NCBI RefSeq assembly: GCF_007997135.1
Contig: NZ_VORU01000014.1
Span: 1-64,000, forward strand
Source of the DNA: Aequorivita lipolytica
GTDB lineage: Bacteria; Bacteroidota; Bacteroidia; Flavobacteriales; Flavobacteriaceae
Direction: 5' to 3'
DNA: 64,000 bases
The translations under genes were made by a program, and so were the position numbers. Positions 1-64,000 of the stretch are shown here, piece by piece; the first letter of the stretch is position 1, and every line of letters begins with the position of its first letter. The notes beneath the pieces were generated by a model. The model did not search any database and was not told where the DNA came from. It worked only from the letters and a program-made list of their open reading frames with translations.

Positions 1-2
1 TG

Positions 3-119
3 GCAACCATAAATGCGCAGACAAGATGGAATGGTAGTATGTTTGCATGGGCATCGGTGCGAAGAGACCTAGTAGATTATTTTGACAACAGATTTTTAAC
101 CGATGACACACTTAATTGA
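3..119 (+). CDS. C-terminal end of an unidentified protein (5' end outside window)
   Basis: An open frame enters from the left edge and stops with TGA at 117-119, leaving 38 residues rich in aromatic and charged residues (it contains WNGSMFAWASVRRDL). I do not recognise the family. It precedes a small membrane protein and a lipoprotein on the same strand; the upstream part of the gene is needed for any call. Confidence 0.5.
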   Translation, partial: ATINAQTRWNGSMFAWASVRRDLVDYFDNRFLTDDTLN

Positions 120-165
120 ACACTCCCGCTGAAGCCGCAGTTAACTCTGCCTATAAAGAATAATT

Positions 166-666
166 ATGGAAAATATTATTAACATATTTCATTATTGTAT
201 CTATTTAATAGATTGTAAACTACACTTTCTTTCTAATAAAATAAACCCTTTTCTGCTTCTATATAAAATTCCATATTTTAAAAGAAAGGCTAAAGAAAAT
301 GGAGAAAGTTTTTTAGATGTTTATAACGATACATATATTAATAAAGAGTTTGGTTTAAGTCTATTCTTTTCAGCCGGAATAACAGGAGGAGTTATTTTTA
401 TTCTTATGATAGGACTTTTTAAACTCACAACATATATATTTAGATTTGAGATTCTTTTGAATTCTGTAATTTATATTTTATTTGGAGTGATTACTTATTT
501 GCTATGTTATTTCCTTATCTTCATAAAAGATAAATATCTTGTGTATTTTAAAAAATATGAAAATTGGTCGCATTCAGAAAGAAGAAAATACATTGTTTAT
601 AGTATTCTATTCACTATAATATCTATTTGTTTTTTCTTTGTAAGTTTACTTTTTTTAAATCATTAA
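166..666 (+). CDS. small membrane protein of unknown function
   Basis: A 166-residue protein with ATG start at 166. The first 60 residues are polar/aromatic. Three hydrophobic stretches follow at roughly residues 65-90, 95-125 and 145-165, so three membrane helices are likely, with the C-terminus ending right after the last one (LLFLNH). The gene is extremely AT-rich (many ATA, TTA and AAA codons), more so than the housekeeping genes further right, which fits recent acquisition. I do not recognise the family. The partial gene before it and the lipoprotein after it point the same way, so the three may be one transcription unit. An immunity or partner protein for the upstream gene is possible but is only a guess. 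Confidence 0.6.
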   Translation: MENIINIFHYCIYLIDCKLHFLSNKINPFLLLYKIPYFKRKAKENGESFLDVYNDTYINKEFGLSLFFSAGITGGVIFILMIGLFKLTTYIFRFEILLNSVIYILFGVITYLLCYFLIFIKDKYLVYFKKYENWSHSERRKYIVYSILFTIISICFFFVSLLFLNH

Positions 667-689
667 TACCATTATTAAAAAATTTGGAT

Positions 690-1217
690 ATGAAAAACCC
701 ACTATTGTCTTTTTTTATTTTAGTAACATTTATGGCTTGTAGTCAAAATTCTTTAGAAAAATTTAGCTCCGCAAAAGGTTATTCGTTTAGATATTCTATG
801 GAAGATTGGAAGGTAGAAGAGAATGAATCTCAGACTTTTGTTTTTAATAAACAGAAGAAAAGTTCTAATTTTAATCCAAACTTAAATGTTTTAATTCAAG
901 ATTTACCCAATCAATCTATGCCTATGTCATTAGAAGATTACCATCTTCTAACATTAAATCAAATAAAAAATGCCCTAGGAGAAAATTCCATACAAAGCAA
1001 TAAAAATATTAAAATATCAGAAATTGCGGCAAAGGAGATTGTTTACACTATGCCACCAAATTTTAATAATAACAATCAACCTAAATTAAAGTTAAAACAA
1101 GTATATTTTATAAAAAATGATAAGGCATATTTAATTACCTATACAGCCGAAATGAATGAATTTTCCAATTTTATAACTTCAGCCAATGAAGTTTTTGAAT
1201 CTTTTAAGGTAAAATGA
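690..1217 (+). CDS. lipoprotein of unknown function
   Basis: A 175-residue protein. I chose the ATG at 690 because it is followed directly by a lipoprotein signal (MKNPLLSFFILVTFMACSQ, lipobox FMAC, Cys17); the longer frame from 627 overlaps the preceding gene. The mature part is a single small domain with alternating hydrophobic residues (KGYSFRYSMEDWKVEE at the start, ANEVFESFKVK at the end). This pattern resembles the PsbP/DcrB-like fold of small secreted lipoproteins, but the match is by eye only. Base composition is as AT-rich as the preceding membrane-protein gene. Probably anchored in the periplasm or outer membrane; function unknown. Confidence 0.65.
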   Translation: MKNPLLSFFILVTFMACSQNSLEKFSSAKGYSFRYSMEDWKVEENESQTFVFNKQKKSSNFNPNLNVLIQDLPNQSMPMSLEDYHLLTLNQIKNALGENSIQSNKNIKISEIAAKEIVYTMPPNFNNNNQPKLKLKQVYFIKNDKAYLITYTAEMNEFSNFITSANEVFESFKVK

Positions 1218-1232
1218 TATAGAAATATAATT

Positions 1233-1265
1233 AAAAAACACTCTACCTCAAAATGGTAGAGTGTT
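1233..1265 (-). terminator. terminator of the RadC-like gene
   Basis: An 11-bp perfect stem (AACACTCTACC / GGTAGAGTGTT, 1237-1247 and 1255-1265) is followed on the minus strand by a T-run (1233-1238). The stem overlaps the last codons and the stop of the RadC-like gene. It also separates that gene from the convergent lipoprotein gene. Confidence 0.75.
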
Positions 1266-1736
1266 ATCCGGCACAAGAATATCTCCATTATCAGCAAGTG
1301 AATAAAAACCTTCACTAGTGATTATTAGGTGATCCACTAAATCAATAGAGAACAATCTCCCTGCAATTTTAATTTTTTCGGTCAAGGTTCTATCTGGCTT
1401 TGAACTTGTAAGGTTTCCACTAGGATGGTTATGGCATAAAATTAGCCCACAAGCATTCGTTTTCAATGCAAGTTGGAATATTTCTTTCGTATGTACAATA
1501 ACGCTAGAAGAATCACCCATACCAATTTGAGAAAAACCCAAAACTCGGTTACTTTTGGTAAGTAATAGAACCCAAAAATATTCTTTATAATCTACTAGGT
1601 CATAGTCAATGAGTTTGGATAAAACAGTATGGGCATCACAGGAATTTTTTATCACCGGCATCGTATCAAAGAGGGGACGTTTATACACAATCCCAATTTC
1701 ATACATTTTTTTCGAATCTCTCTTTTTCGCTTCCAT
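1248..1736 (-). CDS. radC: RadC-like JAB/MPN domain protein
   Basis: A 162-residue protein with the JAMM metal-site signature HNHPSGNLTSSKPD (H-x-H-x(n)-S-x-x-D), the hallmark of the RadC family (JAB/MPN+ fold). The usual N-terminal helix-hairpin-helix region of chromosomal RadC is absent. Short forms like this are common on mobile elements of Bacteroidota, where they sit among plasmid or integrative-element genes; their reaction is not established despite the DNA-repair name. It starts 12 bp downstream of an orphan small gene on the same strand, so the two are probably cotranscribed. Its 3' end carries a strong terminator. Family certain, role unknown. Confidence 0.85.
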   Translation of the reverse strand: MEAKKRDSKKMYEIGIVYKRPLFDTMPVIKNSCDAHTVLSKLIDYDLVDYKEYFWVLLLTKSNRVLGFSQIGMGDSSSVIVHTKEIFQLALKTNACGLILCHNHPSGNLTSSKPDRTLTEKIKIAGRLFSIDLVDHLIITSEGFYSLADNGDILVPDNTLPF

Positions 1737-1748
1737 AACATTTCGCTT

Positions 1749-1973
1749 TTAATAGATTCCAAAAGATTCAGCGAGATTGCGAGCTACCGTTTCAAAAGCA
1801 AACCAACTATACCAGTTCATTAAATCTCCTTGGGGCTTTAGGATAACACCATACAATTCTTCATATTCATAACGAAGTGATTCAATCTCTTCATAGTGGT
1901 CCATAAAGAATTCGTGGGTATCACAGTAATAAATAAGAATGCTAATCATTCCACTGATGCATCCATACTGCAT
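1749..1973 (-). CDS. small acidic protein linked to the RadC-like gene
   Basis: A 74-residue protein with an ATG start at 1971-1973. It is acidic and aromatic-rich (EEIESLRYEYEELYG; WYSWFAFETVARNLAESFG), with one hydrophobic N-terminal patch. I do not recognise a named family. The spacing to the RadC-like gene (12 bp) suggests one operon, and small proteins of this type accompany RadC-like genes on Bacteroidota mobile elements (from memory, not checked). It may be part of an integrative-element remnant. Confidence 0.5.
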   Translation of the reverse strand: MQYGCISGMISILIYYCDTHEFFMDHYEEIESLRYEYEELYGVILKPQGDLMNWYSWFAFETVARNLAESFGIY

Positions 1974-2040
1974 TAAATCATTAAAGAAATCAGATTGGAC
2001 AGTAAATCAATAAAATATGAAAACCAATTCACCTGTCCCC

Positions 2041-2123
2041 TTCCAACTTCAAACTGAACTTCCCACTTTTAAACTTCCCACTTTCTATTTCGCATTTCCC
2101 ATTTCATATTTCGCACTTCCATT
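2041..2123 (+). repeat. heptad word tract upstream of the tRNA-dihydrouridine synthase
   Basis: About eleven imperfect 7-bp units of form TTCnnAn (TTCCCAC, TTTCTAT, TTCGCAT, TTCCCAT, TTCATAT, TTCGCAC and others) run in one phase, with a single 8-bp unit and one 5-bp unit breaking the register. The tract happens to be open in the frame of the following gene, but it lies upstream of that gene's -7 box and is not part of the protein. Confidence 0.75.
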
Positions 2124-2135
2124 TCCCAATTATCC

Positions 2136-2143
2136 TATCTTTG
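2136..2143 (+). promoter_or_regulatory. -7 promoter box for the dus gene
   Basis: TATCTTTG matches the Bacteroidota -7 consensus TAnnTTTG. It lies 17 bp before the ATG at 2161, and this decides the start codon. Confidence 0.65.
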
Positions 2144-2160
2144 CCCCACTAAACAATAAG

Positions 2161-3120
2161 ATGGCTTCCACCCTACTTTCATCCCCTTTACAGGGTTTTA
2201 CAGATTTCAGGTTTCGAAATGCTTTTAATAAGTATTTTGGTGGGATTGATACGTTCTATTCGCCATACATTAGGCTCAACGGAAAACTTACAATTAAGCA
2301 ATCCTATCAAAACGATATCTTACCCGAAAACAACACTACCTTAGAGGTGATTCCGCAAATAATCACCAACGATGCAGATGAATTTGTATTTGTTGCCAAA
2401 TACGTGCAAAGTTTAGGGTATAAAGAATTGAATTGGAATTTAGGTTGCCCCTACCCTATGGTCGCTAAATCTGGAATGGGCTCCGGCCTAATCTGCAATC
2501 CGAATAGAATTAACGACGTTTTACACAAAGCACACAACGAAACAGATATTTTGGTTTCCATGAAAATGAGAATGGGCTATGAAAACCCTGAAGAAATCCT
2601 CGATGCTTTTCCTATTTTAGATAACTATCCGCTTAAAAACATTGCTATTCACGCCAGAATTGGAAAGCAACTCTACAAAGGCCCGGTAGATCTGGATGCT
2701 TTTGAAAAATGCATCGGCAGTACCAGACACAAGTTGTACTATAATGGAGATATTACCAGCGTTGCTGCTTTTAAGGCCATTGAAGAACGCTTCCCAAGTA
2801 TTGATCATTTTATGATTGGCCGCGGCTTAATTGCCGATCCGTTTTTACCGAGCATGATCAAAAATAAAACTACGGAATATCCCGAAAACAGATGGGCTAT
2901 TTTTTCAGAATTTCACGACACCATTTACCAGCAATACGACGAATACTTGTCAGGACCAACCCCTATAAAAATGAAAATGCTGGGTTTTTGGGAGTTCTTT
3001 TCGCAGGCAACATCAAATCCGCAAAAGGCATACAAAGCCATTAAGAAAGCTTCAAATCCTATAAAATACAAACAGGCGGTTGCTCAAATTTTAAATGCGG
3101 AAATGAGACATTCACAATAG
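2161..3120 (+). CDS. dus: tRNA-dihydrouridine synthase (Dus family)
   Basis: A 319-residue flavin enzyme that reduces specific uridines in the D-loop of tRNA to dihydrouridine. The TIM-barrel start MASTLLSSPLQGFTDFRFRN matches the Dus N-terminus. The active-site segment NWNLGCPYPMVAKSGMGSGL contains the catalytic Cys, and HARIGKQLYKGPVDLDAF and MIGRGLIADPF are the usual FMN/phosphate-binding segments. The reading frame extends 48 codons upstream to 2017, but that part is a heptad repeat tract and a -7 box lies inside it, so ATG 2161 is used. The length fits the DusC-like branch; which uridine is modified cannot be told. It is a housekeeping gene placed just after the accessory block. Confidence 0.9.
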   Translation: MASTLLSSPLQGFTDFRFRNAFNKYFGGIDTFYSPYIRLNGKLTIKQSYQNDILPENNTTLEVIPQIITNDADEFVFVAKYVQSLGYKELNWNLGCPYPMVAKSGMGSGLICNPNRINDVLHKAHNETDILVSMKMRMGYENPEEILDAFPILDNYPLKNIAIHARIGKQLYKGPVDLDAFEKCIGSTRHKLYYNGDITSVAAFKAIEERFPSIDHFMIGRGLIADPFLPSMIKNKTTEYPENRWAIFSEFHDTIYQQYDEYLSGPTPIKMKMLGFWEFFSQATSNPQKAYKAIKKASNPIKYKQAVAQILNAEMRHSQ

Positions 3121-3187
3121 CGTTCTAAAAAAATGTATCCTTTTCATCATTTGTAAGTCTACTCTATGAATTTTAAAAACTTAAAGT

Positions 3188-3301
3188 ATGAATACGTGTA
3201 AATGTACCAATTGCGATTGCACCAGATGTAATTGCACAGACTGCTCAAAGAATAACTGTCCCTGCGGAAAATGTGAATGCAATAAATGCAGTTGCTGTTA
3301 A
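3188..3301 (+). CDS. metallothionein-like cysteine-rich peptide
   Basis: A 37-residue open frame, ATG 3188 to TAA 3299-3301, with 14 cysteines (38%) arranged as repeated CxC and CxxC motifs: it starts MNTCKCTNCDCTRCNC and ends CNKCSCC. No aromatic residues and several Lys/Asn/Thr, as in metallothioneins, which bind Zn, Cu or Cd through thiolate clusters in the cytoplasm. It is followed 7 bp later by a strong hairpin terminator, so it is a complete short transcript, and then by a SigZ-type sigma factor gene. I know of no named family that fits exactly; metal binding is inferred from cysteine content and spacing. Coding is supported by the tight ATG-stop-terminator layout. Confidence 0.75.
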   Translation: MNTCKCTNCDCTRCNCTDCSKNNCPCGKCECNKCSCC

Positions 3302-3308
3302 ATTAAAT

Positions 3309-3344
3309 AAAGGTTGGCACAAAAGCCAACCTTTGTTCTATTTT
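3309..3344 (+). terminator. terminator after the cysteine-rich peptide gene
   Basis: A perfect 10-bp stem (AAAGGTTGGC at 3309-3318, GCCAACCTTT at 3325-3334) with loop ACAAAA, followed by a T-rich stretch. Confidence 0.85.
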
Positions 3345-3364
3345 AATAAAGTTAAGCTCTAATT

Positions 3365-3910
3365 ATGGAAACACAAAAAATATGGAAGCAGTTTAATGAA
3401 GAGCTCTATTTTTTCATCCTTAAAAAGGTAAAAAATGAAGCCGCTACTAACGATATTTTTCAGAATACGTTCCTGAAAATCCATAAAAACCTACATCAGC
3501 TTAAAGAAGAAGAGAAAATGAAAGCTTGGGTTTTTCAGATTGCGCGAAACGAGATTGCCAATTTCTTCAAACAGGAATCTCTTTATATAACTGAAGTAGG
3601 TAAACATACGGAAGCCCTTGAAGAAGAATATCAAAACATTTGTTGCTTTGATAGGTTTATAAACAATCTGCCCCCTATTTATAGAGAACCTATCGAATTG
3701 GTTTATCTAAAAGGAAAAAAACAACATGAAGTTGCGACAATACTGCATGTCAGTCACGCAAATGTGAAAGCAAGAATACGGCGGGCAAAGGCTATTCTAA
3801 AGAAAAACTTCAACGAATGCTGCAAATATGAATTTGACAAAAACGGCAGTTTGATTGGGGAGCCTAATTGCTCCCAATGCACTACTACTGCCTCAGAAAT
3901 TTCAAACTAA
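3365..3910 (+). CDS. sigZ: ECF-type RNA polymerase sigma factor, SigZ-like
   Basis: A 181-residue sigma-70-family factor. Region 2 lies at about residues 8-75 (IFQNTFLKIHKN; AWVFQIARNEIANFF) and region 4 at about 100-150 (LPPIYREPIELVYLKG; HEVATILHVSHANVKARIRRAK, the helix-turn-helix that reads the -35 element). The short linker and the C-terminal extension with cysteines (C152, C153, C169, C172, plus C93/C94) match SigZ-type factors of Bacteroidota. No anti-sigma gene is adjacent, unlike FecI-type systems. The cysteine tail could sense metals or redox state, which would fit the metallothionein-like gene just upstream; that link is inference. ATG 3365 begins 21 bp after the terminator region. 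Confidence 0.85.
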   Translation: METQKIWKQFNEELYFFILKKVKNEAATNDIFQNTFLKIHKNLHQLKEEEKMKAWVFQIARNEIANFFKQESLYITEVGKHTEALEEEYQNICCFDRFINNLPPIYREPIELVYLKGKKQHEVATILHVSHANVKARIRRAKAILKKNFNECCKYEFDKNGSLIGEPNCSQCTTTASEISN

Positions 3911-4000
3911 TTCACAAACTCACACATTCACAAATTCACATACTCACATACTCACATACTAACCACCTAACTCAAAGCCTAAAGCATACAGCTTAAAGCA
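3911..4000 (+). repeat. octad plus heptad word tract after the sigma factor
   Basis: Directly after the sigma-factor stop come six imperfect 8-bp units (consensus YTCACAHA, 3911-3958). Six 7-bp units follow (3959-4000), including TAAAGCA, TACAGCT and TAAAGCA, which read GCTTTA / GCTGTA on the other strand. The same two word types occur together at 17181-17284. Confidence 0.75.
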
Positions 4001-4287
4001 ATCCAATTAATAACTATCTTTATTAAGAAGGGTGCCACAGCTACTATCCCTTTCATCTATATACTCTAAATTTCAAAGCCAACAAAAGTAGATTGTGCTA
4101 AAGCTATTTTGTGATATTGTTGAAATTTTGTGTCATCAAAAACCACCATATACCAGCCTCCTATTTGGGCTTTCTGGAAAGAATAATTAACAGGAGGTTG
4201 TTAGCGTAAATTCTGTAACTTCACATAGCTTCTAAGCGTCCATTAGTAACGAGGGAAAGCATTATTAATATTCTTAAAAAAGCAAAA
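4001..4287. other. intergenic stretch before the VIT gene
   Basis: No gene or clear consensus promoter seen. An imperfect inverted pair (AGCCTCCT near 4155, AGGAGGTT near 4193) could form a hairpin in the leader of the downstream gene. Confidence 0.3.
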
Positions 4288-4992
4288 ATGAGCGAGCTGC
4301 CGGATGATTATTTAGACAACCACTATATACACAGAAGTAATTGGTTAAGAGCGGCCGTACTTGGCGCCAATGACGGTATTCTTTCTACTGCAAGTCTTGC
4401 GATAGGAATTGCTGCTGCCAGCGATTTAAGAGAACCTATTATTCTGGCTACCCTTGCAGGTTTGGTTGCGGGAGCTTTATCAATGGCAGCTGGTGAATAC
4501 GTTTCAGTCAGTTCTCAAACAGATGTGGAAAAGGCTGATATTGAAAGAGAAATTATAGAACTAAGAGAAATGCCCGAACTTGAATTACAACGTTTGGCAG
4601 AGATTTATGAAAAGAGAGGGCTTAAAAAAGAGACCGCTTTAACAGTTGCCAAAGAATTAACAGAGCACGATGTGCTAGCAGCTCATGTGAGAGATGAGTA
4701 GGGGATTAATGAAATAAGTCAAGCAAAACCGATTCAGGCCGCCTTTGCTTCGGGCTCAGCATTTACTTTTGGGGGAGTACTTCCATTGATTGTTGCGTTA
4801 TTTCTACCTCTTCAGAATATGGAATATTATTTATATGGATTTGCCATTGCATTCCTAATTGTTCTAGGTGCAGTAGCTGCCAAAACAGGTGGTTCAAGTA
4901 TTGGGAAAGCCATTATAAGAATTACATTTTGGGGAACGGTGGCTATGGGCTTAACAGCTTTGGTGGGTTATTTATTTGGAACAACCTTGTAA
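4288..4992 (+). pseudogene. VIT1/CCC1-family metal transporter interrupted by one amber codon
   Basis: The frame from ATG 4288 to TAA 4990-4992 spans 235 codons and reads as a full VIT1/CCC1 (DUF125) transporter, a family exporting or storing Fe2+/Mn2+. Typical segments are HRSNWLRAAVLGANDGILST and GLVAGALSMAAGEYVSVSSQ in the first half, and AFASGSAFTFGGVLPL and GGSSIGKAIIRITFWG in the second. The only interruption is TAG at 4699-4701, between RDE and GINEISQAKP, where relatives usually have Leu, so one base change (TTG to TAG) explains it. No frameshift or other lesion is visible. It is either a recent pseudogene, a strain mutation, a sequencing error or a read-through site. It belongs to the metal/stress group starting with the cysteine-rich peptide. 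Confidence 0.85.
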
Positions 4993-5125
4993 GTAAGCTC
5001 CTCACCGGCGCTGGCATCCCAACCGTATCCCCCCGGACTGCTAGTCTCCAAACTGTGACGGACGAGCGAGACCTCTCGCTAGCATAGCCTAATTCGACCG
5101 TAAGAACGATTGTTTCTAAAGGCCC
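4993..5125. repeat. GC-rich intergenic block with a perfect small hairpin
   Basis: Starting at the VIT stop, about 100 bp are clearly richer in G+C than the surroundings and show no coding frame. They contain CCGGCGCTGG (5006-5017 area) and a perfect hairpin AGCGAGA-CC-TCTCGCT at 5065-5080. The look is that of an inserted repeat element or a structured RNA. The rest up to 5340 is ordinary AT-rich intergenic DNA in which I see nothing. Confidence 0.5.
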
Positions 5126-5340
5126 AACAAGCATCCTTCCCCAACTGGACTTTTAATGTTTTTGTTGCTAGGATTGTGCTATTATCTTCATCTTATTCTG
5201 AGCCATTCCATTAAGAATGAACAAATTATATTGCTTCTATTTTTCCTCGTCCAATCATTTATTTGAAATAATTTCGTAAATTATTCCAATATTACTCTCC
5301 TCTCCTTAATTTTTCTTTAACCAACTAATGTTTAAAAGCC

Positions 5341-6330
5341 ATGACAACCTTGATCCATGACCCACAGATCCAACAAATTATAAACCCACCAAACACTTCC
5401 CGCTTTTGGGAAAATGACCTTAAAAGATTTGAGAGCGGCGATGTTTCGCTCGATAGGCACACGGCTGGTGAAAACACCATTCGGGCGTTTCAGCGGTTGC
5501 TTATCTTTTTGGGCTATTCCACATCTTCTTCGGGTGCGTTTTCCATTGATGGAGATTTTGGCCGTGGCACCAACAGAGCTTTGGCACAGTTTGAATTTGA
5601 ACACAGCCTTTCAAAACCAGGTTTTCCCACAAAAACATTGACCTATGAATGTAATTGGCGCAATGCGCGCACAGAAATAAATGTGATTCCCGATGTGCTT
5701 TTAACAATGCCAACGTTGGAAAAAATGCTGGAAGCTGCAAAAGAAGCCATCGCAAAAAATGAAATAAACTGCGGCGATTTTGATGAAGCTATATTTCAGC
5801 TTAACGCGCTTTATAATAATGATTTGCTGGATTGCCGAAAAATAAACGAGCGATACGGTACCGCTGCAGAAAAAGCTTCGCAAAATTTAAAGGATTCAAA
5901 AAACATCATCATACATCCTGAATGGATTTTATCAATCATCCGGCAGGAATCTGCAGGTGTGGTACGGCCAAGATTTGAGCAGCATTTTTTAACAAAATTT
6001 TCAAAACAAGAACCACAAACAGATCTCTCTGAGCTGCGCTTCCGCTCCATGAGTTTTGGGCTTGGGCAAATTATGGGCTTTAATTATAGTAGCATTGGAG
6101 CTAACTCCGCCAAGGAACTTTATACCGCCCCACTGGAAAAACAAATTACATCCATTGCTCGGTTTTTAACCCTGAGATCCAGCGTACGCAACGTGGTGAG
6201 CAAAACAAACCCAACTGCAGACGACTTTAAGGTTGTGGCGAAATACTACAATGGCTCCGGCTATGCAACCCACCATTACGATGAAAGTTTAGGACGATGG
6301 TTCCGGGAATTTAAGTTGTTGCGCGGTTGA
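5341..6330 (+). CDS. peptidoglycan-binding / N-acetylmuramidase protein (endolysin-like)
   Basis: A 329-residue protein. Residues about 40-100 form a PG_binding_1 domain (ENTIRAFQRLL; FSIDGDFGRGTNRALAQFE). Residues about 195-329 match the N-acetylmuramidase family of phage endolysins (DUF3380/PF11860), with IIRQESAGVVRPRFEQHF containing the candidate catalytic Glu and SFGLGQIMGFNYSSIG. It would cleave the glycan strand of peptidoglycan. No signal peptide is visible, as in phage endolysins that need a holin, yet there is no holin, spanin or other phage gene nearby. It could be a domesticated lysin, a prophage remnant, or exported by another route. Family confident, role open. Confidence 0.85.
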   Translation: MTTLIHDPQIQQIINPPNTSRFWENDLKRFESGDVSLDRHTAGENTIRAFQRLLIFLGYSTSSSGAFSIDGDFGRGTNRALAQFEFEHSLSKPGFPTKTLTYECNWRNARTEINVIPDVLLTMPTLEKMLEAAKEAIAKNEINCGDFDEAIFQLNALYNNDLLDCRKINERYGTAAEKASQNLKDSKNIIIHPEWILSIIRQESAGVVRPRFEQHFLTKFSKQEPQTDLSELRFRSMSFGLGQIMGFNYSSIGANSAKELYTAPLEKQITSIARFLTLRSSVRNVVSKTNPTADDFKVVAKYYNGSGYATHHYDESLGRWFREFKLLRG

Positions 6331-6370
6331 TTCAATTTAAAAGTTTACTGTTCATTGCCATCATCATTCG

Positions 6371-6378
6371 TATCTTTG
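6371..6378 (+). promoter_or_regulatory. -7 promoter box for the DUF6503 gene
   Basis: TATCTTTG, 20 bp before the ATG at 6398, matches TAnnTTTG. Confidence 0.65.
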
Positions 6379-6397
6379 AAAAAAAAATCAATCAGTT

Positions 6398-7150
6398 ATG
6401 CGCATCCTTCCAATAATCGGTTTCCTGCTAATTTTAAGCTCCTGCAAGCAAGAAGAAAAACAATTGACCGCTCAACAGATTATTGATAAAACCATTGAAA
6501 ATGCCGGTGGCGAAAAATATGATGCTGCAACAATAAAATTTACTTTCCGCGACACTAAATACGGCAGCTACAGAAAGAAAGGCAACTTCGAACTTACCCG
6601 AACTATTACGGATTCTTTGGGAGAAACGAATGATGTGCTAACCAATTTCGGCTTTGAGCGCTTTGCCAATGGCACCAAACTTATTCTACCCGATTCCACT
6701 GCAAGCAAATATGCCAATTCGCTTAACTCTGTGCATTACTTTGTGCACTTGCCATACGGTTTAAATGAGGCTGCGGTTAACAAGGAATTGTTGGGTGAAG
6801 CCGAGATTGACGGCAAGAAATACTATGAAATTGAAGTGACTTTTGCGCAGGATGGCGGCGGTACAGATCACGAAGATGTTTATATGTACTGGATAGCGCA
6901 AGAGGATTTTACTGTAGATTATTTCGCCTATAAATTTTATACAGGCAAAGGCGGCATCCGTTTTAGAAAGGCTTATAACCCAACGATGGTAAACGGACTG
7001 CGATTTGTGGATTACGAAAATTACAAAGTACAACCTTGGGAAACCGTAGATCTACAAACTGTAGACGAGCTATACACGGCCGGAAAACTCGAGTTGCTTT
7101 CTGATATTAAAACCGAAAATGTTTCAGTAGAAATTTCTGGGAATAAATAA
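6398..7150 (+). CDS. DUF6503-type lipoprotein
   Basis: A 250-residue protein with a lipoprotein signal (MRILPIIGFLLILSSCKQ, Cys16). The mature protein begins with the family-typical LTAQQIIDKTIENAGG and continues as an LolA/LolB-like beta-sheet protein (IKFTFRDTKYGSYR; DGKKYYEIEVTF; DVYMYWIAQEDFTVDYFAYKF), which I place in DUF6503 from memory. Proteins of this kind are periplasmic or outer-membrane-attached; no activity is known. The stop is only 3 bp from the stop of the convergent M14 peptidase gene, with no room for a separate terminator. Confidence 0.75.
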   Translation: MRILPIIGFLLILSSCKQEEKQLTAQQIIDKTIENAGGEKYDAATIKFTFRDTKYGSYRKKGNFELTRTITDSLGETNDVLTNFGFERFANGTKLILPDSTASKYANSLNSVHYFVHLPYGLNEAAVNKELLGEAEIDGKKYYEIEVTFAQDGGGTDHEDVYMYWIAQEDFTVDYFAYKFYTGKGGIRFRKAYNPTMVNGLRFVDYENYKVQPWETVDLQTVDELYTAGKLELLSDIKTENVSVEISGNK

Positions 7151-7153
7151 TTC

Positions 7154-9619
7154 CTAATTCACAAAAAACACAGCATTAGCCAAAAACAGTTTCCCATTCT
7201 GCCAAAACGAACGAAAGGAAACATCATCTACCATATAAATCACACTGCCACTCCCCTTTTTTGCTTGTGCAAAAACAATAGAGTTTTTTAGGGCCGCCTT
7301 AGCCGTTTCACCCGAAAAACCTGAAACGCTTTCTGCTTCTCCATTTATATAACCCACATTATACCCATCACTCAGAAATTTATAGGAATCGCTACCTAGT
7401 TTTAAACTGTAGTAAGTATCGCCATAACCAAACGCAAGCGGATGGGTATTGTCTAGCGAAATCTTATAAATACTTCCAGTTATGAAATCTTTGGTGCTTT
7501 CCAGTTCGCGTTGTGCATAAGGCACCATATTTCCTAATGTATCTTTCTCCTTTTCGGTTTTTTTATCAATATTGCTTAACAAATCAAAGCCTTCCTTTTC
7601 TTCAAAAATACCAACGGCATTGCCAATTGCAATCACATTTCCGCCTTTATTAATCCATTCTTCCAGAGTTTTAAAAGCAGCTTCGTCTAAAATAGATTTG
7701 TAATTTCCGTCGGGCAAAACAAGCACATCATAATCGCTCCACTCAATTTTGCCGATATCATCTGTATTAATAGAAGTAATGGGATACTTCAATTGTGTTT
7801 CAAAAAAGTGCCAAAGCGCACCATAACTTAAAGAAGAAGTTCCCTCACCCTGCAGCATTGCTACTTTTATGTTTTTAATTAAATGCACATATTGTGAACC
7901 GAAATCAGTCAATTTATCTGCAAAACTTGTAGGTGAAGCATACAACTGCCGTCCCAGTTGATTTGCTATTTCGATGACCTTTTTGTCAAAATCAGGTGTG
8001 GTTTTATTATCGCTGCGTGTAATAATCAAACTACCGCGACCAAAACTGTTGCCGCCAAAGCCCAGTTCGTTTTCAGAAAAACGAACTTTTATATCATTTT
8101 GCAATAATGCTGAAAGAAATTCAGCATCCTTCAAGCTGTTCCATTTGGCAATATAGCCCGCCGCTGCAGGAGAAGGAACATTGGAAACTGTATTGCTCGG
8201 TGCATTTCCGTTTGCAGGAACCAAAGTTACACTAGCCACAGCGTCCAGCCCAAATGCATAAGGCAAACTCCAAGCAGTAATATCATACGTTAGCGGCGTT
8301 GAGAGCGAGGCATTTGGTTCAAAAAGTACTTGTACCATCTTTCCTTTTGGCTGGTTGGTGCTCACCACCAAAGCGCCTTTGGTATCTATAGAACCTTTTT
8401 TGATATCGTTATAATTGAAGCCCTTTACCATTCCACCATTGGCATAACCATACTTTATATCGTGTTTGTCCAAAAGCTGGGTAAGCTCCTGTATCTTGTC
8501 GGGATTCCCGTTCAGGACAAAGCTTTTATATTTTAAATTATCATTGCTAAAGAATTTTTTGAATTCAGAATTCATAGAAGCTGCTTGTTGCGAAGCCACT
8601 TCAATAGTGGAAAGTCCTGAGGTAGTGTGGTGTGCCACTCTGTCCACTAGCGTTAATTCAATTTCTTCGTCATTAATTATTCCCAAGCCTGCCATTCCGT
8701 GGCCAGCTTGCTCATAGGTCATCCCGATGGCACCCATAAATAGCGGATAGGTATCGCCATAGCTTGGGTACAAAAGATCGAAACTTTCACGGGTAAAGAA
8801 CAGCCACCCATTTTCGTCAAAATATTTAGCGTTATTTTTTCCTATTGTATTTTGAAATTCACGCTGAAAAGGAGTGATTATTTCGTGAAATGGTTCCGCC
8901 GCAGGTGCAAAATAGTATGGGTTGTTAATGTATTGCTCGTGAAAATCTACGTGTATCTGCGGCATCCACTGGTTGTATATTTTTAGGCGCTGTTGGGTTT
9001 CCACTTGACTCGCCCACATCCAGTCGCGATTCAAATCGAACAAATAATGGTTTGGGCGTCCGCCAGGCCAAGGCTCGTTGTGTTCTATGGCATCGCGCGA
9101 AGAATTATAAGGTGAAGCTTTCATTTGGTTATACCAGTTTACATAGCGATCGCGACCATCAGGATTAACATTGGGATCCATAATTATCACGGTGTTTTTC
9201 AACCAATCTGAATGTTCAGTAATAAGTTTATAAGCAGTATTCATAGCCGCCTCACTGCTGCTGGCCTCATTACCGTGGACGTTATAGCTGAGCCAAACGA
9301 TTGCCTTTTCTGGAGAGGAAGCGCCTTCCAAAATGCCGATATTTTTTAAATTATCGGTGCGTATCTTTTCGAGATTACCAATATTTTCTTCGGAAGAAAT
9401 AACTGCATACGTTAGCCTTCTTCTTTCGTTGGTTTTTCCATAATCGAAATATTTTACCTTTCCACTATTTTCAGCTATGTGTTCAAAATAGGCAACAACA
9501 TCAGCATGGCGGGAGAATTCTGTGCCGATTTCATACCCCAAAAACTCTGATGGGGATTTCAGTTGGGCTAATATAAACAGAGGAAAAAACAGTGCTAAAA
9601 AAGTAAAATGGCGCTTCAT
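7154..9619 (-). CDS. secreted M14-family zinc carboxypeptidase
   Basis: An 821-residue protein. The start at 9619 gives a clean signal peptide (MKRHFTFLALFFPLFILAQ); the frame is open 26 codons further up but those residues do not fit a signal. The M14 zinc motif is in WLSYNVHGNEASSSEAAMNT (HxxE) with the third ligand in HVDFHEQYINN. The peptidase domain covers about residues 25-370. The rest (about 400-821) is a long C-terminal region, including a segment near LPDGNYKSILDEAAFKTLEEW that resembles the glutamine-amidotransferase-like fold of large bacterial M14 proteins. It lacks a T9SS tail, so periplasmic or surface action by another route is likely. Substrate unknown. Confidence 0.88.
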   Translation of the reverse strand: MKRHFTFLALFFPLFILAQLKSPSEFLGYEIGTEFSRHADVVAYFEHIAENSGKVKYFDYGKTNERRRLTYAVISSEENIGNLEKIRTDNLKNIGILEGASSPEKAIVWLSYNVHGNEASSSEAAMNTAYKLITEHSDWLKNTVIIMDPNVNPDGRDRYVNWYNQMKASPYNSSRDAIEHNEPWPGGRPNHYLFDLNRDWMWASQVETQQRLKIYNQWMPQIHVDFHEQYINNPYYFAPAAEPFHEIITPFQREFQNTIGKNNAKYFDENGWLFFTRESFDLLYPSYGDTYPLFMGAIGMTYEQAGHGMAGLGIINDEEIELTLVDRVAHHTTSGLSTIEVASQQAASMNSEFKKFFSNDNLKYKSFVLNGNPDKIQELTQLLDKHDIKYGYANGGMVKGFNYNDIKKGSIDTKGALVVSTNQPKGKMVQVLFEPNASLSTPLTYDITAWSLPYAFGLDAVASVTLVPANGNAPSNTVSNVPSPAAAGYIAKWNSLKDAEFLSALLQNDIKVRFSENELGFGGNSFGRGSLIITRSDNKTTPDFDKKVIEIANQLGRQLYASPTSFADKLTDFGSQYVHLIKNIKVAMLQGEGTSSLSYGALWHFFETQLKYPITSINTDDIGKIEWSDYDVLVLPDGNYKSILDEAAFKTLEEWINKGGNVIAIGNAVGIFEEKEGFDLLSNIDKKTEKEKDTLGNMVPYAQRELESTKDFITGSIYKISLDNTHPLAFGYGDTYYSLKLGSDSYKFLSDGYNVGYINGEAESVSGFSGETAKAALKNSIVFAQAKKGSGSVIYMVDDVSFRSFWQNGKLFLANAVFFVN

Positions 9620-9684
9620 TTGTAGAAATTTAAAATGTGCGATAAAACTAAGTAAAGATTTTGAAATATTGTTGGGGATTTTTA

Positions 9685-9920
9685 GCCACGAATGCACGAA
9701 TAATTATTCTATTTGCCAGTTATGAATTTTTAATCACATAGTTAAGAATACTAAAATGTATCAAACAAAAAAATTCGTGAATTCGTGGTAAACCTTTCCC
9801 TCGAAAAATGTGATTACCCAATTCTCAAGTCCCAGAAAGGACTGAAATGTTTTTCTATCTTGATTTCTATAAATATTTTGAATCCACCGGATATCCAAAA
9901 AACATTCGTGAATTCGTGGC
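9685..9920. repeat. three copies of the ATTCGTGnATTCGTGGC element
   Basis: The 390-bp gap between the M14 gene and bshC holds three copies: GCCACGAATGCACGAAT (9685-9701, inverted), ATTCGTGAATTCGTGG (9773-9788) and ATTCGTGAATTCGTGGC (9904-9920). Nothing in the gap looks coding: a 69-codon minus-strand frame (9761-9970) is made mostly of these repeats. Confidence 0.8.
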
Positions 9921-9980
9921 CAAGCCATACCGAGTTTCAAGATTAACGTATCTTTAAACCTACAGCCCATTTAAAACGGT

Positions 9981-9988
9981 TATTTTTG
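9981..9988 (+). promoter_or_regulatory. -7 promoter box for bshC
   Basis: TATTTTTG, 22 bp before ATG 10011. It lies before the alternative TTG at 9990, supporting the ATG as start. Confidence 0.65.
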
Positions 9989-10010
9989 TTTGAATTTTTC
10001 CAAAGAATCT

Positions 10011-11609
10011 ATGCCAGCCCATTACATTCCTTATAAAAACACAGGTTATTTTTCTAAATTAATATGCGATTATCTCACTGAAGATGAATCATTAAAAACC
10101 TTTTACAATCGCTTTCCAAACCTGGAAAATTTCAAACACCAATTAACGGAAAAGCAGAAGAACTTTACGGATGAAAAAAGGCATTTGCTTGCAAAACGGC
10201 TAATGCTTCAATATGGCGATAATTCGCTGTCGCAATCTACTTTGAGCAATATTGATTTGCTTCGCGAACACAATACCTTTACAATAACTACAGGGCATCA
10301 GCTCAATCTTTTTACAGGTCCTTTATATTTTTTATACAAAATATTTTCAGCAATCAACCTAGCTGAACAATTAAACCAAAAATATCCAACCAACCATTTT
10401 GTGCCAGTTTATTGGATGGCAACGGAAGATCACGATTTTGAGGAAATAAATTATTTCAACCTCTTCGGCAAAAAAGTGAAATGGAACAGGGAAGCCTCTG
10501 GCGCTGTTGGCGAACTTTCCACGAAAGGTTTAAAGGAGGTGAAAGAACTACTGAAAAAGGAATTTGGCGAAAGCGAAAACGCCAAAAAGCTGGTTTCTTA
10601 TTTTAAAGATGCTTATACCAAACACGACAACCTCGCTGATGCTACACGGTTTTTAGCGAATTGTCTTTTCTACCATCACGGTTTGGTAATTATTGACGGA
10701 AATGATAAAGAATTAAAAAAATGTTTTATTCCTTTCGCAGAAAAGGAGCTGACCGAAAACCTCAGCTTTAAAAAAGTTTCGGAAACAACTGAGAAGCTAA
10801 CACATTTGGGTTTTTCGGAACAAGTACATCCGCGGGAAATAAATCTTTTCTATTTAAAGGAAAATCTTAGGGAACGCATTATTGAAAAAGATGGGCGGTT
10901 TTATGTAAATGAAACTGACCTCTCTTTTTCGAAAGAAGAAATTTTAAATGAACTTCACGATAATCCAGAGCGCTTTTCACCCAATGCTTTGCTGCGGCCG
11001 CTTTACCAAGAAGTTATTTTGCCCAACCTCTGTTACATTGGCGGTGGCGGTGAGCTGGCTTATTGGTTTCAGTTGAAGGATTATTTCAATAAAGTGGAAG
11101 TCCCCTTCCCTATTTTGTTGCTTCGCAATTCGGTGCTTTTGGTTTCAAAAATGCTTTCGGAAAAACTACAAAAACTGAATATTGAAATTGATGATCTCTT
11201 CCTTCCGCAGCACGAATTGATAACAAAACACACACGGGAGATTTCAAAAATAGACATAGACTTTTCGCAGCAAAAAGAATTCCTGAAACAACAGTTCAAA
11301 GATTTATATGAATTGGCAAAACAAACCGACGCTTCGTTTTTGGGTGCCGTTGGCGCACAGGAAAAGAAACAATTGAACGGTTTGGACAATCTTGAAAAGC
11401 GACTGCTGAAAGCACAAAAAAGGAACCTTTCCGAAGAACTGGATCGCGTAAAAGATATTCAAAATCAATTGTTCCCAAACCAAAGTTTGCAGGAACGGCA
11501 GCTTAATTTTTCTGAGCTTTATTTGGAATATGGTGAAGGATTGCTGGATACACTTAAAGAGAATTTACAGCCGTTGAATGTTAATTTTACTATTATGGAG
11601 CTTGAATAA
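10011..11609 (+). CDS. bshC: BshC, cysteine-adding enzyme of bacillithiol synthesis
   Basis: A 532-residue enzyme that joins cysteine to glucosaminyl-malate, the last step of bacillithiol synthesis in the cytoplasm. The start MPAHYIPYKNTGYFSKLICD is the conserved BshC N-terminus. FTITTGHQLNLFTGPLYFLYK and PVYWMATEDHDFEEINYF are the Rossmann-like core motifs, LPNLCYIGGGGELAYW follows, and a coiled coil lies at about residues 430-500. The length agrees with the family. ATG 10011 is preferred to TTG 9990 on the basis of the promoter box and family alignment. bshA and bshB are not in this window. Bacillithiol is the main low-molecular-weight thiol in many Flavobacteriia. Confidence 0.93.
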   Translation: MPAHYIPYKNTGYFSKLICDYLTEDESLKTFYNRFPNLENFKHQLTEKQKNFTDEKRHLLAKRLMLQYGDNSLSQSTLSNIDLLREHNTFTITTGHQLNLFTGPLYFLYKIFSAINLAEQLNQKYPTNHFVPVYWMATEDHDFEEINYFNLFGKKVKWNREASGAVGELSTKGLKEVKELLKKEFGESENAKKLVSYFKDAYTKHDNLADATRFLANCLFYHHGLVIIDGNDKELKKCFIPFAEKELTENLSFKKVSETTEKLTHLGFSEQVHPREINLFYLKENLRERIIEKDGRFYVNETDLSFSKEEILNELHDNPERFSPNALLRPLYQEVILPNLCYIGGGGELAYWFQLKDYFNKVEVPFPILLLRNSVLLVSKMLSEKLQKLNIEIDDLFLPQHELITKHTREISKIDIDFSQQKEFLKQQFKDLYELAKQTDASFLGAVGAQEKKQLNGLDNLEKRLLKAQKRNLSEELDRVKDIQNQLFPNQSLQERQLNFSELYLEYGEGLLDTLKENLQPLNVNFTIMELE

Positions 11610-11672
11610 AACCTAACAGGTTTCAAAAACCTATTAGGTTTAAGAATAACAATAGAGTAAAAAAACAAAAAC

Positions 11673-11689
11673 ATTCGTGTATTCGTGGC
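11673..11689 (+). repeat. ATTCGTGnATTCGTGGC element, left of the toxin-antitoxin pair
   Basis: ATTCGTGTATTCGTGGC. With the copy at 12298-12314 it brackets the toxin-antitoxin operon in direct orientation. Confidence 0.8.
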
Positions 11690-11743
11690 AAAAAAAAGCC
11701 ATCACATATAGTTCTAAAATAAAAAACAATAGACAAATATCAT

Positions 11744-11751
11744 TAACTTTG
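11744..11751 (+). promoter_or_regulatory. -7 promoter box for the toxin-antitoxin operon
   Basis: TAACTTTG, 15 bp before ATG 11767, matches TAnnTTTG and fixes the antitoxin start. Confidence 0.65.
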
Positions 11752-11766
11752 AAAAAAGCACATAAA

Positions 11767-11985
11767 ATGGACATCAAAACTTCAAAAATAGAATTGGTAA
11801 AAATGATACTTAATATTGAAAACGATACTTTTATAAATAAAGTAACTGAATTTATAAATAATGAGAAATCTGACTTTTGGAATGATTTAAGCTTAGAAGA
11901 ACAAGCTGAAATAAAAAAAGGTATTGAGCAGCTGAACCGAGGCGATGGTAAATCATATAAAGAAGTTCTTAAAAGAATTTCATAA
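11767..11985 (+). CDS. antitoxin of a RelE/ParE-type toxin-antitoxin pair
   Basis: A 72-residue mostly helical, charged protein (MDIKTSKIELVKMILNIEND; SDFWNDLSLEEQAEIKKG). The segment LSLEEQAEIKKGIEQLNRGDGKSYKEVL is the kind of C-terminal toxin-binding region found in small antitoxins paired with RelE/ParE toxins in Bacteroidota; no ribbon-helix-helix is obvious. Start ATG 11767 was taken instead of an open frame from 11677, because a -7 box lies between them and the upstream part contains the ATTCGTG repeat. The stop TAA overlaps the toxin ATG by one base (11985), so translation is coupled. Confidence 0.8.
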   Translation: MDIKTSKIELVKMILNIENDTFINKVTEFINNEKSDFWNDLSLEEQAEIKKGIEQLNRGDGKSYKEVLKRIS

Positions 11986-12290
11986 TGGAAGTTATTCTAT
12001 CGCCACAAGCGGAAAATAAACTTGAAAAAATTACTGAATATCTTTTATCTGAATGGGGAAATAAAGTAAAAAAAGATTTTTTATCCAAACTCACTTCTAA
12101 AATCGAGCAGATTTCATTACAACCAGAAAGTTGCCCAAAATCAAAAGAACTTGGTGGTATTTATAAATGCGTAGTTACCAAACAAAATACTTTTTATTAT
12201 CGAATAAATTCTCAAAATAACGTACTTGAAGTTATCACATTTTTTGACACACGCCCAAATCCAAATAAACTTAAAAAACATTTGAGATAA
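11985..12290 (+). CDS. RelE/ParE-family toxin
   Basis: A 101-residue protein with the RelE/ParE fold pattern: MEVILSPQAENKLEKITEYL (strand then helix), KSKELGGIYKCVVTKQ, NTFYYRINSQNNVLEVITFFDTRPNPNK (central strands and the C-terminal FFDTRxxP signature). Members either cut mRNA at the ribosome (RelE) or poison gyrase (ParE); the sequence does not decide which. It overlaps the antitoxin stop by 1 bp. Both ends of the operon carry ATTCGTG elements in the same orientation, which suggests capture or loss by recombination. Confidence 0.87.
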   Translation: MEVILSPQAENKLEKITEYLLSEWGNKVKKDFLSKLTSKIEQISLQPESCPKSKELGGIYKCVVTKQNTFYYRINSQNNVLEVITFFDTRPNPNKLKKHLR

Positions 12291-12297
12291 CAAAAAT

Positions 12298-12314
12298 ATT
12301 CGTGCATTCGTGTC
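12298..12314 (+). repeat. ATTCGTGnATTCGTGGC element, right of the toxin-antitoxin pair
   Basis: ATTCGTGCATTCGTGTC, starting 8 bp after the toxin stop. Confidence 0.8.
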
Positions 12315-12383
12315 AAAAATCCATTGTTGAAAACCCACAAAAAAATTCACCTGTAACCCATTTCGGAACTTAACTATTTAAAG

Positions 12384-12391
12384 TATTTTTG
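12384..12391 (+). promoter_or_regulatory. -7 promoter box abutting the guaA start
   Basis: TATTTTTG lies only 3 bp before ATG 12395. If it is used, transcription would begin at or within a few bases of the start codon. Confidence 0.5.
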
Positions 12392-12394
12392 CCT

Positions 12395-13924
12395 ATGCAA
12401 AACAACGTCCTCATTTTAGATTTTGGTTCGCAGTACACCCAATTGATCGCGAGACGCGTGCGGGAACTGAACATTTACTGCGAAATTCACCCTTACCATC
12501 ACATTCCAGAAAACTTGGAGCCTTTTAAGGCCGTAATACTTTCGGGTAGTCCGTTTTCCGTTCGCGCGGAAGACGCGCCACATCCCGATCTTTCACAGAT
12601 TCGTGGACACAAACCCCTTTTGGCGGTTTGTTACGGAGCTCAATATTTAGCACATTTTAGTGGTGGTAGCGTGGAGCCTTCAAACATCCGTGAGTACGGA
12701 AGGGCAAAACTTTCAATGATAAAATCTGGGGAAGATTTCTTTAAAGATATTCCCGAAAATACAAATGTGTGGATGAGCCATAGCGATACCATTGCGCAAC
12801 TTCCCGAAAACGGAGTTCGTTTGGCAAGCACGGTTGATGTGGTAAATGCGGCTTACAGAATTGAAGGTGAAGAAACCTACGCAATCCAATTTCACCCAGA
12901 AGTATATCACACAACCCACGGGAAGCAGTTGCTTGAAAATTTCCTTGTTAATATTGCCGAAGTTCCACAAACTTGGACACCTGCTGCTTTTGTGGAAACT
13001 ACGGTTGAAACTATGAAAGAGCAGATTGGCGATGGCAAAGTGGTACTTGGTTTAAGTGGTGGTGTTGATAGCACAGTTGCTGCAATTCTTCTGAATAAAG
13101 CCATCGGCAAAAACCTATACTGTATTTTCGTGAATAACGGTTTGCTTAGAAAAGATGAATTTGAAAGCGTGCTTCACCAATATAAAGATATGGGGCTGAA
13201 TGTAAAAGGTGTTGATGCTTCCGAACGCTTTTTGGAAGCCTTAAAAAATGAAAGCGATCCTGAAAGGAAACGCAAAGCCATCGGCAACGCGTTTATAGAG
13301 GTTTTTGATGATGAAGCGCACCAATTAACTGGTGTGGATTGGTTGGCACAGGGAACGATTTATCCTGATGTAATAGAAAGTGTTTCGGTAAATGGACCTT
13401 CGGTAACTATAAAAAGTCATCACAATGTTGGCGGTTTACCAGATTTTATGAAGTTGAAAATTGTGGAACCATTGCGCATGCTATTTAAAGATGAAGTACG
13501 ACGCGTAGGTAAAGAAATGGGCATAGATTCCGAGTTATTGGGCAGACACCCCTTCCCTGGCCCAGGTTTGGCTATTCGAATTTTGGGTGATATTACGGCT
13601 GAAAAAGTTCGTATATTACAAGAGGTTGACGCTATCTTTATCAACGGTTTGAAAAAGTGGGATCTTTACGATAAAGTGTGGCAGGCAGGAGCAATACTTT
13701 TGCCAGTAAATAGCGTGGGTGTAATGGGTGACGAAAGAACGTATGAAAAAGTAGTTGCTTTGCGCGCCGTGGAATCTACAGACGGAATGACCGCAGATTG
13801 GGTGAACCTTCCCTATGAATTTTTACAGGAAGTAAGCAACCATATAATAAACCGCGTTAAAGGCGTTAATAGAGTAGTCTATGACATCAGCTCAAAACCG
13901 CCAGCTACCATTGAGTGGGAATAA
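12395..13924 (+). CDS. guaA: GMP synthase (glutamine-hydrolysing)
   Basis: A 509-residue enzyme converting XMP, ATP and glutamine to GMP, the last step of guanine nucleotide synthesis. The N-terminal class I glutamine amidotransferase runs from [20 protein letters not shown] to about residue 190, with the nucleophile in [12 protein letters not shown] (Cys79) and the His-Glu pair in [10 protein letters not shown]. The ATP pyrophosphatase domain has the P-loop [13 protein letters not shown] (about 215-226). The C-terminal dimerisation domain ends KPPATIEWE, as in all GuaA. ATG 12395 is the canonical start; a TTG two codons earlier is unlikely. Confidence 0.97.
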
Positions 13925-14013
13925 GGTTTCGATAGTAATTTCATCATTGCTACGCATGTTGAAATTCACTCAACCACCTTGGCCCAATGTTTTTTTAAAT
14001 TGAAATCGAGACT

Positions 14014-15942
14014 ATGTTTAGCAAATCTAAAAAATTGATTATCTCTATGTTGAAGTGTTTAATATACGTTTCGGTAACCTTTCTATTTATGGTTAGCTGT
14101 GGTTCTGCAGCGCAGCAACAGTACAAAAGTCATTCGGTTGAAAAAGGGGAAACGGTATATAGCATTGCAAAGCAATACAACATTTCCGAAGAAACTATTT
14201 ACAACTTAAATCCCGATTCCAGAAATGAGCTGAAGGTGAACAGCGTTTTGATAATCCCTTCCAATAGCGCAATTAGCTCTGGAACCAACAAAAACGACTA
14301 CCGCGATCACAGGGTAAAAAAGAAGGAAACCCTCTACGGAATTGCACAACTTTACAATGTAAGCGCAGACGATATTAAAAAACTGAATAAAGAGTTGTAT
14401 TCCCGTGGCTTGAGAAAAGGAGAGCGATTACTGATCCCAGCCTCCATTGTCAATCAAAATAGTAGCTCCACTTCAGGAAGTACATTACCCGGAACGCAGC
14501 AGTATACTGTTAAGCCGAAAGAAACGAAGTTTGGAATTGCCAGAAAATTCGGTATTTCATTAACTGAATTAGAAGTTTTAAACCCAGATTTGGGAGAAGG
14601 GTTAAAAGTTGGCTCAACTATTATTGTTCCAGACCAATCAGTAATCGAAAGTGCTGAAATAGACGAGGAAAACTTTCAGTATTACGAAGTGAAGCCAAAA
14701 GAAGGTTTTTACAGATTAAAAATAAAATTCGGTCTTTCCGAAGAAGAAATAATTGCATTGAATCCGTATGCAAAAGATGGCTTGAAGGAAGGAATGATTC
14801 TGAAATTGCCCAAGGAAGAAGCAACAATTTCGCAAGATGATATTTCAGTAATAAATCTTGAAAACCGCATTGACAATAAGAAAATGAAAACGGTAGCGCT
14901 AATGCTTCCGTTCCGTTTGATGCGAACTGCCGACTCTACCCAAAACGATCAAGAGTCGCTTAAAAAAGACCCAACGCTTCGTGTTGCTTTAGATTTTTAT
15001 AGTGGTGCATTGATGGCTGCAGAATTTGCAAAAGACAAAGGCATTTCGGTAACAATGAATGTTTACGACACCGAAAAGAGCGATAGTAAAGTAGCTTCCA
15101 TCATTTCAAAAAGTGAATTCAAAAACGTGGATGCCGTAATTGGTCCGTTGCTTCAAAAAAATGTGGAAAAAGCTTCAGAAATGTTGAGGAGTGAAAAGAT
15201 TCCTGTCTTTTCGCCATTAAGCAATAGAGATATGGCGATGAACGACAATCTTTTCCAAACCCTTCCTACTGATGCCGTGCTTCAAAAAACAATGATCCGT
15301 TATTTAAGACAGCACAGTTCTGGCAAAAACATCATTATAATTTCAGATACAAAAAGAGCTAAACAGCGGGAAATGATCCAGGCCGCTATTCCAACCGCTA
15401 AAACGGTTTCCCCTCGCGGAAGCGGTTATGTGAGTGCTAATGATATTTCAGCGGTAGCAGATGGAACATCAGAAAATTGGGTTATTCTTGAATCTGATAA
15501 CCCTGTTTTGGTGAGCAGCGCCGTGAATGTACTTGCAGCAATGCCAAGCAATTATAAAATTCGGTTGTTCACTTTGAATAGAAATGAAGCCTATGAATGG
15601 CACGAAGTGTCGAGCACCCGTTTGGCAAAATTGAACTTTACCTTCCCTTCCGTAAATAAAAATATTGCTGAAGACGACCCCAACCCATTTTTAATAAGCT
15701 ATAAAAATAAATACGGCGTGCTTCCAAACAGATACGCCATTCGCGGGTTTGATGTAACCTATGATGTTTTGTTGCGTTTGGCTTCCGAAAAAGATATTTA
15801 TGACGCCATTTTGCCAGAAAGCGAAACGGTTTATATTGAAAATAAATTTCGATATGAAAAATCAAATACAGAAGGCTACTGTAATGAAGCTGCTTATATT
15901 TTGAAATATAACGACGACCTTAAATTTGAAATAGTAGAATGA
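14014..15942 (+). CDS. LysM / periplasmic-binding-like lipoprotein
   Basis: A 642-residue protein. A lipoprotein signal ends FLFMVSCGS (lipobox Cys29); an internal Met at residue 12 is an alternative start. Four LysM domains follow at about 37-83 (VEKGETVYSIAKQYNIS), 95-143 (VKKKETLYGIAQLYNVS), 160-205 (VKPKETKFGIARKFGIS) and 222-268 (VKPKEGFYRLKIKFGLS). The C-terminal half (about 290-620) looks like a type 1 periplasmic binding protein fold (MKTVALMLPFRL; VDAVIGPLLQKNVEKAS; IPVFSPLSN). LysM modules bind the glycan of peptidoglycan, so the protein probably bridges membrane and cell wall; the ligand of the binding domain is unknown. It overlaps the following OsmC gene by 4 bp. Confidence 0.88.
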   Translation: MFSKSKKLIISMLKCLIYVSVTFLFMVSCGSAAQQQYKSHSVEKGETVYSIAKQYNISEETIYNLNPDSRNELKVNSVLIIPSNSAISSGTNKNDYRDHRVKKKETLYGIAQLYNVSADDIKKLNKELYSRGLRKGERLLIPASIVNQNSSSTSGSTLPGTQQYTVKPKETKFGIARKFGISLTELEVLNPDLGEGLKVGSTIIVPDQSVIESAEIDEENFQYYEVKPKEGFYRLKIKFGLSEEEIIALNPYAKDGLKEGMILKLPKEEATISQDDISVINLENRIDNKKMKTVALMLPFRLMRTADSTQNDQESLKKDPTLRVALDFYSGALMAAEFAKDKGISVTMNVYDTEKSDSKVASIISKSEFKNVDAVIGPLLQKNVEKASEMLRSEKIPVFSPLSNRDMAMNDNLFQTLPTDAVLQKTMIRYLRQHSSGKNIIIISDTKRAKQREMIQAAIPTAKTVSPRGSGYVSANDISAVADGTSENWVILESDNPVLVSSAVNVLAAMPSNYKIRLFTLNRNEAYEWHEVSSTRLAKLNFTFPSVNKNIAEDDPNPFLISYKNKYGVLPNRYAIRGFDVTYDVLLRLASEKDIYDAILPESETVYIENKFRYEKSNTEGYCNEAAYILKYNDDLKFEIVE

Positions 15943-16343
15943 GCACCGCCAAAGTAACTTACCTAGGAAAACTACGCAGCGAAAACGAGCATTTGAAATC
16001 TGGCAACAAATTTATAACCGATGCCCCAACCGACAATAATGGTAAAGGTGAAGCATTTTCGCCAACAGACACGGTAGCCACAGGACTTGCAAATTGTATG
16101 ATTACCATGATGGGAATCAAGGCTCGCGATATGGACGTGAATATGGATGGCACTACAGCGATGGTTACTAAAATAATGGCTGCAGACCCGCGCCGGATTT
16201 CAAAGATTGAAATCGTTTTAAATTTTCCTGCAGGTATAGATGTTAAAGCGAGAAAAATATTGGAAAATACCGCGCGAACGTGTCCTGTTAACTATAGTCT
16301 CCATCCCGATATTGAAAAAGTGATTACGTTTAATTGGGGATAA
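15939..16343 (+). CDS. OsmC/Ohr-family peroxide-handling protein
   Basis: A 134-residue OsmC-family protein. The two reactive cysteines appear in ATGLANCMITMMG and ARTCPVNYSL, the canonical positions for thiol-dependent reduction of organic hydroperoxides. FSPTDTVATGLANC is the family signature. It probably acts in the cytoplasm on organic peroxides. The ATGA overlap with the preceding LysM lipoprotein gene implies cotranscription, although a functional link between the two is not obvious. A bacillithiol-using thiol network (bshC nearby) could recycle it, but that is inference. Confidence 0.9.
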   Translation: MSTAKVTYLGKLRSENEHLKSGNKFITDAPTDNNGKGEAFSPTDTVATGLANCMITMMGIKARDMDVNMDGTTAMVTKIMAADPRRISKIEIVLNFPAGIDVKARKILENTARTCPVNYSLHPDIEKVITFNWG

Positions 16344-16415
16344 TACCTCCAAAAAAAGAGAGCAGTTTTCAGTTGCAGTTGGCATTAAAAGTGAATACAC
16401 TCAAATAAAAGGTAC

Positions 16416-16423
16416 TATTTTTG
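16416..16423 (+). promoter_or_regulatory. -7 promoter box for the DUF922 gene
   Basis: TATTTTTG, 13 bp before ATG 16437; it favours this start over a TTG at 16425. Confidence 0.6.
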
Positions 16424-16436
16424 ATTGCACGCCACT

Positions 16437-16967
16437 ATGAAATTACTTTTCACTTTTATATTCTCCCTTTTACTTTTCCCGCAGCACAATGCTGAAAAAA
16501 TTCTATGGAAGGAAAATCAAAAACTTTCGTGGGAGGATTTCCGCGGTAAACCTTTGCGAAGCGCAAGTTTTGTAGCAAGCACGAATACTGGCATCAGTTT
16601 TCAGTATTCCTACTCCATGAAAAACGGAGACATGAAAGTGGAATATTCCGTTGAAAGCTTTTTCAATCCTGAGGGTTCGTGGTATTTAAAGGAAAGAGTT
16701 ACAAACTATATTTTAAAACACGAGCAAGCACATTTTGATATTTCGGAATTGCACGCAAGAATGCTTCAGAAAAACCTAGCGGGAAAGAAATTCTCAAAAA
16801 ATATTAAATCTGAAATCGAGGGCATCTACAAGCAAGTGGAACAAAAAAGAAGGGCAATGCAGACTAAATTTGACTCAGAGAGCGATCATTCCAGAAACGA
16901 AGCGAAAGAAGCTTTTTGGCAGAAATATATAGCCCAACAACTCGCCGAATATGAATCTTGGAAGTAA
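16437..16967 (+). CDS. DUF922-type secreted protein, putative metalloprotease
   Basis: A 176-residue protein with an N-terminal signal (MKLLFTFIFSLLLFPQHNA). The mature part starts with the DUF922-typical ILWKENQKLSWEDFRGKP and contains LKHEQAHFDISELHARM, an HExxH-like metal site followed by a downstream acidic helix. By family knowledge it is a small putative zinc protease of the periplasm; activity has not been shown for it. A C-terminal coiled-coil-like helix (YKQVEQKRRAMQTKFD) follows. The last 17 bp overlap the next gene in another frame. Confidence 0.8.
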   Translation: MKLLFTFIFSLLLFPQHNAEKILWKENQKLSWEDFRGKPLRSASFVASTNTGISFQYSYSMKNGDMKVEYSVESFFNPEGSWYLKERVTNYILKHEQAHFDISELHARMLQKNLAGKKFSKNIKSEIEGIYKQVEQKRRAMQTKFDSESDHSRNEAKEAFWQKYIAQQLAEYESWK

Positions 16968-17181
16968 ACCAGACCCAAACCACTTAGTGGAACTCGCAAA
17001 CTACAAAATGCCCTTCGGAAAATACGAAGGCTATTATTTGGCAAACATCCCTGAATATTACTTTGTGTGGTTCAAACAAAAAGGCTTCCCCGAAGGAAAA
17101 CTGGGCAGGATGATGGCTGAAATGTTTGAGTTGAAACTTAATGGGCTTGAAGGTTTAGTTCAAAAGCTAATTAAGAAGTAG
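16951..17181 (+). CDS. DUF3820 family protein
   Basis: A 76-residue protein with the DUF3820 core YKMPFGKYEGYYLANIPEYY and VWFKQKGFPEGKLGRMM. The family is widespread in gammaproteobacteria and Bacteroidota, sometimes labelled putative quorum-sensing-regulated virulence factor, without a proven function. The ATG lies inside the end of the DUF922 gene, so translation is probably coupled. A heptad repeat tract begins with the last base of its stop codon. Confidence 0.85.
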   Translation: MNLGSKPDPNHLVELANYKMPFGKYEGYYLANIPEYYFVWFKQKGFPEGKLGRMMAEMFELKLNGLEGLVQKLIKK

Positions 17182-17284
17182 CTGAAAGCTGTAGGCTGTA
17201 GGCTTTAAGCTTTAGGCTGTAGGCTCTAAGCTTTAAACATTTAAACACATAAACTTATAAACATTTAAACACCTAAACTCATAA
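17181..17284 (+). repeat. heptad then octad word tract
   Basis: Eight heptads in perfect phase (consensus GCTnTAR; 17181-17236) switch with no gap to six octads (consensus ACnnnTAA; 17237-17284). The tract fills the gap between the DUF3820 stop and the TTG start of the methyltransferase. Confidence 0.85.
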
Positions 17285-17293
17285 ACCATAAAT

Positions 17294-17938
17294 TTGAAAA
17301 AACTAATAAGCTACATCTGGCCAACCACCCGCCGTTTTTCTTCGGAAATAAATGGAACGCTTGAAGTAACCTATATTAATGGCAAAAAAGTTTTGGATAC
17401 CGAAAATGCGAATTACTCCTACGGTTCGCTTCAAAAGATTTTGGAGATTGGCTTAACAAAAGTTGATTTAAAGTCGGTTGAAAACCTACTGCTTTTAGGA
17501 ATGGGCGGCGGAAGTGTTATAAATTCCTTGAAAAAAATGGGTTTTTACGAAGTGATTTTTGCAGTTGAACTAGACCCAGAGATTATCAAAATCGCAAAGA
17601 ATGAATTTAATATTAAAGAAGCTGGAAATTTAATAATCATTCAAGCAAACGCAGCAAAGTATGTTAAAAACTGTGCTGAAAAATTTCAACTTATAATTAT
17701 TGATCTTTTCATCGACATCAAAGTACCTACTATTTTTTATGGAAAAGAATTCTGTGAAAATGTTTCAAACCTTTTGGATAGTGACGGTTCAATAATTTTT
17801 AACGTAGGTATAAACCTTGAAAAGAAACCTGATACAGTTCAAACAATAATATCACATTTCGGCAATGATTTTGAGTTTCAAGTTTTACCGAAAGTTAATA
17901 GGACGAATACTTTGCTTATTGGAAAGAAATTGAAGTAA
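17294..17938 (+). CDS. spermidine-synthase-like methyltransferase
   Basis: A 214-residue class I SAM-fold protein. SAM-type motif I is LLLLGMGGGSVINSLKKMG, the acidic motif is FAVELDPEIIKIAKNEF, and LIIIDLFID is motif post-II. The overall pattern (NGTLEVTYINGKKVLDTENA, then NYSYGSLQKILEIGL) is that of spermidine-synthase-like proteins without the polyamine-binding N-domain, common in Flavobacteriia. The start is TTG at 17294: an in-frame TAA at 17282 rules out a longer frame and no ATG occurs before motif I. Substrate unknown. Confidence 0.75.
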   Translation: MKKLISYIWPTTRRFSSEINGTLEVTYINGKKVLDTENANYSYGSLQKILEIGLTKVDLKSVENLLLLGMGGGSVINSLKKMGFYEVIFAVELDPEIIKIAKNEFNIKEAGNLIIIQANAAKYVKNCAEKFQLIIIDLFIDIKVPTIFYGKEFCENVSNLLDSDGSIIFNVGINLEKKPDTVQTIISHFGNDFEFQVLPKVNRTNTLLIGKKLK

Positions 17939-17961
17939 TGAACTAATTTTCCAAGCTTCAA

Positions 17962-17989
17962 TTAACAGCTAACATTTAACCATTAACTT
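17962..17989 (+). repeat. short heptad tract before pyrG
   Basis: Four 7-bp units in phase: TTAACAG, CTAACAT, TTAACCA, TTAACTT (consensus YTAACnn). They lie 25 bp before the pyrG -7 box. Confidence 0.6.
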
Positions 17990-18008
17990 TTCCTCCTTTC
18001 CACAATAA

Positions 18009-19673
<1,665 letters not shown>

Positions 19674-19739
19674 GACAATTTGACGCAATTCTGAAAGAGG
19701 CGGGATTATTGCCCTGCCACATAAAAATTAACGATAACA

Positions 19740-19747
19740 TACTTTTG
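19740..19747 (+). promoter_or_regulatory. -7 promoter box for yidC
   Basis: TACTTTTG, 26 bp before ATG 19774. Confidence 0.65.
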
Positions 19748-19773
19748 AAACAGTTCAAAAGAAGAAATAAAAG

Positions 19774-21660
19774 ATGGAACAAAAGAAATTCGACTTAAAC
19801 TCACTCGTAGGTTTTTTATTAATCGGTGGAATCCTAATATGGATGCTGTATCTCAACAAACCCTCCGAAGAAGAACTTCAAGCTGAAAAAGCAAAAACCG
19901 AAGCCGCCGCAAAACAAGAGGCAGAAGCTGAAAAAGGAAAGCAGGACATAACACTTGCACAAGCAACCGCTGATACAATGGATGCCGTAAAACCTGGTGA
20001 TTCATTGGCTTTTGAACAATTGAAAAACAAACTTGGTTCTTTTGCATATTCGGGAACACTTCCTTCGGCAACAGAAGAAACAACGGTTTTTGAAAACGAT
20101 GTGCTTTATTTGAAAGTAAGTAATAAAGGCGGTTACATAACCGAAGCGCTTCTTAAGAATTTCCACAAATATGATTCTGTTCCTATTTATTTAATAAAAG
20201 ACGGTAACGCTTCATTAAATCTTCAGTTTTCAGCAGAAAACAGAACCTTAAATACACAAGATTTATATTTTGAACCTACGTTGAGCCAAAATGGTGATGA
20301 CCAAGTGCTCTCCATGAAGCTGAAAACTTCAGAAAACGGGTTTATTGAATACCGCTATACACTCCATCCTGGCGAATATATGATGGATTTTAGCATCAAT
20401 AGCCAAGGCTTGGACGGTGTTATCAATACTTCGCAGCCAATGTATCTTGATTGGCAATTGAAAGGATATCGCCACGCAAAAAGTATTTCATATGAAAATC
20501 GCTACTCGCGCTTGACGTATGAATACGATGATGAAAAACACTCAAAACTTTCTCCTTCGGGCGAAGATGAAGAACTGGAAAAAGACGTTACTTGGATGAA
20601 CTTCCGCCAGCATTTCTTCAGCTCTATGTTGCTTACAGACACTCCATTTAAAGAAGTGAAACTTACTTCTGTAGATTTGGTGAAAGACGAAGAAATAGAT
20701 ACAACCTTTACCAAACAATACGGAGCAAAAATACTTTTGGAGCCAAAGAATGGTGCGTTGGCGTACGACATGAATATGTATTACGGGCCGTCTGACTATC
20801 AGATTTTCAAAAAATACGGTCGCAATCTTGATGAGGCAATGCCATTGGGATGGGGAATTTTTGGGGTGATAAATAAATACATCATCATTCCATTGTTTGC
20901 ATTTTTAACTGACTTTTTACCTGCTGGAATTGCCATTATTGTTTTAACAATTCTTATAAAGCTAATGCTTTCGCCAGTTCAATACAAACAGTATTTGGCG
21001 CAAGCAAAAATGAAGGTCTTGAAACCAGAACTGGACGAAATTAAAGAAAAGCACAAAGGCAACAGCCTGAAAATACAACAAGAAACCATGAAAGTGCAAA
21101 ACTCTGCCGGCGCCAGTCCGCTGAAGGGTTGTTTGCCAGCTTTACTGCAGATTCCGGTGTTTTATGCGCTCTTTACGTTTTTCCCTTCGGCGTTTGATTT
21201 AAGGCAGAAAAGTTTCCTATGGGCAGACGATCTTTCCAGTTATGATACGATTGCGGAATTACCTTTCCACATTCCGTTCTATGGAGACCACGTGAGCTTG
21301 TTCCCTATTTTGGCTTCCATCGCCATCTTTGTTTATATGATGATGACAATGGGCCAAAGCATGCAACAAACCCAACAACCGGGAATGCCAAACATGAAAT
21401 TTCTTATGTATCTTTCTCCGCTGTTTATGTTGGTGTTCTTCAACAATTACGCGAGTGGACTTTCGCTTTATTATTTCATTTCAAACTTAATTACTATCGG
21501 AATTATGCTTGTGATAAAAAACTTCATTATTGATGAAGATAAGGTTCACGCTAAAATTCAGATAAAAAAAGCAAAGCCTAAAAAGCAAAACAAGTTTCAG
21601 CGCAAAATGGCTGAAATGATGGAACAGGCTGAACAGCAGAAAAAAGTGGGGAAAAAATAA
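19774..21660 (+). CDS. yidC: YidC membrane protein insertase
   Basis: A 628-residue inner-membrane insertase that helps fold and insert membrane proteins with or without SecYEG. One N-terminal helix (FDLNSLVGFLLIGGILIWML) is followed by a charged linker and the large periplasmic beta-sandwich (about 90-350). The conserved C-terminal core begins WGIFGVINKYIIIPLF, with IVLTILIKLMLSPVQYKQY, GCLPALLQIPVFYALFTFF and the last helices up to about 590. The tail is basic (KKAKPKKQNKFQRKMAE), as usual for ribosome contact. The order pyrG-yidC-MORN protein-mnmA is familiar from Flavobacteriaceae. Confidence 0.96.
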   Translation: MEQKKFDLNSLVGFLLIGGILIWMLYLNKPSEEELQAEKAKTEAAAKQEAEAEKGKQDITLAQATADTMDAVKPGDSLAFEQLKNKLGSFAYSGTLPSATEETTVFENDVLYLKVSNKGGYITEALLKNFHKYDSVPIYLIKDGNASLNLQFSAENRTLNTQDLYFEPTLSQNGDDQVLSMKLKTSENGFIEYRYTLHPGEYMMDFSINSQGLDGVINTSQPMYLDWQLKGYRHAKSISYENRYSRLTYEYDDEKHSKLSPSGEDEELEKDVTWMNFRQHFFSSMLLTDTPFKEVKLTSVDLVKDEEIDTTFTKQYGAKILLEPKNGALAYDMNMYYGPSDYQIFKKYGRNLDEAMPLGWGIFGVINKYIIIPLFAFLTDFLPAGIAIIVLTILIKLMLSPVQYKQYLAQAKMKVLKPELDEIKEKHKGNSLKIQQETMKVQNSAGASPLKGCLPALLQIPVFYALFTFFPSAFDLRQKSFLWADDLSSYDTIAELPFHIPFYGDHVSLFPILASIAIFVYMMMTMGQSMQQTQQPGMPNMKFLMYLSPLFMLVFFNNYASGLSLYYFISNLITIGIMLVIKNFIIDEDKVHAKIQIKKAKPKKQNKFQRKMAEMMEQAEQQKKVGKK

Positions 21661-21669
21661 AATTTTTAT

Positions 21670-21704
21670 AAGCGCTGGAAGTTTCTTGAACTATTCCAGC
21701 GCTT
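21670..21704 (+). other. strong hairpin after yidC
   Basis: A perfect 11-bp stem (AAGCGCTGGAA / TTCCAGCGCTT) directly after the yidC stop. It lacks a T-run on either side, so it may stabilise the mRNA 3' end rather than act as a classical terminator. Confidence 0.6.
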
Positions 21705-21729
21705 AAAATAGAATGCGAATCCGAACGTT

Positions 21730-21737
21730 TACTTTTG
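21730..21737 (+). promoter_or_regulatory. -7 promoter box for the MORN-like gene
   Basis: TACTTTTG, 21 bp before ATG 21759. Confidence 0.65.
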
Positions 21738-21758
21738 AAGTAAGTTAATACTTCTGAA

Positions 21759-22448
21759 ATGATAAAAATTGCTTTCATCTTCTTTTTAGTTACAAGCCTC
21801 TGCTCCGTTAGTGTTTTTTCACAAAGTGAAATAAACCAAACAGATGCGCAGGGAAAGCGACATGGCATTTGGAAAAAAACATTTGATGGAACCAATCAAC
21901 TTCGGTACGAAGGTACTTTTGAGCACGGGAAGGAAGTGGGCGAGTTTAAATTTTATTGTGAAGATTGCAAGAGTCAGCCTATGGTTACTAAAATCTTCAA
22001 CAGTAAAGACAATAGTGCAGAAGTAAAATATTTCACAGTAAAAGGGAAGTTGGTTAGCGAAGGAAAAATGCAGGACAAAGACCGCATTGGTGAATGGGTC
22101 TATTATCACGAAAAGTCTAAAAACGTAATGACACGCGAAAATTACGTAAATGGAAAGCTGGACGGAAAATTGATTACCTACTACCCCAACGGAAAAACCA
22201 CTCAAGAAACCACCTATAAAAACGGTATAAAAGAAGGAGAAGATAATTACTACTCACCCGATGGCGTACTGCTTAAAAAATTACTTTACACCAATAATGA
22301 GCTTCAAGGTCCTGCAACATATTATGACGCTTATGGGAAGGTGGTGATTGAAGGGTTTTATAAAGAAGGTAAAAAACACGGACTTTGGAAATACTACAAA
22401 GACGAAAAAGTTATTTTAGAAGAAACCTACCCAAAAAAAGATAATTAA
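21759..22448 (+). CDS. secreted MORN-variant (YwqK-like) repeat protein
   Basis: A 229-residue protein with a signal peptide (MIKIAFIFFLVTSLCSVSVFS). The rest is made of about seven MORN-variant repeats of 20-25 residues with the pattern G-x-R-x-G-x-W-x-x-Y: GKRHGIWKKTF, GKEVGEFKFY, DRIGEWVYYHEK, GKLDGKLITYYPNG, IKEGEDNYYSPDG, ELQGPATYYDAYG, GKKHGLWKYYKDEK. Such proteins are often labelled 'toxin-antitoxin system YwqK family antitoxin', but nothing here supports a toxin-antitoxin role; a surface or periplasmic scaffold is more likely. Confidence 0.82.
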   Translation: MIKIAFIFFLVTSLCSVSVFSQSEINQTDAQGKRHGIWKKTFDGTNQLRYEGTFEHGKEVGEFKFYCEDCKSQPMVTKIFNSKDNSAEVKYFTVKGKLVSEGKMQDKDRIGEWVYYHEKSKNVMTRENYVNGKLDGKLITYYPNGKTTQETTYKNGIKEGEDNYYSPDGVLLKKLLYTNNELQGPATYYDAYGKVVIEGFYKEGKKHGLWKYYKDEKVILEETYPKKDN

Positions 22449-22506
22449 TAAGTCTTTCGGGTAAGGTAGCAAACAATCTCCCGACAGTTATATTCAAAAA
22501 GTCTTT

Positions 22507-22514
22507 TACCTTTG
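22507..22514 (+). promoter_or_regulatory. -7 promoter box for mnmA
   Basis: TACCTTTG, 17 bp before ATG 22532. Confidence 0.65.
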
Positions 22515-22531
22515 CACACACTTAAATTTTT

Positions 22532-23764
22532 ATGCAAAAACGAGTAGTTGTCGGCCTCAGTGGCGGCGTAGATTCCAGCGTTGCAGCCTATCTCTTGAAA
22601 GAGCAGGGCTATGACGTTATTGGTCTTTTTATGAAGAATTGGCACGATGATTCTGTAACAATTTCTGACGAATGCCCGTGGCTTGAAGACAGCAACGATG
22701 CTATGCTCGTAGCTGAAAAACTGGGCATTCCGTTTCAAACGGTAGATTTAAGCGAACAATATAAAGAGCGCATTGTTAACTATATGTTTCGCGAATACCA
22801 AATGGGCCGCACGCCAAACCCGGATGTGCTTTGCAACCGCGAAATAAAGTTTGATGTTTTTATGAAAATTGCCCTCAATTTGGGAGCAGATTTTGTGGCA
22901 ACCGGGCATTATTGCAGAAAAGGCACTTCGACACTTCCACAAGCTCAGCACGACGCTTCGCTCAGTGGCCAAAATGGTGAAACAAAAGAAATATATCATT
23001 TGTTAGCCGGTAAAGATCCCAACAAAGACCAATCGTATTTTCTTTGTCAACTTTCGCAAGAACAGCTTTCAAAAACCCTTTTCCCCATTGGAGAATTGTT
23101 GAAACCAGAAGTTAGAAAAATTGCTTCGGAACAAGGCTTAATTACCGCTGAAAAGCGAGATTCGCAAGGTTTGTGTTTCATCGGAAAAGTAAGACTTCCA
23201 GAGTTTCTTCAGCAGCAACTTGCGCCGAAAGATGGTGCCATTGTGGAAGTTCCTTCAGATTTTAAAGAATATAAAATGGAAACTCCAGATTTTACTTCCG
23301 AAGAAGAAAAACTAGAATATCTTTCCGCAAAGCATTCTTATTCAATTTGCGATGGCAAGCAGGTAGGAATTCACCACGGAGCACATTATTTTACAAACGG
23401 TCAGCGTAAAGGCTTGGCCGTTGGCGGAACTAAAGAACCCTTGTTTGTTATTGCAACAGATGTAGATGAAAACGTAATATATACAGGACAAGGCAAAGAT
23501 CATCCAGGTCTATATAGGCGCGGTCTTTTTGTTAAAAACGAAGAAATCCATTGGGTTCGCAAAGACTTAGAAATTGCCGAAGATGAGAAAATGGAAGTCA
23601 TGGCGCGAATCCGTTACAGGCAAGCATTAGAAAAAGCAACATTACACCGCACATTTTCCGGACTTTATGTTATATTTGACAAACCACAATCTGCCATAAC
23701 CGAAGGCCAGTTTGTTGCTTGGTACGACGGTTCTGAATTACTGGGAAGTGGTGTTATATCCTAA
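22532..23764 (+). CDS. mnmA: tRNA-specific 2-thiouridylase MnmA
   Basis: A 410-residue enzyme that thiolates U34 of Lys, Glu and Gln tRNAs. The ATP P-loop is [18 protein letters not shown] (about residues 4-21). The catalytic cysteines are in [15 protein letters not shown] (about 102) and [10 protein letters not shown] (about 215). [16 protein letters not shown] and [13 protein letters not shown] are family signatures. An extra segment at about residues 131-147, between the conserved ATGHYCRKG and [17 protein letters not shown], is encoded by a dispersed intergenic-type repeat (see 22921-22970), making the protein somewhat longer than usual. All catalytic residues remain, so the enzyme is probably active. 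Confidence 0.95.
22921..22970 (+). repeat. dispersed repeat inserted in frame inside mnmA
   Basis: The segment contains CACTTCGACA, CTTCCACAAGCTCAGCACGA and GCTTCGCTCAGTGGCC, the word pattern of an intergenic repeat of many Flavobacteriia (compare 45521-45541 and 53582-53606 here). It is translated as part of MnmA ([17 protein letters not shown]). Confidence 0.65.
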
Positions 23765-23773
23765 AAAAATTAT

Positions 23774-25408
23774 ATGATGAAAAAATTATCCCTATTATTT
23801 ATTGTTTTTGTTTCTACCTTAAGTTTTGCCCAAACCGAAGATGCACTGGTGTTTCTTGAATCTAAAGATCCTGCCGTGGTTTCAGCAGCTCTGGCAGCTC
23901 CCATAACCATTTTGACCCAAGCGGCTATTAATAGAAAAAATGCCCAAAGCATCGCAATAGACGAGCGCGACGTGCCTTTGAACGAAATTCAAAAAGCTGC
24001 AATTGAGGCTTCCGCAGGTATTAATGTACTTGCAAAATCTAAATGGTTGAATGCCGTTTACGTTCGCGGAACGGAGAACAACATCAACAATCTATTAAAC
24101 CTTTCTTTTGTTACAGATATTGAGTTTGCAGACAAGAGCTTGAACAGACCAACAGGAGGAAAACAGTTTACCAAAGATAAATTTGAAATTGAAAACCAAA
24201 CGGAATCCAGACCTGTCTATAACTACGGAAGTGCGGCCAACCAAACAGAAATGCTGAATGTAGATTATCTACATGAGAACGATTACACTGGGGAAGATAT
24301 TCTAGTAGCATTTATGGACAACGGATACCCGGGTGTTTTAAGTAATCCAGCTTATGCAACCCTTAGAAATGAAGGTAGATTATTGGGTTATTATGATTTT
24401 GTGGATCGTATTGAAAATCCAAATGGAACTGGAAGCCACGGTGCTGGAACCTTTAGTGATGCAGCAGGATTTTTGAACGGTCAGTTTGTTGGCACGGCTC
24501 CAGGTGCTTCTTACTACTTATACATTACGGAAGATGGAAATAGCGAATCTCCAGCAGAAGAAGCTTATTGGGTAGAAGCCTTGGAACGTTCAGACAGTTT
24601 GGGTGTTTATGTTACAAATACTTCCTTAGGCTATCAAGCTTTTGACAACCCTAGCTTTGACCACGATTATCCTGACTTAGACGGACTAACTACCATAGCA
24701 GCAAGAGGATCAAATATTGGTTTTGACAAAGGAATGATAAACGTTACTTCTGCTGGAAATGAAGGAAATGGTTTTGGAAAAGTAGGAACCCCCGCAGATG
24801 CAGCAGGTTCATTTACTATTGGTGCGGTTGATGAAGATGAAAATTATGTGAGTTTCAGTTCTCGCGGACCTAATGCCGCAGGTGTTATAAAGCCAGATGT
24901 GATGGCTAAAGGTCTTGATGCAGCAATAGTTAACCAAAACGGTAATGTAAGAACGGCAAGCGGAACTTCTTTTAGTTCGCCAATTACAGCTGGAGCAGTT
25001 GCTTCATTATGGAGCGCAGTTCCCAATTTGAAAAATGATGTAGTTATGCAAGCCATTCGCGAATCTGCTGATAGATTTAACAATCCTACGAACCAATATG
25101 GTTATGGCGTTCCGAATTTTGGTGATGCGTTAAACGCATTATTATTGCTAGGTACAGAGCAACAAATGCTAGACACCAATTTCGCTCTTTATCCAAACCC
25201 TGTAAGTACACAGATAAACATTTCTTTCCCGAAGTCTGCTGAAAACGCAGAATTTGCACTCTATAATGTTTTGGGCGAAAGAGTGCTGACAGCTAGAATA
25301 AGCTCACTGAAAAATAATGTTGATGTTTCTGCACTTTCCTCTGGAATGTACATTGCTTCCATTACATCAAACAACAAAACAACAAGCTATAAAATTATTA
25401 AAGAGTAG
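23774..25408 (+). CDS. secreted S8 subtilisin-like protease with T9SS sorting domain
   Basis: A 544-residue protein with a signal peptide (MKKLSLLFIVFVSTLSFAQ; Met1 or Met2 may start it). The S8 catalytic triad is Asp in EDILVAFMDNGYPG, His in GSHGAGTFSDAAG and Ser in SGTSFSSPITAGAVASLW. A C-terminal type A T9SS sorting domain (about 470-544) begins FALYPNPVSTQINISFP and ends TTSYKIIKE. The protein is therefore exported by Sec, moved across the outer membrane by the type IX system and released or anchored at the surface. The next gene starts on the last base of its stop codon. Confidence 0.92.
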   Translation: MMKKLSLLFIVFVSTLSFAQTEDALVFLESKDPAVVSAALAAPITILTQAAINRKNAQSIAIDERDVPLNEIQKAAIEASAGINVLAKSKWLNAVYVRGTENNINNLLNLSFVTDIEFADKSLNRPTGGKQFTKDKFEIENQTESRPVYNYGSAANQTEMLNVDYLHENDYTGEDILVAFMDNGYPGVLSNPAYATLRNEGRLLGYYDFVDRIENPNGTGSHGAGTFSDAAGFLNGQFVGTAPGASYYLYITEDGNSESPAEEAYWVEALERSDSLGVYVTNTSLGYQAFDNPSFDHDYPDLDGLTTIAARGSNIGFDKGMINVTSAGNEGNGFGKVGTPADAAGSFTIGAVDEDENYVSFSSRGPNAAGVIKPDVMAKGLDAAIVNQNGNVRTASGTSFSSPITAGAVASLWSAVPNLKNDVVMQAIRESADRFNNPTNQYGYGVPNFGDALNALLLLGTEQQMLDTNFALYPNPVSTQINISFPKSAENAEFALYNVLGERVLTARISSLKNNVDVSALSSGMYIASITSNNKTTSYKIIKE

Positions 25409-26349
25409 TGCAAAACCGGATTACCGAACTTTTTAATATTGAATATCCTATAATTCAAGCCGGAATGATTTGGAACAGCGGTTGGCGTCTAGCCTCCGCT
25501 GTTTCAAATTTTGGTGGCTTGGGTCTGCTGGGTGCGGGCTCTATGTATCCAGAAATTCTTCGGGAGCATATTTTGAAATGTAAAAAAGCTACTGATAAAC
25601 CTTTCGGCGTAAATGTGCCGATGCTTTACCCAGATATTGATAAAATAATTGATATCATTATTGAAGAAGGCGTGAAAATAGTTTTCACCTCAGCCGGAAA
25701 TCCAAAAACATATACTTCAAAACTGAAGGAACACGGAATTACTGTTGTCCACGTAGTTAGCAGTGTTAAATTTGCATTGAAAGCACAGGAAGCGGGAGTT
25801 GATGCGATAGTTGCTGAAGGTTTTGAAGCAGGCGGCCATAATGGGCGCGAAGAAACCACAACTTTCACATTAATTCCAATGGTAAAGGAACAATTGGAAA
25901 TTCCTTTAATAGCTGCTGGTGGAATTGCCACGGGTCGTGGTATGTTGGCCGCAATGGTTTTGGGTGCCGATGGCGTGCAAGTGGGAAGCCGCTTTGTAGC
26001 TTCGGAAGAAGCTTCATCACATCACGCTTTCAAGCAAATGGTGGTTGATGCTAAAGAAGGCGACACTCAGCTTACTTTAAAAGAACTGGCTCCTGTACGC
26101 ATGCTAAAAAATAAGTTTTTTGAAAGTGTAATACAGCTTTATACTACCAGCCCCACGAAGGAAGATCTTATAAAACATTTGGGGCGTGCCCGAGCCAAAC
26201 GAGGCATGTTTGAAGGCGATTTGGAAGAAGGGGAATTGGAAATCGGGCAAATAGCTGGGCTTATTCACGATATAAAACCTGCAGCTCAAATTCTAAAAGT
26301 TATGATTGAAGAATTTGAAACGGCCAAAAGAGAGGTTTCTGATCTTTAA
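25408..26349 (+). CDS. nitronate monooxygenase-like FMN enzyme
   Basis: A 313-residue TIM-barrel flavoprotein of the 2-nitropropane dioxygenase / nitronate monooxygenase family. Signatures are PIIQAGMIWNSGWRLASAVSN, GFEAGGHNGREETTTFTLIPM (with the active-site His) and LIAAGGIATGRGMLAAMVLGADGVQVGSRF (FMN phosphate binding). Start GTG 25408 overlaps the TAG of the protease gene by one base, and MQNRITELFNIEYPI is the family-typical N-terminus. Members oxidise alkyl nitronates or act as enoyl-ACP-reductase-like (FabK) enzymes; the real substrate is unclear. It ends at a strong bidirectional terminator. Confidence 0.87.
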   Translation: MQNRITELFNIEYPIIQAGMIWNSGWRLASAVSNFGGLGLLGAGSMYPEILREHILKCKKATDKPFGVNVPMLYPDIDKIIDIIIEEGVKIVFTSAGNPKTYTSKLKEHGITVVHVVSSVKFALKAQEAGVDAIVAEGFEAGGHNGREETTTFTLIPMVKEQLEIPLIAAGGIATGRGMLAAMVLGADGVQVGSRFVASEEASSHHAFKQMVVDAKEGDTQLTLKELAPVRMLKNKFFESVIQLYTTSPTKEDLIKHLGRARAKRGMFEGDLEEGELEIGQIAGLIHDIKPAAQILKVMIEEFETAKREVSDL

Positions 26350-26384
26350 TTTGTTTTTAAGCTTATTAAAAAACCTGAATTTAA

Positions 26385-26421
26385 AAAACCCTTCCGAACT
26401 TAATCGGAAGGGTTTTCTTTT
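26385..26421. terminator. bidirectional terminator between convergent genes
   Basis: A perfect 13-bp stem (AAAACCCTTCCGA at 26385-26397, TCGGAAGGGTTTT at 26404-26416) with loop ACTTAA and T/A-runs on both sides. It serves the nitronate-monooxygenase-like gene and the M36 protease gene. Confidence 0.9.
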
Positions 26422-26438
26422 AAAATAAAACCGAATGC

Positions 26439-29400
26439 TTATTCCTTAATAAGTCGTTTGGTTATCTGGCCGTTTTCACCTTGAATAATTACAAGATAAG
26501 TAGCGGCAGCCATTTCAGAAACATCAAATGTTTTTTGAGTTCCCATGCTTCTAAGATCGATTGATTTTACCATTCTTCCTCTTAAATCGAAAATACTTAG
26601 ATTTTCAAGAGAAAGGCTTTGTGGGTTTCCAATCGTTACTGAATGCTTGGCTGGGTTTGGGTACATTTGTAAGCTTCCAATATTAGCATTGTTATTGCCA
26701 ACACCCAATATACTTTCAATAGTAAGTTCGAAAGTACAAGTTGATATATTGCCATATTCATCTTCCGCAGTAAGCGTAATGGTATAAACACCATCAGATA
26801 ATGGGGTTCCAGCAGCTGGATTTTGCGAAGTTATAATAACGGGATCGGTACAGTTATCAATTGCTGTTGCTTCACCAGTTGCAAAATAATCTGGAACTAT
26901 GTAAAACAAATTACCAGCTCCTGGATCTACAGTTTGATCTGCAGGACAAGTGAGGACTGGAGCAAGAAGGTCAACAGCTGTTACTATTGCCGTACAGGTA
27001 GATAGATTGCCATTGTTATCTTGACTGAAAACTTGAACCGTTACTGGTGTTCCGATATCAGCACAGGTGAACTCCGTAATGTCCACAGCTACCGTAAGTA
27101 TTCCACAGGCATCATCATTAGAAGCTATTACATCACTCGGATTAAGGGTGGCTGTTCCATCTGCTCCAATTTCAATTGTGAAATCTTGGCAAACAAGCAC
27201 TGGAGAAGTATTATCCTCTACCGTTACTATTGCGGTACAAGTACTAACATTTCCGTTTACATCTGTTACGGTAAGCACTACGGTGTTGTCGCCTATGCTT
27301 GAACAATCAAAAGTATCAATATCCAAACTATAGGTGTCTATTCCACAGGCATCCGTGCTTCCGCCGTCAACGTCTGCTCCTGTAATAGTCACAGTACCGG
27401 TTACCGGATCCAATTCAACTGTAATGTTTTGGCAAACGGCAACGGGAGGTGTAATATCCTCTACGGTTACTATTGCTGTACAAGTGTTGGAATTCCCGTG
27501 AATATCGGTAACTGTTAACACAACAGGGTTGTCGCCTACATCACTACAGTCAAAAATACTCGGACTTACTGATACAGATGCAATTCCGCAGTTGTCGGTA
27601 GAACCTCCGTCCACATCTGCTGCGGTAATGGATGCGTTTCCAAACTCATCCAATTGAATGGTAATATTTTGACAAACCATTGTTGGCAATTCATTATCGG
27701 TAACAGTAATGGTGAAACTACATACAGTTGTATTTCCGCTTCCATCGGTTGCAGTAAATTCAATAGTACTTATCCCAACTGGGAAATCACCTCCACTTGA
27801 AAGACCACCTGTTTGGGCAACGGTTACGCTACAATTATCCAAGCCTATTGCCATTGGGAAACTTACAGCTGCGCTGCACATTCCTAAGTCTGTATTTGCA
27901 GTAATATTTGCAGGACAAACTATTGTTGGTGGAAGGTCATCTTCTACCGTAACTACGGCTACGCAAGTACTTGTATTTCCATTAACATCGGTTACTGTTA
28001 GGGTTACGTTGTTCGGACCAATATCAGCACAAGTGAAATCTGTAATGTCAATTGAAGTACTTGCAATTCCACAAGCATCGGTGCTGCCACCATCAACATC
28101 TCCAGCAGTAATGGAAACATTTCCAGAAGCATCTAACTGAACTGTTATGTTTTGGCAAACTGCTGTTGGTGCAACGTTGTCTTCCACGGTAACAACCGCG
28201 GTACAAGTGCTTGAGTTTCCATTAACATCGGTTACTGTTAGTATAACGTTATTTGGACCTACATTTGCACAAGTAAAGCTACTTGGAGAAACACTTAAAG
28301 ATGCAATAGCGCAGTTGTCTGTACTTCCGTTATTGATATCTGCAGCAGCAATGCTTGCCATTCCATTGGAATCCAACTGAATCGTAAATGGAGCTGCGCA
28401 ATTTGCAACTGGTACTTCGGTATCGTTTATGGTTACATCAAAAGAACAGGTTTGCACTGGGTTGATTCCATCGTCATACTCAAAGGTATTGGTGGTTGTT
28501 CCCACAGGGAAAGTATCTCCGCTTGGCAGACCTGCTGTTTGGGTAATGGTTCCACTGGCTGCGCCAAAAATGGTATAGCCGTTCCACCTGTTGTTTGAAT
28601 AAATCCAAGCTTGTCCATTTTCATAAGTAAAACCAAAGTTTGTTGCTGGCAAACTTAAACCTATACTACTAGCAGCGGCATAAGCTCCAGAAGCTCGATC
28701 ATACAAATGAACGGATTGGGTAGTATTATCATAGATTGCATATTCATACCCAGTTATTCCTGTATAGCCTACAGCGTAGGCTGCATAGGATGCTCCACCT
28801 GGTATTCCAGAAAGTACTAGTGTTGCATTTGTAGTACCTGTAGCTCTATCAACTTGTGTGATGGCTCCTGCATTATAGTAGATTATTTCATTGTTGTCAT
28901 AATCAAAATCACCTATTGATTGCGAATTGGGTTGGTTGGCTGGAAGAATAGGAGTCACAGTTCCATCAGGGCAATCGCCTGCTAAATTAGTGAGTATAAC
29001 CCCGAATGTATTATATCCATTCCCTTCAGATTGACTCAGGGATGGATTCCACCAGGCTCCTCTATAATCAAAACCTGCGGCTATTGTACTAATTAGAGTC
29101 GCAGTAGTACCGTCAAAGCAATCTATAGGAAAAGAAGAGCTTCCAGCATTCATACTATAATATCTATCCAAATTTGGATTATAACTAAGTCCAGATCTAT
29201 ATATATCTCCACTTACAGTAATCAATTCCAAAGAAGCAACACCAGTTGCCAAAGGACCAGAGCTACCACCGCAACCAGAAGGTGATGCTACAGAATATGT
29301 TACAACTGCGCCGCAAATACCTGGATCGTTGTCTTGAGTAATATCACCCGGACAAACAAAGGGGCCGCCGCCGCCTCCGCCGCCAATCACATTAACAATG

Positions 29401-32273
29401 GCCGAGCAGGTTGAAGTTGCTCCGCTGTCATTGGTAACTTCAACTAAAACCGTATTCAATCCTGTATCTGAACAGCTAAAACTTACGGTTGAAGCCAATG
29501 GGCTTCCTGCAAGTACGGTATAGCTTCCACAGTCAACAGTAACACTATACAGCAGATCTTCGGCATTTACAGTGGCATTTCCACTTCCGTCTAAGGTAAC
29601 ATCCAATACTGGTACAGTTACTTCATAATCATAATCTATTCCCCAACTGTTTATTATACCTGTATCTGAACCAACAACATCGGAAACTGTAAGTTCCCAT
29701 ACTCCCATTGTGCTCTCACCGTCAAATATGGACAGTGGATTGTTTGGTATGAAAGACCCATTGATTGTCGGCACAGAACCTGCACATTCACTTTCAACAG
29801 GAGTGGCAGCTTCATCATCTAAAGCAGCAACAATATTATCGCCTGAACACCCAAATCCAGTTGTTGTTCTTCCAGGCCTGTCTACAATTGTAGCCATTGT
29901 TCCTAATGGAGATTTTATTGTAACAATAATATCACCTACATAAGTGTGTGATATGTTTAAGTTTACATCCAAATCTGTGATGGAAACATCTTCAGTAACA
30001 TTCATAGTTACCGTAACACCTGTAGGATTATTATCTGGTATCGGTGTTCCGGGACTGCTGGATTGTGAGCCAGTCATTGGAATTAAACCAGAGCCCATAC
30101 ATATAATTTCTGGGGGATCGTTGGTTACATTAATATCATCTGTTAAAGTAGTTGGTGCTCCCGTACAGAAATCGTTCACTAGATAAGTTACTGTCACCAA
30201 GCCTGGGCCTCCAACACTCGGATTGAAGGTAAATGTGGTACCATTGCCGTCATCGGTTACACCAGGACCACCGTACACGCCCCCCGGCGGGTTTCCGCCA
30301 GAAAGACCAGTTTGTATTCCGTCTGAAAGACATACCTCATCAATAACATCTAAACTTGAAAAAGTTGGGGGCAAATCAAAAGCTTCCGTTCCGTCAGTCT
30401 TACTTCCGGATGAGCCCTGAATTGCACTAAAACCCAAGCCTCTTCTAGCAAAAGCATCCCAAATAGCACATTGATTGGCTCCTCCATACATAGCCATATC
30501 TGCTGCCAAGATTGCGTCTCTTCCATCTACAAAACCAGGTTGGCTTACCTGCAATTTCATCCCTTCGGTTACCAATGCCAATGATATATTATTTCCTCCG
30601 GTTCCATTATAAAAATCTGAGTCAAAACCATGGATAGCTATAAGTTCCCAAGTCATTTCCCATAACATTTCTGCCCATACAGAACCCACTCCATGAGGTG
30701 CTACTGCTGTTTTAATATCGTCATAAGTATGTGGGTTGATACCAAAATTGGTACTGTATGGATAAACACGGATTCCCGGACCGCCTGGGCCTTCACCTAT
30801 TAACCAAGTTCCAACACCTCTTGAATCTGGTCCAGCATCTCCACTTTCCATTGTAAGCAATAAGCCATAATAATCACTCCAGCCCTCACCCATTTGTTCT
30901 TGACCTCCTAATATGCTTAACCTATTGGAAATTCCATGACCGTATTCGTGAATTATTACAAAATTATCTAAATCGCCATCCCGTGTATTACAAACATACA
31001 TTTGCATGCGCGGTCTGTTCCCATCTGGTGGAGTTCCAAAGTTTGCATTACAAGTTCCCGACCCATCTTGGGCCTCAGCGTTTACAGGGTCATTACCAAG
31101 TCCGCCGTTACCGTAATTATTCTGTTGAAAGTTTCCACTGGCTTCATCAAAACCATATAGATAGGTTACATCGTGAACGATATTTGTCCAATAGAATAGA
31201 TTAGTGATAGCAGCATTTTCTGATTGATCTCCAGCGCTATATGTAGTATTCAGCGGAAAATCAAATATTAAGTTTCCACCAGGACTAAAAGCATATTTTC
31301 CGTCAGGACTGTTGTTTGCGTTGTCATCATCATAAGCGTCGGTGTTGTTTCCTCGGGTGTTAGTAAATTCAGGTGTGTCATCTCCATTTGTATCATGCCA
31401 TCCAAATGGTGAGGCAGTCAAATTCTCTGGGTTTGTAACCAAAGTACGTGTTCCGTAATTTGGGTTTTCATTTGGCATCGCATATACCCTGTAGCTTGCT
31501 GCTGGAGGTGCGGCCATATTTGATGTAATACTTGTATTGCTTATCACCGGCTTTTCCATTGGTCCAATGAAGGCTGCAGATTTTGAAGCAACAGCATGCA
31601 CATGATCATTGTGATCGCCCAAAATATTACAGGAAACAGTCCAATTGTCTTTGTCAATTATTTTTCCGGTTGAAGCATCCACCCGGAAATTCCACCAGTC
31701 TGAAGTTGTTTTTTCAGCTATGGAAAGTTCCCAAACCAATTGGGTTCCAACACCTTCTTTATAATAGTACATTAACTTGACGGGGATTTCTTCTGAAGAA
31801 ATTCCCGCCTTATTGAAAACGGCAGCTTTATTCTTGCCTCCAATACTTTTTACCTCTTGAAGATTCGATACTCTGTAACCCATTTGATTGGCAACAGAAG
31901 TAATTGCTTGTCTTGCTGAAATTCCTAGGGAACTGCTCTTAACGGTAGCTTGCACATCAGCCAAGAACTTATTGTGCTCCATCAAAACTTTTCCAGTTTT
32001 GTCAAAATGCACACTGGATTCGGTTCCGTAAACTTCCAAACCGTTAATGGCCTGTCGTAAATATACATGGCGAATACCGCTGATGCGGCTAACGTGTTCT
32101 TTAGTAATTACATAAGAGTCACTTTTCTGTACAATGAGTTTTTCTAGCGAAATAGTTGAAGGTTTCGTGGCCAATTGTGCAGATTCCTTCTCTTTTTCTG
32201 GGTTTTTGTGTTGCGCTGAAAGCTGAATGGTCAGCATGCATAACACCATCAAGAGTAGTGTTGATTTTTTCAT
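26439..32273 (-). CDS. giant secreted M36 (fungalysin) metalloprotease with P-domain, HYR repeats and T9SS tail
   Basis: A 1944-residue protein. A signal peptide (MKKSTLLLMVLCMLTIQLSAQ) precedes an FTP-type propeptide (about 40-210, LRQAINGLEVYGTESSVHFD). The M36 catalytic domain (about 300-670) has the zinc motif VIIHEYGHGISNRL (HEYGH at about 441-445) and the ligand-bearing EQMGEGWSDYYGLLL. Next come a proprotein-convertase P-like domain (about 725-885, GVWELTVSDVVGSDTG), an HYR domain (from about 975) split by a roughly 240-residue insertion (about 998-1244), and seven ~80-residue Ig/HYR-type repeats (about 1290-1850) with CQNITVQLD...TVED patterns. A T9SS type A sorting domain ends the protein (MYPNPAKHSVTIGNP to RLIKE). 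It is likely a surface or released protease for extracellular protein. Confidence 0.92.
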   Translation of the reverse strand: MKKSTLLLMVLCMLTIQLSAQHKNPEKEKESAQLATKPSTISLEKLIVQKSDSYVITKEHVSRISGIRHVYLRQAINGLEVYGTESSVHFDKTGKVLMEHNKFLADVQATVKSSSLGISARQAITSVANQMGYRVSNLQEVKSIGGKNKAAVFNKAGISSEEIPVKLMYYYKEGVGTQLVWELSIAEKTTSDWWNFRVDASTGKIIDKDNWTVSCNILGDHNDHVHAVASKSAAFIGPMEKPVISNTSITSNMAAPPAASYRVYAMPNENPNYGTRTLVTNPENLTASPFGWHDTNGDDTPEFTNTRGNNTDAYDDDNANNSPDGKYAFSPGGNLIFDFPLNTTYSAGDQSENAAITNLFYWTNIVHDVTYLYGFDEASGNFQQNNYGNGGLGNDPVNAEAQDGSGTCNANFGTPPDGNRPRMQMYVCNTRDGDLDNFVIIHEYGHGISNRLSILGGQEQMGEGWSDYYGLLLTMESGDAGPDSRGVGTWLIGEGPGGPGIRVYPYSTNFGINPHTYDDIKTAVAPHGVGSVWAEMLWEMTWELIAIHGFDSDFYNGTGGNNISLALVTEGMKLQVSQPGFVDGRDAILAADMAMYGGANQCAIWDAFARRGLGFSAIQGSSGSKTDGTEAFDLPPTFSSLDVIDEVCLSDGIQTGLSGGNPPGGVYGGPGVTDDGNGTTFTFNPSVGGPGLVTVTYLVNDFCTGAPTTLTDDINVTNDPPEIICMGSGLIPMTGSQSSSPGTPIPDNNPTGVTVTMNVTEDVSITDLDVNLNISHTYVGDIIVTIKSPLGTMATIVDRPGRTTTGFGCSGDNIVAALDDEAATPVESECAGSVPTINGSFIPNNPLSIFDGESTMGVWELTVSDVVGSDTGIINSWGIDYDYEVTVPVLDVTLDGSGNATVNAEDLLYSVTVDCGSYTVLAGSPLASTVSFSCSDTGLNTVLVEVTNDSGATSTCSAIVNVIGGGGGGGPFVCPGDITQDNDPGICGAVVTYSVASPSGCGGSSGPLATGVASLELITVSGDIYRSGLSYNPNLDRYYSMNAGSSSFPIDCFDGTTATLISTIAAGFDYRGAWWNPSLSQSEGNGYNTFGVILTNLAGDCPDGTVTPILPANQPNSQSIGDFDYDNNEIIYYNAGAITQVDRATGTTNATLVLSGIPGGASYAAYAVGYTGITGYEYAIYDNTTQSVHLYDRASGAYAAASSIGLSLPATNFGFTYENGQAWIYSNNRWNGYTIFGAASGTITQTAGLPSGDTFPVGTTTNTFEYDDGINPVQTCSFDVTINDTEVPVANCAAPFTIQLDSNGMASIAAADINNGSTDNCAIASLSVSPSSFTCANVGPNNVILTVTDVNGNSSTCTAVVTVEDNVAPTAVCQNITVQLDASGNVSITAGDVDGGSTDACGIASTSIDITDFTCADIGPNNVTLTVTDVNGNTSTCVAVVTVEDDLPPTIVCPANITANTDLGMCSAAVSFPMAIGLDNCSVTVAQTGGLSSGGDFPVGISTIEFTATDGSGNTTVCSFTITVTDNELPTMVCQNITIQLDEFGNASITAADVDGGSTDNCGIASVSVSPSIFDCSDVGDNPVVLTVTDIHGNSNTCTAIVTVEDITPPVAVCQNITVELDPVTGTVTITGADVDGGSTDACGIDTYSLDIDTFDCSSIGDNTVVLTVTDVNGNVSTCTAIVTVEDNTSPVLVCQDFTIEIGADGTATLNPSDVIASNDDACGILTVAVDITEFTCADIGTPVTVQVFSQDNNGNLSTCTAIVTAVDLLAPVLTCPADQTVDPGAGNLFYIVPDYFATGEATAIDNCTDPVIITSQNPAAGTPLSDGVYTITLTAEDEYGNISTCTFELTIESILGVGNNNANIGSLQMYPNPAKHSVTIGNPQSLSLENLSIFDLRGRMVKSIDLRSMGTQKTFDVSEMAAATYLVIIQGENGQITKRLIKE
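26940..28420 (-). repeat. 240-bp coding repeats in the M36 protease gene
   Basis: Unit starts recur every 240 bp (for example near 27261, 27501, 27741, 27981 and 28221). The two at 27976-28000 and 28216-28240 share the same 25 bases, including CATTAACATCGGTTACTG. Each unit encodes about 80 residues. Confidence 0.8.
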
Positions 32274-32381
32274 ATTGAAATTTGATTTTAGTTAGTTTTA
32301 TAAAACTATGATAAAATCGTAAGAATCAACTATTTGTCATCAAAATATTTTCAATTATTTTTCCCCAAGAACAACAACCAT

Positions 32382-32410
32382 AAAAAAAGCCCCCCAAATT
32401 GGGAGGCTTT
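32382..32410 (-). terminator. terminator of cspA
   Basis: Stem AAAGCCTCCC / GGGGGGCTTT (one G:T pair) followed by seven T on the minus strand. Confidence 0.85.
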
Positions 32411-32431
32411 GTCTTAAAAAAATTGTGTGTA

Positions 32432-32623
32432 TTAAAGTACTTTTACGTTAACCGCGTTCAATCCTTTTTTTCCTTCTTGAAGATCAAATTCTACTTCGTC
32501 ACCTTCACGAACTTCGTCGATTAGGCCTGAGATGTGTACAAAATGTTCTTTGTTGGTTCCTTCTTCAGTGATAAAACCAAAACCTTTGGTATCGTTGAAG
32601 AATTTTACTGTTCCTTTGTTCAT
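32432..32623 (-). CDS. cspA: cold shock protein (CspA family)
   Basis: A 63-residue single cold-shock domain. RNP1 is KGFGFITEE and RNP2 is EHFVHISGL; it starts MNKGTVKFFNDT and ends GLNAVNVKVL. Such proteins bind single-stranded RNA/DNA and melt mRNA structure in the cytoplasm. Monocistronic: own -7 box 31 bp upstream and own terminator. It is separated from the M36 gene by 158 bp. Naming within the Csp family is arbitrary. Confidence 0.95.
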   Translation of the reverse strand: MNKGTVKFFNDTKGFGFITEEGTNKEHFVHISGLIDEVREGDEVEFDLQEGKKGLNAVNVKVL

Positions 32624-32654
32624 TGTATTTAATTAAAAAATTTATAATAAGTGG

Positions 32655-32662
32655 CAAAGATA
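32655..32662 (-). promoter_or_regulatory. -7 promoter box for cspA
   Basis: TATCTTTG on the minus strand, 31 bp before the start codon. Confidence 0.65.
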
Positions 32663-32784
32663 GAATTATAATTGACAAATCAGCCCTTTAAGATTGTTTA
32701 TTTTAAAAAGTAAAAAATATGAAGCAATTTTTACTTTTTAACAATACAACTGTTAATTATATAATTTTCAATTAAATTCTTCAT

Positions 32785-34467
32785 TTAACTACTTAGAATT
32801 TTCCTTTTTTTGCTTTCTATTTTATCATTCAGCCATTTTGGATAATTACCACTTTCTTCGGCTTCAAGGATAGTTAAAGATTGTTTGTTGTCTGTTTTTA
32901 AAATTTCCTTCTGCTTTTTATTTAAAATTTCCCCTGCGGTCTGTAGTCCCGAATAACCTGCACCGGCAACACCGTGGCTCACAATACTGGCGCCACATAA
33001 ATAGAGGTTTTTTATTTCGCTTTTCGACTTATAGGCAAATGGTCCTATTTGGGTAAGTTTTTTTTCTGTTCCGTAAACACTTCCTCTTGTTGTATTTATA
33101 TAGTACTCATTGGTTATTGGTGTTCCCAATTCTTTATGAACAATATGTTTTCTGATATTGGGCAATACTTTTTCCAATATTTTTATCATTTTCTCCGTAA
33201 GCAACTCTTTAAATTGAAGATATTCTTTGGAGCGCGGTTCCTTCTCGTCTTTAAATTTTTCAAAAATATTATAATCCAAATAAGTTATGGCTTCTATGCT
33301 GTGGTGCTTCCCATCAAAGCTGGAAGGATCTTTTAAGGTTGTGCAGCTGATGAACATCCCTTCAAGTGCCTCATTATTGGTTATGTCTGGCATCATCATT
33401 CGTTCATACACTGTGTCCATATCTTCATTTGGCATCAACCAAATATTTCCCGAATCCATTCCCGCAGCTCTCAGGTCCATATCCACCGTTAGAAAAAGCA
33501 TTAGAGACGTGCATGAATACTTGGTTTTATTTAGTTTTTTCAGTAGCGTATTGCTCAAATTTTCTTCCCCAATAAGGTTTTTATACGTAATATTTGGATC
33601 TGCATTTGAAATTATCCGTTTAGCAAATAACTTCTCCCCGCTTTCAAGTTCAACGCCAATAGCGGTTTTTTTCTTTATTCCTTCCAAAAGAATTCTTTTA
33701 ACTGTCTGCTGTGTTTTTACCAAACCGTTATTCTTTTTGATGACAGTTGTCATCGCCTTCACAATGGCCGCACCGCCTCCACACGGATAAAATCCGCCGT
33801 TGAAATAATGGTCCATAACCGCACAATGTAGCGGAAAACTGGCTCTAGCTGGTGCAAGTCCGTGATCGCCAAACTGAATGTTGAGAATTTTCTTAAGTAA
33901 CGGATCTTTAATGTGCCAATCAATAACCCTTTTCAGGCTGAAAAGTGCATATTTACCCATATTCTTGGTTCGGAAAGGAATAGTTAAATGTTGCCAAAAC
34001 CCTTCAACATCTGGAAGCAATTGTAATTCTGAACTCACATTTTTCACTAGATTCAGATACTTTATAATATTTTTTTCTTCCTTCGGGAATTTCTTTACAA
34101 GCTCCGTAACCAAATCATCAAAATTTCCTGGGAAATCGAAACGTTCATCGCCAATATATGCGTGCTCATAAGCAGAAGGATTCATTCTGAAAAAAGTAAG
34201 ATTGTTGGCAATGCCTAATCCTTCGTAAAGCTGGGCAGTGGACTGACCTTTTTCCATTAGCCCGACGTAATGAACCCCCGGCGTGAATCGATGGCCATTT
34301 AAATAAAAACTGTGGCACCAACCGCCGGGAACGTCATGCTGCTCCAAAACCAAAACCTTTTGGCCAGCACGCGATAAACAAATAGCTGCCGAAAGTCCGC
34401 CAACACCACTTCCAATAATGATTGTGTCAAAATGTTGTTCTGTGAAACTGGGAAAAGTATTTTTCAA
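32785..34467 (-). CDS. CrtI/RetSat-like FAD-dependent oxidoreductase
   Basis: A 560-residue flavoprotein. The dinucleotide-binding start is FDTIIIGSGVGGLSAAICLSRAG, followed by VLVLEQHDVPGGWCHSFYLNG. The C-terminal FAD segment is NLYLCGASIVSHGVAGAGYS. This architecture is shared by phytoene desaturases and all-trans-retinol 13,14-reductases (RetSat); the PGGWCHSF motif and the HYVGLMEKG region point to the RetSat-like branch. The substrate is probably a polyene or lipid, but no carotenoid genes lie nearby. A structured inverted-repeat region precedes the gene (34515-34613). Confidence 0.82.
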   Translation of the reverse strand: MKNTFPSFTEQHFDTIIIGSGVGGLSAAICLSRAGQKVLVLEQHDVPGGWCHSFYLNGHRFTPGVHYVGLMEKGQSTAQLYEGLGIANNLTFFRMNPSAYEHAYIGDERFDFPGNFDDLVTELVKKFPKEEKNIIKYLNLVKNVSSELQLLPDVEGFWQHLTIPFRTKNMGKYALFSLKRVIDWHIKDPLLKKILNIQFGDHGLAPARASFPLHCAVMDHYFNGGFYPCGGGAAIVKAMTTVIKKNNGLVKTQQTVKRILLEGIKKKTAIGVELESGEKLFAKRIISNADPNITYKNLIGEENLSNTLLKKLNKTKYSCTSLMLFLTVDMDLRAAGMDSGNIWLMPNEDMDTVYERMMMPDITNNEALEGMFISCTTLKDPSSFDGKHHSIEAITYLDYNIFEKFKDEKEPRSKEYLQFKELLTEKMIKILEKVLPNIRKHIVHKELGTPITNEYYINTTRGSVYGTEKKLTQIGPFAYKSKSEIKNLYLCGASIVSHGVAGAGYSGLQTAGEILNKKQKEILKTDNKQSLTILEAEESGNYPKWLNDKIESKKRKILSS

Positions 34468-34514
34468 AGGAAGGTTGTATGTTTAAATTTTTTCTTTTGA
34501 ATAACAATGGAAAG

Positions 34515-34613
34515 AAAGAAATCTTCATTTTTTTAACTCGTTTCGCCGCGGCGAATGAAATGAAGATTTCTTTGATTTCCCTTTAGGGTTAGGGTAAAAA
34601 ATCAAAGAAATCT
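34515..34613. repeat. three-arm inverted-repeat element with mutually exclusive hairpins
   Basis: Arm A (34515-34530) and arm B (34558-34573) are a perfect 16-bp inverted pair. The overlapping 34564-34578 and arm C (34599-34613) are a perfect 15-bp inverted pair. Between A and B sits a perfect 14-bp palindrome TTCGCCGCGGCGAA (34542-34555). Arm B can pair with only one partner at a time. The element lies between lysA and the oxidoreductase gene, upstream of the latter. Confidence 0.8.
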
Positions 34614-34709
34614 CAATCCTACATTATTTAATAATAGCACGTTTTGAATTTAAACAAATCTATGGCTTTTCTTCTGAATGAAATATGGGAATCTAAAAAT
34701 TTCGAGAAA

Positions 34710-35915
34710 TTACAATTCAACTGCGATTTGATTTTTCAGAATATCCTCAAAAGTTTCCCTTTTACGAATCAAATGCGCTTTTCCTTTATACCAAAGCACT
34801 TCAGCAGGGCGATAGCGCGAATTATAATTGCTCGCCATGGTAAAGCAGTACGCACCAGCATTATGGAAGGAAAGTATATCACCTTCGTGAACTTCAGGAA
34901 TGCGACGGTTGTTTGCGAACGTATCGGTTTCACAAATGTAGCCAGTTACAGTGTAAAAACGGTCTCTTCCGTGTGGGCGCGAAATGTTTGAAATTTCGTG
35001 TTGTGATCCGTAAAGCATTGGGCGGATCAAATGGTTAAAACCGCTGTCAACCTGAGCAAATACAGTAGAAGTGGTTTGCTTTATCACATTTACCTTCACT
35101 AAAAACTGCCCAGCTTCACTTACCAAAAACTTGCCTGGCTCAAAAGCAAGCGTTAATTTTTTACCGTATTTTTTACTGAATTCATTGAAACGTTTGCTCA
35201 ATTTTTTACCGAGTTCTTCAACATTTGTTTCAATGTCACCTTCTTTATAAGGTACTTTGAAACCGCTTCCGAAGTCAATAAACTCAAGATTATCGAAATT
35301 TTCCGCAGCGTTAAAAAGTATTTCCGAAGCATAAAGGAAAACGTCAATATCCAGAATATCACTACCGGTGTGCATGTGGATTCCGTTGATATTCATTCCG
35401 GTATTTTCAACAATCCTTTTCAGCAAAGGCATTTGGTGGATTGAGATTCCAAACTTACTATCAATATGACCCACGGAAATATTTGAATTTCCACCCGCCA
35501 TAACGTGCGGATTTATACGGATACATACGGGAGTTTTGGGATGCTTGGTTCCAAATTGTTCCAAAATTGAAAGGTTGTCAATATTAATCTGTACGCCAAG
35601 TTTTGCGGCTTTTTCTATCTCTTCCAAAGAAATCCCGTTTGGTGTGTAGATAATGTCTTCAGGTTTTGCCCCAGCTTCCAGGCCTAACATTACTTCTTGG
35701 ATAGAAACGGTATCGAGACCGCCACCCATATTTATGATCAGTTTTAATACTGATATGTTTGAAAGCGCTTTTACGGCATAATTTATTTTCAAACTCTCCA
35801 CCTTTTCAAAAGCGCTGGTTAGACGTTTATACTGCTTTTCAATTTTAGCGGCATCATAAACATAAACTGGGCTTCCAAATTCTTGGGAAATTGCCAAAAG
35901 GTCTTGATTTTTCAT
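34710..35915 (-). CDS. lysA: diaminopimelate decarboxylase
   Basis: A 401-residue PLP enzyme converting meso-diaminopimelate to lysine. The PLP-binding lysine is in INYAVKALSN (Lys49). GIHMHTGSDILD, EFIDFGSGFKVPYKEGD and FEPGKFLVSEAGQFLV are family III decarboxylase motifs, and GYICETDTFANNR provides the conserved C-E-x-x-D substrate residues. Start ATG 35915 (MKNQDLLAIS): an open frame continues to 35981 but contains the -7 box CAAAAATA (35950-35957, minus TATTTTTG), so the longer start is rejected. Divergent from sucC. Confidence 0.95.
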   Translation of the reverse strand: MKNQDLLAISQEFGSPVYVYDAAKIEKQYKRLTSAFEKVESLKINYAVKALSNISVLKLIINMGGGLDTVSIQEVMLGLEAGAKPEDIIYTPNGISLEEIEKAAKLGVQINIDNLSILEQFGTKHPKTPVCIRINPHVMAGGNSNISVGHIDSKFGISIHQMPLLKRIVENTGMNINGIHMHTGSDILDIDVFLYASEILFNAAENFDNLEFIDFGSGFKVPYKEGDIETNVEELGKKLSKRFNEFSKKYGKKLTLAFEPGKFLVSEAGQFLVKVNVIKQTTSTVFAQVDSGFNHLIRPMLYGSQHEISNISRPHGRDRFYTVTGYICETDTFANNRRIPEVHEGDILSFHNAGAYCFTMASNYNSRYRPAEVLWYKGKAHLIRKRETFEDILKNQIAVEL

Positions 35916-35949
35916 GAGTTTTAAGAATAAATTTTTAAAAATTAAGGCG

Positions 35950-35957
35950 CAAAAATA
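35950..35957 (-). promoter_or_regulatory. -7 promoter box for lysA
   Basis: TATTTTTG on the minus strand, 34 bp before the start codon. Confidence 0.65.
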
Positions 35958-36074
35958 GGGATGTAAGCCGAAATACTTCATTAATAAATACTTAAATTTT
36001 CATTTTTGTTAAATCCATAAAATTTCAGAAGTACAATGCCTTAAAAAACATTAGTGCATTCCTGTTACATTTGT

Positions 36075-36082
36075 TATTTTTG
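36075..36082 (+). promoter_or_regulatory. -7 promoter box for sucC
   Basis: TATTTTTG, 30 bp before ATG 36113. A degenerate ATTCGTG-type element (ATTAGTGCATTCCTG) precedes it near 36050. Confidence 0.65.
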
Positions 36083-36112
36083 CATTCCATAAACAAGTAC
36101 AAAACCGCTACT

Positions 36113-37303
36113 ATGAATTTACACGAATATCAGGGAAAAGAAATTTTAAACAGTTTTGGCGTTGAGATACAGCGCGGTATCGTTGCCACCACTCCAAAAG
36201 AAGCTGTGGAAGCCGCAAAAAAACTTACCGAGACAACAGGAACGGGCTGGCACATAATTAAAGCCCAAGTTCATGCCGGTGGACGTGGAAAAGGCGGTGG
36301 TGTAAAACTTGCAAAGAATTTAAAGGAAGTTGAAGATATAGCTGGAAATATAATTGGGATGAACCTTGTTACTCCACAAACTTCTGCGGAAGGGAAAAAG
36401 GTACATCAAGTTTTGGTTGCTGAAGACGTTTACTATCCTGGAGATAATGAGCCAGAGGAATATTATATGAGCGTTCTTTTAAACCGCTCCACAGGAAGAA
36501 ATATGATTATGTATTCTACTGAAGGTGGAATGGATATTGAAACCGTCGCCGAGGAAACTCCACATTTAATTTTCACTGAAGAAGTTGATCCAGCCGTTGG
36601 CCTTTTGGGTTTTCAAGCTAGAAGAATAGCTTTCAATCTTGGATTGAGTGGAAAAGCTTTTAAGGAAATGACAAAATTCGTCACAGCACTTTACAAAGCT
36701 TACAACGAATCTGATTCTTCACTATTCGAAATAAACCCGGTGCTAAAAACAAGCGACGATAAAATCATCGCAGTTGATGCTAAAGTGAGCATTGATGACA
36801 ATGCGCTTTTTCGCCATAAGGATTATTTGGAAATGCGCGACAAACGTGAGGAAAATCCTGTGGAAGTTGAAGCGCAAGAAAAAGGACTTAACTATGTAGA
36901 TCTAGACGGAAACGTGGGCTGTATGGTGAACGGTGCCGGACTTGCAATGGCAACGATGGATCTTATTAAACAATCTGGTGGTGAGCCTGCAAACTTTCTT
37001 GATGTTGGAGGAACTGCTAATGCCGAGCGTGTTGAAGCTGCCTTCAAATTAATCTTGAAAGACCCAAATGTAAAAGCAATCTTGGTAAACATTTTTGGAG
37101 GAATTGTTCGTTGTGACCGTGTGGCGCAAGGAATTATTGATGCCTATAAAAATATGGGAACTATTCACGTTCCAATTATTGTACGCTTACAGGGAACCAA
37201 TGCTGATATTGCAAAAAAACTGATTGATGACAGCGGCTTGGACGTTCAAAGCGCTATTGAATTTCAAGAGGCCGCAGATAAAGTTAAAGCAGTCCTTTCT
37301 TAA
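36113..37303 (+). CDS. sucC: succinyl-CoA synthetase (ADP-forming), beta subunit
   Basis: A 396-residue ATP-grasp subunit of the citric-acid-cycle enzyme that interconverts succinyl-CoA and succinate with ATP formation. It starts MNLHEYQGKEILNSFGV, the canonical SucC N-terminus. KAQVHAGGRGKGGGVKLAK binds nucleotide, and NGAGLAMATMDLIK with ANFLDVGGTANAERV and NIFGGIVRCDRVAQG belong to the CoA-ligase domain. An in-frame extension to 36071 would run through the promoter and is rejected. sucD is not adjacent, which is normal in Flavobacteriia. It ends at a strong shared terminator. Confidence 0.96.
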   Translation: MNLHEYQGKEILNSFGVEIQRGIVATTPKEAVEAAKKLTETTGTGWHIIKAQVHAGGRGKGGGVKLAKNLKEVEDIAGNIIGMNLVTPQTSAEGKKVHQVLVAEDVYYPGDNEPEEYYMSVLLNRSTGRNMIMYSTEGGMDIETVAEETPHLIFTEEVDPAVGLLGFQARRIAFNLGLSGKAFKEMTKFVTALYKAYNESDSSLFEINPVLKTSDDKIIAVDAKVSIDDNALFRHKDYLEMRDKREENPVEVEAQEKGLNYVDLDGNVGCMVNGAGLAMATMDLIKQSGGEPANFLDVGGTANAERVEAAFKLILKDPNVKAILVNIFGGIVRCDRVAQGIIDAYKNMGTIHVPIIVRLQGTNADIAKKLIDDSGLDVQSAIEFQEAADKVKAVLS

Positions 37304-37325
37304 TTATATAGATTAAAAATTATTG

Positions 37326-37363
37326 AAAAAGCCTTCCAAACAAATATTGGAAGGCTTTTTTTA
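37326..37363. terminator. bidirectional terminator between sucC and the DUF2254 gene
   Basis: Stem GCCTTCCAA / TTGGAAGGC flanked by A5 and T7, so it works on both strands. Its right edge overlaps the stop codon of the DUF2254 gene. Confidence 0.9.
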
Positions 37364-38653
37364 TAAATCCTTCTTCGTCTCGGCCAATTTTCTCAAAATA
37401 CGTTCGTCTTTTTTAGAATCAAAATCCATATCATGGATTAATACTTTTAATTCTTCCTTGATAGAGGTTGTATATGTTTCATCTGCAGCGGGTTGATCCT
37501 GTAAGTACTTAAGCATCCAAATAAGTTTTTGCACAACTATTGGGTCGTGTTTGCAATAGGTTCGCAGGGAGGCCATAACATTATAGAGCAGTTCCTCAAA
37601 ATGGATAATAGCTATTTTTATATATGTTTTCCCATCTGCAGTGAGAACCCCTGTGTTGTTCTTTTTCATCCGTAGCGCAAAAAGTTCCGTTAAGTAATCA
37701 ATAGCATTGACGGCGGTTCCCGGATCGTTTATTCCAGGGGACATAGCTTTTACAGCAATTTCGGTAATCTGTTTAAACGCTAGGATATAATTGTCGCGAA
37801 TATACTCACCACGCGCAAAATTTATGTTGGAAAATATCCCACCTATTACTTTATCATCCAACACTTTACTTGCTTTTAAAATAGAATTATTTTTCAGAAC
37901 AAATAATCCCTTTGGGGAAGTTATATAGACGCGCACATCGTTTTTCTTACATATATCTGTGATGTTTTTAATAGAAATATTTTGAAAATAGCCACTTTGA
38001 GGAGATGTGTAGCTATGCCATTCTGAAGTATCTGGAAAATGGGAGACGAGCATTTCAGAATCCTTTTCTTCCGCATCAATAATTTCATTGAGGCGGTGTA
38101 TGGCTTGATCATAAATTCCATCCATTATATTATTAATCTGAATACTTTGGGAAATATTATGTATAAAAAATATAAAAGCGGAAAGAGCAAGAATCGTGAA
38201 AAAAACTCCGAGAAGTATTGAAAAACCAGGAAGCATGTATTTCTCTTCACCACTATCCACAGAGAAAAGTGTGAAAATATTATAAATGATGGTAGCCAGA
38301 AAAAATCCTAAAATAATTTGATGCCTTTTATTTGAAATTAACCCTGGAAGCAATCGCGGCGAAAAGTTACTAGAAGCTTGGCTCAACAACAGCATCACCA
38401 TTGAAAAACTAAAAACCATCATAGAAATGAGGCCACCTATACAAGTGCTTAGCACATTGAGCGCAGTATCACCATCTTCCACCATCAATAACGGGAAAAT
38501 TTCTATTATTTTTCTGGAAACCCCATATTGCTCAAGAATTATCATTCCCAGCGCGAGGCAGAAACCAGCAATTGCAATAAGGGTAGGATAAAAGGCAATT
38601 TTACTTTGTACAGTTCTAAAAAAAGTAGCAATACGTATAAGGAAATGTTTCAT
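37361..38653 (-). CDS. DUF2254 membrane protein
   Basis: A 430-residue protein. Four hydrophobic helices lie in the first 170 residues (about 22-42, 70-90, 112-132 and 142-166), followed by a large soluble domain. Family signatures are STCIGGLISMMVFSFSMVMLLLSQASSNFSPRLLPG-type helix-2 text (seen as FSMVMLLLSQASSNFSPRLL) and AVKAMSPGINDPGTAVNAID in the soluble part, both diagnostic for DUF2254. Function not known. Transcribed alone, ending at the terminator shared with sucC. Confidence 0.85.
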   Translation of the reverse strand: MKHFLIRIATFFRTVQSKIAFYPTLIAIAGFCLALGMIILEQYGVSRKIIEIFPLLMVEDGDTALNVLSTCIGGLISMMVFSFSMVMLLLSQASSNFSPRLLPGLISNKRHQIILGFFLATIIYNIFTLFSVDSGEEKYMLPGFSILLGVFFTILALSAFIFFIHNISQSIQINNIMDGIYDQAIHRLNEIIDAEEKDSEMLVSHFPDTSEWHSYTSPQSGYFQNISIKNITDICKKNDVRVYITSPKGLFVLKNNSILKASKVLDDKVIGGIFSNINFARGEYIRDNYILAFKQITEIAVKAMSPGINDPGTAVNAIDYLTELFALRMKKNNTGVLTADGKTYIKIAIIHFEELLYNVMASLRTYCKHDPIVVQKLIWMLKYLQDQPAADETYTTSIKEELKVLIHDMDFDSKKDERILRKLAETKKDL

Positions 38654-38791
38654 TGAAAATTTTTAATACGACAAAACGACTTTTGATTTGGGTTTGAAAG
38701 CATCAAAATGTCTCGTTTGTAGCAGTGGAATTATGATTAATTATTGGTGAATGAAATTAGTAAAAAAATAAACAATATATACCCATGGAAA

Positions 38792-39182
38792 CAGTTAATA
38801 AAAATAGCCTTTGTTTGCCTGGACCGTTGGATATTTTTCTTAAACAATAGGCTAAATACCTTGAATAACAATTGTGAAACATTTAGCATTCCTACAGTAA
38901 ATCTTATTGAAATTTTCCCGAATTTTGTAGTCGAATTTGCTGCGCCAAGATTACCAAATAAATATTGCACCATTGAGGTTGAGTAAGATACACTGAAAGT
39001 TGCCTCAAAAAAAATGGAAGATTAAAAAATGGAAAGCGGCGTTTCCCAGTACAGAGATAGAGAGTTTAGCTACAAGAATTTTAAACTTCCGAAGAATATA
39101 AAAATTGAAGATATTAACGCAAATTACACTTCCCAAGTTGGAAGAAAAGAAAGCTTTAAAGAGAATGGTTGAGATTTCATAA
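38792..39182 (+). pseudogene. hsp20: decayed small heat shock protein (Hsp20/alpha-crystallin) gene
   Basis: Reading one frame through stops gives an Hsp20-like protein. After an N-terminal LDRWIFFLNNRLNTL, the crystallin start reads SIPTVNLIEIFPNFVVEFAA then PRLPNKYCTIEVE. A TAA follows (38984-38986), then DTLKVASKKMED, a second TAA (39023-39025), then SQYRDREFSYKNFK and LPKNIKIEDINANY. About four residues (usually RSFT) are missing between FK and LP. Near the end a frame change is needed to reach the family-typical C-terminus MVEIS followed by TAA (39180-39182). Intact relatives chaperone unfolded proteins. The transcription terminator behind it is still intact. A pseudogene with two stops, a deletion and a frameshift. 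Confidence 0.82.
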
Positions 39183-39213
39183 TTGAAATTTAATTTGGTT
39201 AGTTAGTTGAAAT

Positions 39214-39247
39214 GACCGCGTGCTACTCAATCGGTGCGCGGTTTTTT
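39214..39247 (+). terminator. terminator left behind the hsp20 remnant
   Basis: Stem ACCGCG / CGCGGT with a long loop followed by six T on the plus strand. It ends just before the stop of the convergent rluF-like gene. Confidence 0.6.
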
Positions 39248-39254
39248 CATGGTG

Positions 39255-40109
39255 TTAATTTGGACCTCTTCTCCTTCTTCCTCCAGTACTTTTTTGCTCC
39301 CTTTTTAAATTTCGCTCCTCTCTTCTTTTTACTTCGGGTTTTTTAGCATCTTCTTGTTTTTGTCGACGCTCTTTTCCATAATCTTTTGGAAGTCCATCAC
39401 TATCCTTAACAGAATCTCTTAGCGTTTTCAATTCTTCTGAAGTAAGGTCCCGCCACTCTCCTACTGGCAAATTTCCCAATTCTAAATTCATTATCCGGAT
39501 TCGCTGCAAAGCCACTACTTCATAGCCTAAATATTCACACATTCTGCGAATCTGTCTGTTTAAGCCTTGAACCAATATTATCCGAAACTCAAATCTGCTG
39601 ATTCGTTCTACTGTGCAGCGTTTGGTTACCGTATCCAATATTGGGATTCCGGAACCCATTCGTTTTACAAATTCATCTGTTACATGTCTATCAACTTTCA
39701 CTATATATTCCTTTTCGTGCTTGTTGCCTGCGCGAAGAATTTTGTTTACAATATCACCATCATTCGTCAATAAAAGTAAACCTTCACTTGGTTTGTCCAA
39801 TCTTCCCACGGGGAAAATTCGCTCGGGATGGTTTACAAAATCAACCACATTGTCATCAAAACGGGTATCGGTTGTGCAGGTAATTCCAACAGGTTTGTTT
39901 AGCATTATGAAAACTTCGGTATCGTTTTCAGAAATCAGTTTTCCGTCCACACGCACCTCATCGTTGGGCATTACCCTGTCCCCAAGCCCACTTTTTTCAC
40001 CGTTTACGGTAACTCGGCCTTTTTCAATTAAAGTATCGGCCTCGCGGCGGGAACAATATCCGCTATCGCTGATTGCCTTGTTCAATCTTACGGAATCTGG
40101 GTGGTGCAT
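39255..40109 (-). CDS. rluF: rRNA pseudouridine synthase, RsuA/RluF type
   Basis: A 284-residue protein. An S4 RNA-binding domain lies at the N-terminus ([20 protein letters not shown]). The catalytic Asp is in [18 protein letters not shown], and [20 protein letters not shown] is the family's conserved RNA-contact motif. It modifies uridines in 23S rRNA (RluF-like, also acts on tRNA in E. coli) or a related site. A very basic tail follows ([20 protein letters not shown]). Start 40109 was chosen because a -7 box lies just upstream (40122-40129); longer frames up to 40211 would include it. The assignment to RluF rather than RluB/RsuA is by similarity of motifs. Confidence 0.87.
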
Positions 40110-40121
40110 TTCTTTTTTTTG

Positions 40122-40129
40122 CAAAGATA
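40122..40129 (-). promoter_or_regulatory. -7 promoter box for the rluF-like gene
   Basis: TATCTTTG on the minus strand, 12 bp before the start codon, giving a very short leader. Confidence 0.65.
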
Positions 40130-40220
40130 CCATTATTGAAGCGCAAACGGAAAAGGTTAAAATTGATTTAATTGCTCCATCAAATTTTTTGAAAAATTGT
40201 AGCTTCCACAAAAAATTAAA

Positions 40221-41753
40221 ATGGCAATACTCGGTTCTATAATTAAAACGGCAATAGACCTTCGCGGAGCAATTATTTCGAAAAAATCTCCTGTGGAATC
40301 ACAAAGAGAAGTTCTGAAAAACCTGCTTGAAAATGCGAAGAATACAGCTTTCGGAAAATACTACGGTTTCACCAAAATTTTGGAAGCTCAAGATATTCAG
40401 AAATCGTTTACTGAAAAAATTCCATACTTCGATTACCACCAAATGGAAAAGGAATGGTGGTGCAAAACCCAAGAAGGTTTACAAGACATCACTTGGCCGG
40501 GATGCCCTAAATATTTTGCGCTTAGCAGCGGAACAACTGGAAAAACTTCGAAAAAAATTCCTGTGACCAATGAAATGATAGAAGCCATTCGTACTACGGG
40601 AATAAAACAAGTTGGCGCATTGACCAATTTCAACATTCCTTCAGATTTTTATGAAAAGGAAATCATGATGCTCGGCAGCAGTACAGATTTAGAGGAACAG
40701 AATCAATTTCTGGAAGGCGAAATAAGCGGAATAAGTGCCAGTAATATTCCATTTTGGTTTCGGGGTTACTACAAACCTGGTGAAGAAATAGCGCAGATGG
40801 AAGACTGGGACCGAAAAGTGGAAACTATTGCAAAAAACGCTCGCAATTGGGATATTGGCGCCCTAAGCGGTATTCCGTCGTGGATGGAATTGATGATAAA
40901 GAAAGTGATGGAATATCACGATGCAAAAAATATTCACGAAATTTGGCCTAATCTACAAGTTTACACCACCGGCGGCGTGGCATTTCAACCCTACGAGAAA
41001 AGTTTCAACCAATTGTTGGCGCATCCTATAATTGTAATTGATACGTATTTGGCATCAGAAGGCTTTTTGGCTTTTCAAAATAGACCGGATACTACTTCAA
41101 TGAAACTGGTAACGGACAACGGAATTTATTTTGAATTTGTTCCTTTCAAACCGGAGTATATCAATGAAGACGGTTCACTTTCAAAAGATGCCCCTGCCCT
41201 AACCCTCGCCGAAGTTGAACCGGACGTAGATTATGTTTTAATTATAAGTACGGTTTCCGGTACTTGGCGTTATTTGATTGGTGATACTATTGCGTTTACA
41301 GACGTTGAAAAAGCCGAAATAAAAATTACGGGTCGCACCAAATTCTTTTTGAACGTAGTAGGGTCGCAGCTTTCGGTGAACAAAATGGAAGTTGCTTTAC
41401 GCCAAATGGAAGAGAAATTCGATATTAAAATTCCAGAATTTACACTGGCTGCGGTAAAGATTGATGATGAATTTTACCATCATTGGTATTTGGGGACGGA
41501 AACTAAAATAAATTCAGAAGAAATAGCAAATGCTCTGGATAATTCATTAAAAGAAGCGAATAAAAACTACGAAGTTGCCCGTTCAAAAGCCTTGAAAGGA
41601 GTGAAAGTAACTACCATTAATCCTGATATTTTCCATGAATGGAGCGCCAAAAACAAAAAAAAGGGTGGACAGGTTAAGATGGAAAAAGTGATGGATGAAG
41701 AAAAATTTGAAGTGTGGGAAACCTTTGTGAAATCACAAAAATCTTTGGGATAA
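40221..41753 (+). CDS. GH3-family acyl-adenylate enzyme
   Basis: A 510-residue protein of the GH3 auxin-responsive promoter family, known from plants as acyl-acid amido synthetases (ANL adenylating superfamily) and widespread but uncharacterised in Bacteroidota. The ATP-binding P-loop is [35 protein letters not shown] and [12 protein letters not shown] form the middle nucleotide-binding part. [22 protein letters not shown] contains the conserved Asp and hinge residues, and the C-terminal subdomain starts [19 protein letters not shown]. It should adenylate a carboxylic acid and couple it to an amine or thiol; substrates are unknown. Divergent from the rluF-like gene. Confidence 0.85.
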
Positions 41754-42404
41754 TTAATCATTCATTTCTAGAATTTCGGGCTCTTCCTCTACTTTATTCT
41801 TATTGATTAGTTCCATAACCTCTTCGGGGGAAATGTATAATCTACGGATTCGGTTTTTATACTTTTCTGAAAGATGGGCATTTTCAAGAATGAAGTTTTT
41901 TGTTTTCAAAATATAATCTCCCATTCCATGGGCAACGGCATACGTATCTGCAGCTCGTTCCACCTCTTTAAAGTGCACTGGGGAAAACAAATATTTCAAT
42001 CCAAAAATAAGCATACCCATGTTGGTCCGTTCTCGGTAATCCATTACATGCCCAAGTTCGTGGCCAATCCAACCAATTTTTACATCGGAAGGAATATCGC
42101 TCATAGTGAATTCCTCTCCCTCTATCTGGATTTTTCGGCTTATCAAAATTACATATTCACGGTTCTCCTTCGCCTTAAAAAAACTCGCAAATCTAGGTTG
42201 GGCCTGCATTGTGGATTTCTTAATATTATCCTTGAATTTGAATTCAATCGCAGTATCGTATAATTCTGGATAAAAGGAAAGAGCTTCAATTACCTCTTTT
42301 TTTATGCTTTCGGGAATTATTTTATTGTCGAGATTAATGCTTTGAGTCGGAGTCATAGAAAGGGTAAAATACAAAATAGGTTTTATGAGGGACGTTAAAA
42401 GCAT
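41754..42404 (-). CDS. small secreted or membrane zinc metalloprotease-like protein
   Basis: A 216-residue protein with a short N-terminal hydrophobic segment (LIKPILYFTLSMTPTQS). The zinc site is IGWIGHELGHVMDYRER (HExxH), followed at a suitable distance by FKEVERAADTYAVAHGMGDY (ExxxD helix giving the third ligand), an M48-like gluzincin arrangement. It lacks the multi-helix membrane part of HtpX or Ste24. The acidic tail EEEPEILEMND is unusual. The stop is 1 bp from the stop of the convergent GH3 gene. Its upstream region is a 15-copy 7-bp tandem repeat. Family by motif only. Confidence 0.72.
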   Translation of the reverse strand: MLLTSLIKPILYFTLSMTPTQSINLDNKIIPESIKKEVIEALSFYPELYDTAIEFKFKDNIKKSTMQAQPRFASFFKAKENREYVILISRKIQIEGEEFTMSDIPSDVKIGWIGHELGHVMDYRERTNMGMLIFGLKYLFSPVHFKEVERAADTYAVAHGMGDYILKTKNFILENAHLSEKYKNRIRRLYISPEEVMELINKNKVEEEPEILEMND

Positions 42405-42418
42405 TGTAAAGTTTATTA

Positions 42419-42551
42419 GTTGTAGGTTATCGGCTGTCAGTTGTTTCTTGGCTCTTGGCTCTTGGCTCTTGGCTCTTGGCTCTTGGCTCTTGGCTCTTGG
42501 CTCTTGGCTCTTGGCTCTTGGCTCTTAGCTCTTGGCTCTTGGCTCTTGGCT
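42419..42551. repeat. 7-bp tandem repeat, 15 copies of CTTGGCT plus four diverged heptads
   Basis: From 42447 to 42551 the unit CTTGGCT is repeated 15 times without a gap; only copy 12 differs (CTTAGCT at 42524-42530). Just before it, in the same phase, come four diverged heptads (GTTGTAG, GTTATCG, GCTGTCA, GTTGTTT; 42419-42446). The array lies between the uvrB stop and the start of the metalloprotease-like gene, both on the minus strand. Confidence 0.95.
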
Positions 42552-42557
42552 CTAAAA

Positions 42558-44555
42558 TTAAACTTCTTCCAATTGTTTTTGAAATGTCTTTATTTTATCG
42601 CGAAGCCTGGCAGCCATCATAAAATCTAAATCCTTTGCGGCTTTTTCCATCGCTTTGCGGGTGTCGCGTATTTTCTTTTCTATTTGTGCCTTGGTCAAGT
42701 ATTCCACTTCTGATTCTGCAGCGAGGGTTTCAGCGGTTTCGAAACTATATGCAGCTTGCTTTGATTTTGTCAGCGCGTTTTCAAAAGATTTCTTAATCGC
42801 GGTTGGCGTAATTCCGTGCTCCTCATTATAGGCAATCTGCTTTTGTCGTCTGTATTCGGTCCCGTCTATCGTTGCTTGCATACTGTTGGTTATTTTATCG
42901 GCATACATAATAGCCTTTCCGTTTAAGTTTCTGGCGGCGCGGCCCACGGTTTGGGTGAGCGAACGGTTGCTTCTTAAAAAACCTTCTTTGTCGGCATCTA
43001 GAATTGCTACCAAGGAAACTTCAGGTAAATCGAGACCTTCCCGCAAAAGATTCACTCCCACTAATACATCAAACAGGCCGAGACGTAAATCTTGCATAAT
43101 CTCTACTCTTTCAAGCGTATCCACATCACTGTGAATGTAGCGAGTACGGATTTGTACGCGGATTAAATATTTGGTGAGCTCCTCAGCCATTCTTTTGGTT
43201 AAGGTTGTTACCAGAATGCGTTCGTCTTTTTCTATGCGAAGATGGATTTCTTCCAATAAATCATCAATCTGGTTTAGGCTTGGGCGCACTTCAATGGGCG
43301 GGTCAAGCAAACCTGTGGGACGAATAATTTGCTCCACATACACACCACCACTTTTTTCAAGCTCGTAATCTGCGGGGGTTGCGCTTACGTAGATTACTTG
43401 ATTTTGTAGCGCTTCAAATTCTTCAAACTTCAATGGTCGGTTGTCCATTGCGGCTGGAAGACGGAAACCGTATTCTACTAAATTTTCTTTTCGGGAGCGG
43501 TCGCCGCCATACATTGCTCCTACTTGTGGAATTGAAACGTGGCTTTCATCTACAATCATTAAGTAATCCTTCGGGAAAAAATCCAACAAGCAGAAGGGGC
43601 GCGTCCCTGGCAAACGACGGTCCAAGTAACGAGAATAGTTTTCAATACCGCTACAATAGCCCAGTTCGCGTATCATTTCGAGGTCAAAATTGGTGCGTTC
43701 GTCAAGACGTTTTGCTTCCAAATGCTTTCCTATTTCGCCAAAATATTCTACCTGTTTTACCAAATCGTCCTGAATCTCATGGATTGCTCCCTGAAGAACA
43801 TCGGGCGAGGTTACAAACATATTTGCTGGGTAAATATTCAGTCTGTCGTATTTCGCTTTTATATTGTTGTTTAAAGGATCGAATACTTCTATTTCTTCAA
43901 TTTCATCGCCGAAGAAGTGAATTCGAAAAGCGTCATCGGCATACCCGGGAAAAACATCAACCGTATCTCCTTTTATGCGGAAACGTCCGTGGTTGAATTC
44001 CGCTTCGGTACGGGAATAGAGGCTTTGCACTAATCTGTGCAACAATTTGGTGCGGGAAATGGTTTGCCCTTTTTCTAAACTGATTACATTTTTCTGAAAT
44101 TCCGCAGGGTTTCCGATACCGTACAAACAGGAAACAGAAGAAACCACAAGCACATCCCTCCTGCCCGAAAGCAAAGATGAAGTTGTGCTGAGGCGCATTT
44201 TTTCAATCTCTTCGTTTATGGAAAGATCTTTTTCAATATAAGTTCCGCTGCTGGGAATGAATGCTTCGGGCTGGTAATAATCGTAATACGAAACAAAATA
44301 CTCCACAGCGTTTTCGGGGAAGAGGTTTTTGAACTCCGTATAAAGCTGGGCGGCGAGTGTTTTGTTGTGCGCCAAAACAAGGGTTGGCTTTTGAACCTGC
44401 TGTATCACGTTGGCAACAGTAAAGGTTTTTCCGGAGCCTGTTACGCCCAAGAGAGTTTGGTATTTTTCTTCAGAATTTATACCGTTTACCAACGCTTTAA
44501 TGGCTTGGGGTTGGTCTCCCGAAGGATCAAATTCTGTGGCTATTTTGAAGTTCAT
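42558..44555 (-). CDS. uvrB: UvrABC excinuclease subunit B
   Basis: A 665-residue helicase-like subunit of nucleotide excision repair. Walker A is [16 protein letters not shown] (about residues 36-51). The damage-probing beta-hairpin is in [20 protein letters not shown]. The DEAD-like motif is [12 protein letters not shown], and motifs V/VI are in [20 protein letters not shown] and [17 protein letters not shown]-terminal UVR motif for UvrA/UvrC contact (about 625-660) ends [20 protein letters not shown]. Start ATG 44555 ([15 protein letters not shown]); the eight extra upstream codons are not conserved. The stop lies 7 bp from the 7-bp tandem repeat. Confidence 0.97.
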
Positions 44556-44591
44556 GTTTTCTTTTTCAATGCTCCACAAAAGTACTAAAAT

Positions 44592-44619
44592 AGTAGTGAG
44601 TAGTGGGATGTGAGTAGTG
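44592..44619. repeat. short heptad tract upstream of uvrB
   Basis: Four 7-bp units in phase: AGTAGTG, AGTAGTG, GGATGTG, AGTAGTG. Confidence 0.65.
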
Positions 44620-44672
44620 GGAAGTTTTTGGGTATTGCAATTTGGTTAGAGCTTCGGAGGAATATTAAATAG

Positions 44673-44689
44673 GCCACGAATGCACGAAT
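44673..44689 (-). repeat. ATTCGTGnATTCGTGGC element between PAP2 and uvrB genes
   Basis: GCCACGAATGCACGAAT on the plus strand, identical to the copy at 9685-9701. Confidence 0.8.
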
Positions 44690-44745
44690 TATTTTTGTAA
44701 ATGCTTTGGGGTTGATACTGCTTTTACCTGCTTGCCAGATATTTC

Positions 44746-45474
44746 TTATGTATTCGGATCTCTTCTAAAAACCTCGACCAAATTGAATATCAAGATGCAG
44801 AAAAAAACCCAGATTGCCCCAGCAATATATCCGCCAGCAATGTCTGAAGGATAATGTACGCCTAAGTAAATGCGGCTAATGCCTATGCTCAAGATAACAA
44901 AAAGTAAAAGAATAATAGTAATATACTTGAGCCAACTGTTCATTTTAAAGGTGTAAAAAAGATAGATCAAAAATCCATAAAAGGCCATGGCGCTCATTGC
45001 GTGGCCGCTGGGGTAACTTAGTGTTTCTACGGAAACTAGATGTTCTACTCCCGGTCTTGCGCGATCTATAAAACGTTTCAACATAGTGTTTGATATGGAT
45101 GCCAACAGCAAGACCAACAAGGTTTGGGCTATGTAACGCCAATTTTTAAAAAACACCAAAGAAATTATTAGGGCGAGGATGAGCACTACTAAGTAGCCAT
45201 AGATATCGCCCACATTGGTCATGAAAATAAAATATTCGGTGAGCGATGGAGTGCGGAAGGAAGTGATGAAGTGCGATATTTGCTGATCATACTGGGCAAG
45301 CATTTCTTCCTTTAATGTTTCGGTAAGTTCTATGAAAAGATTGAGCCCCCCAACTACTATAATAAATGCCACTATAATGATAATAATGTAGGGCAGTTTT
45401 GGATTGTCCTTATGAAAGATGCGCCACAGAAAATTCCTGAAATTCTTTATAAACGCGAATAGGGTTTGTCTCAT
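44746..45474 (-). CDS. PAP2-family membrane phosphatase
   Basis: A 242-residue protein with about six membrane helices. The three phosphatase motifs are present: MLKRFIDRARPG (KxxxxxxRP), TLSYPSGHAMSAMAF (PSGH) and SRIYLGVHYPSDIAGG (SRxxxxxHxxxD). Such enzymes dephosphorylate phosphatidic acid, undecaprenyl pyrophosphate or related lipids at the periplasmic face. Start ATG 45474 (MRQTLFAFIKNF) is preferred to a TTG four codons earlier. Substrate unknown; monocistronic. Confidence 0.9.
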   Translation of the reverse strand: MRQTLFAFIKNFRNFLWRIFHKDNPKLPYIIIIIVAFIIVVGGLNLFIELTETLKEEMLAQYDQQISHFITSFRTPSLTEYFIFMTNVGDIYGYLVVLILALIISLVFFKNWRYIAQTLLVLLLASISNTMLKRFIDRARPGVEHLVSVETLSYPSGHAMSAMAFYGFLIYLFYTFKMNSWLKYITIILLLFVILSIGISRIYLGVHYPSDIAGGYIAGAIWVFFCILIFNLVEVFRRDPNT

Positions 45475-45520
45475 TTTAAAAGGCAAAGTTTAAAGATAAC
45501 AACATTTTAAGGATTTGGCA

Positions 45521-45541
45521 CTTCCACAGACTCAGTGTGAC
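45521..45541. repeat. degenerate dispersed CTTCnACAnnCTCAG repeat
   Basis: CTTCCACAGACTCAGTGTGA in the gap between the PAP2 and HbpS-like genes. It shares the words of the element inside mnmA. Confidence 0.5.
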
Positions 45542-45597
45542 AGATTAGGGATTTAAGTTTCAGATTTTATAATTGTCTAAACTGGGTTGACCATTTT

Positions 45598-45627
45598 TGA
45601 AAAAAGACCCCAAATTGGAGTCTTTTT
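45598..45627 (-). terminator. terminator of the HbpS-like gene
   Basis: A hairpin of AAAAAGACTCCAA with TTGGGGTCTTTTT on the minus strand (one G:T pair), ending in a T-run. Confidence 0.8.
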
Positions 45628-45646
45628 GAATTAATATATTTTAAAA

Positions 45647-46045
45647 TTAAAGCGCTTTTGCTCCTGCGGTAGCTACAGCGTGATCGTTTTCAACAACGCT
45701 GCCACTCACACCCACTGCGCCAATAATATCGCCATTTTTGTTTTTAAGCGGTACACCTCCCGGAAAGGAAATGAGTCCACCGTTGGAATGTTCAATATTG
45801 AATAAAGGTTCGCCGGGTTGTGAAAGTTTGCCTATTTCGCCTGTGGGCATATCAAAAAACCGTGCTGTTTTGGCTTTTTTCAATGCGATATCTGCAGAAC
45901 CCAACCACGCACCGTCCATACGGACAAAAGCTACTTGGTTTGCTCCGCCATCTACTACGCAGATGTTCATTTTGGCATCAATTTCTGCTGCTTTTTTCTT
46001 TGCTGCGGCTATTATTTTTTCCGCTTGTTCCAATGTTACATTCAT
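45647..46045 (-). CDS. GlcG/HbpS-family protein
   Basis: A 132-residue protein of the GlcG/HbpS (DUF336) family: [21 protein letters not shown], then [41 protein letters not shown] and [19 protein letters not shown]. HbpS of Streptomyces binds heme and senses redox stress; GlcG proteins are otherwise uncharacterised. No signal peptide, so probably cytoplasmic. It is followed by a terminator and preceded by the ABM-domain gene 46 bp upstream on the same strand, so the two may form a small operon. Confidence 0.88.
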
Positions 46046-46091
46046 ATTGTTTATTGTTTATTGCTATTTATTATTGCTCAAAGCATACAGT

Positions 46092-46385
46092 CTATTTAGC
46101 TGAAAGTATTTCAATCTTTTGGATTTGTGGGGCTTCGGAAAGGAGTCTATCAGCATTTTCCATCAATGCTTTTGCTATATCACCATTAAGGTGTGCCTCG
46201 CGACCTTCTTCGTTTTCAAAGGTGTCAAAAATTCCAAAGGTGCTGCTGTCTATTTTAAAACTGTACCATGTAATGGTTTTGTTTTCTTCAAGGGCCAGTT
46301 CTATAGCTCCTTTTATAAATGATTCCACTTCAGATTCCTTTCCAGATTTGGCTTTAAGGGAGACCAATAATCCTAACTTTTTCAT
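46092..46385 (-). CDS. ABM (antibiotic biosynthesis monooxygenase) domain protein
   Basis: A 97-residue dimeric alpha+beta barrel protein. LGLLVSLKAKSGKESEVESF, NKTITWYSFKIDSSTFGIFD and FENEEGREAHLNGDIAKAL are typical of the ABM family, which includes cofactor-free quinone monooxygenases and heme-degrading enzymes. No heme-ligand pattern stands out. The neighbour is an HbpS-like gene, so a redox or quinone-related role for the pair is plausible but not shown. Confidence 0.87.
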   Translation of the reverse strand: MKKLGLLVSLKAKSGKESEVESFIKGAIELALEENKTITWYSFKIDSSTFGIFDTFENEEGREAHLNGDIAKALMENADRLLSEAPQIQKIEILSAK

Positions 46386-46472
46386 CGCTTAATTTTTTTA
46401 GGGTTCATAATTCCTAAAGATAAATAGCACGAATTTAAAAGTCGTGAAGATTGTGTTAAGCTTGTTTGTAGG

Positions 46473-46551
46473 AATCAGGGATTAGGAATTAGGGATTAGT
46501 GGGCTGTCAAAATTTTAGCTAATCGCTAATTCCTATTCGCTATTCGCTATT
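46473..46551. repeat. two heptad tracts at the end of the glycosyltransferase gene
   Basis: Four heptads (AATCAGG, GATTAGG, AATTAGG, GATTAGT; 46473-46500) and five heptads (AGCTAAT, CGCTAAT, TCCTATT, CGCTATT, CGCTATT; 46517-46551). The two tracts are partly complementary (GGAATTAG with CTAATTCC) and could form a hairpin. The second one contains the glycosyltransferase stop codon. Confidence 0.8.
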
Positions 46552-47777
46552 TTATCATTTTTTGCCTCAATCCACTTGCTTAAATATTTGGTGCTCTGCA
46601 AAGTATGGTGCTGAAGAATTTGCCCCATAAAATTTTCTTGTCGGTGTTTTACAAGGTTTTCAAAAAGAGTGTGGACGTGTTTTTTGAAATCTTCGGAAAA
46701 AAGATCTTTTTGAAAACGATTTTTAGTAATGTTGAAACCGTTATGCTGTGCTTCCTTCCAAAGTTTTTCATCGGAAAATAAGTTTACTGAAGCGTTTATA
46801 AAATCTTCTTTTGAAGTGGTGATATTCCCGCAAAATGGAAGTTTTCCGAGCATTCCTTCCGCTCCCACTTCTGTAGTTACCGATGGCAAACCGAAACGCA
46901 TTGCGTCAAAAAGCTTGCCTTTCAAACCTGCGCCAAAACGAAGTGGAGCAAGTTGAACTCGATATGTTTTCATCACGGTTTCAACATTTTCTACCCAACC
47001 TTTTATGATAAAACCTTCCTTTTTATTATTTAGCTGAAGAATTTGCTGGGGAGCATATGCCCCATAAATGTGAAGTTCCGCGTCGGGAAGTTGCTTTTTA
47101 ATTTCAGGCCAGATTTTCTTTAACTGCAGAACCGAATCAACATTGGGTGCATGGAGCAAATTGCCAATGGCGAGGAAATTTTGACGTTCTTGAAACGCAG
47201 AAATCTTTGTATCATCCGAAACAGTCTCAACCAAAAAAGGTAGGTAATAAAGTATTTCAGAAGAAATATTAAAGGTGTTTTGAAGCAGTTCCATTTCATA
47301 TTCTGAAATTATAAGCGATACATCACATCGCAGTATACTTGCCAATTCGCGCTTCGCCGTTTCTGAAAACAGATTCGCTTCAGAAAAGTTTTTATTGTTT
47401 TTTACCGCTTCTTCCCTTGCCTTTCGCAAAAAATGTAAATCTTCAGTGTCAAGAATTTTTAAGGAATTCGGACAATTTTCAGAAACGCGCCAGCCGAACT
47501 GTTCTTCGGTTATATAACGGTCGAAGATTACTATTTCAGGGTTTAGCTGTTTTATGAATTCATCAAAAGAAGCGTCATTCAGCAGGATATTCTTAACTGA
47601 AATATGATGGACTTCAAGATTGGCTGTCCTTTCAGAAATGGCTGCGGTACTGGCAAAAGTTATTTGGAAATTTTCTTCGCGGAATAGGTCAATTAACTGC
47701 ATCATCCTACTTCCCGCAGCTGTTGTTTTGGGTTCTGGGAATGTATGCCCGATAATTAGTAGTTGATTTGTCCCCAA
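46533..47777 (-). CDS. GT4-type glycosyltransferase
   Basis: A 414-residue GT-B glycosyltransferase. The N-terminal Rossmann part is LLIIGHTFPEPKTTAAGSRM; the C-terminal donor-binding part has FLAIGNLLHAPNVDSVLQL, FIIKGWVENVETVMKTYRV and APLRFGAGLKGKLFDAMRFG (Lys and following residues contacting the nucleotide sugar). It should transfer a sugar in envelope polysaccharide or glycoprotein synthesis. No ATG is available at the N-terminus; TTG 47777, which starts right after the stop of the upstream gene, fits the family N-terminus, with TTG 47810 as an alternative. The last eight residues (DKIANSE) come from a heptad repeat tract. Confidence 0.85.
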   Translation of the reverse strand: MGTNQLLIIGHTFPEPKTTAAGSRMMQLIDLFREENFQITFASTAAISERTANLEVHHISVKNILLNDASFDEFIKQLNPEIVIFDRYITEEQFGWRVSENCPNSLKILDTEDLHFLRKAREEAVKNNKNFSEANLFSETAKRELASILRCDVSLIISEYEMELLQNTFNISSEILYYLPFLVETVSDDTKISAFQERQNFLAIGNLLHAPNVDSVLQLKKIWPEIKKQLPDAELHIYGAYAPQQILQLNNKKEGFIIKGWVENVETVMKTYRVQLAPLRFGAGLKGKLFDAMRFGLPSVTTEVGAEGMLGKLPFCGNITTSKEDFINASVNLFSDEKLWKEAQHNGFNITKNRFQKDLFSEDFKKHVHTLFENLVKHRQENFMGQILQHHTLQSTKYLSKWIEAKNDKIANSE

Positions 47778-47778
47778 A

Positions 47779-48084
47779 TTAATATCCGTAAAGTTCACAC
47801 ATAAGTCCAAGATTGAAAAAAGCTGAAAGCGCTCCCAATGCCAGCATAGTACTTATGAACAACGAGGCGAGAATTACAATTTTATTTTTTGAATGATAAT
47901 TAATGTAATTTAAGATTATTTGAAAGACCAAGGCTACAGATTGAGCTAGTAACATTCGCTGAGCGCAAACTATTACGGGTTCTTTATAATACAGGAAATA
48001 TGTTGCAAGCATTAGCACTATATAAAGTGCGGTTATGCCAAACAACACTGTTTTTGGGAATTTGAATCTTCGGGAGTTTGTCAT
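47779..48084 (-). CDS. small integral membrane protein
   Basis: A 101-residue protein with three hydrophobic helices (about 13-32, 43-60 and 68-92) and a basic start (MTNSRRFKFPKT, inside-positive). Family not recognised. It sits directly before the glycosyltransferase gene (stop 1 bp before the TTG used) and has its own promoter box 27 bp upstream, so it leads a two-gene operon. It might help the glycosyltransferase at the membrane; that is inference. Confidence 0.7.
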   Translation of the reverse strand: MTNSRRFKFPKTVLFGITALYIVLMLATYFLYYKEPVIVCAQRMLLAQSVALVFQIILNYINYHSKNKIVILASLFISTMLALGALSAFFNLGLMCELYGY

Positions 48085-48111
48085 GGCGCAGAAGTTTCTT
48101 TCAAAGATATA

Positions 48112-48119
48112 GATTCATT
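48112..48119 (-). promoter_or_regulatory. -7 promoter box for the membrane protein-glycosyltransferase operon
   Basis: TATCTTTG on the minus strand, 27 bp before the start codon at 48084. Confidence 0.65.
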
Positions 48120-48150
48120 AACAAAGTTTGTGGTTGTAATATATTTCACT

Positions 48151-48189
48151 AAAAAAACCTTCCCGCAAAATAATTTTGCGGGAAGGTTG
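48151..48189 (-). terminator. terminator of the beta-helix lipoprotein gene
   Basis: A perfect 15-bp stem (AACCTTCCCGCAAAA / TTTTGCGGGAAGGTT) with a 3-base loop and T7 on the minus strand. It lies about 110 bp after the lipoprotein stop. Confidence 0.9.
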
Positions 48190-48296
48190 ATACAAAGTTT
48201 GGCTAATTACTTTCGGGAAATAGTTTCTATTTTTTTGATCTCCAAAGACCTCGAATTAAATAAATTGCTAAATTAATTACAGACTATAGTCTACTC

Positions 48297-49466
48297 TTAA
48301 GGAATACAAATTTCATCACCAACATTTTCAAAACTTAGATTGCTATATGTCAATAAGATACCATTTGTGCCTAGTAGTATTGCACAATGTATAATATCCT
48401 TAAAATGAACATCATGAACATTTAAAACTGTGTCATCCCATAAATAAATGGCTCCATCTTGAGCATTGTTACTTGCGTATTCTATGGTGGCAAATCCTAT
48501 TTCGTTTAAAGCAGATGGTGTGTCAAAATAAATGCCTTGCCAGGCACCTAGAACTGGGTCTATACTTGTAAACAAAATTGGGTTTTGCGCGGTGCCAACG
48601 GCAATTAAACTAGGTTTTGATCCTGATGCGCCTTCATCAATAACCATCCTTCCGTTTAATCCAAATTTCATTACAACCCCAGGGTTAATTGTTAATTTAC
48701 CTCCACCTGAAGCGACTACTAGACGTGATAGAATATGATATGGCACACCAAAATCTTTAAAGGTTGCATCTATATTAAGAAACGCATCAGTTAAATAAAT
48801 TGCATTAGTTACATTACCTGTATAATTTCCTCCAACCATACCGTTCACATAATTAGGTCTTATAAGCATAGGTACATTGCAATTGGTAATTGTATTGTTT
48901 TCTAGCACTAGTTCATCTCCACCATATATCGCATTAAAACCATACGTTTCAGAATTTGAAATGATGCTATTACGCATCGTAAGATGTGTATTTGACCAAA
49001 CAATTACAGCTCCTTTGTCGCCGTTACTATTAAATGCTTCTCCTCCAGCATACTCTATATTTGTAAATTCCATCTTGTTTTTGATGTCGTTACTCTCAAT
49101 ATAAACTCCGCGCCATGAGCCTGGATTTTTATCTTCTCCCGTAAATAAAACCGGTTCACCTACGACCCCTAAAACCTGTATTGATCCAGAAGTTCGGACT
49201 GCTAATCCCGCATCTGTACCAAACTGAATAGTAACTCCTGGTTTAATAATGATATCTCCATTTACGGCATAAACACAATTAATTATGTAATCTATACCAT
49301 TATTTCTATTTTCTAATGTCAGTGTTTCTCCTGCCGCAACACTTGTTGAGCAATCTATCGTTTCAGCAAGCAGTTCTGCCGCTTCTTCTATATCATCATC
49401 TTTACTACAAGATGTAACAAACATAAGTGAGCTTAGAGCTCCTATTAATAAAAATTTATTTTTCAT
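48297..49466 (-). CDS. lipoprotein with right-handed beta-helix pattern
   Basis: A 389-residue protein with a lipoprotein signal (FLLIGALSSLMFVTSCSKDDD, lipobox Cys20; the acidic residues after Cys are typical of surface lipoproteins in Bacteroidota). The mature part shows repeated short beta-strands as in parallel beta-helix proteins: IIIKPGVTIQFG, SIQVLGVVGEPVLFTGE, NPGSWRGVYIESND, and again LTINPGVVMKFGLNG, NPILFTSIDPVLGAWQGIYF. This internal duplication (about 60-130 and 255-330) is clear. Likely a surface-exposed carbohydrate- or matrix-binding protein. It is divergent from the LytS/LytTR genes, and a pair of candidate LytTR operators faces it (49578-49611). Confidence 0.85.
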   Translation of the reverse strand: MKNKFLLIGALSSLMFVTSCSKDDDIEEAAELLAETIDCSTSVAAGETLTLENRNNGIDYIINCVYAVNGDIIIKPGVTIQFGTDAGLAVRTSGSIQVLGVVGEPVLFTGEDKNPGSWRGVYIESNDIKNKMEFTNIEYAGGEAFNSNGDKGAVIVWSNTHLTMRNSIISNSETYGFNAIYGGDELVLENNTITNCNVPMLIRPNYVNGMVGGNYTGNVTNAIYLTDAFLNIDATFKDFGVPYHILSRLVVASGGGKLTINPGVVMKFGLNGRMVIDEGASGSKPSLIAVGTAQNPILFTSIDPVLGAWQGIYFDTPSALNEIGFATIEYASNNAQDGAIYLWDDTVLNVHDVHFKDIIHCAILLGTNGILLTYSNLSFENVGDEICIP

Positions 49467-49577
49467 AATTCAATCGTTTTATTGCACCTACTCCGGTTTT
49501 AAGTCTTTTTTCAGTTTGTTCAGACTTTATATTTAATACAACAAACCTAACTATTGATTATCTTGAACCCAACAACC

Positions 49578-49611
49578 AATTAGAATTTGGAAGACGTTAA
49601 TTAGAATTCGG
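49578..49611 (-). promoter_or_regulatory. candidate LytTR operator pair A
   Basis: AATTAGAATTTGG (49578-49590) and AATTAGAATTCGG (49599-49611), start-to-start 21 bp. On the minus strand they read CCRAATTCTAATT, the same motif as in pair C. They lie about 110 bp upstream of the beta-helix lipoprotein start. Confidence 0.65.
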
Positions 49612-49628
49612 TAAAAGCGAAAAAAATA

Positions 49629-49662
49629 CCGAATACTCACTTAAAGCCACTGAATTCTAAAT
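49629..49662 (+). promoter_or_regulatory. candidate LytTR operator pair B
   Basis: CCGAATACTCACT (49629-49641, degenerate) and CTGAATTCTAAAT (49650-49662), again 21 bp apart and oriented toward the kinase gene, 43 bp before its ATG. Confidence 0.55.
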
Positions 49663-49704
49663 AGTTGGAAACCATGCCAAATAGAATAGTATTTTAGCTA
49701 ATTG

Positions 49705-51732
49705 ATGAAAAACCCTCTATTAATAATAGTCTTTTTTTTAGCTGGTCTATGGCAAGGCTCGGCACAAATAGTTGGTGATTCCATTACTGGGAAACTGGAA
49801 CTATTCAATAATCCTGAAGTACTGGCAATACGCACAAATCTTGAAACAACTTTTGAAGAAGCACAAAAAGAAAGTACTTGGAAAAAATATGACTCCATTT
49901 TTCAAAACGAACCGGATTCAGCCATCTGGTTAAAATTTGAGGTTGAAAATAATGCAAAGGATTTATTACCCATTTACTACTTTAGCGTGCATGATTTTAA
50001 CGCTATTTATCAACAAACAGGTGCCAGATTCAAAACCTACAAAAATGGAAACCTCGTTCCTTTATACGAACGAAGCAACAAAAATGAATTTTATGTTACC
50101 GAACTTAAACTGCCACCTTTTCAAAAATCCCTTATATATACAAGGCTGAATAGCAAAAAAAAAATCGATGCATACCAAGCTACTGCAATATTTTCTAAAG
50201 GGAATTATTATGAGTATGCATATAAATATTTAGATTCGGAACGAAAATCCATTGCCTTTTTCTTTTTTTACATAATATCCCTGCTTACTATTTTTATATT
50301 CGGATTGGTAATATGGATGCGGATCTCAAAAATATTGTATGCTTATTATTTAGGCTATTTATTTTTTCAATTAATCTATGCTTTTACGGCATTAAGGTCT
50401 ACGGCTGCTACTGTGGGAAATATTTTTCTCAACTTTTCAAAAACTGCTTATGCTATTTCTGAGGCTTCACAATTTGCTTTTATTGGATTTTATGTGTTTT
50501 TTATATTGCATCTTTTAGAGGTCAAAAAGTATAGTGCTACCATTTCCAAACTTCTAGTTTATTTAGGAAGATTTTGTTTTATATATGCCATAACCATCTT
50601 TATTTACAATTCGTTTTGGGGAAATATTCATATAGGGAACCTTATTTTTTCTATAGTCCGGTTTACCATTTTACCTCTAAATTTTGTTTTGATTTTCTGG
50701 ATAATCTATAAAGTAAAACATCCTCTTCTAAATTATTTTGTTGTGGGCCAGACCTTCTTTTTTATAGGTGCCGTACTAGCCTTTTATGCATCCTACACTA
50801 ATCTTTACAAAGACCCTGAAAGTATTTTTTATTTTCCGTATTCCCCAAATATTATATTTCAGGCCGGTTTACTTGCAGAAGTTTTCTGTTTTTCTCTCGC
50901 AATTGGTGAAAATATTTTTCTTCTTCAAAAGGAAAAAGAAACAACAAGTGAAAATCTTATTGAGCAATTGAAAAAAAACCAGCTTTTACAACAGAACATG
51001 CGTGTTGAACTAGATAAAAAAATAAATGAAAAAACCGATGAGCTTATTCAACTTTATTCCAAAATGGAAAAACAAAAGGAGGAGCAGATAAAAAATTCAT
51101 TCACCCAAAAACTACAGGAAATGGAAATGCTTGCCTTGCGATCACAGATGAATCCGCATTTTCTTTTTAATAGCCTAAATGCTATAAAGGACTTAATAAT
51201 GACTTCGCGCAACGAAGATGCCGTGAAATATCTTGACGATTTTTCTGGCCTGCTTCGGGGCATATTACAAAATAGTAATCAGGAAATAATTACCGTGGAA
51301 GAAGAATTGGAAATTTTGGAGCTTTATCTTTCTTTGGAAAAAAACAGGATGGGTAACAACTTTAATTTCAGCATCCAAGTTTCTGCGCGAGAAGAGCTAT
51401 CACAGTTTCACATTCCGCCGCTTTTGTTGCAGCCCTTCGTTGAAAATGCTATATGGCACGGCCTAACCACAAGCGAGAATCCTGAAAAAGAACTGACCAT
51501 TATTTTTGATACGAGTGAATGTTTAACAATAATAATCGAAGACAACGGCATTGGCAGAAAAGCAAGCAGCGAGAAGAAAAAGCTCCACAAATCAATGGGA
51601 GTGAGCATTACTCATGAACGCTTAGCTTTATACAATCATTTACATGATGTTTCTATAAGCCTTGAGATTATAGATCTTGAAGCTAATAATTTACCCATTG
51701 GAACCAAAATAACACTAACCTATTCTTATTGA
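49705..51732 (+). CDS. LytS/YehU-type sensor histidine kinase with 7TMR-DISM input
   Basis: A 675-residue kinase. A signal peptide (LLIIVFFLAGLWQGSAQ) precedes an extracellular 7TMR-DISM type 2 beta-sandwich (about 25-170, SAIWLKFEVENNA), seven membrane helices (about 180-405) and a coiled coil (about 410-470). The His_kinase domain has ALRSQMNPHFLFNSLNAIKD (phosphoacceptor His), and the ATPase domain PPLLLQPFVENAIWHGL (N-box) and IIIEDNGIGRKAS (G-box). It passes phosphate to the LytTR regulator encoded 3 bp downstream. The DISM sandwich suggests sensing of a small carbohydrate or carboxylate ligand. ATG 49705 follows a TTG codon that is less likely as start. Two pairs of 21-bp-spaced repeats upstream suggest autoregulation. 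Confidence 0.93.
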   Translation: MKNPLLIIVFFLAGLWQGSAQIVGDSITGKLELFNNPEVLAIRTNLETTFEEAQKESTWKKYDSIFQNEPDSAIWLKFEVENNAKDLLPIYYFSVHDFNAIYQQTGARFKTYKNGNLVPLYERSNKNEFYVTELKLPPFQKSLIYTRLNSKKKIDAYQATAIFSKGNYYEYAYKYLDSERKSIAFFFFYIISLLTIFIFGLVIWMRISKILYAYYLGYLFFQLIYAFTALRSTAATVGNIFLNFSKTAYAISEASQFAFIGFYVFFILHLLEVKKYSATISKLLVYLGRFCFIYAITIFIYNSFWGNIHIGNLIFSIVRFTILPLNFVLIFWIIYKVKHPLLNYFVVGQTFFFIGAVLAFYASYTNLYKDPESIFYFPYSPNIIFQAGLLAEVFCFSLAIGENIFLLQKEKETTSENLIEQLKKNQLLQQNMRVELDKKINEKTDELIQLYSKMEKQKEEQIKNSFTQKLQEMEMLALRSQMNPHFLFNSLNAIKDLIMTSRNEDAVKYLDDFSGLLRGILQNSNQEIITVEEELEILELYLSLEKNRMGNNFNFSIQVSAREELSQFHIPPLLLQPFVENAIWHGLTTSENPEKELTIIFDTSECLTIIIEDNGIGRKASSEKKKLHKSMGVSITHERLALYNHLHDVSISLEIIDLEANNLPIGTKITLTYSY

Positions 51733-51735
51733 ATT

Positions 51736-52494
51736 ATGACGAAGATAATAATCATTGACGATGAAGCACATTGCACCAATGTTCTCGCGAATCTTATTGA
51801 AAAAGTTCATTCGGACTACACCATTACTGGAATCTTTACAAATCCTATAGAAGGTTTACGATTCATCCAAAACAATCCTCCCGATTTACTTTTTCTAGAT
51901 ATTGAAATGCCTAATTTGAACGGTTTCGCCTTGCTTGACAAACTCTTGCCAATAGATTTCGACATAATATTCACAACAGCCTATGATCGTTACGCCATTC
52001 GCGCCTTTAATTATTGTGCCATCAATTATCTTTTGAAGCCCATTACAGAGAGAAACATTGTAACAGCACTAGCAAACTGGGAAAAAAGAAGAAAAAAAAC
52101 AAGCCCAGAACAGTGGAAGTTATTCCAGGACAATCTTCAAGATTCAATTAAAGAACGCACAAAAATCGCACTGCCAACGGGGGTTGGCTATAATATTGTT
52201 GAAATTAAAAATATTGTTCGGTGCCAGTCTGATAGCAATTATACCAACTTCTTTTTAAAAGATGAAAGAAAGATTCTGATCAGTCGTACTTTAAAGGAGA
52301 TAGAAGATATGCTAACAGATCATAATTTCATAAGGGTTCATCAATCGCATCTCATAAATCCCCTATTTGTAAAAGGAATTTTAAAACAGGACGGCGGTAG
52401 TTTAATTATGAGTGACAATACTGAAATTCCCGTTTCACGACAAAAGCGGAAACAGATAAATGAAATTTTGGAAACTATGCTTCGGTTTAAATAA
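51736..52494 (+). CDS. LytTR-family response regulator
   Basis: A 252-residue regulator. The receiver domain has the acidic pair in IIIIDDEAHC, the phosphorylated Asp in LLFLDIEMPNLNG (Asp55), TTAYD for the switch Thr, and LLKPI with the conserved Lys. The LytTR DNA-binding domain (about 150-250) contains IKNIVRCQSDSNYTNFFL and FIRVHQSHLINPLFVKG. LytTR proteins bind direct repeats spaced by two helical turns, and such repeats are seen at 49578-49662 and 52520-52553. Partner of the kinase 3 bp upstream. A copy of its last codons survives at 53523-53549. Confidence 0.95.
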   Translation: MTKIIIIDDEAHCTNVLANLIEKVHSDYTITGIFTNPIEGLRFIQNNPPDLLFLDIEMPNLNGFALLDKLLPIDFDIIFTTAYDRYAIRAFNYCAINYLLKPITERNIVTALANWEKRRKKTSPEQWKLFQDNLQDSIKERTKIALPTGVGYNIVEIKNIVRCQSDSNYTNFFLKDERKILISRTLKEIEDMLTDHNFIRVHQSHLINPLFVKGILKQDGGSLIMSDNTEIPVSRQKRKQINEILETMLRFK

Positions 52495-52519
52495 TCACCA
52501 ATTTTCGCAAAGTTTACTT

Positions 52520-52553
52520 CCTAATTCTAAATCATAACTGCCAAATTCTAAAT
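52520..52553 (+). promoter_or_regulatory. candidate LytTR operator pair C
   Basis: CCTAATTCTAAAT (52520-52532) and CCAAATTCTAAAT (52541-52553), differing at one position and exactly 21 bp apart. They lie 73 bp upstream of the DUF4412 gene. Confidence 0.7.
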
Positions 52554-52625
52554 GGGGGTTGCGTTCGTTTCTTTTACCGATTAATTTTATCATATTAAGA
52601 ATCAAATTTTTAAAATTCAATTATT

Positions 52626-53489
52626 ATGAAAAAGTCATACATCGTTTCGATGATATCATTGCTGTTATTCCTTTTTATTGCTCCCGCACAAGCGCAGCGT
52701 GGATATATTAAAAGTAAAATTAAAAAGAATGTGCGGCAAGATATGGAAGAGAAATATGCCGAGCCGGAAAAAGAGAAGGGAAAGAAAGCCCTTGAGGATA
52801 TTACTTATGAAAACGATACACGTTATCCAACTCCAGAAAACGCTGTACAGGCAACCCTAGTTGTGGAAATACAAAGTTTTAAAAAGAATGGGAAGTTGGA
52901 TGAAACAACGACCTCAAAAATAGTTTTCGGCAAAACTGGAGAATGCATGGTTATGAACGAGGGCGAGAAAAACGAAACCCGCATGCTTTTTGACTACAAA
53001 GGTGCTGCCACTTATATGATTAACGAAAAAGAAAAGACAGCCATGAAAATGCCAATAATCAATTTCCAAAAAATGGCTGAGAAAATGGCGAGCCAAGGAG
53101 GTGCTTTGGAAGACAAGAACGGCCAGTGGAAACGCACTGACGAACAAAAAGAAATCAACGGCTATAGCTGTCGCAAGCATATATATACCAACGAAAGCGA
53201 AAAAACCAAAGTAGATGCGTGGGTTACCCAGGACATCAGCATCGATTTAAGCGGTAATCATCTTTTTGGAGGACAGATCAAGGATTTTTCCAAGAATGCT
53301 TCTACGGCAACCACTTCAAAACTAGATGAAAACTACCCTAGAGGATTGATGGTGCGAAGTATTTACTATCAAAAAAATAGCGGAACACCTTCTTCGGAAA
53401 TGAATATCGCCACTTTTAAAAAATCTGCCGATCCCGCCTATTTTGATCTCAGCGGTTATAAGGTAACAGATCTTTTGGGAAAACTATAA
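52626..53489 (+). CDS. DUF4412-type secreted protein, likely target of the LytTR regulator
   Basis: A 287-residue protein with a signal peptide (MKKSYIVSMISLLLFLFIAPAQAQ). A charged spacer (KEKGKKALEDITYENDTRYP) precedes the DUF4412 domain, a LolA-like beta-sheet (QATLVVEIQSFKKNG; GECMVMNEGEKNETRMLFDY; KEINGYSCRKHIYTNESEKTK; SSEMNIATFKKSADPAYFDLS). Periplasmic or outer-membrane-associated; no activity known. It follows the kinase/regulator operon and is preceded by a well-conserved pair of 21-bp-spaced repeats, so it is probably controlled by that system. Confidence 0.85.
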   Translation: MKKSYIVSMISLLLFLFIAPAQAQRGYIKSKIKKNVRQDMEEKYAEPEKEKGKKALEDITYENDTRYPTPENAVQATLVVEIQSFKKNGKLDETTTSKIVFGKTGECMVMNEGEKNETRMLFDYKGAATYMINEKEKTAMKMPIINFQKMAEKMASQGGALEDKNGQWKRTDEQKEINGYSCRKHIYTNESEKTKVDAWVTQDISIDLSGNHLFGGQIKDFSKNASTATTSKLDENYPRGLMVRSIYYQKNSGTPSSEMNIATFKKSADPAYFDLSGYKVTDLLGKL

Positions 53490-53502
53490 AAACTTAAAGT
53501 AG

Positions 53503-53549
53503 AAAACGAATCAATGTAAAATTTGGAAACGATACTTCGCTTTAAATAA
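53503..53549 (+). pseudogene. vestige of a LytTR regulator gene 3' end
   Basis: The codons at 53523-53549 read LETILRFK and stop, against LETMLRFK and stop at the end of the LytTR gene (52471-52494). The similarity extends about 20 bp further upstream with one indel, and past the stop (TAAATAAT in both). It is a decayed copy lying after the DUF4412 gene, without the rest of the gene. Confidence 0.65.
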
Positions 53550-53581
53550 TTAAGAAGCAACTAACTCTGCAAACAAATCAA

Positions 53582-53606
53582 CCCTTCTACTGTGCTCAGG
53601 GTGAAA
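53582..53606. repeat. degenerate dispersed CCCTTCnACTGnGCTCAGGG repeat
   Basis: CCCTTCTACTGTGCTCAGGG followed by TGAAA, close to the rimO stop. It is the same family as the element inside mnmA. Confidence 0.55.
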
Positions 53607-53607
53607 A

Positions 53608-54909
53608 TTAAACGACTTCAGCATAAAGATCAAAATCTTCAGCAGCGGTTATTTTTACGTTGAAAAATTCGCCCGTGCGCAGATAGTCATCTTCAGCATT
53701 TATCAATACTTCATTATCAACATCTGGGCTGTCAAATTCAGTTCGGCCCACAAAATAGCTACCTTCCTTTCTGTCAATCACTACTCGGAATTCCTTTCCT
53801 ATTTTTAGCTGGTTCAATTCCCAAGAAATCTGGGATTGTATTTCCATAATTTCGTTTGCACGATCCATTTTTACATCTTCCGGCACATCGTCTTCCAAAT
53901 TATAAGCGTGTGTGTTTTCTTCGTGACTGTATGTGAAACAACCCAAACGTTCAAAACGCATATCTTTTACCCATTGTTTCAAGGTTTGGAAATCTTCTTC
54001 GGTTTCGCCTGGATAGCCCACAATAAGTGTTGTTCTAATTGTCATTTCAGGAACAGCTGCCCTAAAATCTTCCAATAACTTAGTAGTCTTCGCTTTTGTA
54101 GTCCCACGGCGCATCGACTTTAATATTGGGTCAGAAATATGTTGTAACGGAATATCTATATAGTTACAGATTTTCGGTTCGTTGCGCATCACTTCCAAAA
54201 CGTCCATCGGGAAACCCGTTGGGAAAGCATAATGTAAACGGATCCACTCGATGCCTTCAACTTTTACCAACTTTTGAAGCAGTTCTGCAAGGTTCCGCTT
54301 TTTGTATAAATCTAACCCGTAATAGGTCAAATCCTGTGCAATTAAGATTAATTCTTTTACTCCTTTTGCAGCAAGTTTTTCGGCTTCAATAACCAAATCT
54401 TCCATTGGTGTGCTTCGGTGTTTGCCGCGCATAATTGGGATCGCGCAAAACGAGCATGGACGATCGCAGCCTTCTGCAATTTTAAAATAGGCGTAGTTTT
54501 TTGGAGTTGTGGTAATACGTTCACCAATCAATTCGTGTTTGTAATCGGCTCCCAAAGCTTTTAACAATGCGGGAAGTTCCGTGGTTCCGAAATATTCATC
54601 CACATTCGGGATTTCCTTTTGAAGATCTGGCTTGTACCTTTCAGAAAGGCAGCCCGTAACAAAAACTTTATCTACCGTGCCTTCTTCCTTTTTTTGAACG
54701 TATTCCAAAATTGTGTTAATGCTTTCTTCCTTCGCATTGGCAATAAAACCGCAAGTATTTATAACCACAATATTCCCCTCCTCCTCGTGCACTACTTCTT
54801 TATTGTTGGCGCGCAATTGGCCCATCAGCACTTCGCTGTCATAGACGTTTTTGGAGCAGCCCAGGGTTACTACGTTTATTTTGTTCTTCTTTAAGGTTTT
54901 GGTACGCAT
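53608..54909 (-). CDS. rimO: ribosomal protein S12 methylthiotransferase RimO
   Basis: A 433-residue radical-SAM enzyme that adds a methylthio group to an Asp of ribosomal protein S12. The N-terminal UPF0004 cluster cysteines are in VTLGCSKNVYDSE, VINTCGFIANAKEE and VTGCLSERY. The radical-SAM CxxxCxxC is in AEGCDRPCSFCAIPIMRG, and a C-terminal TRAM domain is at about 365-433. The CSKNVYDSE motif separates RimO from MiaB. Start ATG 54909; the nine extra upstream codons (to 54936) lie in a heptad tract and are rejected. Confidence 0.95.
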   Translation of the reverse strand: MRTKTLKKNKINVVTLGCSKNVYDSEVLMGQLRANNKEVVHEEEGNIVVINTCGFIANAKEESINTILEYVQKKEEGTVDKVFVTGCLSERYKPDLQKEIPNVDEYFGTTELPALLKALGADYKHELIGERITTTPKNYAYFKIAEGCDRPCSFCAIPIMRGKHRSTPMEDLVIEAEKLAAKGVKELILIAQDLTYYGLDLYKKRNLAELLQKLVKVEGIEWIRLHYAFPTGFPMDVLEVMRNEPKICNYIDIPLQHISDPILKSMRRGTTKAKTTKLLEDFRAAVPEMTIRTTLIVGYPGETEEDFQTLKQWVKDMRFERLGCFTYSHEENTHAYNLEDDVPEDVKMDRANEIMEIQSQISWELNQLKIGKEFRVVIDRKEGSYFVGRTEFDSPDVDNEVLINAEDDYLRTGEFFNVKITAAEDFDLYAEVV

Positions 54910-54913
54910 TTTT

Positions 54914-54948
54914 GATTTTAGATTTACGATTGTCAATTTACGAAATCA
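54914..54948. repeat. heptad tract at the rimO 5' end
   Basis: Five 7-bp units in phase: GATTTTA, GATTTAC, GATTGTC, AATTTAC, GAAATCA. Confidence 0.75.
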
Positions 54949-54979
54949 GAACTTTTTATTTTGAATTTGTAAAAGGTTG

Positions 54980-54987
54980 CAAAGATA
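54980..54987 (-). promoter_or_regulatory. -7 promoter box for rimO
   Basis: TATCTTTG on the minus strand, 70 bp before the start codon. The heptad tract would lie in the leader RNA. Confidence 0.6.
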
Positions 54988-55011
54988 CCACGAAAAAAAC
55001 GATTCTACCTT

Positions 55012-55037
55012 ACTGAAAACTGCCACTGAAAACTGCC
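55012..55037 (+). repeat. perfect 13-bp tandem duplication upstream of the S9 peptidase gene
   Basis: ACTGAAAACTGCC occurs twice in a row (55012-55024, 55025-55037), followed by a T-run. Confidence 0.75.
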
Positions 55038-55088
55038 ACTTTTTTTAAGTAACTTTACATTTCAAAAATTTTCTAAAAAATATTTCAG

Positions 55089-56987
55089 ATGAAAAAAATA
55101 ACGTTCCTGCTGGCATTTCTCTGTGCTGGCTTTTTGTTCGCGCAAAACACAATGACACCTGAGCTTTTATGGCAGGTTAAAAAAGTAAGCCCTATTGGAA
55201 TTTCTGATAATGGTGAAGTACTATTTTACAAGGTAACTACTCCAAACATGGAAGAAAATAGCTTTGACTCAAAATATTATGCAATGCCTGTTGCTGGCGG
55301 TAATTTCTCCGAAATTACTAAAGATGAAGCAAAGGTTGCAGATAAAAACATCTCTCCAAATGGACAATATTTGTTAATGGACAAATCCGTTCAAATAAAT
55401 GATATTACAGGGAAAGATATTTACAGTGATCTACCAAAAAGTGATGCTTATGTTTATACTTCATTAGACTATAGACATTGGGATACCTGGAATGACGGCA
55501 GCTACAACCACGTTTTTTATAAAGATGTAAAAACTGGCGCTGAAACAGATATTACTCCGCAACAACCCTACTATACACCACAAAAACCATTTGGTGGCGA
55601 TGAAGATTACATATGGGGACCAAAGGGTGAAAACATTTATTATGTAAGTAAAAAATTAGCGGGAACCGAATATGCCACAAGCACAAATACAGATATTTAT
55701 AAATACAATCTAACCAGCAAACAAACCGAAAACATTACCGAGGAAAACAAAGGTTATGACACCCAGCCAGCATTTTCAAAAGGAGGAGCTTTGGCATATT
55801 TACAAATGAAAACTCCAGGCTATGAAGCAGACAAAAATGATATTATTGTACTTCAAGATGTCGTTAAACAAAACCTAACCTCACAATGGGATGGAACGGT
55901 AAATGGTTTTATGTGGGCGAGCAACAACAAGGATATTTACTTTACAGCTCCTGTTGATGGAACGATTCAGCTTTTTAAAGTAGATCATCCCGGAAAAACT
56001 AGAAAGATACCGGTTGTGGAACAACTTTCAAAAGGACAATTTGACGTTACAGGCATAGTTTCAGAAAAAAACGGTCAGTTGATTGTTACGCGAACAGACA
56101 TGAACCACGCTGCTGAAATTTTTTCTTTTGATTTGAAAAGCAAAACTTTCAAGCAACTTACCCAAGTAAATAACGAATTCTATGGAAAACTAAATTTACC
56201 AACAGTTGAAAAAAGAATGGTAACCACCAAAGATGGCAAGCAAATGCTAGTTTGGGTAATTCTTCCGCCAAACTTCGATAAAAATAAAAAATACCCAACA
56301 CTTCTTTATGCTCAGGGCGGACCGCAATCTGCTTTGTCGCAATTTTATTCCACTCGTTGGAATTTCCAGTTGATGGCTTCGCAAGGTTACATTATAGTAG
56401 CACCAAACCGTCGCGGAATGCCGGGTCATGGTGTTGAATGGAACGAGGCTATTAGCGGCGATTGGGGCGGTGGCGCAATGCAAGATTATCTTGATGCCAT
56501 TGATGAGATTTCAAAAGAAGCGTATGTAGATAAAAATCGTTTGGGGGCTATTGGAGCAAGTTTTGGTGGCTATTCCGTGTTTTGGTTAGCAGGAAATCAC
56601 GACGGACGCTTCAAAACATTTATTGCCCACGATGGGGTTTTTGATACCCGTGCTATGTACGGAACTACGGAAGAGTTATTCTTCGTAAATTATGATATGG
56701 GAGGTGCTTATTGGGAAAAAGACAATGCAATTGCACAGAAATCTTTTAACGAATTTAACCCAGTTACTTACGTTGATAAATGGGATACTCCAATTATGAT
56801 TATTCAAGGTGGAAAAGATTACCGTGTGCCAATTGAACAAGGTTTGGGAGCTTTTCAAGCAGCACAGCTAAAAGGGATAAAAAGCAAACTTCTTTATTTC
56901 CCAGAAGAAAACCATTGGGTATTACAGCCTCAAAACGCATTGGTTTGGCAACGTGAGTTTTTCAGTTGGTTGAAGGAAACTCTTTGA
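55089..56987 (+). CDS. secreted S9 prolyl oligopeptidase-family peptidase
   Basis: A 632-residue protein. A signal peptide (MKKITFLLAFLCAGFLFAQ) precedes an N-terminal beta-propeller (about 30-370, with WD-like turns such as ISPNGQYLLMDKS) and an alpha/beta-hydrolase domain (about 380-632). The catalytic Ser is in AIGASFGGYSVFWLAG, the Asp in IIQGGKDYRVPIEQG and the His in FPEENHWVLQPQN. It releases dipeptides or short peptides in the periplasm. No T9SS tail. The gene ends at the hairpin formed by an inverted pair of ATTCGTG elements. Confidence 0.92.
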   Translation: MKKITFLLAFLCAGFLFAQNTMTPELLWQVKKVSPIGISDNGEVLFYKVTTPNMEENSFDSKYYAMPVAGGNFSEITKDEAKVADKNISPNGQYLLMDKSVQINDITGKDIYSDLPKSDAYVYTSLDYRHWDTWNDGSYNHVFYKDVKTGAETDITPQQPYYTPQKPFGGDEDYIWGPKGENIYYVSKKLAGTEYATSTNTDIYKYNLTSKQTENITEENKGYDTQPAFSKGGALAYLQMKTPGYEADKNDIIVLQDVVKQNLTSQWDGTVNGFMWASNNKDIYFTAPVDGTIQLFKVDHPGKTRKIPVVEQLSKGQFDVTGIVSEKNGQLIVTRTDMNHAAEIFSFDLKSKTFKQLTQVNNEFYGKLNLPTVEKRMVTTKDGKQMLVWVILPPNFDKNKKYPTLLYAQGGPQSALSQFYSTRWNFQLMASQGYIIVAPNRRGMPGHGVEWNEAISGDWGGGAMQDYLDAIDEISKEAYVDKNRLGAIGASFGGYSVFWLAGNHDGRFKTFIAHDGVFDTRAMYGTTEELFFVNYDMGGAYWEKDNAIAQKSFNEFNPVTYVDKWDTPIMIIQGGKDYRVPIEQGLGAFQAAQLKGIKSKLLYFPEENHWVLQPQNALVWQREFFSWLKETL

Positions 56988-57013
56988 AAAGACATTAGAC
57001 GATAGACAAAATT

Positions 57014-57070
57014 GCCACGAATTCACGAAATATATATTTAAAAATATTCGTGAATTCGTGGCTTTATTTT
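57014..57070. terminator. bidirectional terminator made of an inverted pair of ATTCGTG elements
   Basis: A perfect 16-bp inverted repeat (GCCACGAATTCACGAA at 57014-57029, its complement at 57047-57062) with a 17-base AT loop, followed by TTTATTTTTT. It lies between the convergent S9 peptidase and ftsY genes. Confidence 0.8.
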
Positions 57071-57081
57071 TTCAGCAGGAC

Positions 57082-58035
57082 TTATTTAAAAAAGGAATCG
57101 ACAAATTCAAATTTGTTGAAAACCTGAAGATCTTCCACACCCTCGCCAACGCCAATATATTTTACAGGAATCTGGAACTGATCGCTAATGCCAATTACCA
57201 CTCCTCCTTTTGCAGTTCCATCCAGTTTTGTAACAGCTAAGGAAGTAACTTCGGTCGCGGCGGTAAATTGTTTTGCCTGTTCAAAAGCATTTTGTCCCGT
57301 AGAACCATCCAAAACCAAAAGAACATCGTGCGGCGCATCTGGAATTACTTTTTGCATAACGCGTTTCACCTTTGTAAGTTCGTTCATCAAGTTCACTTTA
57401 TTGTGAAGCCGGCCAGCGGTGTCAATGATAACTACGTCAGCATTTTGGTTCACCGCGCTCTGCAACGTATCAAAAGCGACGCTGGCAGGATCACTGCCCA
57501 TACTTTGCTTTACAATTTCAACATTTGTTCTATCTGCCCAAATCTGCAATTGGTCTATTGCTGCAGCACGGAAGGTATCAGCAGCCCCTAAAACCACTTT
57601 TTTACCAGCTTTTTTGAATTGATAGGCCATCTTTCCAATGGTTGTAGTTTTTCCAACTCCGTTTACACCGACCACCATAATTACATATGGTTTTTTGTTT
57701 TCTGGAATTTCAAACTCTGTGGCGTTTCCTGAATCAATTTCACTTAAAAGCCCTGCTATTTCCTCACGAAGAATTTTGTTGAGTTCATCAGTCCCCAAGT
57801 ATTTATCTTTTGAAACGCGTTCCTCAATTCTATCGATTATTTTAAGTGTGGTATTTACTCCAACATCGCTAGAAACAAGAACTTCTTCAAGGTTATCCAA
57901 AACGTCATCGTCAACCTTGCTCTTTCCAGCAACAGCTTTGCTTAGCTTATCGAGGAAAGTAGTTTTGGATTTTTCAAGTCCTTTGTCAAGGGTTTCCTTT
58001 TTCTCTTTGGAAAATATTTTTTTAAAAAAACTCAT
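57082..58035 (-). CDS. ftsY: signal recognition particle receptor FtsY
   Basis: A 317-residue SRP GTPase that docks ribosome-SRP complexes at the membrane. The N-domain has LGTDELNKILREEIAGLL. The G-domain has G1 VVGVNGVGKTTTIGKMA, the DTFRAAAIDQLQIWA insertion, G3 VVIIDTAGRLHNK and G4 SLAVTKLDGTAKGG. The acidic A-domain of E. coli FtsY is reduced to a short lysine-rich head (MSFFKKIFSKEKKE), as in other Bacteroidota. It follows the rpmB-rpmG-DUF4295 cluster but is separated from it by a terminator and repeats. Confidence 0.97.
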   Translation of the reverse strand: MSFFKKIFSKEKKETLDKGLEKSKTTFLDKLSKAVAGKSKVDDDVLDNLEEVLVSSDVGVNTTLKIIDRIEERVSKDKYLGTDELNKILREEIAGLLSEIDSGNATEFEIPENKKPYVIMVVGVNGVGKTTTIGKMAYQFKKAGKKVVLGAADTFRAAAIDQLQIWADRTNVEIVKQSMGSDPASVAFDTLQSAVNQNADVVIIDTAGRLHNKVNLMNELTKVKRVMQKVIPDAPHDVLLVLDGSTGQNAFEQAKQFTAATEVTSLAVTKLDGTAKGGVVIGISDQFQIPVKYIGVGEGVEDLQVFNKFEFVDSFFK

Positions 58036-58038
58036 TTT

Positions 58039-58087
58039 TCGGTTGTCGGTTATCTGTTATCAGTTGTCGGTTGTCGGTTGTCGGTTG
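58039..58087. repeat. heptad tract upstream of ftsY
   Basis: Seven 7-bp units in perfect phase: TCGGTTG, TCGGTTA, TCTGTTA, TCAGTTG, then TCGGTTG three times. The tract ends 4 bp before the ftsY start codon, so it must be in its leader. Confidence 0.9.
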
Positions 58088-58119
58088 TCCAACTTTATCA
58101 AAGTTTAATTTTTTCAGCT

Positions 58120-58164
58120 CCTTCCCCTTTTTCAGGGGAAGGTGGCCCCGACTTTTCGTCGGGG
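58120..58164. repeat. double-hairpin repeat element
   Basis: Two adjacent hairpins: CCTTCCCCT / AGGGGAAGG (58120-58142) and CCCCGAC / GTCGGGG (58146-58164). GGAAGGGG follows at 58167-58174 and can also pair with CTTCCCC. GC-rich against an AT-rich background, without a coding frame. Confidence 0.7.
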
Positions 58165-58188
58165 ACGGAAGGGGTCAGCAAAAATACG

Positions 58189-58219
58189 AAAAGCCACCTT
58201 CGCAAAAAAGTGGCTTTTT
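58189..58219 (-). terminator. terminator of the rpmB-rpmG-DUF4295 operon
   Basis: Stem AAAAGCCAC / GTGGCTTTT (58189-58197, 58210-58218), 18 bp after the DUF4295 stop. Confidence 0.75.
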
Positions 58220-58237
58220 CTAAATATTTTAAGCTGG

Positions 58238-58390
58238 TTATTTTTTGTTCAACCAGTCATTTACCATTTCTGGAGTCATGATAGACTCGGTAAAGGTATA
58301 AGCTCCTGTTTTAGGCGATTTAACCATTTTTATTGCTTTGGTTAAACGCTTAGTTGATGTTTGTATCGATCCTACTGTTTTCTTTGCCAT
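58238..58390 (-). CDS. DUF4295 small basic protein, probable ribosome-associated protein
   Basis: A 50-residue basic protein: MAKKTVGSIQTSTKRLTKAI and TPEMVNDWLNKK at the ends. It matches DUF4295, a Bacteroidota-specific family always found beside rpmB and rpmG. From memory, a Bacteroidota-specific large-subunit protein called bL38 was seen in the Flavobacterium johnsoniae ribosome structure; I believe it is this family but cannot confirm it here. It lies 8 bp after the rpmG stop and before the operon terminator. Too short for ordinary ORF cut-offs; coding is supported by family match and position. Confidence 0.88.
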   Translation of the reverse strand: MAKKTVGSIQTSTKRLTKAIKMVKSPKTGAYTFTESIMTPEMVNDWLNKK

Positions 58391-58398
58391 GGCCTATA

Positions 58399-58581
58399 TT
58401 ATTTAATCTCTTTATGAACCGTCATTTTTTTAAGAATTGGATTGAATTTCTTCAACTCCATTCTATCCGGTGTGTTCTTTTTATTTTTGGTAGTGATGTA
58501 GCGTGAAGTTCCTGGTTTCCCTGACTCTTTATGCTCTGTGCACTCCAAAATAACTTGTACTCTATTTCCTTTTTTAGCCAT
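58399..58581 (-). CDS. rpmG: large ribosomal subunit protein bL33
   Basis: A 60-residue bL33: [20 protein letters not shown], then [20 protein letters not shown] and [14 protein letters not shown]. The zinc-binding cysteines of C+ type L33 are absent except one, so this is the zinc-free form. Second gene of the rpmB-rpmG-DUF4295 operon. Confidence 0.96.
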
Positions 58582-58608
58582 TGTAACAGACTTTATTGAT
58601 TATTGCAA

Positions 58609-58848
58609 TTATTTAGTTAAAAAGCCTTTTTCGCGCGCTTCTTTCATAACCGCAAAAATACCTTTTTTGTTGATGTCTTTTATAGCAGAAGCAGAAACAC
58701 GAAGAGTAACCCACTTGTCTTCTTCTGGAATATAAAAACGCTTTTTAAGCAAGTTCACATCAAACTTACGTTTAGTTTTATTCATTGCGTGCGATACGTT
58801 ATTCCCAACCATCGCTTTCTTTCCGGTAAGTTCACAAACTCTTGACAT
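58609..58848 (-). CDS. rpmB: large ribosomal subunit protein bL28
   Basis: A 79-residue bL28: MSRVCELTGKKAMVGNNVSH, NKTKRKFDVNLLKKRFYIPE, and ending KEAREKGFLTK. First gene of the small ribosomal operon, with a -7 box TAAATTTG 36 bp upstream. Confidence 0.96.
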   Translation of the reverse strand: MSRVCELTGKKAMVGNNVSHAMNKTKRKFDVNLLKKRFYIPEEDKWVTLRVSASAIKDINKKGIFAVMKEAREKGFLTK

Positions 58849-58884
58849 TCCTTAACTTTTTTTAAGTTATTTTAAAACAGGGTG

Positions 58885-58892
58885 CAAATTTA
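58885..58892 (-). promoter_or_regulatory. -7 promoter box for the rpmB operon
   Basis: TAAATTTG on the minus strand, 36 bp before the start codon. Confidence 0.55.
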
Positions 58893-58925
58893 AGTAATTC
58901 TTTTGTGATGTACAACAAAAGAAAA

Positions 58926-60173
58926 TTAGTTTTTTGAAATTTCTTTCAGAAGCATCTCAAAGGCCTTATTTATTGTCTTTTCAATGACCCGATAACGGTC
59001 ATTTCCAAAGTTGAACTTTTCTGAAATTACACCTCTCGGCGCAGCAACCGCAATACATACGGTGCCTACCTCATCCCTTCCATCACCTTTTGTAGGACCA
59101 GCAATTCCAGTGGTGGCAATAGCGTAATCTGTGCTGAAAAGTTTGCAGCAGTTGTTCGCCATACTTTCTACTACCTCGATACTGACAACAGAATATTTTT
59201 CTATTAGTGAAGAAGGAACCCCTAATATTTTTGTTTTCAACTCTGTTTTATAGGGAACAATACTTCCCAAGAAAAAAGAAGAAGCCCCTGCCTCTATTGT
59301 TATTTGTTCTACAATAGCGCCGCCCGTACAACTTTCCGCCAAACTTAAAGTTTGATTCTTTTGATTTAGAATTTTTGCTATTTTGCCAACGATACTTGTT
59401 TCATCTTCAAAACCTACAGCAATGTCTGAAAGCATTTTGGTCAAGACCTCCATTTGAGCATCGATACTATCCTTCAGAATTTTTTCATCTTTTCCTGTGG
59501 AAGACAATCGTAAGCGAACCCTGCCCAAAGAAGGTAAATAAGCAAGTTTAATATTTTCGGGCAAGTTGTCTTCCCACTCTTCAATTCTTTCTGCAATAGC
59601 GCTTTCACCCAGGCCGTAGGTTAAAAGTGTTTTGTGATAAATATGTGGTCTATTAAAGCGTTTTATTACTCTCGGCAATACTTCGTCTTGCAGCAAATGT
59701 TTCATTTCATAGGGCACACCGGGCAAGGAAACAAAAACAACATTGTCTTTCTCCATCCACATTCCGGGAGCCGTGCCGTGCTGATTCATTAAAATGGTTG
59801 CTTTGGAAGGAACCATCGCTTGCCGAAAATTAGCCGGTAATGGTTTATTCAATTGGTACTTTTTGAAAAGTTGCTCAACGTTTTCAATCACCGCCTGATC
59901 CTCAACTAAAACATCTTCAAAAAAATCACAAAAAGTCTGTTTGGTAATATCATCTTTTGTAGGACCCAATCCACCCGTTACAATAACAAAATCGGCATGT
60001 TTCTTTGCGTCTTCAAAAGCCTGCAGGATGTGGGTTCTGTTATCTTGTACCGAGGTAATTTGATACACCTTCACTCCTACCTTATTCAATTCCTTTGAAA
60101 TATAGGCGGAATTTGTATCAACAATTTGACCGATGAGAATTTCATCGCCGATAGTAATTATTTCTGCAAGCAT
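58926..60173 (-). CDS. cinA: CinA family NMN amidohydrolase-like protein
   Basis: A 415-residue two-domain protein. The N-terminal MoCF/COG1058 domain (about 1-170) has AEIITIGDEILIGQIVDTNS, VIVTGGLGPTKDDITKQTF and FVSLPGVPYEMKHL. The C-terminal CinA/PncC domain (about 255-415) has SLAESCTGGAIVEQITIEAG and YAIATTGIAGPTKGDGRDEV with the catalytic Ser and Lys region. PncC domains deamidate nicotinamide mononucleotide; COG1058 domains hydrolyse ADP-ribose. It thus serves pyridine-nucleotide salvage and repair. It is the last gene of a tight four-gene operon: exonuclease, FAH-family hydrolase, HPt protein, cinA. Confidence 0.94.
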   Translation of the reverse strand: MLAEIITIGDEILIGQIVDTNSAYISKELNKVGVKVYQITSVQDNRTHILQAFEDAKKHADFVIVTGGLGPTKDDITKQTFCDFFEDVLVEDQAVIENVEQLFKKYQLNKPLPANFRQAMVPSKATILMNQHGTAPGMWMEKDNVVFVSLPGVPYEMKHLLQDEVLPRVIKRFNRPHIYHKTLLTYGLGESAIAERIEEWEDNLPENIKLAYLPSLGRVRLRLSSTGKDEKILKDSIDAQMEVLTKMLSDIAVGFEDETSIVGKIAKILNQKNQTLSLAESCTGGAIVEQITIEAGASSFFLGSIVPYKTELKTKILGVPSSLIEKYSVVSIEVVESMANNCCKLFSTDYAIATTGIAGPTKGDGRDEVGTVCIAVAAPRGVISEKFNFGNDRYRVIEKTINKAFEMLLKEISKN

Positions 60174-60174
60174 T

Positions 60175-60516
60175 TTATAATTGGAAGTCTTCTCTCAGTT
60201 CATCAAACACATGGTTTAATGTTGTTAGTACGTTTTCCAAATGCGGAAGAACCGAAGCCTTGTTTCTAGACGTTTTGGACCACGCCTCTATACTAGTAAT
60301 GTCTTTTAGTGCGTCTATGCCAAACATCTCAATATTTGGTTTCATTTTGTGGGCAAATTGGTAAGCTAATTCTCTGTTTTCATTATCAACAGCCTCCTTC
60401 ATAGAATATAAATCTGGTGGGATTTCATCCAAAAATGTTTGTGCTAATATCTTTAAAAAATCTTGATCCCCATCAGCGATTTCACTTAGATTCTCCTTTG
60501 CATAATATTTCGTCAT
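60175..60516 (-). CDS. orphan HPt (histidine phosphotransfer) protein
   Basis: A 113-residue four-helix-bundle HPt domain. The phosphoacceptor is in ELAYQFAHKMKPNIEMFGID (His56), and the first helix contains DQDFLKILAQTFLDEIPPDL. HPt proteins carry phosphate between hybrid kinases and response regulators in the cytoplasm. No kinase or regulator is next to it. Instead it sits with 1-bp gaps between cinA and an FAH-family gene. It probably serves a hybrid kinase encoded elsewhere. Confidence 0.88.
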   Translation of the reverse strand: MTKYYAKENLSEIADGDQDFLKILAQTFLDEIPPDLYSMKEAVDNENRELAYQFAHKMKPNIEMFGIDALKDITSIEAWSKTSRNKASVLPHLENVLTTLNHVFDELREDFQL

Positions 60517-60517
60517 C

Positions 60518-61129
60518 TTACTTAACTTTTATGGAAAATATCTCTGTTTCTCCAATGTATCCCGTCAATCGGTCTTCGGCCTCAACCCTACCAACACCTG
60601 CGGGCGTCCCGGTAAAGATAATGTCTCCAATTTTTAGCGTAAAGTATTTTGAAATATATTCGATTAAAGCATCAATTTTCCACATCATCAGCATAGAATT
60701 GCCGTTTTGAACCGTTTTCCCATTGCGTTTTAGGCTAAATTCTATGTTATTTATATCTTTAAAGCTTTCTTTTTTTATGAAATTTCCCACAACCGCAGCA
60801 CCGTCAAACGCTTTTGCTTTTTCCCAAGGCAAGCCTTTTTCTTTCAATTCTGCTTGTAAATCCCTGGCAGTGAAATCTATTCCCAAGCCAATTTCATCAT
60901 AATATTTAAACGCAAATTTTTGATCAATGTGTTTCCCAATCTTATTGATACGAACCAACAACTCTACCTCGTGATGTACATCATTTGAAAATTCTGGAAT
61001 GAAGAACGGCTGTTTTTTTAATAATATGGCTGTGTCCGGTTTTAAAAATATAATCGGTTCTGAAGGTTTGGCGTTATCCAGTTCCTTAATATGGTCTGCA
61101 TAATTGCGGCCAATACAGATTATTTTCAT
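60518..61129 (-). CDS. fumarylacetoacetate hydrolase-family enzyme
   Basis: A 203-residue FAH-family protein. It starts MKIICIGRNYADHIKELDNA. The metal ligands are in HHEVELLVRI (E-x-E pattern), the acidic residue in GLGIDFTARDLQAELKEKG, and KIGDIIFTGTPAGVGRVEAE is the C-terminal signature. Members are acylpyruvate hydrolases, oxaloacetate decarboxylases (FAHD1-like) or isomerases in aromatic degradation; the short single-domain form is closest to FAHD1. Cotranscribed with the exonuclease (7 bp gap), HPt and cinA genes. Confidence 0.9.
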   Translation of the reverse strand: MKIICIGRNYADHIKELDNAKPSEPIIFLKPDTAILLKKQPFFIPEFSNDVHHEVELLVRINKIGKHIDQKFAFKYYDEIGLGIDFTARDLQAELKEKGLPWEKAKAFDGAAVVGNFIKKESFKDINNIEFSLKRNGKTVQNGNSMLMMWKIDALIEYISKYFTLKIGDIIFTGTPAGVGRVEAEDRLTGYIGETEIFSIKVK

Positions 61130-61136
61130 CTTGAAA

Positions 61137-61910
61137 TTAAAATTTTGTGTTCAACTTTTGAAGCCGGATGCGTGTCAATACTTTTTTAGTGTACAGCGGA
61201 AAATCTGCATTCAGCAACCATCCAAAGTATCCGGAATCCTTTTCCATTATATCGGTAACCAAACTTCCCTTGTATTTTCCGAAAGAAAAAACCTCAACAC
61301 CATCTTCGTTATAACTTATGAAACCAGCAAAATCTGCGTGATCTCTGTGTGAGCTAAAATCTGCCAAAAAGTTTACATCGTTTTCAAGATCGCTGTATCT
61401 GTCAAGCTGTGATTTTAAAACTTCATATGTAGCATTTGTATCTGCCGCTGCGCTGTGTGCGTCTTTTAAATCTTTGTCGCAGTAAAATTTATACGCTGCT
61501 TCCAAAGTGCGCTTTTCCATTTTGTGAAAAATGGTCTGCACATCAACGGACATAGCTTTTTTCATGTCAAAATCCACTTCTGCGCGCAGCAGTTCCTCAG
61601 CAAGTAATGGAATATCAAAACGATTGGAATTAAAACCGCCAAGGTCACTGTCCTTTATTAATGCGTAAACTTTTGTAGCCAGCTCTTTAAAAGTAGGTTC
61701 GTTTGCAACCATCTCGTCAGTAATTCCGTGTATTGCGGAAGTTTCTGCCGGAATTGCCATTTCTGGATTAACGCGCCAAGTGTGGCTCTCTTTATTTCCG
61801 TTTGGAAATACTTTTAATATTGCTATTTCCACAATTCTGTCCTTCGCTACATTTATTCCTGTGGTTTCAAGATCGAAGAAACAAATTGGTTTTTTTAAGT
61901 TGAGTTCCAT
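61137..61910 (-). CDS. 3'-5' exonuclease, DnaQ/DEDDh type
   Basis: A 257-residue exonuclease. ExoI is CFFDLETTGINVAKD (DxE), ExoII is GGFNSNRFDIPLLAEELL and ExoIII is LKDAHSAAADTNATYEVLKS (HxxxxD), so it is DEDDh. The C-terminal part (about 190-257, FSFGKYKGSLVTDIMEKDSG and FGWLLNADFPLYTKKVLTRI) is a small domain common in the flavobacterial homologues. It may act in proofreading or RNA/DNA repair; it is not the polymerase III epsilon subunit for certain. First gene of the operon, with a -7 box 17 bp upstream. Confidence 0.9.
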   Translation of the reverse strand: MELNLKKPICFFDLETTGINVAKDRIVEIAILKVFPNGNKESHTWRVNPEMAIPAETSAIHGITDEMVANEPTFKELATKVYALIKDSDLGGFNSNRFDIPLLAEELLRAEVDFDMKKAMSVDVQTIFHKMEKRTLEAAYKFYCDKDLKDAHSAAADTNATYEVLKSQLDRYSDLENDVNFLADFSSHRDHADFAGFISYNEDGVEVFSFGKYKGSLVTDIMEKDSGYFGWLLNADFPLYTKKVLTRIRLQKLNTKF

Positions 61911-61927
61911 TGTTTTATTTTGTTTAG

Positions 61928-61935
61928 CAAAGATA
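61928..61935 (-). promoter_or_regulatory. -7 promoter box for the exonuclease-FAH-HPt-cinA operon
   Basis: TATCTTTG on the minus strand, 17 bp before the start codon. Confidence 0.65.
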
Positions 61936-61964
61936 CTTTTTATTGAAGTTTTCGAAGAAGATAT

Positions 61965-61999
61965 AAAAAAGAAAAGGGGATCTTGAAATCAAAATCCCC
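61965..61999 (-). terminator. terminator of the E2 gene
   Basis: Stem GGGGAT / ATCCCC with a 12-base loop, followed on the minus strand by TTTTCTTTTTT. Confidence 0.75.
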
Positions 62000-62022
62000 A
62001 TTTAAAATATGTTTTACTTTAG

Positions 62023-63360
62023 TTATATTTCTCTATTTACGTCCCAAGCTTCTAAATAATCTGCAACGCGCTTTACGAATTGTCCGCCCAAAGCACCATT
62101 CACAACTCTATGATCATAACTGTGTGAAAGAAACATTTTAAAACGAATGCCTATAAAATCTCCTTCAGGGGTTTCAATAACCGCAGGTACTTTTCTAATG
62201 GCACCCAAGGCCAAAATACCCACTTGTGGCTGGTTGATTATTGGCGTACCCATAATGCTTCCGAAGGTTCCCACATTTGTAACCGTGTAAGTTCCTCCCT
62301 GAATATCGTCTGGTTTCAGTTTGTTTTCACGTGCGCGACTGGCGAGGTCGTTTACTGCCTTGCTCATTCCGAGCAAATTTAATTGATCTGCATTTTTAAT
62401 TACCGGAACAATCAAGTTACCGTCTGGAAGGGCCGCAGCCATTCCTAAATTTATGTTTTTGCGTTTAATGATGTTATTGCCATCTACAGCTATATTCATC
62501 ATTGGGAAGTCTTTCAGCGCTTTTGCAACGGCTTCCATAAATATCGGTGTAAAAGTTAAGTTCTCTCCTTCGCGTTTTGCAAATGATGCCTTCACTTTAT
62601 TTCTCCAGTTCCAAACATTTGTAACATCGCATTCCACAAACGATTGCACGTGTGCAGAAGTTTGCGCACTCTCAACCATGTGGTGGGCAATCAGTTTGCC
62701 CATTCGGGTCATCTCTATAATTTCATCATCCCCGCCTACAGATACTGCAGCTTTTGGTTTTGCAGGCTCTGAGGATTGTGCTTTTGCGGTTTCTATGTTT
62801 TTAGCCTCAACAACGGTTTGCGGCTGGGTTTGCTGTGGCTGAGTTTTTTGCGAAGAACGATTTTCAACATATTCCAAAATATCGTTTTTGGTCACACGGC
62901 CATCTTTTCCAGTGCCAGAAATACTATCAAGTTCAGCTTGCGAAATATTTTCTGCAGCGGCAATATTCTTAACCAAAGGCGAATAAAAACGGTCGCCAGA
63001 ATTTTCAATTGGTGCTTGGGTTGCCTGTTTGGCAGTTTCAACTTGTTCTTCAACTTTCTCAACAACTTCTGGTGAAGGAGCGCTTTCGGTTGCAGATTTT
63101 TCACTTTCGTTGCTTCCGCCAGCAATTTCAATTATGGCGATGGTTTGGCCCACTTGCACTACATCATCAACGTTGAAAAGTTTTTCAACCAAAACACCAT
63201 CTACCTCGCTTGGTACTTCGCTGTCTACCTTATCGGTAGCGATTTCGAGTACAGCTTCATCGGCCTCAATGGTGTCTCCCACTTCTTTTAGCCAGTTAGT
63301 AAGCGTTGCTTCTGCAACACTTTCTCCCATTTTGGGTAGTTTCAATTCAAATTTTGCCAT
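62023..63360 (-). CDS. 2-oxoacid dehydrogenase E2 (dihydrolipoamide acyltransferase)
   Basis: A 445-residue E2 subunit of a branched-chain or other 2-oxoacid dehydrogenase complex. One lipoyl domain (about 1-76) carries the lipoylated Lys44 in VLEIATDKVDSEVP. A Ser/Glu/Ala-rich linker follows, then the E3/E1-binding domain (about 130-170, YSPLVKNIAAAENISQAELD) and a second linker. The catalytic domain (about 215-445) has YTVTNVGTFGSIMGTPIINQ and ends SHSYDHRVVNGALGGQFVK. The HxxxDG motif reads HRVVNG here, with Asn in place of Asp. E1 and E3 genes are not in the window. Its own terminator follows. Confidence 0.92.
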   Translation of the reverse strand: MAKFELKLPKMGESVAEATLTNWLKEVGDTIEADEAVLEIATDKVDSEVPSEVDGVLVEKLFNVDDVVQVGQTIAIIEIAGGSNESEKSATESAPSPEVVEKVEEQVETAKQATQAPIENSGDRFYSPLVKNIAAAENISQAELDSISGTGKDGRVTKNDILEYVENRSSQKTQPQQTQPQTVVEAKNIETAKAQSSEPAKPKAAVSVGGDDEIIEMTRMGKLIAHHMVESAQTSAHVQSFVECDVTNVWNWRNKVKASFAKREGENLTFTPIFMEAVAKALKDFPMMNIAVDGNNIIKRKNINLGMAAALPDGNLIVPVIKNADQLNLLGMSKAVNDLASRARENKLKPDDIQGGTYTVTNVGTFGSIMGTPIINQPQVGILALGAIRKVPAVIETPEGDFIGIRFKMFLSHSYDHRVVNGALGGQFVKRVADYLEAWDVNREI

Positions 63361-63458
63361 AATATATTTTCAATATCGAATTTGGTAAGCACAAAGGTGC
63401 TTTGTTTAAAAACGTTGCAAAATTAGTTAAAATTTGTTCGTCTTGGGTTTCAATTTTC

Positions 63459-64000
63459 TTAAAAAACAAGCACGCCACCTTTTTCGTCGCTTCGGTCACT
63501 TCCTATTATGAAATTACAGCCAGCAGGGCGTATGCGGAAAAGATTGCTGTTGCCCTTCAATTGCTTCATCAATTTGAAAATTTCTTTATAGGAAATATAC
63601 TCCGCGTCAAAAACCAATAAACTGTTTTTTAAAATAATCTGCTCGTGCATATTCTTCGAAACCATTTGAAAAACGGTAGTAGTATTTGCAGAAAGTTTTT
63701 CGAGTAGCTCAATATTCTCGGTAAAAAAATAATTTCTTTCAAGCTTCGCAGCCAACTTCGTTTTAGTTTCAGGAGAAAATTTTCTTGCTTTTTTTGCTAG
63801 TGCAACGCCTGCAGAAACCGAACCTTCCAAAAGTAAATTTTTATTGAAATGCTTTCGGTAGAAAATCTGCATTGCACCGTAAAAACGTTCAAAATACAAT
63901 GCATCCTTTTTGGTACTTTCCCCTTTGTAGTGCAACACAGTCGTGCTGCCCTTATAATGATTTTTGTAACCCGCCTGCGTTATTTTATAGGATAGATCGA
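63459..64000 (-). CDS. C-terminal part of a family 2-like glycosyltransferase (5' end outside window)
   Basis: The frame enters from the right edge and covers 180 residues. It opens with ILSYKITQAGYKNHYKG and TTVLHYKGESTKKDALYFER, the segment that follows the catalytic part in GT2 glycosyltransferases, then FYGAMQIFYRKHFNKN. The rest (about 90 residues) is an additional C-terminal domain ending IGSDRSDEKGGVLVF, perhaps a Rossmann-like cap (KNSLLVFDAEYISYKEIFKL). It would elongate a cell-envelope polysaccharide. The start codon lies beyond 64000. Confidence 0.75.
   Translation of the reverse strand, partial: DLSYKITQAGYKNHYKGSTTVLHYKGESTKKDALYFERFYGAMQIFYRKHFNKNLLLEGSVSAGVALAKKARKFSPETKTKLAAKLERNYFFTENIELLEKLSANTTTVFQMVSKNMHEQIILKNSLLVFDAEYISYKEIFKLMKQLKGNSNLFRIRPAGCNFIIGSDRSDEKGGVLVF

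Follow-up and report, generated by a model that had tools for sequence, protein, structure and literature searches.

CorE and CorE2 of Myxococcus xanthus (ECF44, now ECF238) are metal-responsive sigma factors that act without an anti-sigma factor and carry a cysteine-rich tail as well as cysteines in the linker (PMC8999054, PMC3107203). The phyla for which a survey from 2011 recorded CRD sigma factors were Proteobacteria, Acidobacteria, Verrucomicrobia and Nitrospira; Bacteroidota was not among them (PMC3107203). In OrbS of Burkholderia cenocepacia, four C-terminal cysteines constitute an on-board metal sensor (PMC9023288). The papers searched give no assigned role for SigZ; among papers with an open licence, none was found to tie SigZ to metallothionein, metals or arsenic, or to describe a unit like the present one.

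The SigZ-like factor described here lies in a stretch of 64,000 nucleotides, referred to as the window, that forms the start of contig C6 of Aequorivita lipolytica (Flavobacteriaceae). Like CorE and CorE2, it is encoded without a linked anti-sigma gene and has a C-terminal cysteine extension together with cysteines in the linker between sigma2 and sigma4. The gene is preceded by that of a short, metallothionein-like (MT) peptide. The locus comprises the following features:

3134..3162, + strand: predicted SigZ-dependent (ECF-type) promoter, with -35, spacer and -10 conserved ahead of the peptide gene
3188..3301, + strand: MT-like peptide gene, 37 residues, 14 cysteines, no histidine
3309..3334, + strand: intrinsic-terminator-like hairpin, predicted attenuator in the gap between the peptide gene and sigZ; in its 13-pair form it spans 3306-3337
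3365..3910, + strand: SigZ-like ECF sigma factor gene, 181 residues, sigma2 and sigma4
3641..3646, + strand: Cys93-Cys94 in the sigma2-sigma4 linker, invariant in the close clade, Cys94 being kept in distant relatives
3818..3880, + strand: C-terminal cysteine tail Cys152-Cys153-X15-Cys169-X2-Cys172 beyond sigma4, candidate sensor

The peptide gene and its linkage to sigZ

The product of the peptide ORF (3188-3301) is MNTCKCTNCDCTRCNCTDCSKNNCPCGKCECNKCSCC. SigZ was found at E < 1e-50 in 12 of 99 related genomes including the host, at 13 loci, and close homologues of the peptide occurred in exactly these genomes, always directly upstream of sigZ. The initial annotation had proposed the 37-residue ORF with 14 cysteines as a real gene and had made this depend on conservation of the small ORF beside sigZ in relatives; both the gene and its conservation held. 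In a codon-level alignment of 24 distinct 37-codon ORFs all 14 cysteines were invariant, 13 of the 14 cysteine codons alternated silently between TGT and TGC, and the length and the stop codon were fixed. The non-cysteine positions were variable and at most moderately conserved. The pattern is that of a coding sequence conserved for its cysteine scaffold, with the cysteine codons under strong purifying selection.

Searches of Pfam and NCBIfam, metallothionein profiles included, returned no family for the peptide at E <= 1, and PDB sequences gave no match at E <= 10, which leaves it without solved relatives. PLSDB plasmids held no copy of the peptide. A role in a defence system was rejected because PADLOC gave zero matches, the peptide included, and a reading as a RiPP precursor was rejected because the neighbourhoods are devoid of conserved maturation genes. 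The peptide shows the properties that define metallothioneins as a functional class: fewer than 100 residues, 14 cysteines among 37 residues, several CxC motifs and invariance of every cysteine. Peptides that are free of histidine and rich in CxC typically form metal clusters. We infer that the peptide is a metallothionein and would bind metal.

In named genomes the peptide lies 42-52 nt upstream of sigZ at each of the 16 full-length loci; the carriers are Aequorivita, Salegentibacter, Christiangramia, Maribacter, Psychroflexus, Roseivirga, Polaribacter, Joostella, Pedobacter and a Flammeovirgaceae MAG. Six of the seven peptide profile matches in 392 Bacteroidota genomes adjoin sigZ, and more distant SigZ proteins (34-41% identical) carry a version of the peptide with 11 cysteines. 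Exceptions to the pairing are genome G632, which has a close SigZ and no peptide, and genome G174, which has the peptide and no close SigZ. Across the 6-kb flanks the peptide gene and sigZ were the only genes common to the neighbourhoods, which indicates that this pair is the unit. With the peptide as the sole conserved neighbour of sigZ, the absence of an anti-sigma gene, noticed earlier in the host locus, was borne out. Two diverged MT-sigZ units (L036 and L037), separated by about 16 kb, share a contig of Aequorivita sp. CIP111184.

A defective VIT-type transporter downstream had also been assigned to the module. The VIT1-family gene (window positions 4288-4992) consists of two in-frame VIT1 halves split by a TAG at 4699-4701 and is, judged by this reading frame, a point-mutation pseudogene. 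The term defective was thus appropriate; membership in the module was rejected because the transporter is not a conserved neighbour and does not occur near sigZ in 16 other loci. Elsewhere, the window contains an array of the heptamer TCTTGGC (42446-42553) with about 15 copies and 98% matches.

Predicted promoter and intergenic hairpin

The motif ahead of the peptide gene has the extended -35 element TGTATCCTTTT (3134-3144) and the -10 element GTCTAC (3157-3162). Its consensus is approximately TGTATCyTTT-N13-GTCTaCT or, with the adjoining letters, TGTATCyTTTt-N12-aGTCTaCT. With a single exception, the 31 MT-sigZ loci keep the motif at a distance of 53-61 nt, mostly 54-55, from the peptide ATG. 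The mean information of the motif was 1.28 bits per position, compared with 0.41 upstream of it (26 distinct sequences). The exact pattern occurred at 11 sites in 59 genomes, confined to the SigZ genomes of the genus and present once per MT-sigZ unit. In 395 genomes of the family it was found at 14 sites, 11 of which precede MT-sigZ, and its control at none. In the host genome, with one mismatch allowed, the MT-sigZ operon was the only match. A search for a larger host regulon with two mismatches gave 18 sites versus 19 for the reversed-pattern control, with the proviso that weak or divergent sites could escape it. Because the motif tracks the sigma gene and disappears where that gene has been lost, the promoter appears to be read by SigZ itself, which would amount to autoregulation.

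The two loci that depart from the pairing differ in this region. In L128 (genome G174), where the peptide is retained without a close SigZ, the motif is degraded, which represents a natural case of loss. In L174 (G632:C11:736500-744500), the close SigZ without a peptide is located just after a tRNA-Arg gene and faces a TonB-dependent receptor gene that starts 49 nt downstream of an exact promoter of the SigZ type. This receptor is a possible alternative target of SigZ in G632.

The initial annotation had credited the peptide gene with its own start and a strong terminator. The hairpin is present and shows covariation, 6 of 10 pairs being changed on both sides with 96% of the cells paired (0 of 500 shuffles); it also folds much more stably than its shuffles (z = -6.4). 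A search of Rfam returned a single sub-threshold chance match. The terminator had been taken as the mark of a separate gene; since the conserved promoter stands only ahead of the peptide and none is found in the peptide-sigZ gap, the hairpin is better explained as an internal attenuator within one operon. Expression of sigZ would then probably depend on read-through, which would yield much peptide and little sigma factor.

The sigma factor, its relatives and a possible inducing signal

The sigma factor matches Pfam Sigma70_r2 at residues 12-71 and Sigma70_r4_2 at residues 94-143, both above the cut-off, and with sigma2 and sigma4 as its only regions it is an ECF sigma factor. Its top NCBIfam family is SigZ (TIGR02959 / NF007215), matched over nearly the full length with scores below the equivalog cut-offs (142.4 against 168.65 bits for TIGR02959 and 151.2 against 212 for NF007215). 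The C-terminal portion of the 181-residue ORF contains ECCKYEFDKNGSLIGEPNCSQC. PDB profile matches place the end of sigma4 at about residue 150, and all four tail cysteines (152, 153, 169 and 172) were invariant in the SigZ comparison. The earlier description of the ORF at 3365-3910 as an ECF sigma factor with C-terminal CC and CxxC motifs was therefore correct. An AlphaFold model of SigZ built from 17 sequences reached a pLDDT of 58, a quality too low to reveal a metal site.

The 392 Bacteroidota genomes contained 46 SigZ-type loci, distributed over 45 genomes. Twelve of them, the host included, are of the peptide-upstream type; 7 have unrelated cysteine-rich peptides of 26-48 residues upstream or downstream; 13 encode ArsM or ArsI/CadI in the flanks that were compared, several above NCBIfam cut-offs; and 2 have thioredoxin and an efflux-type permease. 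A promoter of the type TGCrTCyTTT-N-GTCT lies ahead of most of the other cysteine-rich peptides (L108, L110, L112, L114, L137, L138, L141), and the same type sits between sigZ and ArsM or ArsI in L106, L118 and L122. The peptide-upstream loci cluster together in the tree as a single group (support 94/59; a single change in 96% of bootstraps). Two of the 38 MT-type loci in the tree adjoin arsenic genes (L176 and L177, from two genomes); in both, peptide-sigZ follows directly behind a chrA-type gene, arsR, a family-less gene (DUF), an arsC-like gene and acr3 on the same strand. Within the genus, the presence of ACR3 did not correlate with that of sigZ. Taken over the wider SigZ family, these neighbourhoods suggest arsenic or soft metals as the signal.

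Other tails were observed in SigZ relatives. Those of L106, L107 and L113 end in CCCC, an arsenite methyltransferase being located beside L106 and L113. In L129, L130 and L136 the CC tail motif is absent and PhzF-family genes follow, which suggests a separate functional branch.

The most economical account, which we consider likely to be right, is an autoregulated, self-sensing SigZ without an anti-sigma factor, with the metallothionein as its main or only output. A single ECF-type promoter (3134-3162), putatively read by SigZ itself, would drive the 14-cysteine peptide first and then, by leakage through the terminator, SigZ at a lower level. By analogy with CorE and CorE2, the tail cysteines (CC-X15-CxxC), perhaps together with the linker CC, would bind a thiophilic metal or metalloid and thereby switch SigZ on. 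The peptide would bind the same ion, lower its free level and turn the loop off. The departure of the SigZ tail from the patterns of CorE, CorE2 and OrbS and the peptide-free SigZ of G632 count against this account. The metal or thiol stress module originally suggested, an MT-like peptide with a cysteine-tailed sigma factor lacking an anti-sigma partner, finds strong support in the exclusive co-occurrence, the common ECF-type promoter and the invariant cysteines. The conserved promoter, the covarying hairpin and the other SigZ lineages with cysteine-rich peptides or arsenic genes are new beyond that suggestion.

The most promising lead for the inducer at present is As(III) or an ion of comparable softness, since other SigZ branches adjoin arsenic genes behind the same promoter type. 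In a wider form, SigZ of Bacteroidota would be a one-component factor activated by direct binding of As(III)/Sb(III) to its tail, with interchangeable effectors (MT-like peptides; ArsM, ArsI or ACR3); we hold this form tentatively, as possible rather than probable. A serious contender, though one we would not rely on, is induction by a divalent or monovalent metal (Cd, Zn, Cu), as with CorE/CorE2, arsenic playing no part in this clade. The SigZ tail opens with CC like that of the Cd/Zn-responsive CorE2 (PMC9023288), and sigZ of L046 adjoins a cation-efflux-like transporter whose N-terminus is, from its sequence only, of a metal-binding type. Moreover, most MT-type units lie away from arsenic genes, and ACR3 does not follow sigZ within the genus; both observations count against the arsenic lead. 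However, arsenic genes adjoin 13 of the 31 SigZ loci that lack the MT peptide, as well as 2 of the MT type, whereas the same arsenic probes gave one weak methyltransferase match and nothing more in 44 control loci.

It is unlikely that the peptide regulates SigZ, as a tiny anti-sigma factor or a metal-bridged partner that holds the cysteine tail until metal arrives, instead of serving as a bulk buffer. The strict one-to-one linkage, the absence of another anti-sigma gene and the abundance of cysteines in both the peptide and SigZ would fit such a function, but other SigZ lineages exchange the peptide for unrelated cysteine-rich peptides or arsenic enzymes, and the close SigZ of G632 is without it, as expected of an effector; in addition, outside its cysteines the peptide shows only moderate conservation. 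We regard as quite improbable a thiol or redox response, in which the tail would sense disulfide or electrophile stress and the peptide would be a thiol buffer. The tail relies on cysteines alone and thioredoxin adjoins three SigZ relatives (L175, L135, L139), yet the permease that accompanies thioredoxin is related to SaoE/Cu-Zn efflux carriers, the linked enzymes are arsenic or metal genes and not peroxide or thiol genes, and the CxC-rich, histidine-free composition is generally that of metal clusters. That the short ORF, which matches no family, is a chance or non-coding stretch such as a leader RNA is refuted by the codon-level conservation described above (invariant cysteines with silent codon variation, fixed length and stop), and we give this explanation practically no credence.

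Significance and comparison with known systems

The analysis provides SigZ with predictions for its promoter, its target and its class of signal. It also brings to light a family of cysteine-rich peptides of 30-48 residues that occurs across Bacteroidota and is represented in neither Pfam nor NCBIfam. If the self-sensing account is true, the operon would be a compact autoregulated sensor-plus-buffer cassette that could serve as a component of metal or arsenic biosensors, and cysteine-tailed "on-board sensor" sigma factors would extend to Bacteroidota. A SigZ that senses As(III)/Sb(III) would add a third regulatory route to arsenic resistance, next to ArsR repressors and two-component systems.

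Classic ars operons are regulated by the ArsR repressor. The ars operons of Bacteroidota (ArsR, ArsC, ACR3, ArsM, ArsI) adjoin other SigZ branches as well as two MT-sigZ units, and SigZ loci differ from the classic arrangement by the added sigma factor. SmtA/BmtA and MymT are small, cysteine-rich and contain CxC, as does the peptide, which differs from them in its 37 residues, its lack of histidine and the absence of detectable homology. Within the SigZ family (TIGR02959 / NF007215), the Firmicute and Vibrio examples are without the peptide. OrbS senses and is inhibited by Fe(II) and controls a siderophore system, and the tail pattern of SigZ differs from that of OrbS. CorE/CorE2 tails have the pattern C-X4-C-X2-C-X-C or CC-X3-C-X2-C-X-C (PMC9023288), in contrast to CC-X15-CxxC in SigZ, and the CXC of CorE-like linkers is replaced by an adjacent CC. 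Of the hallmarks of CorE-like factors (ECF44/ECF238), SigZ thus shares the absence of an anti-sigma gene, and neither the linker CXC nor the C-terminal CRD pattern was found; unlike CorE, its predicted target is a single operon with a metallothionein. By analogy, SigZ would work like CorE without being a member of the CorE group.
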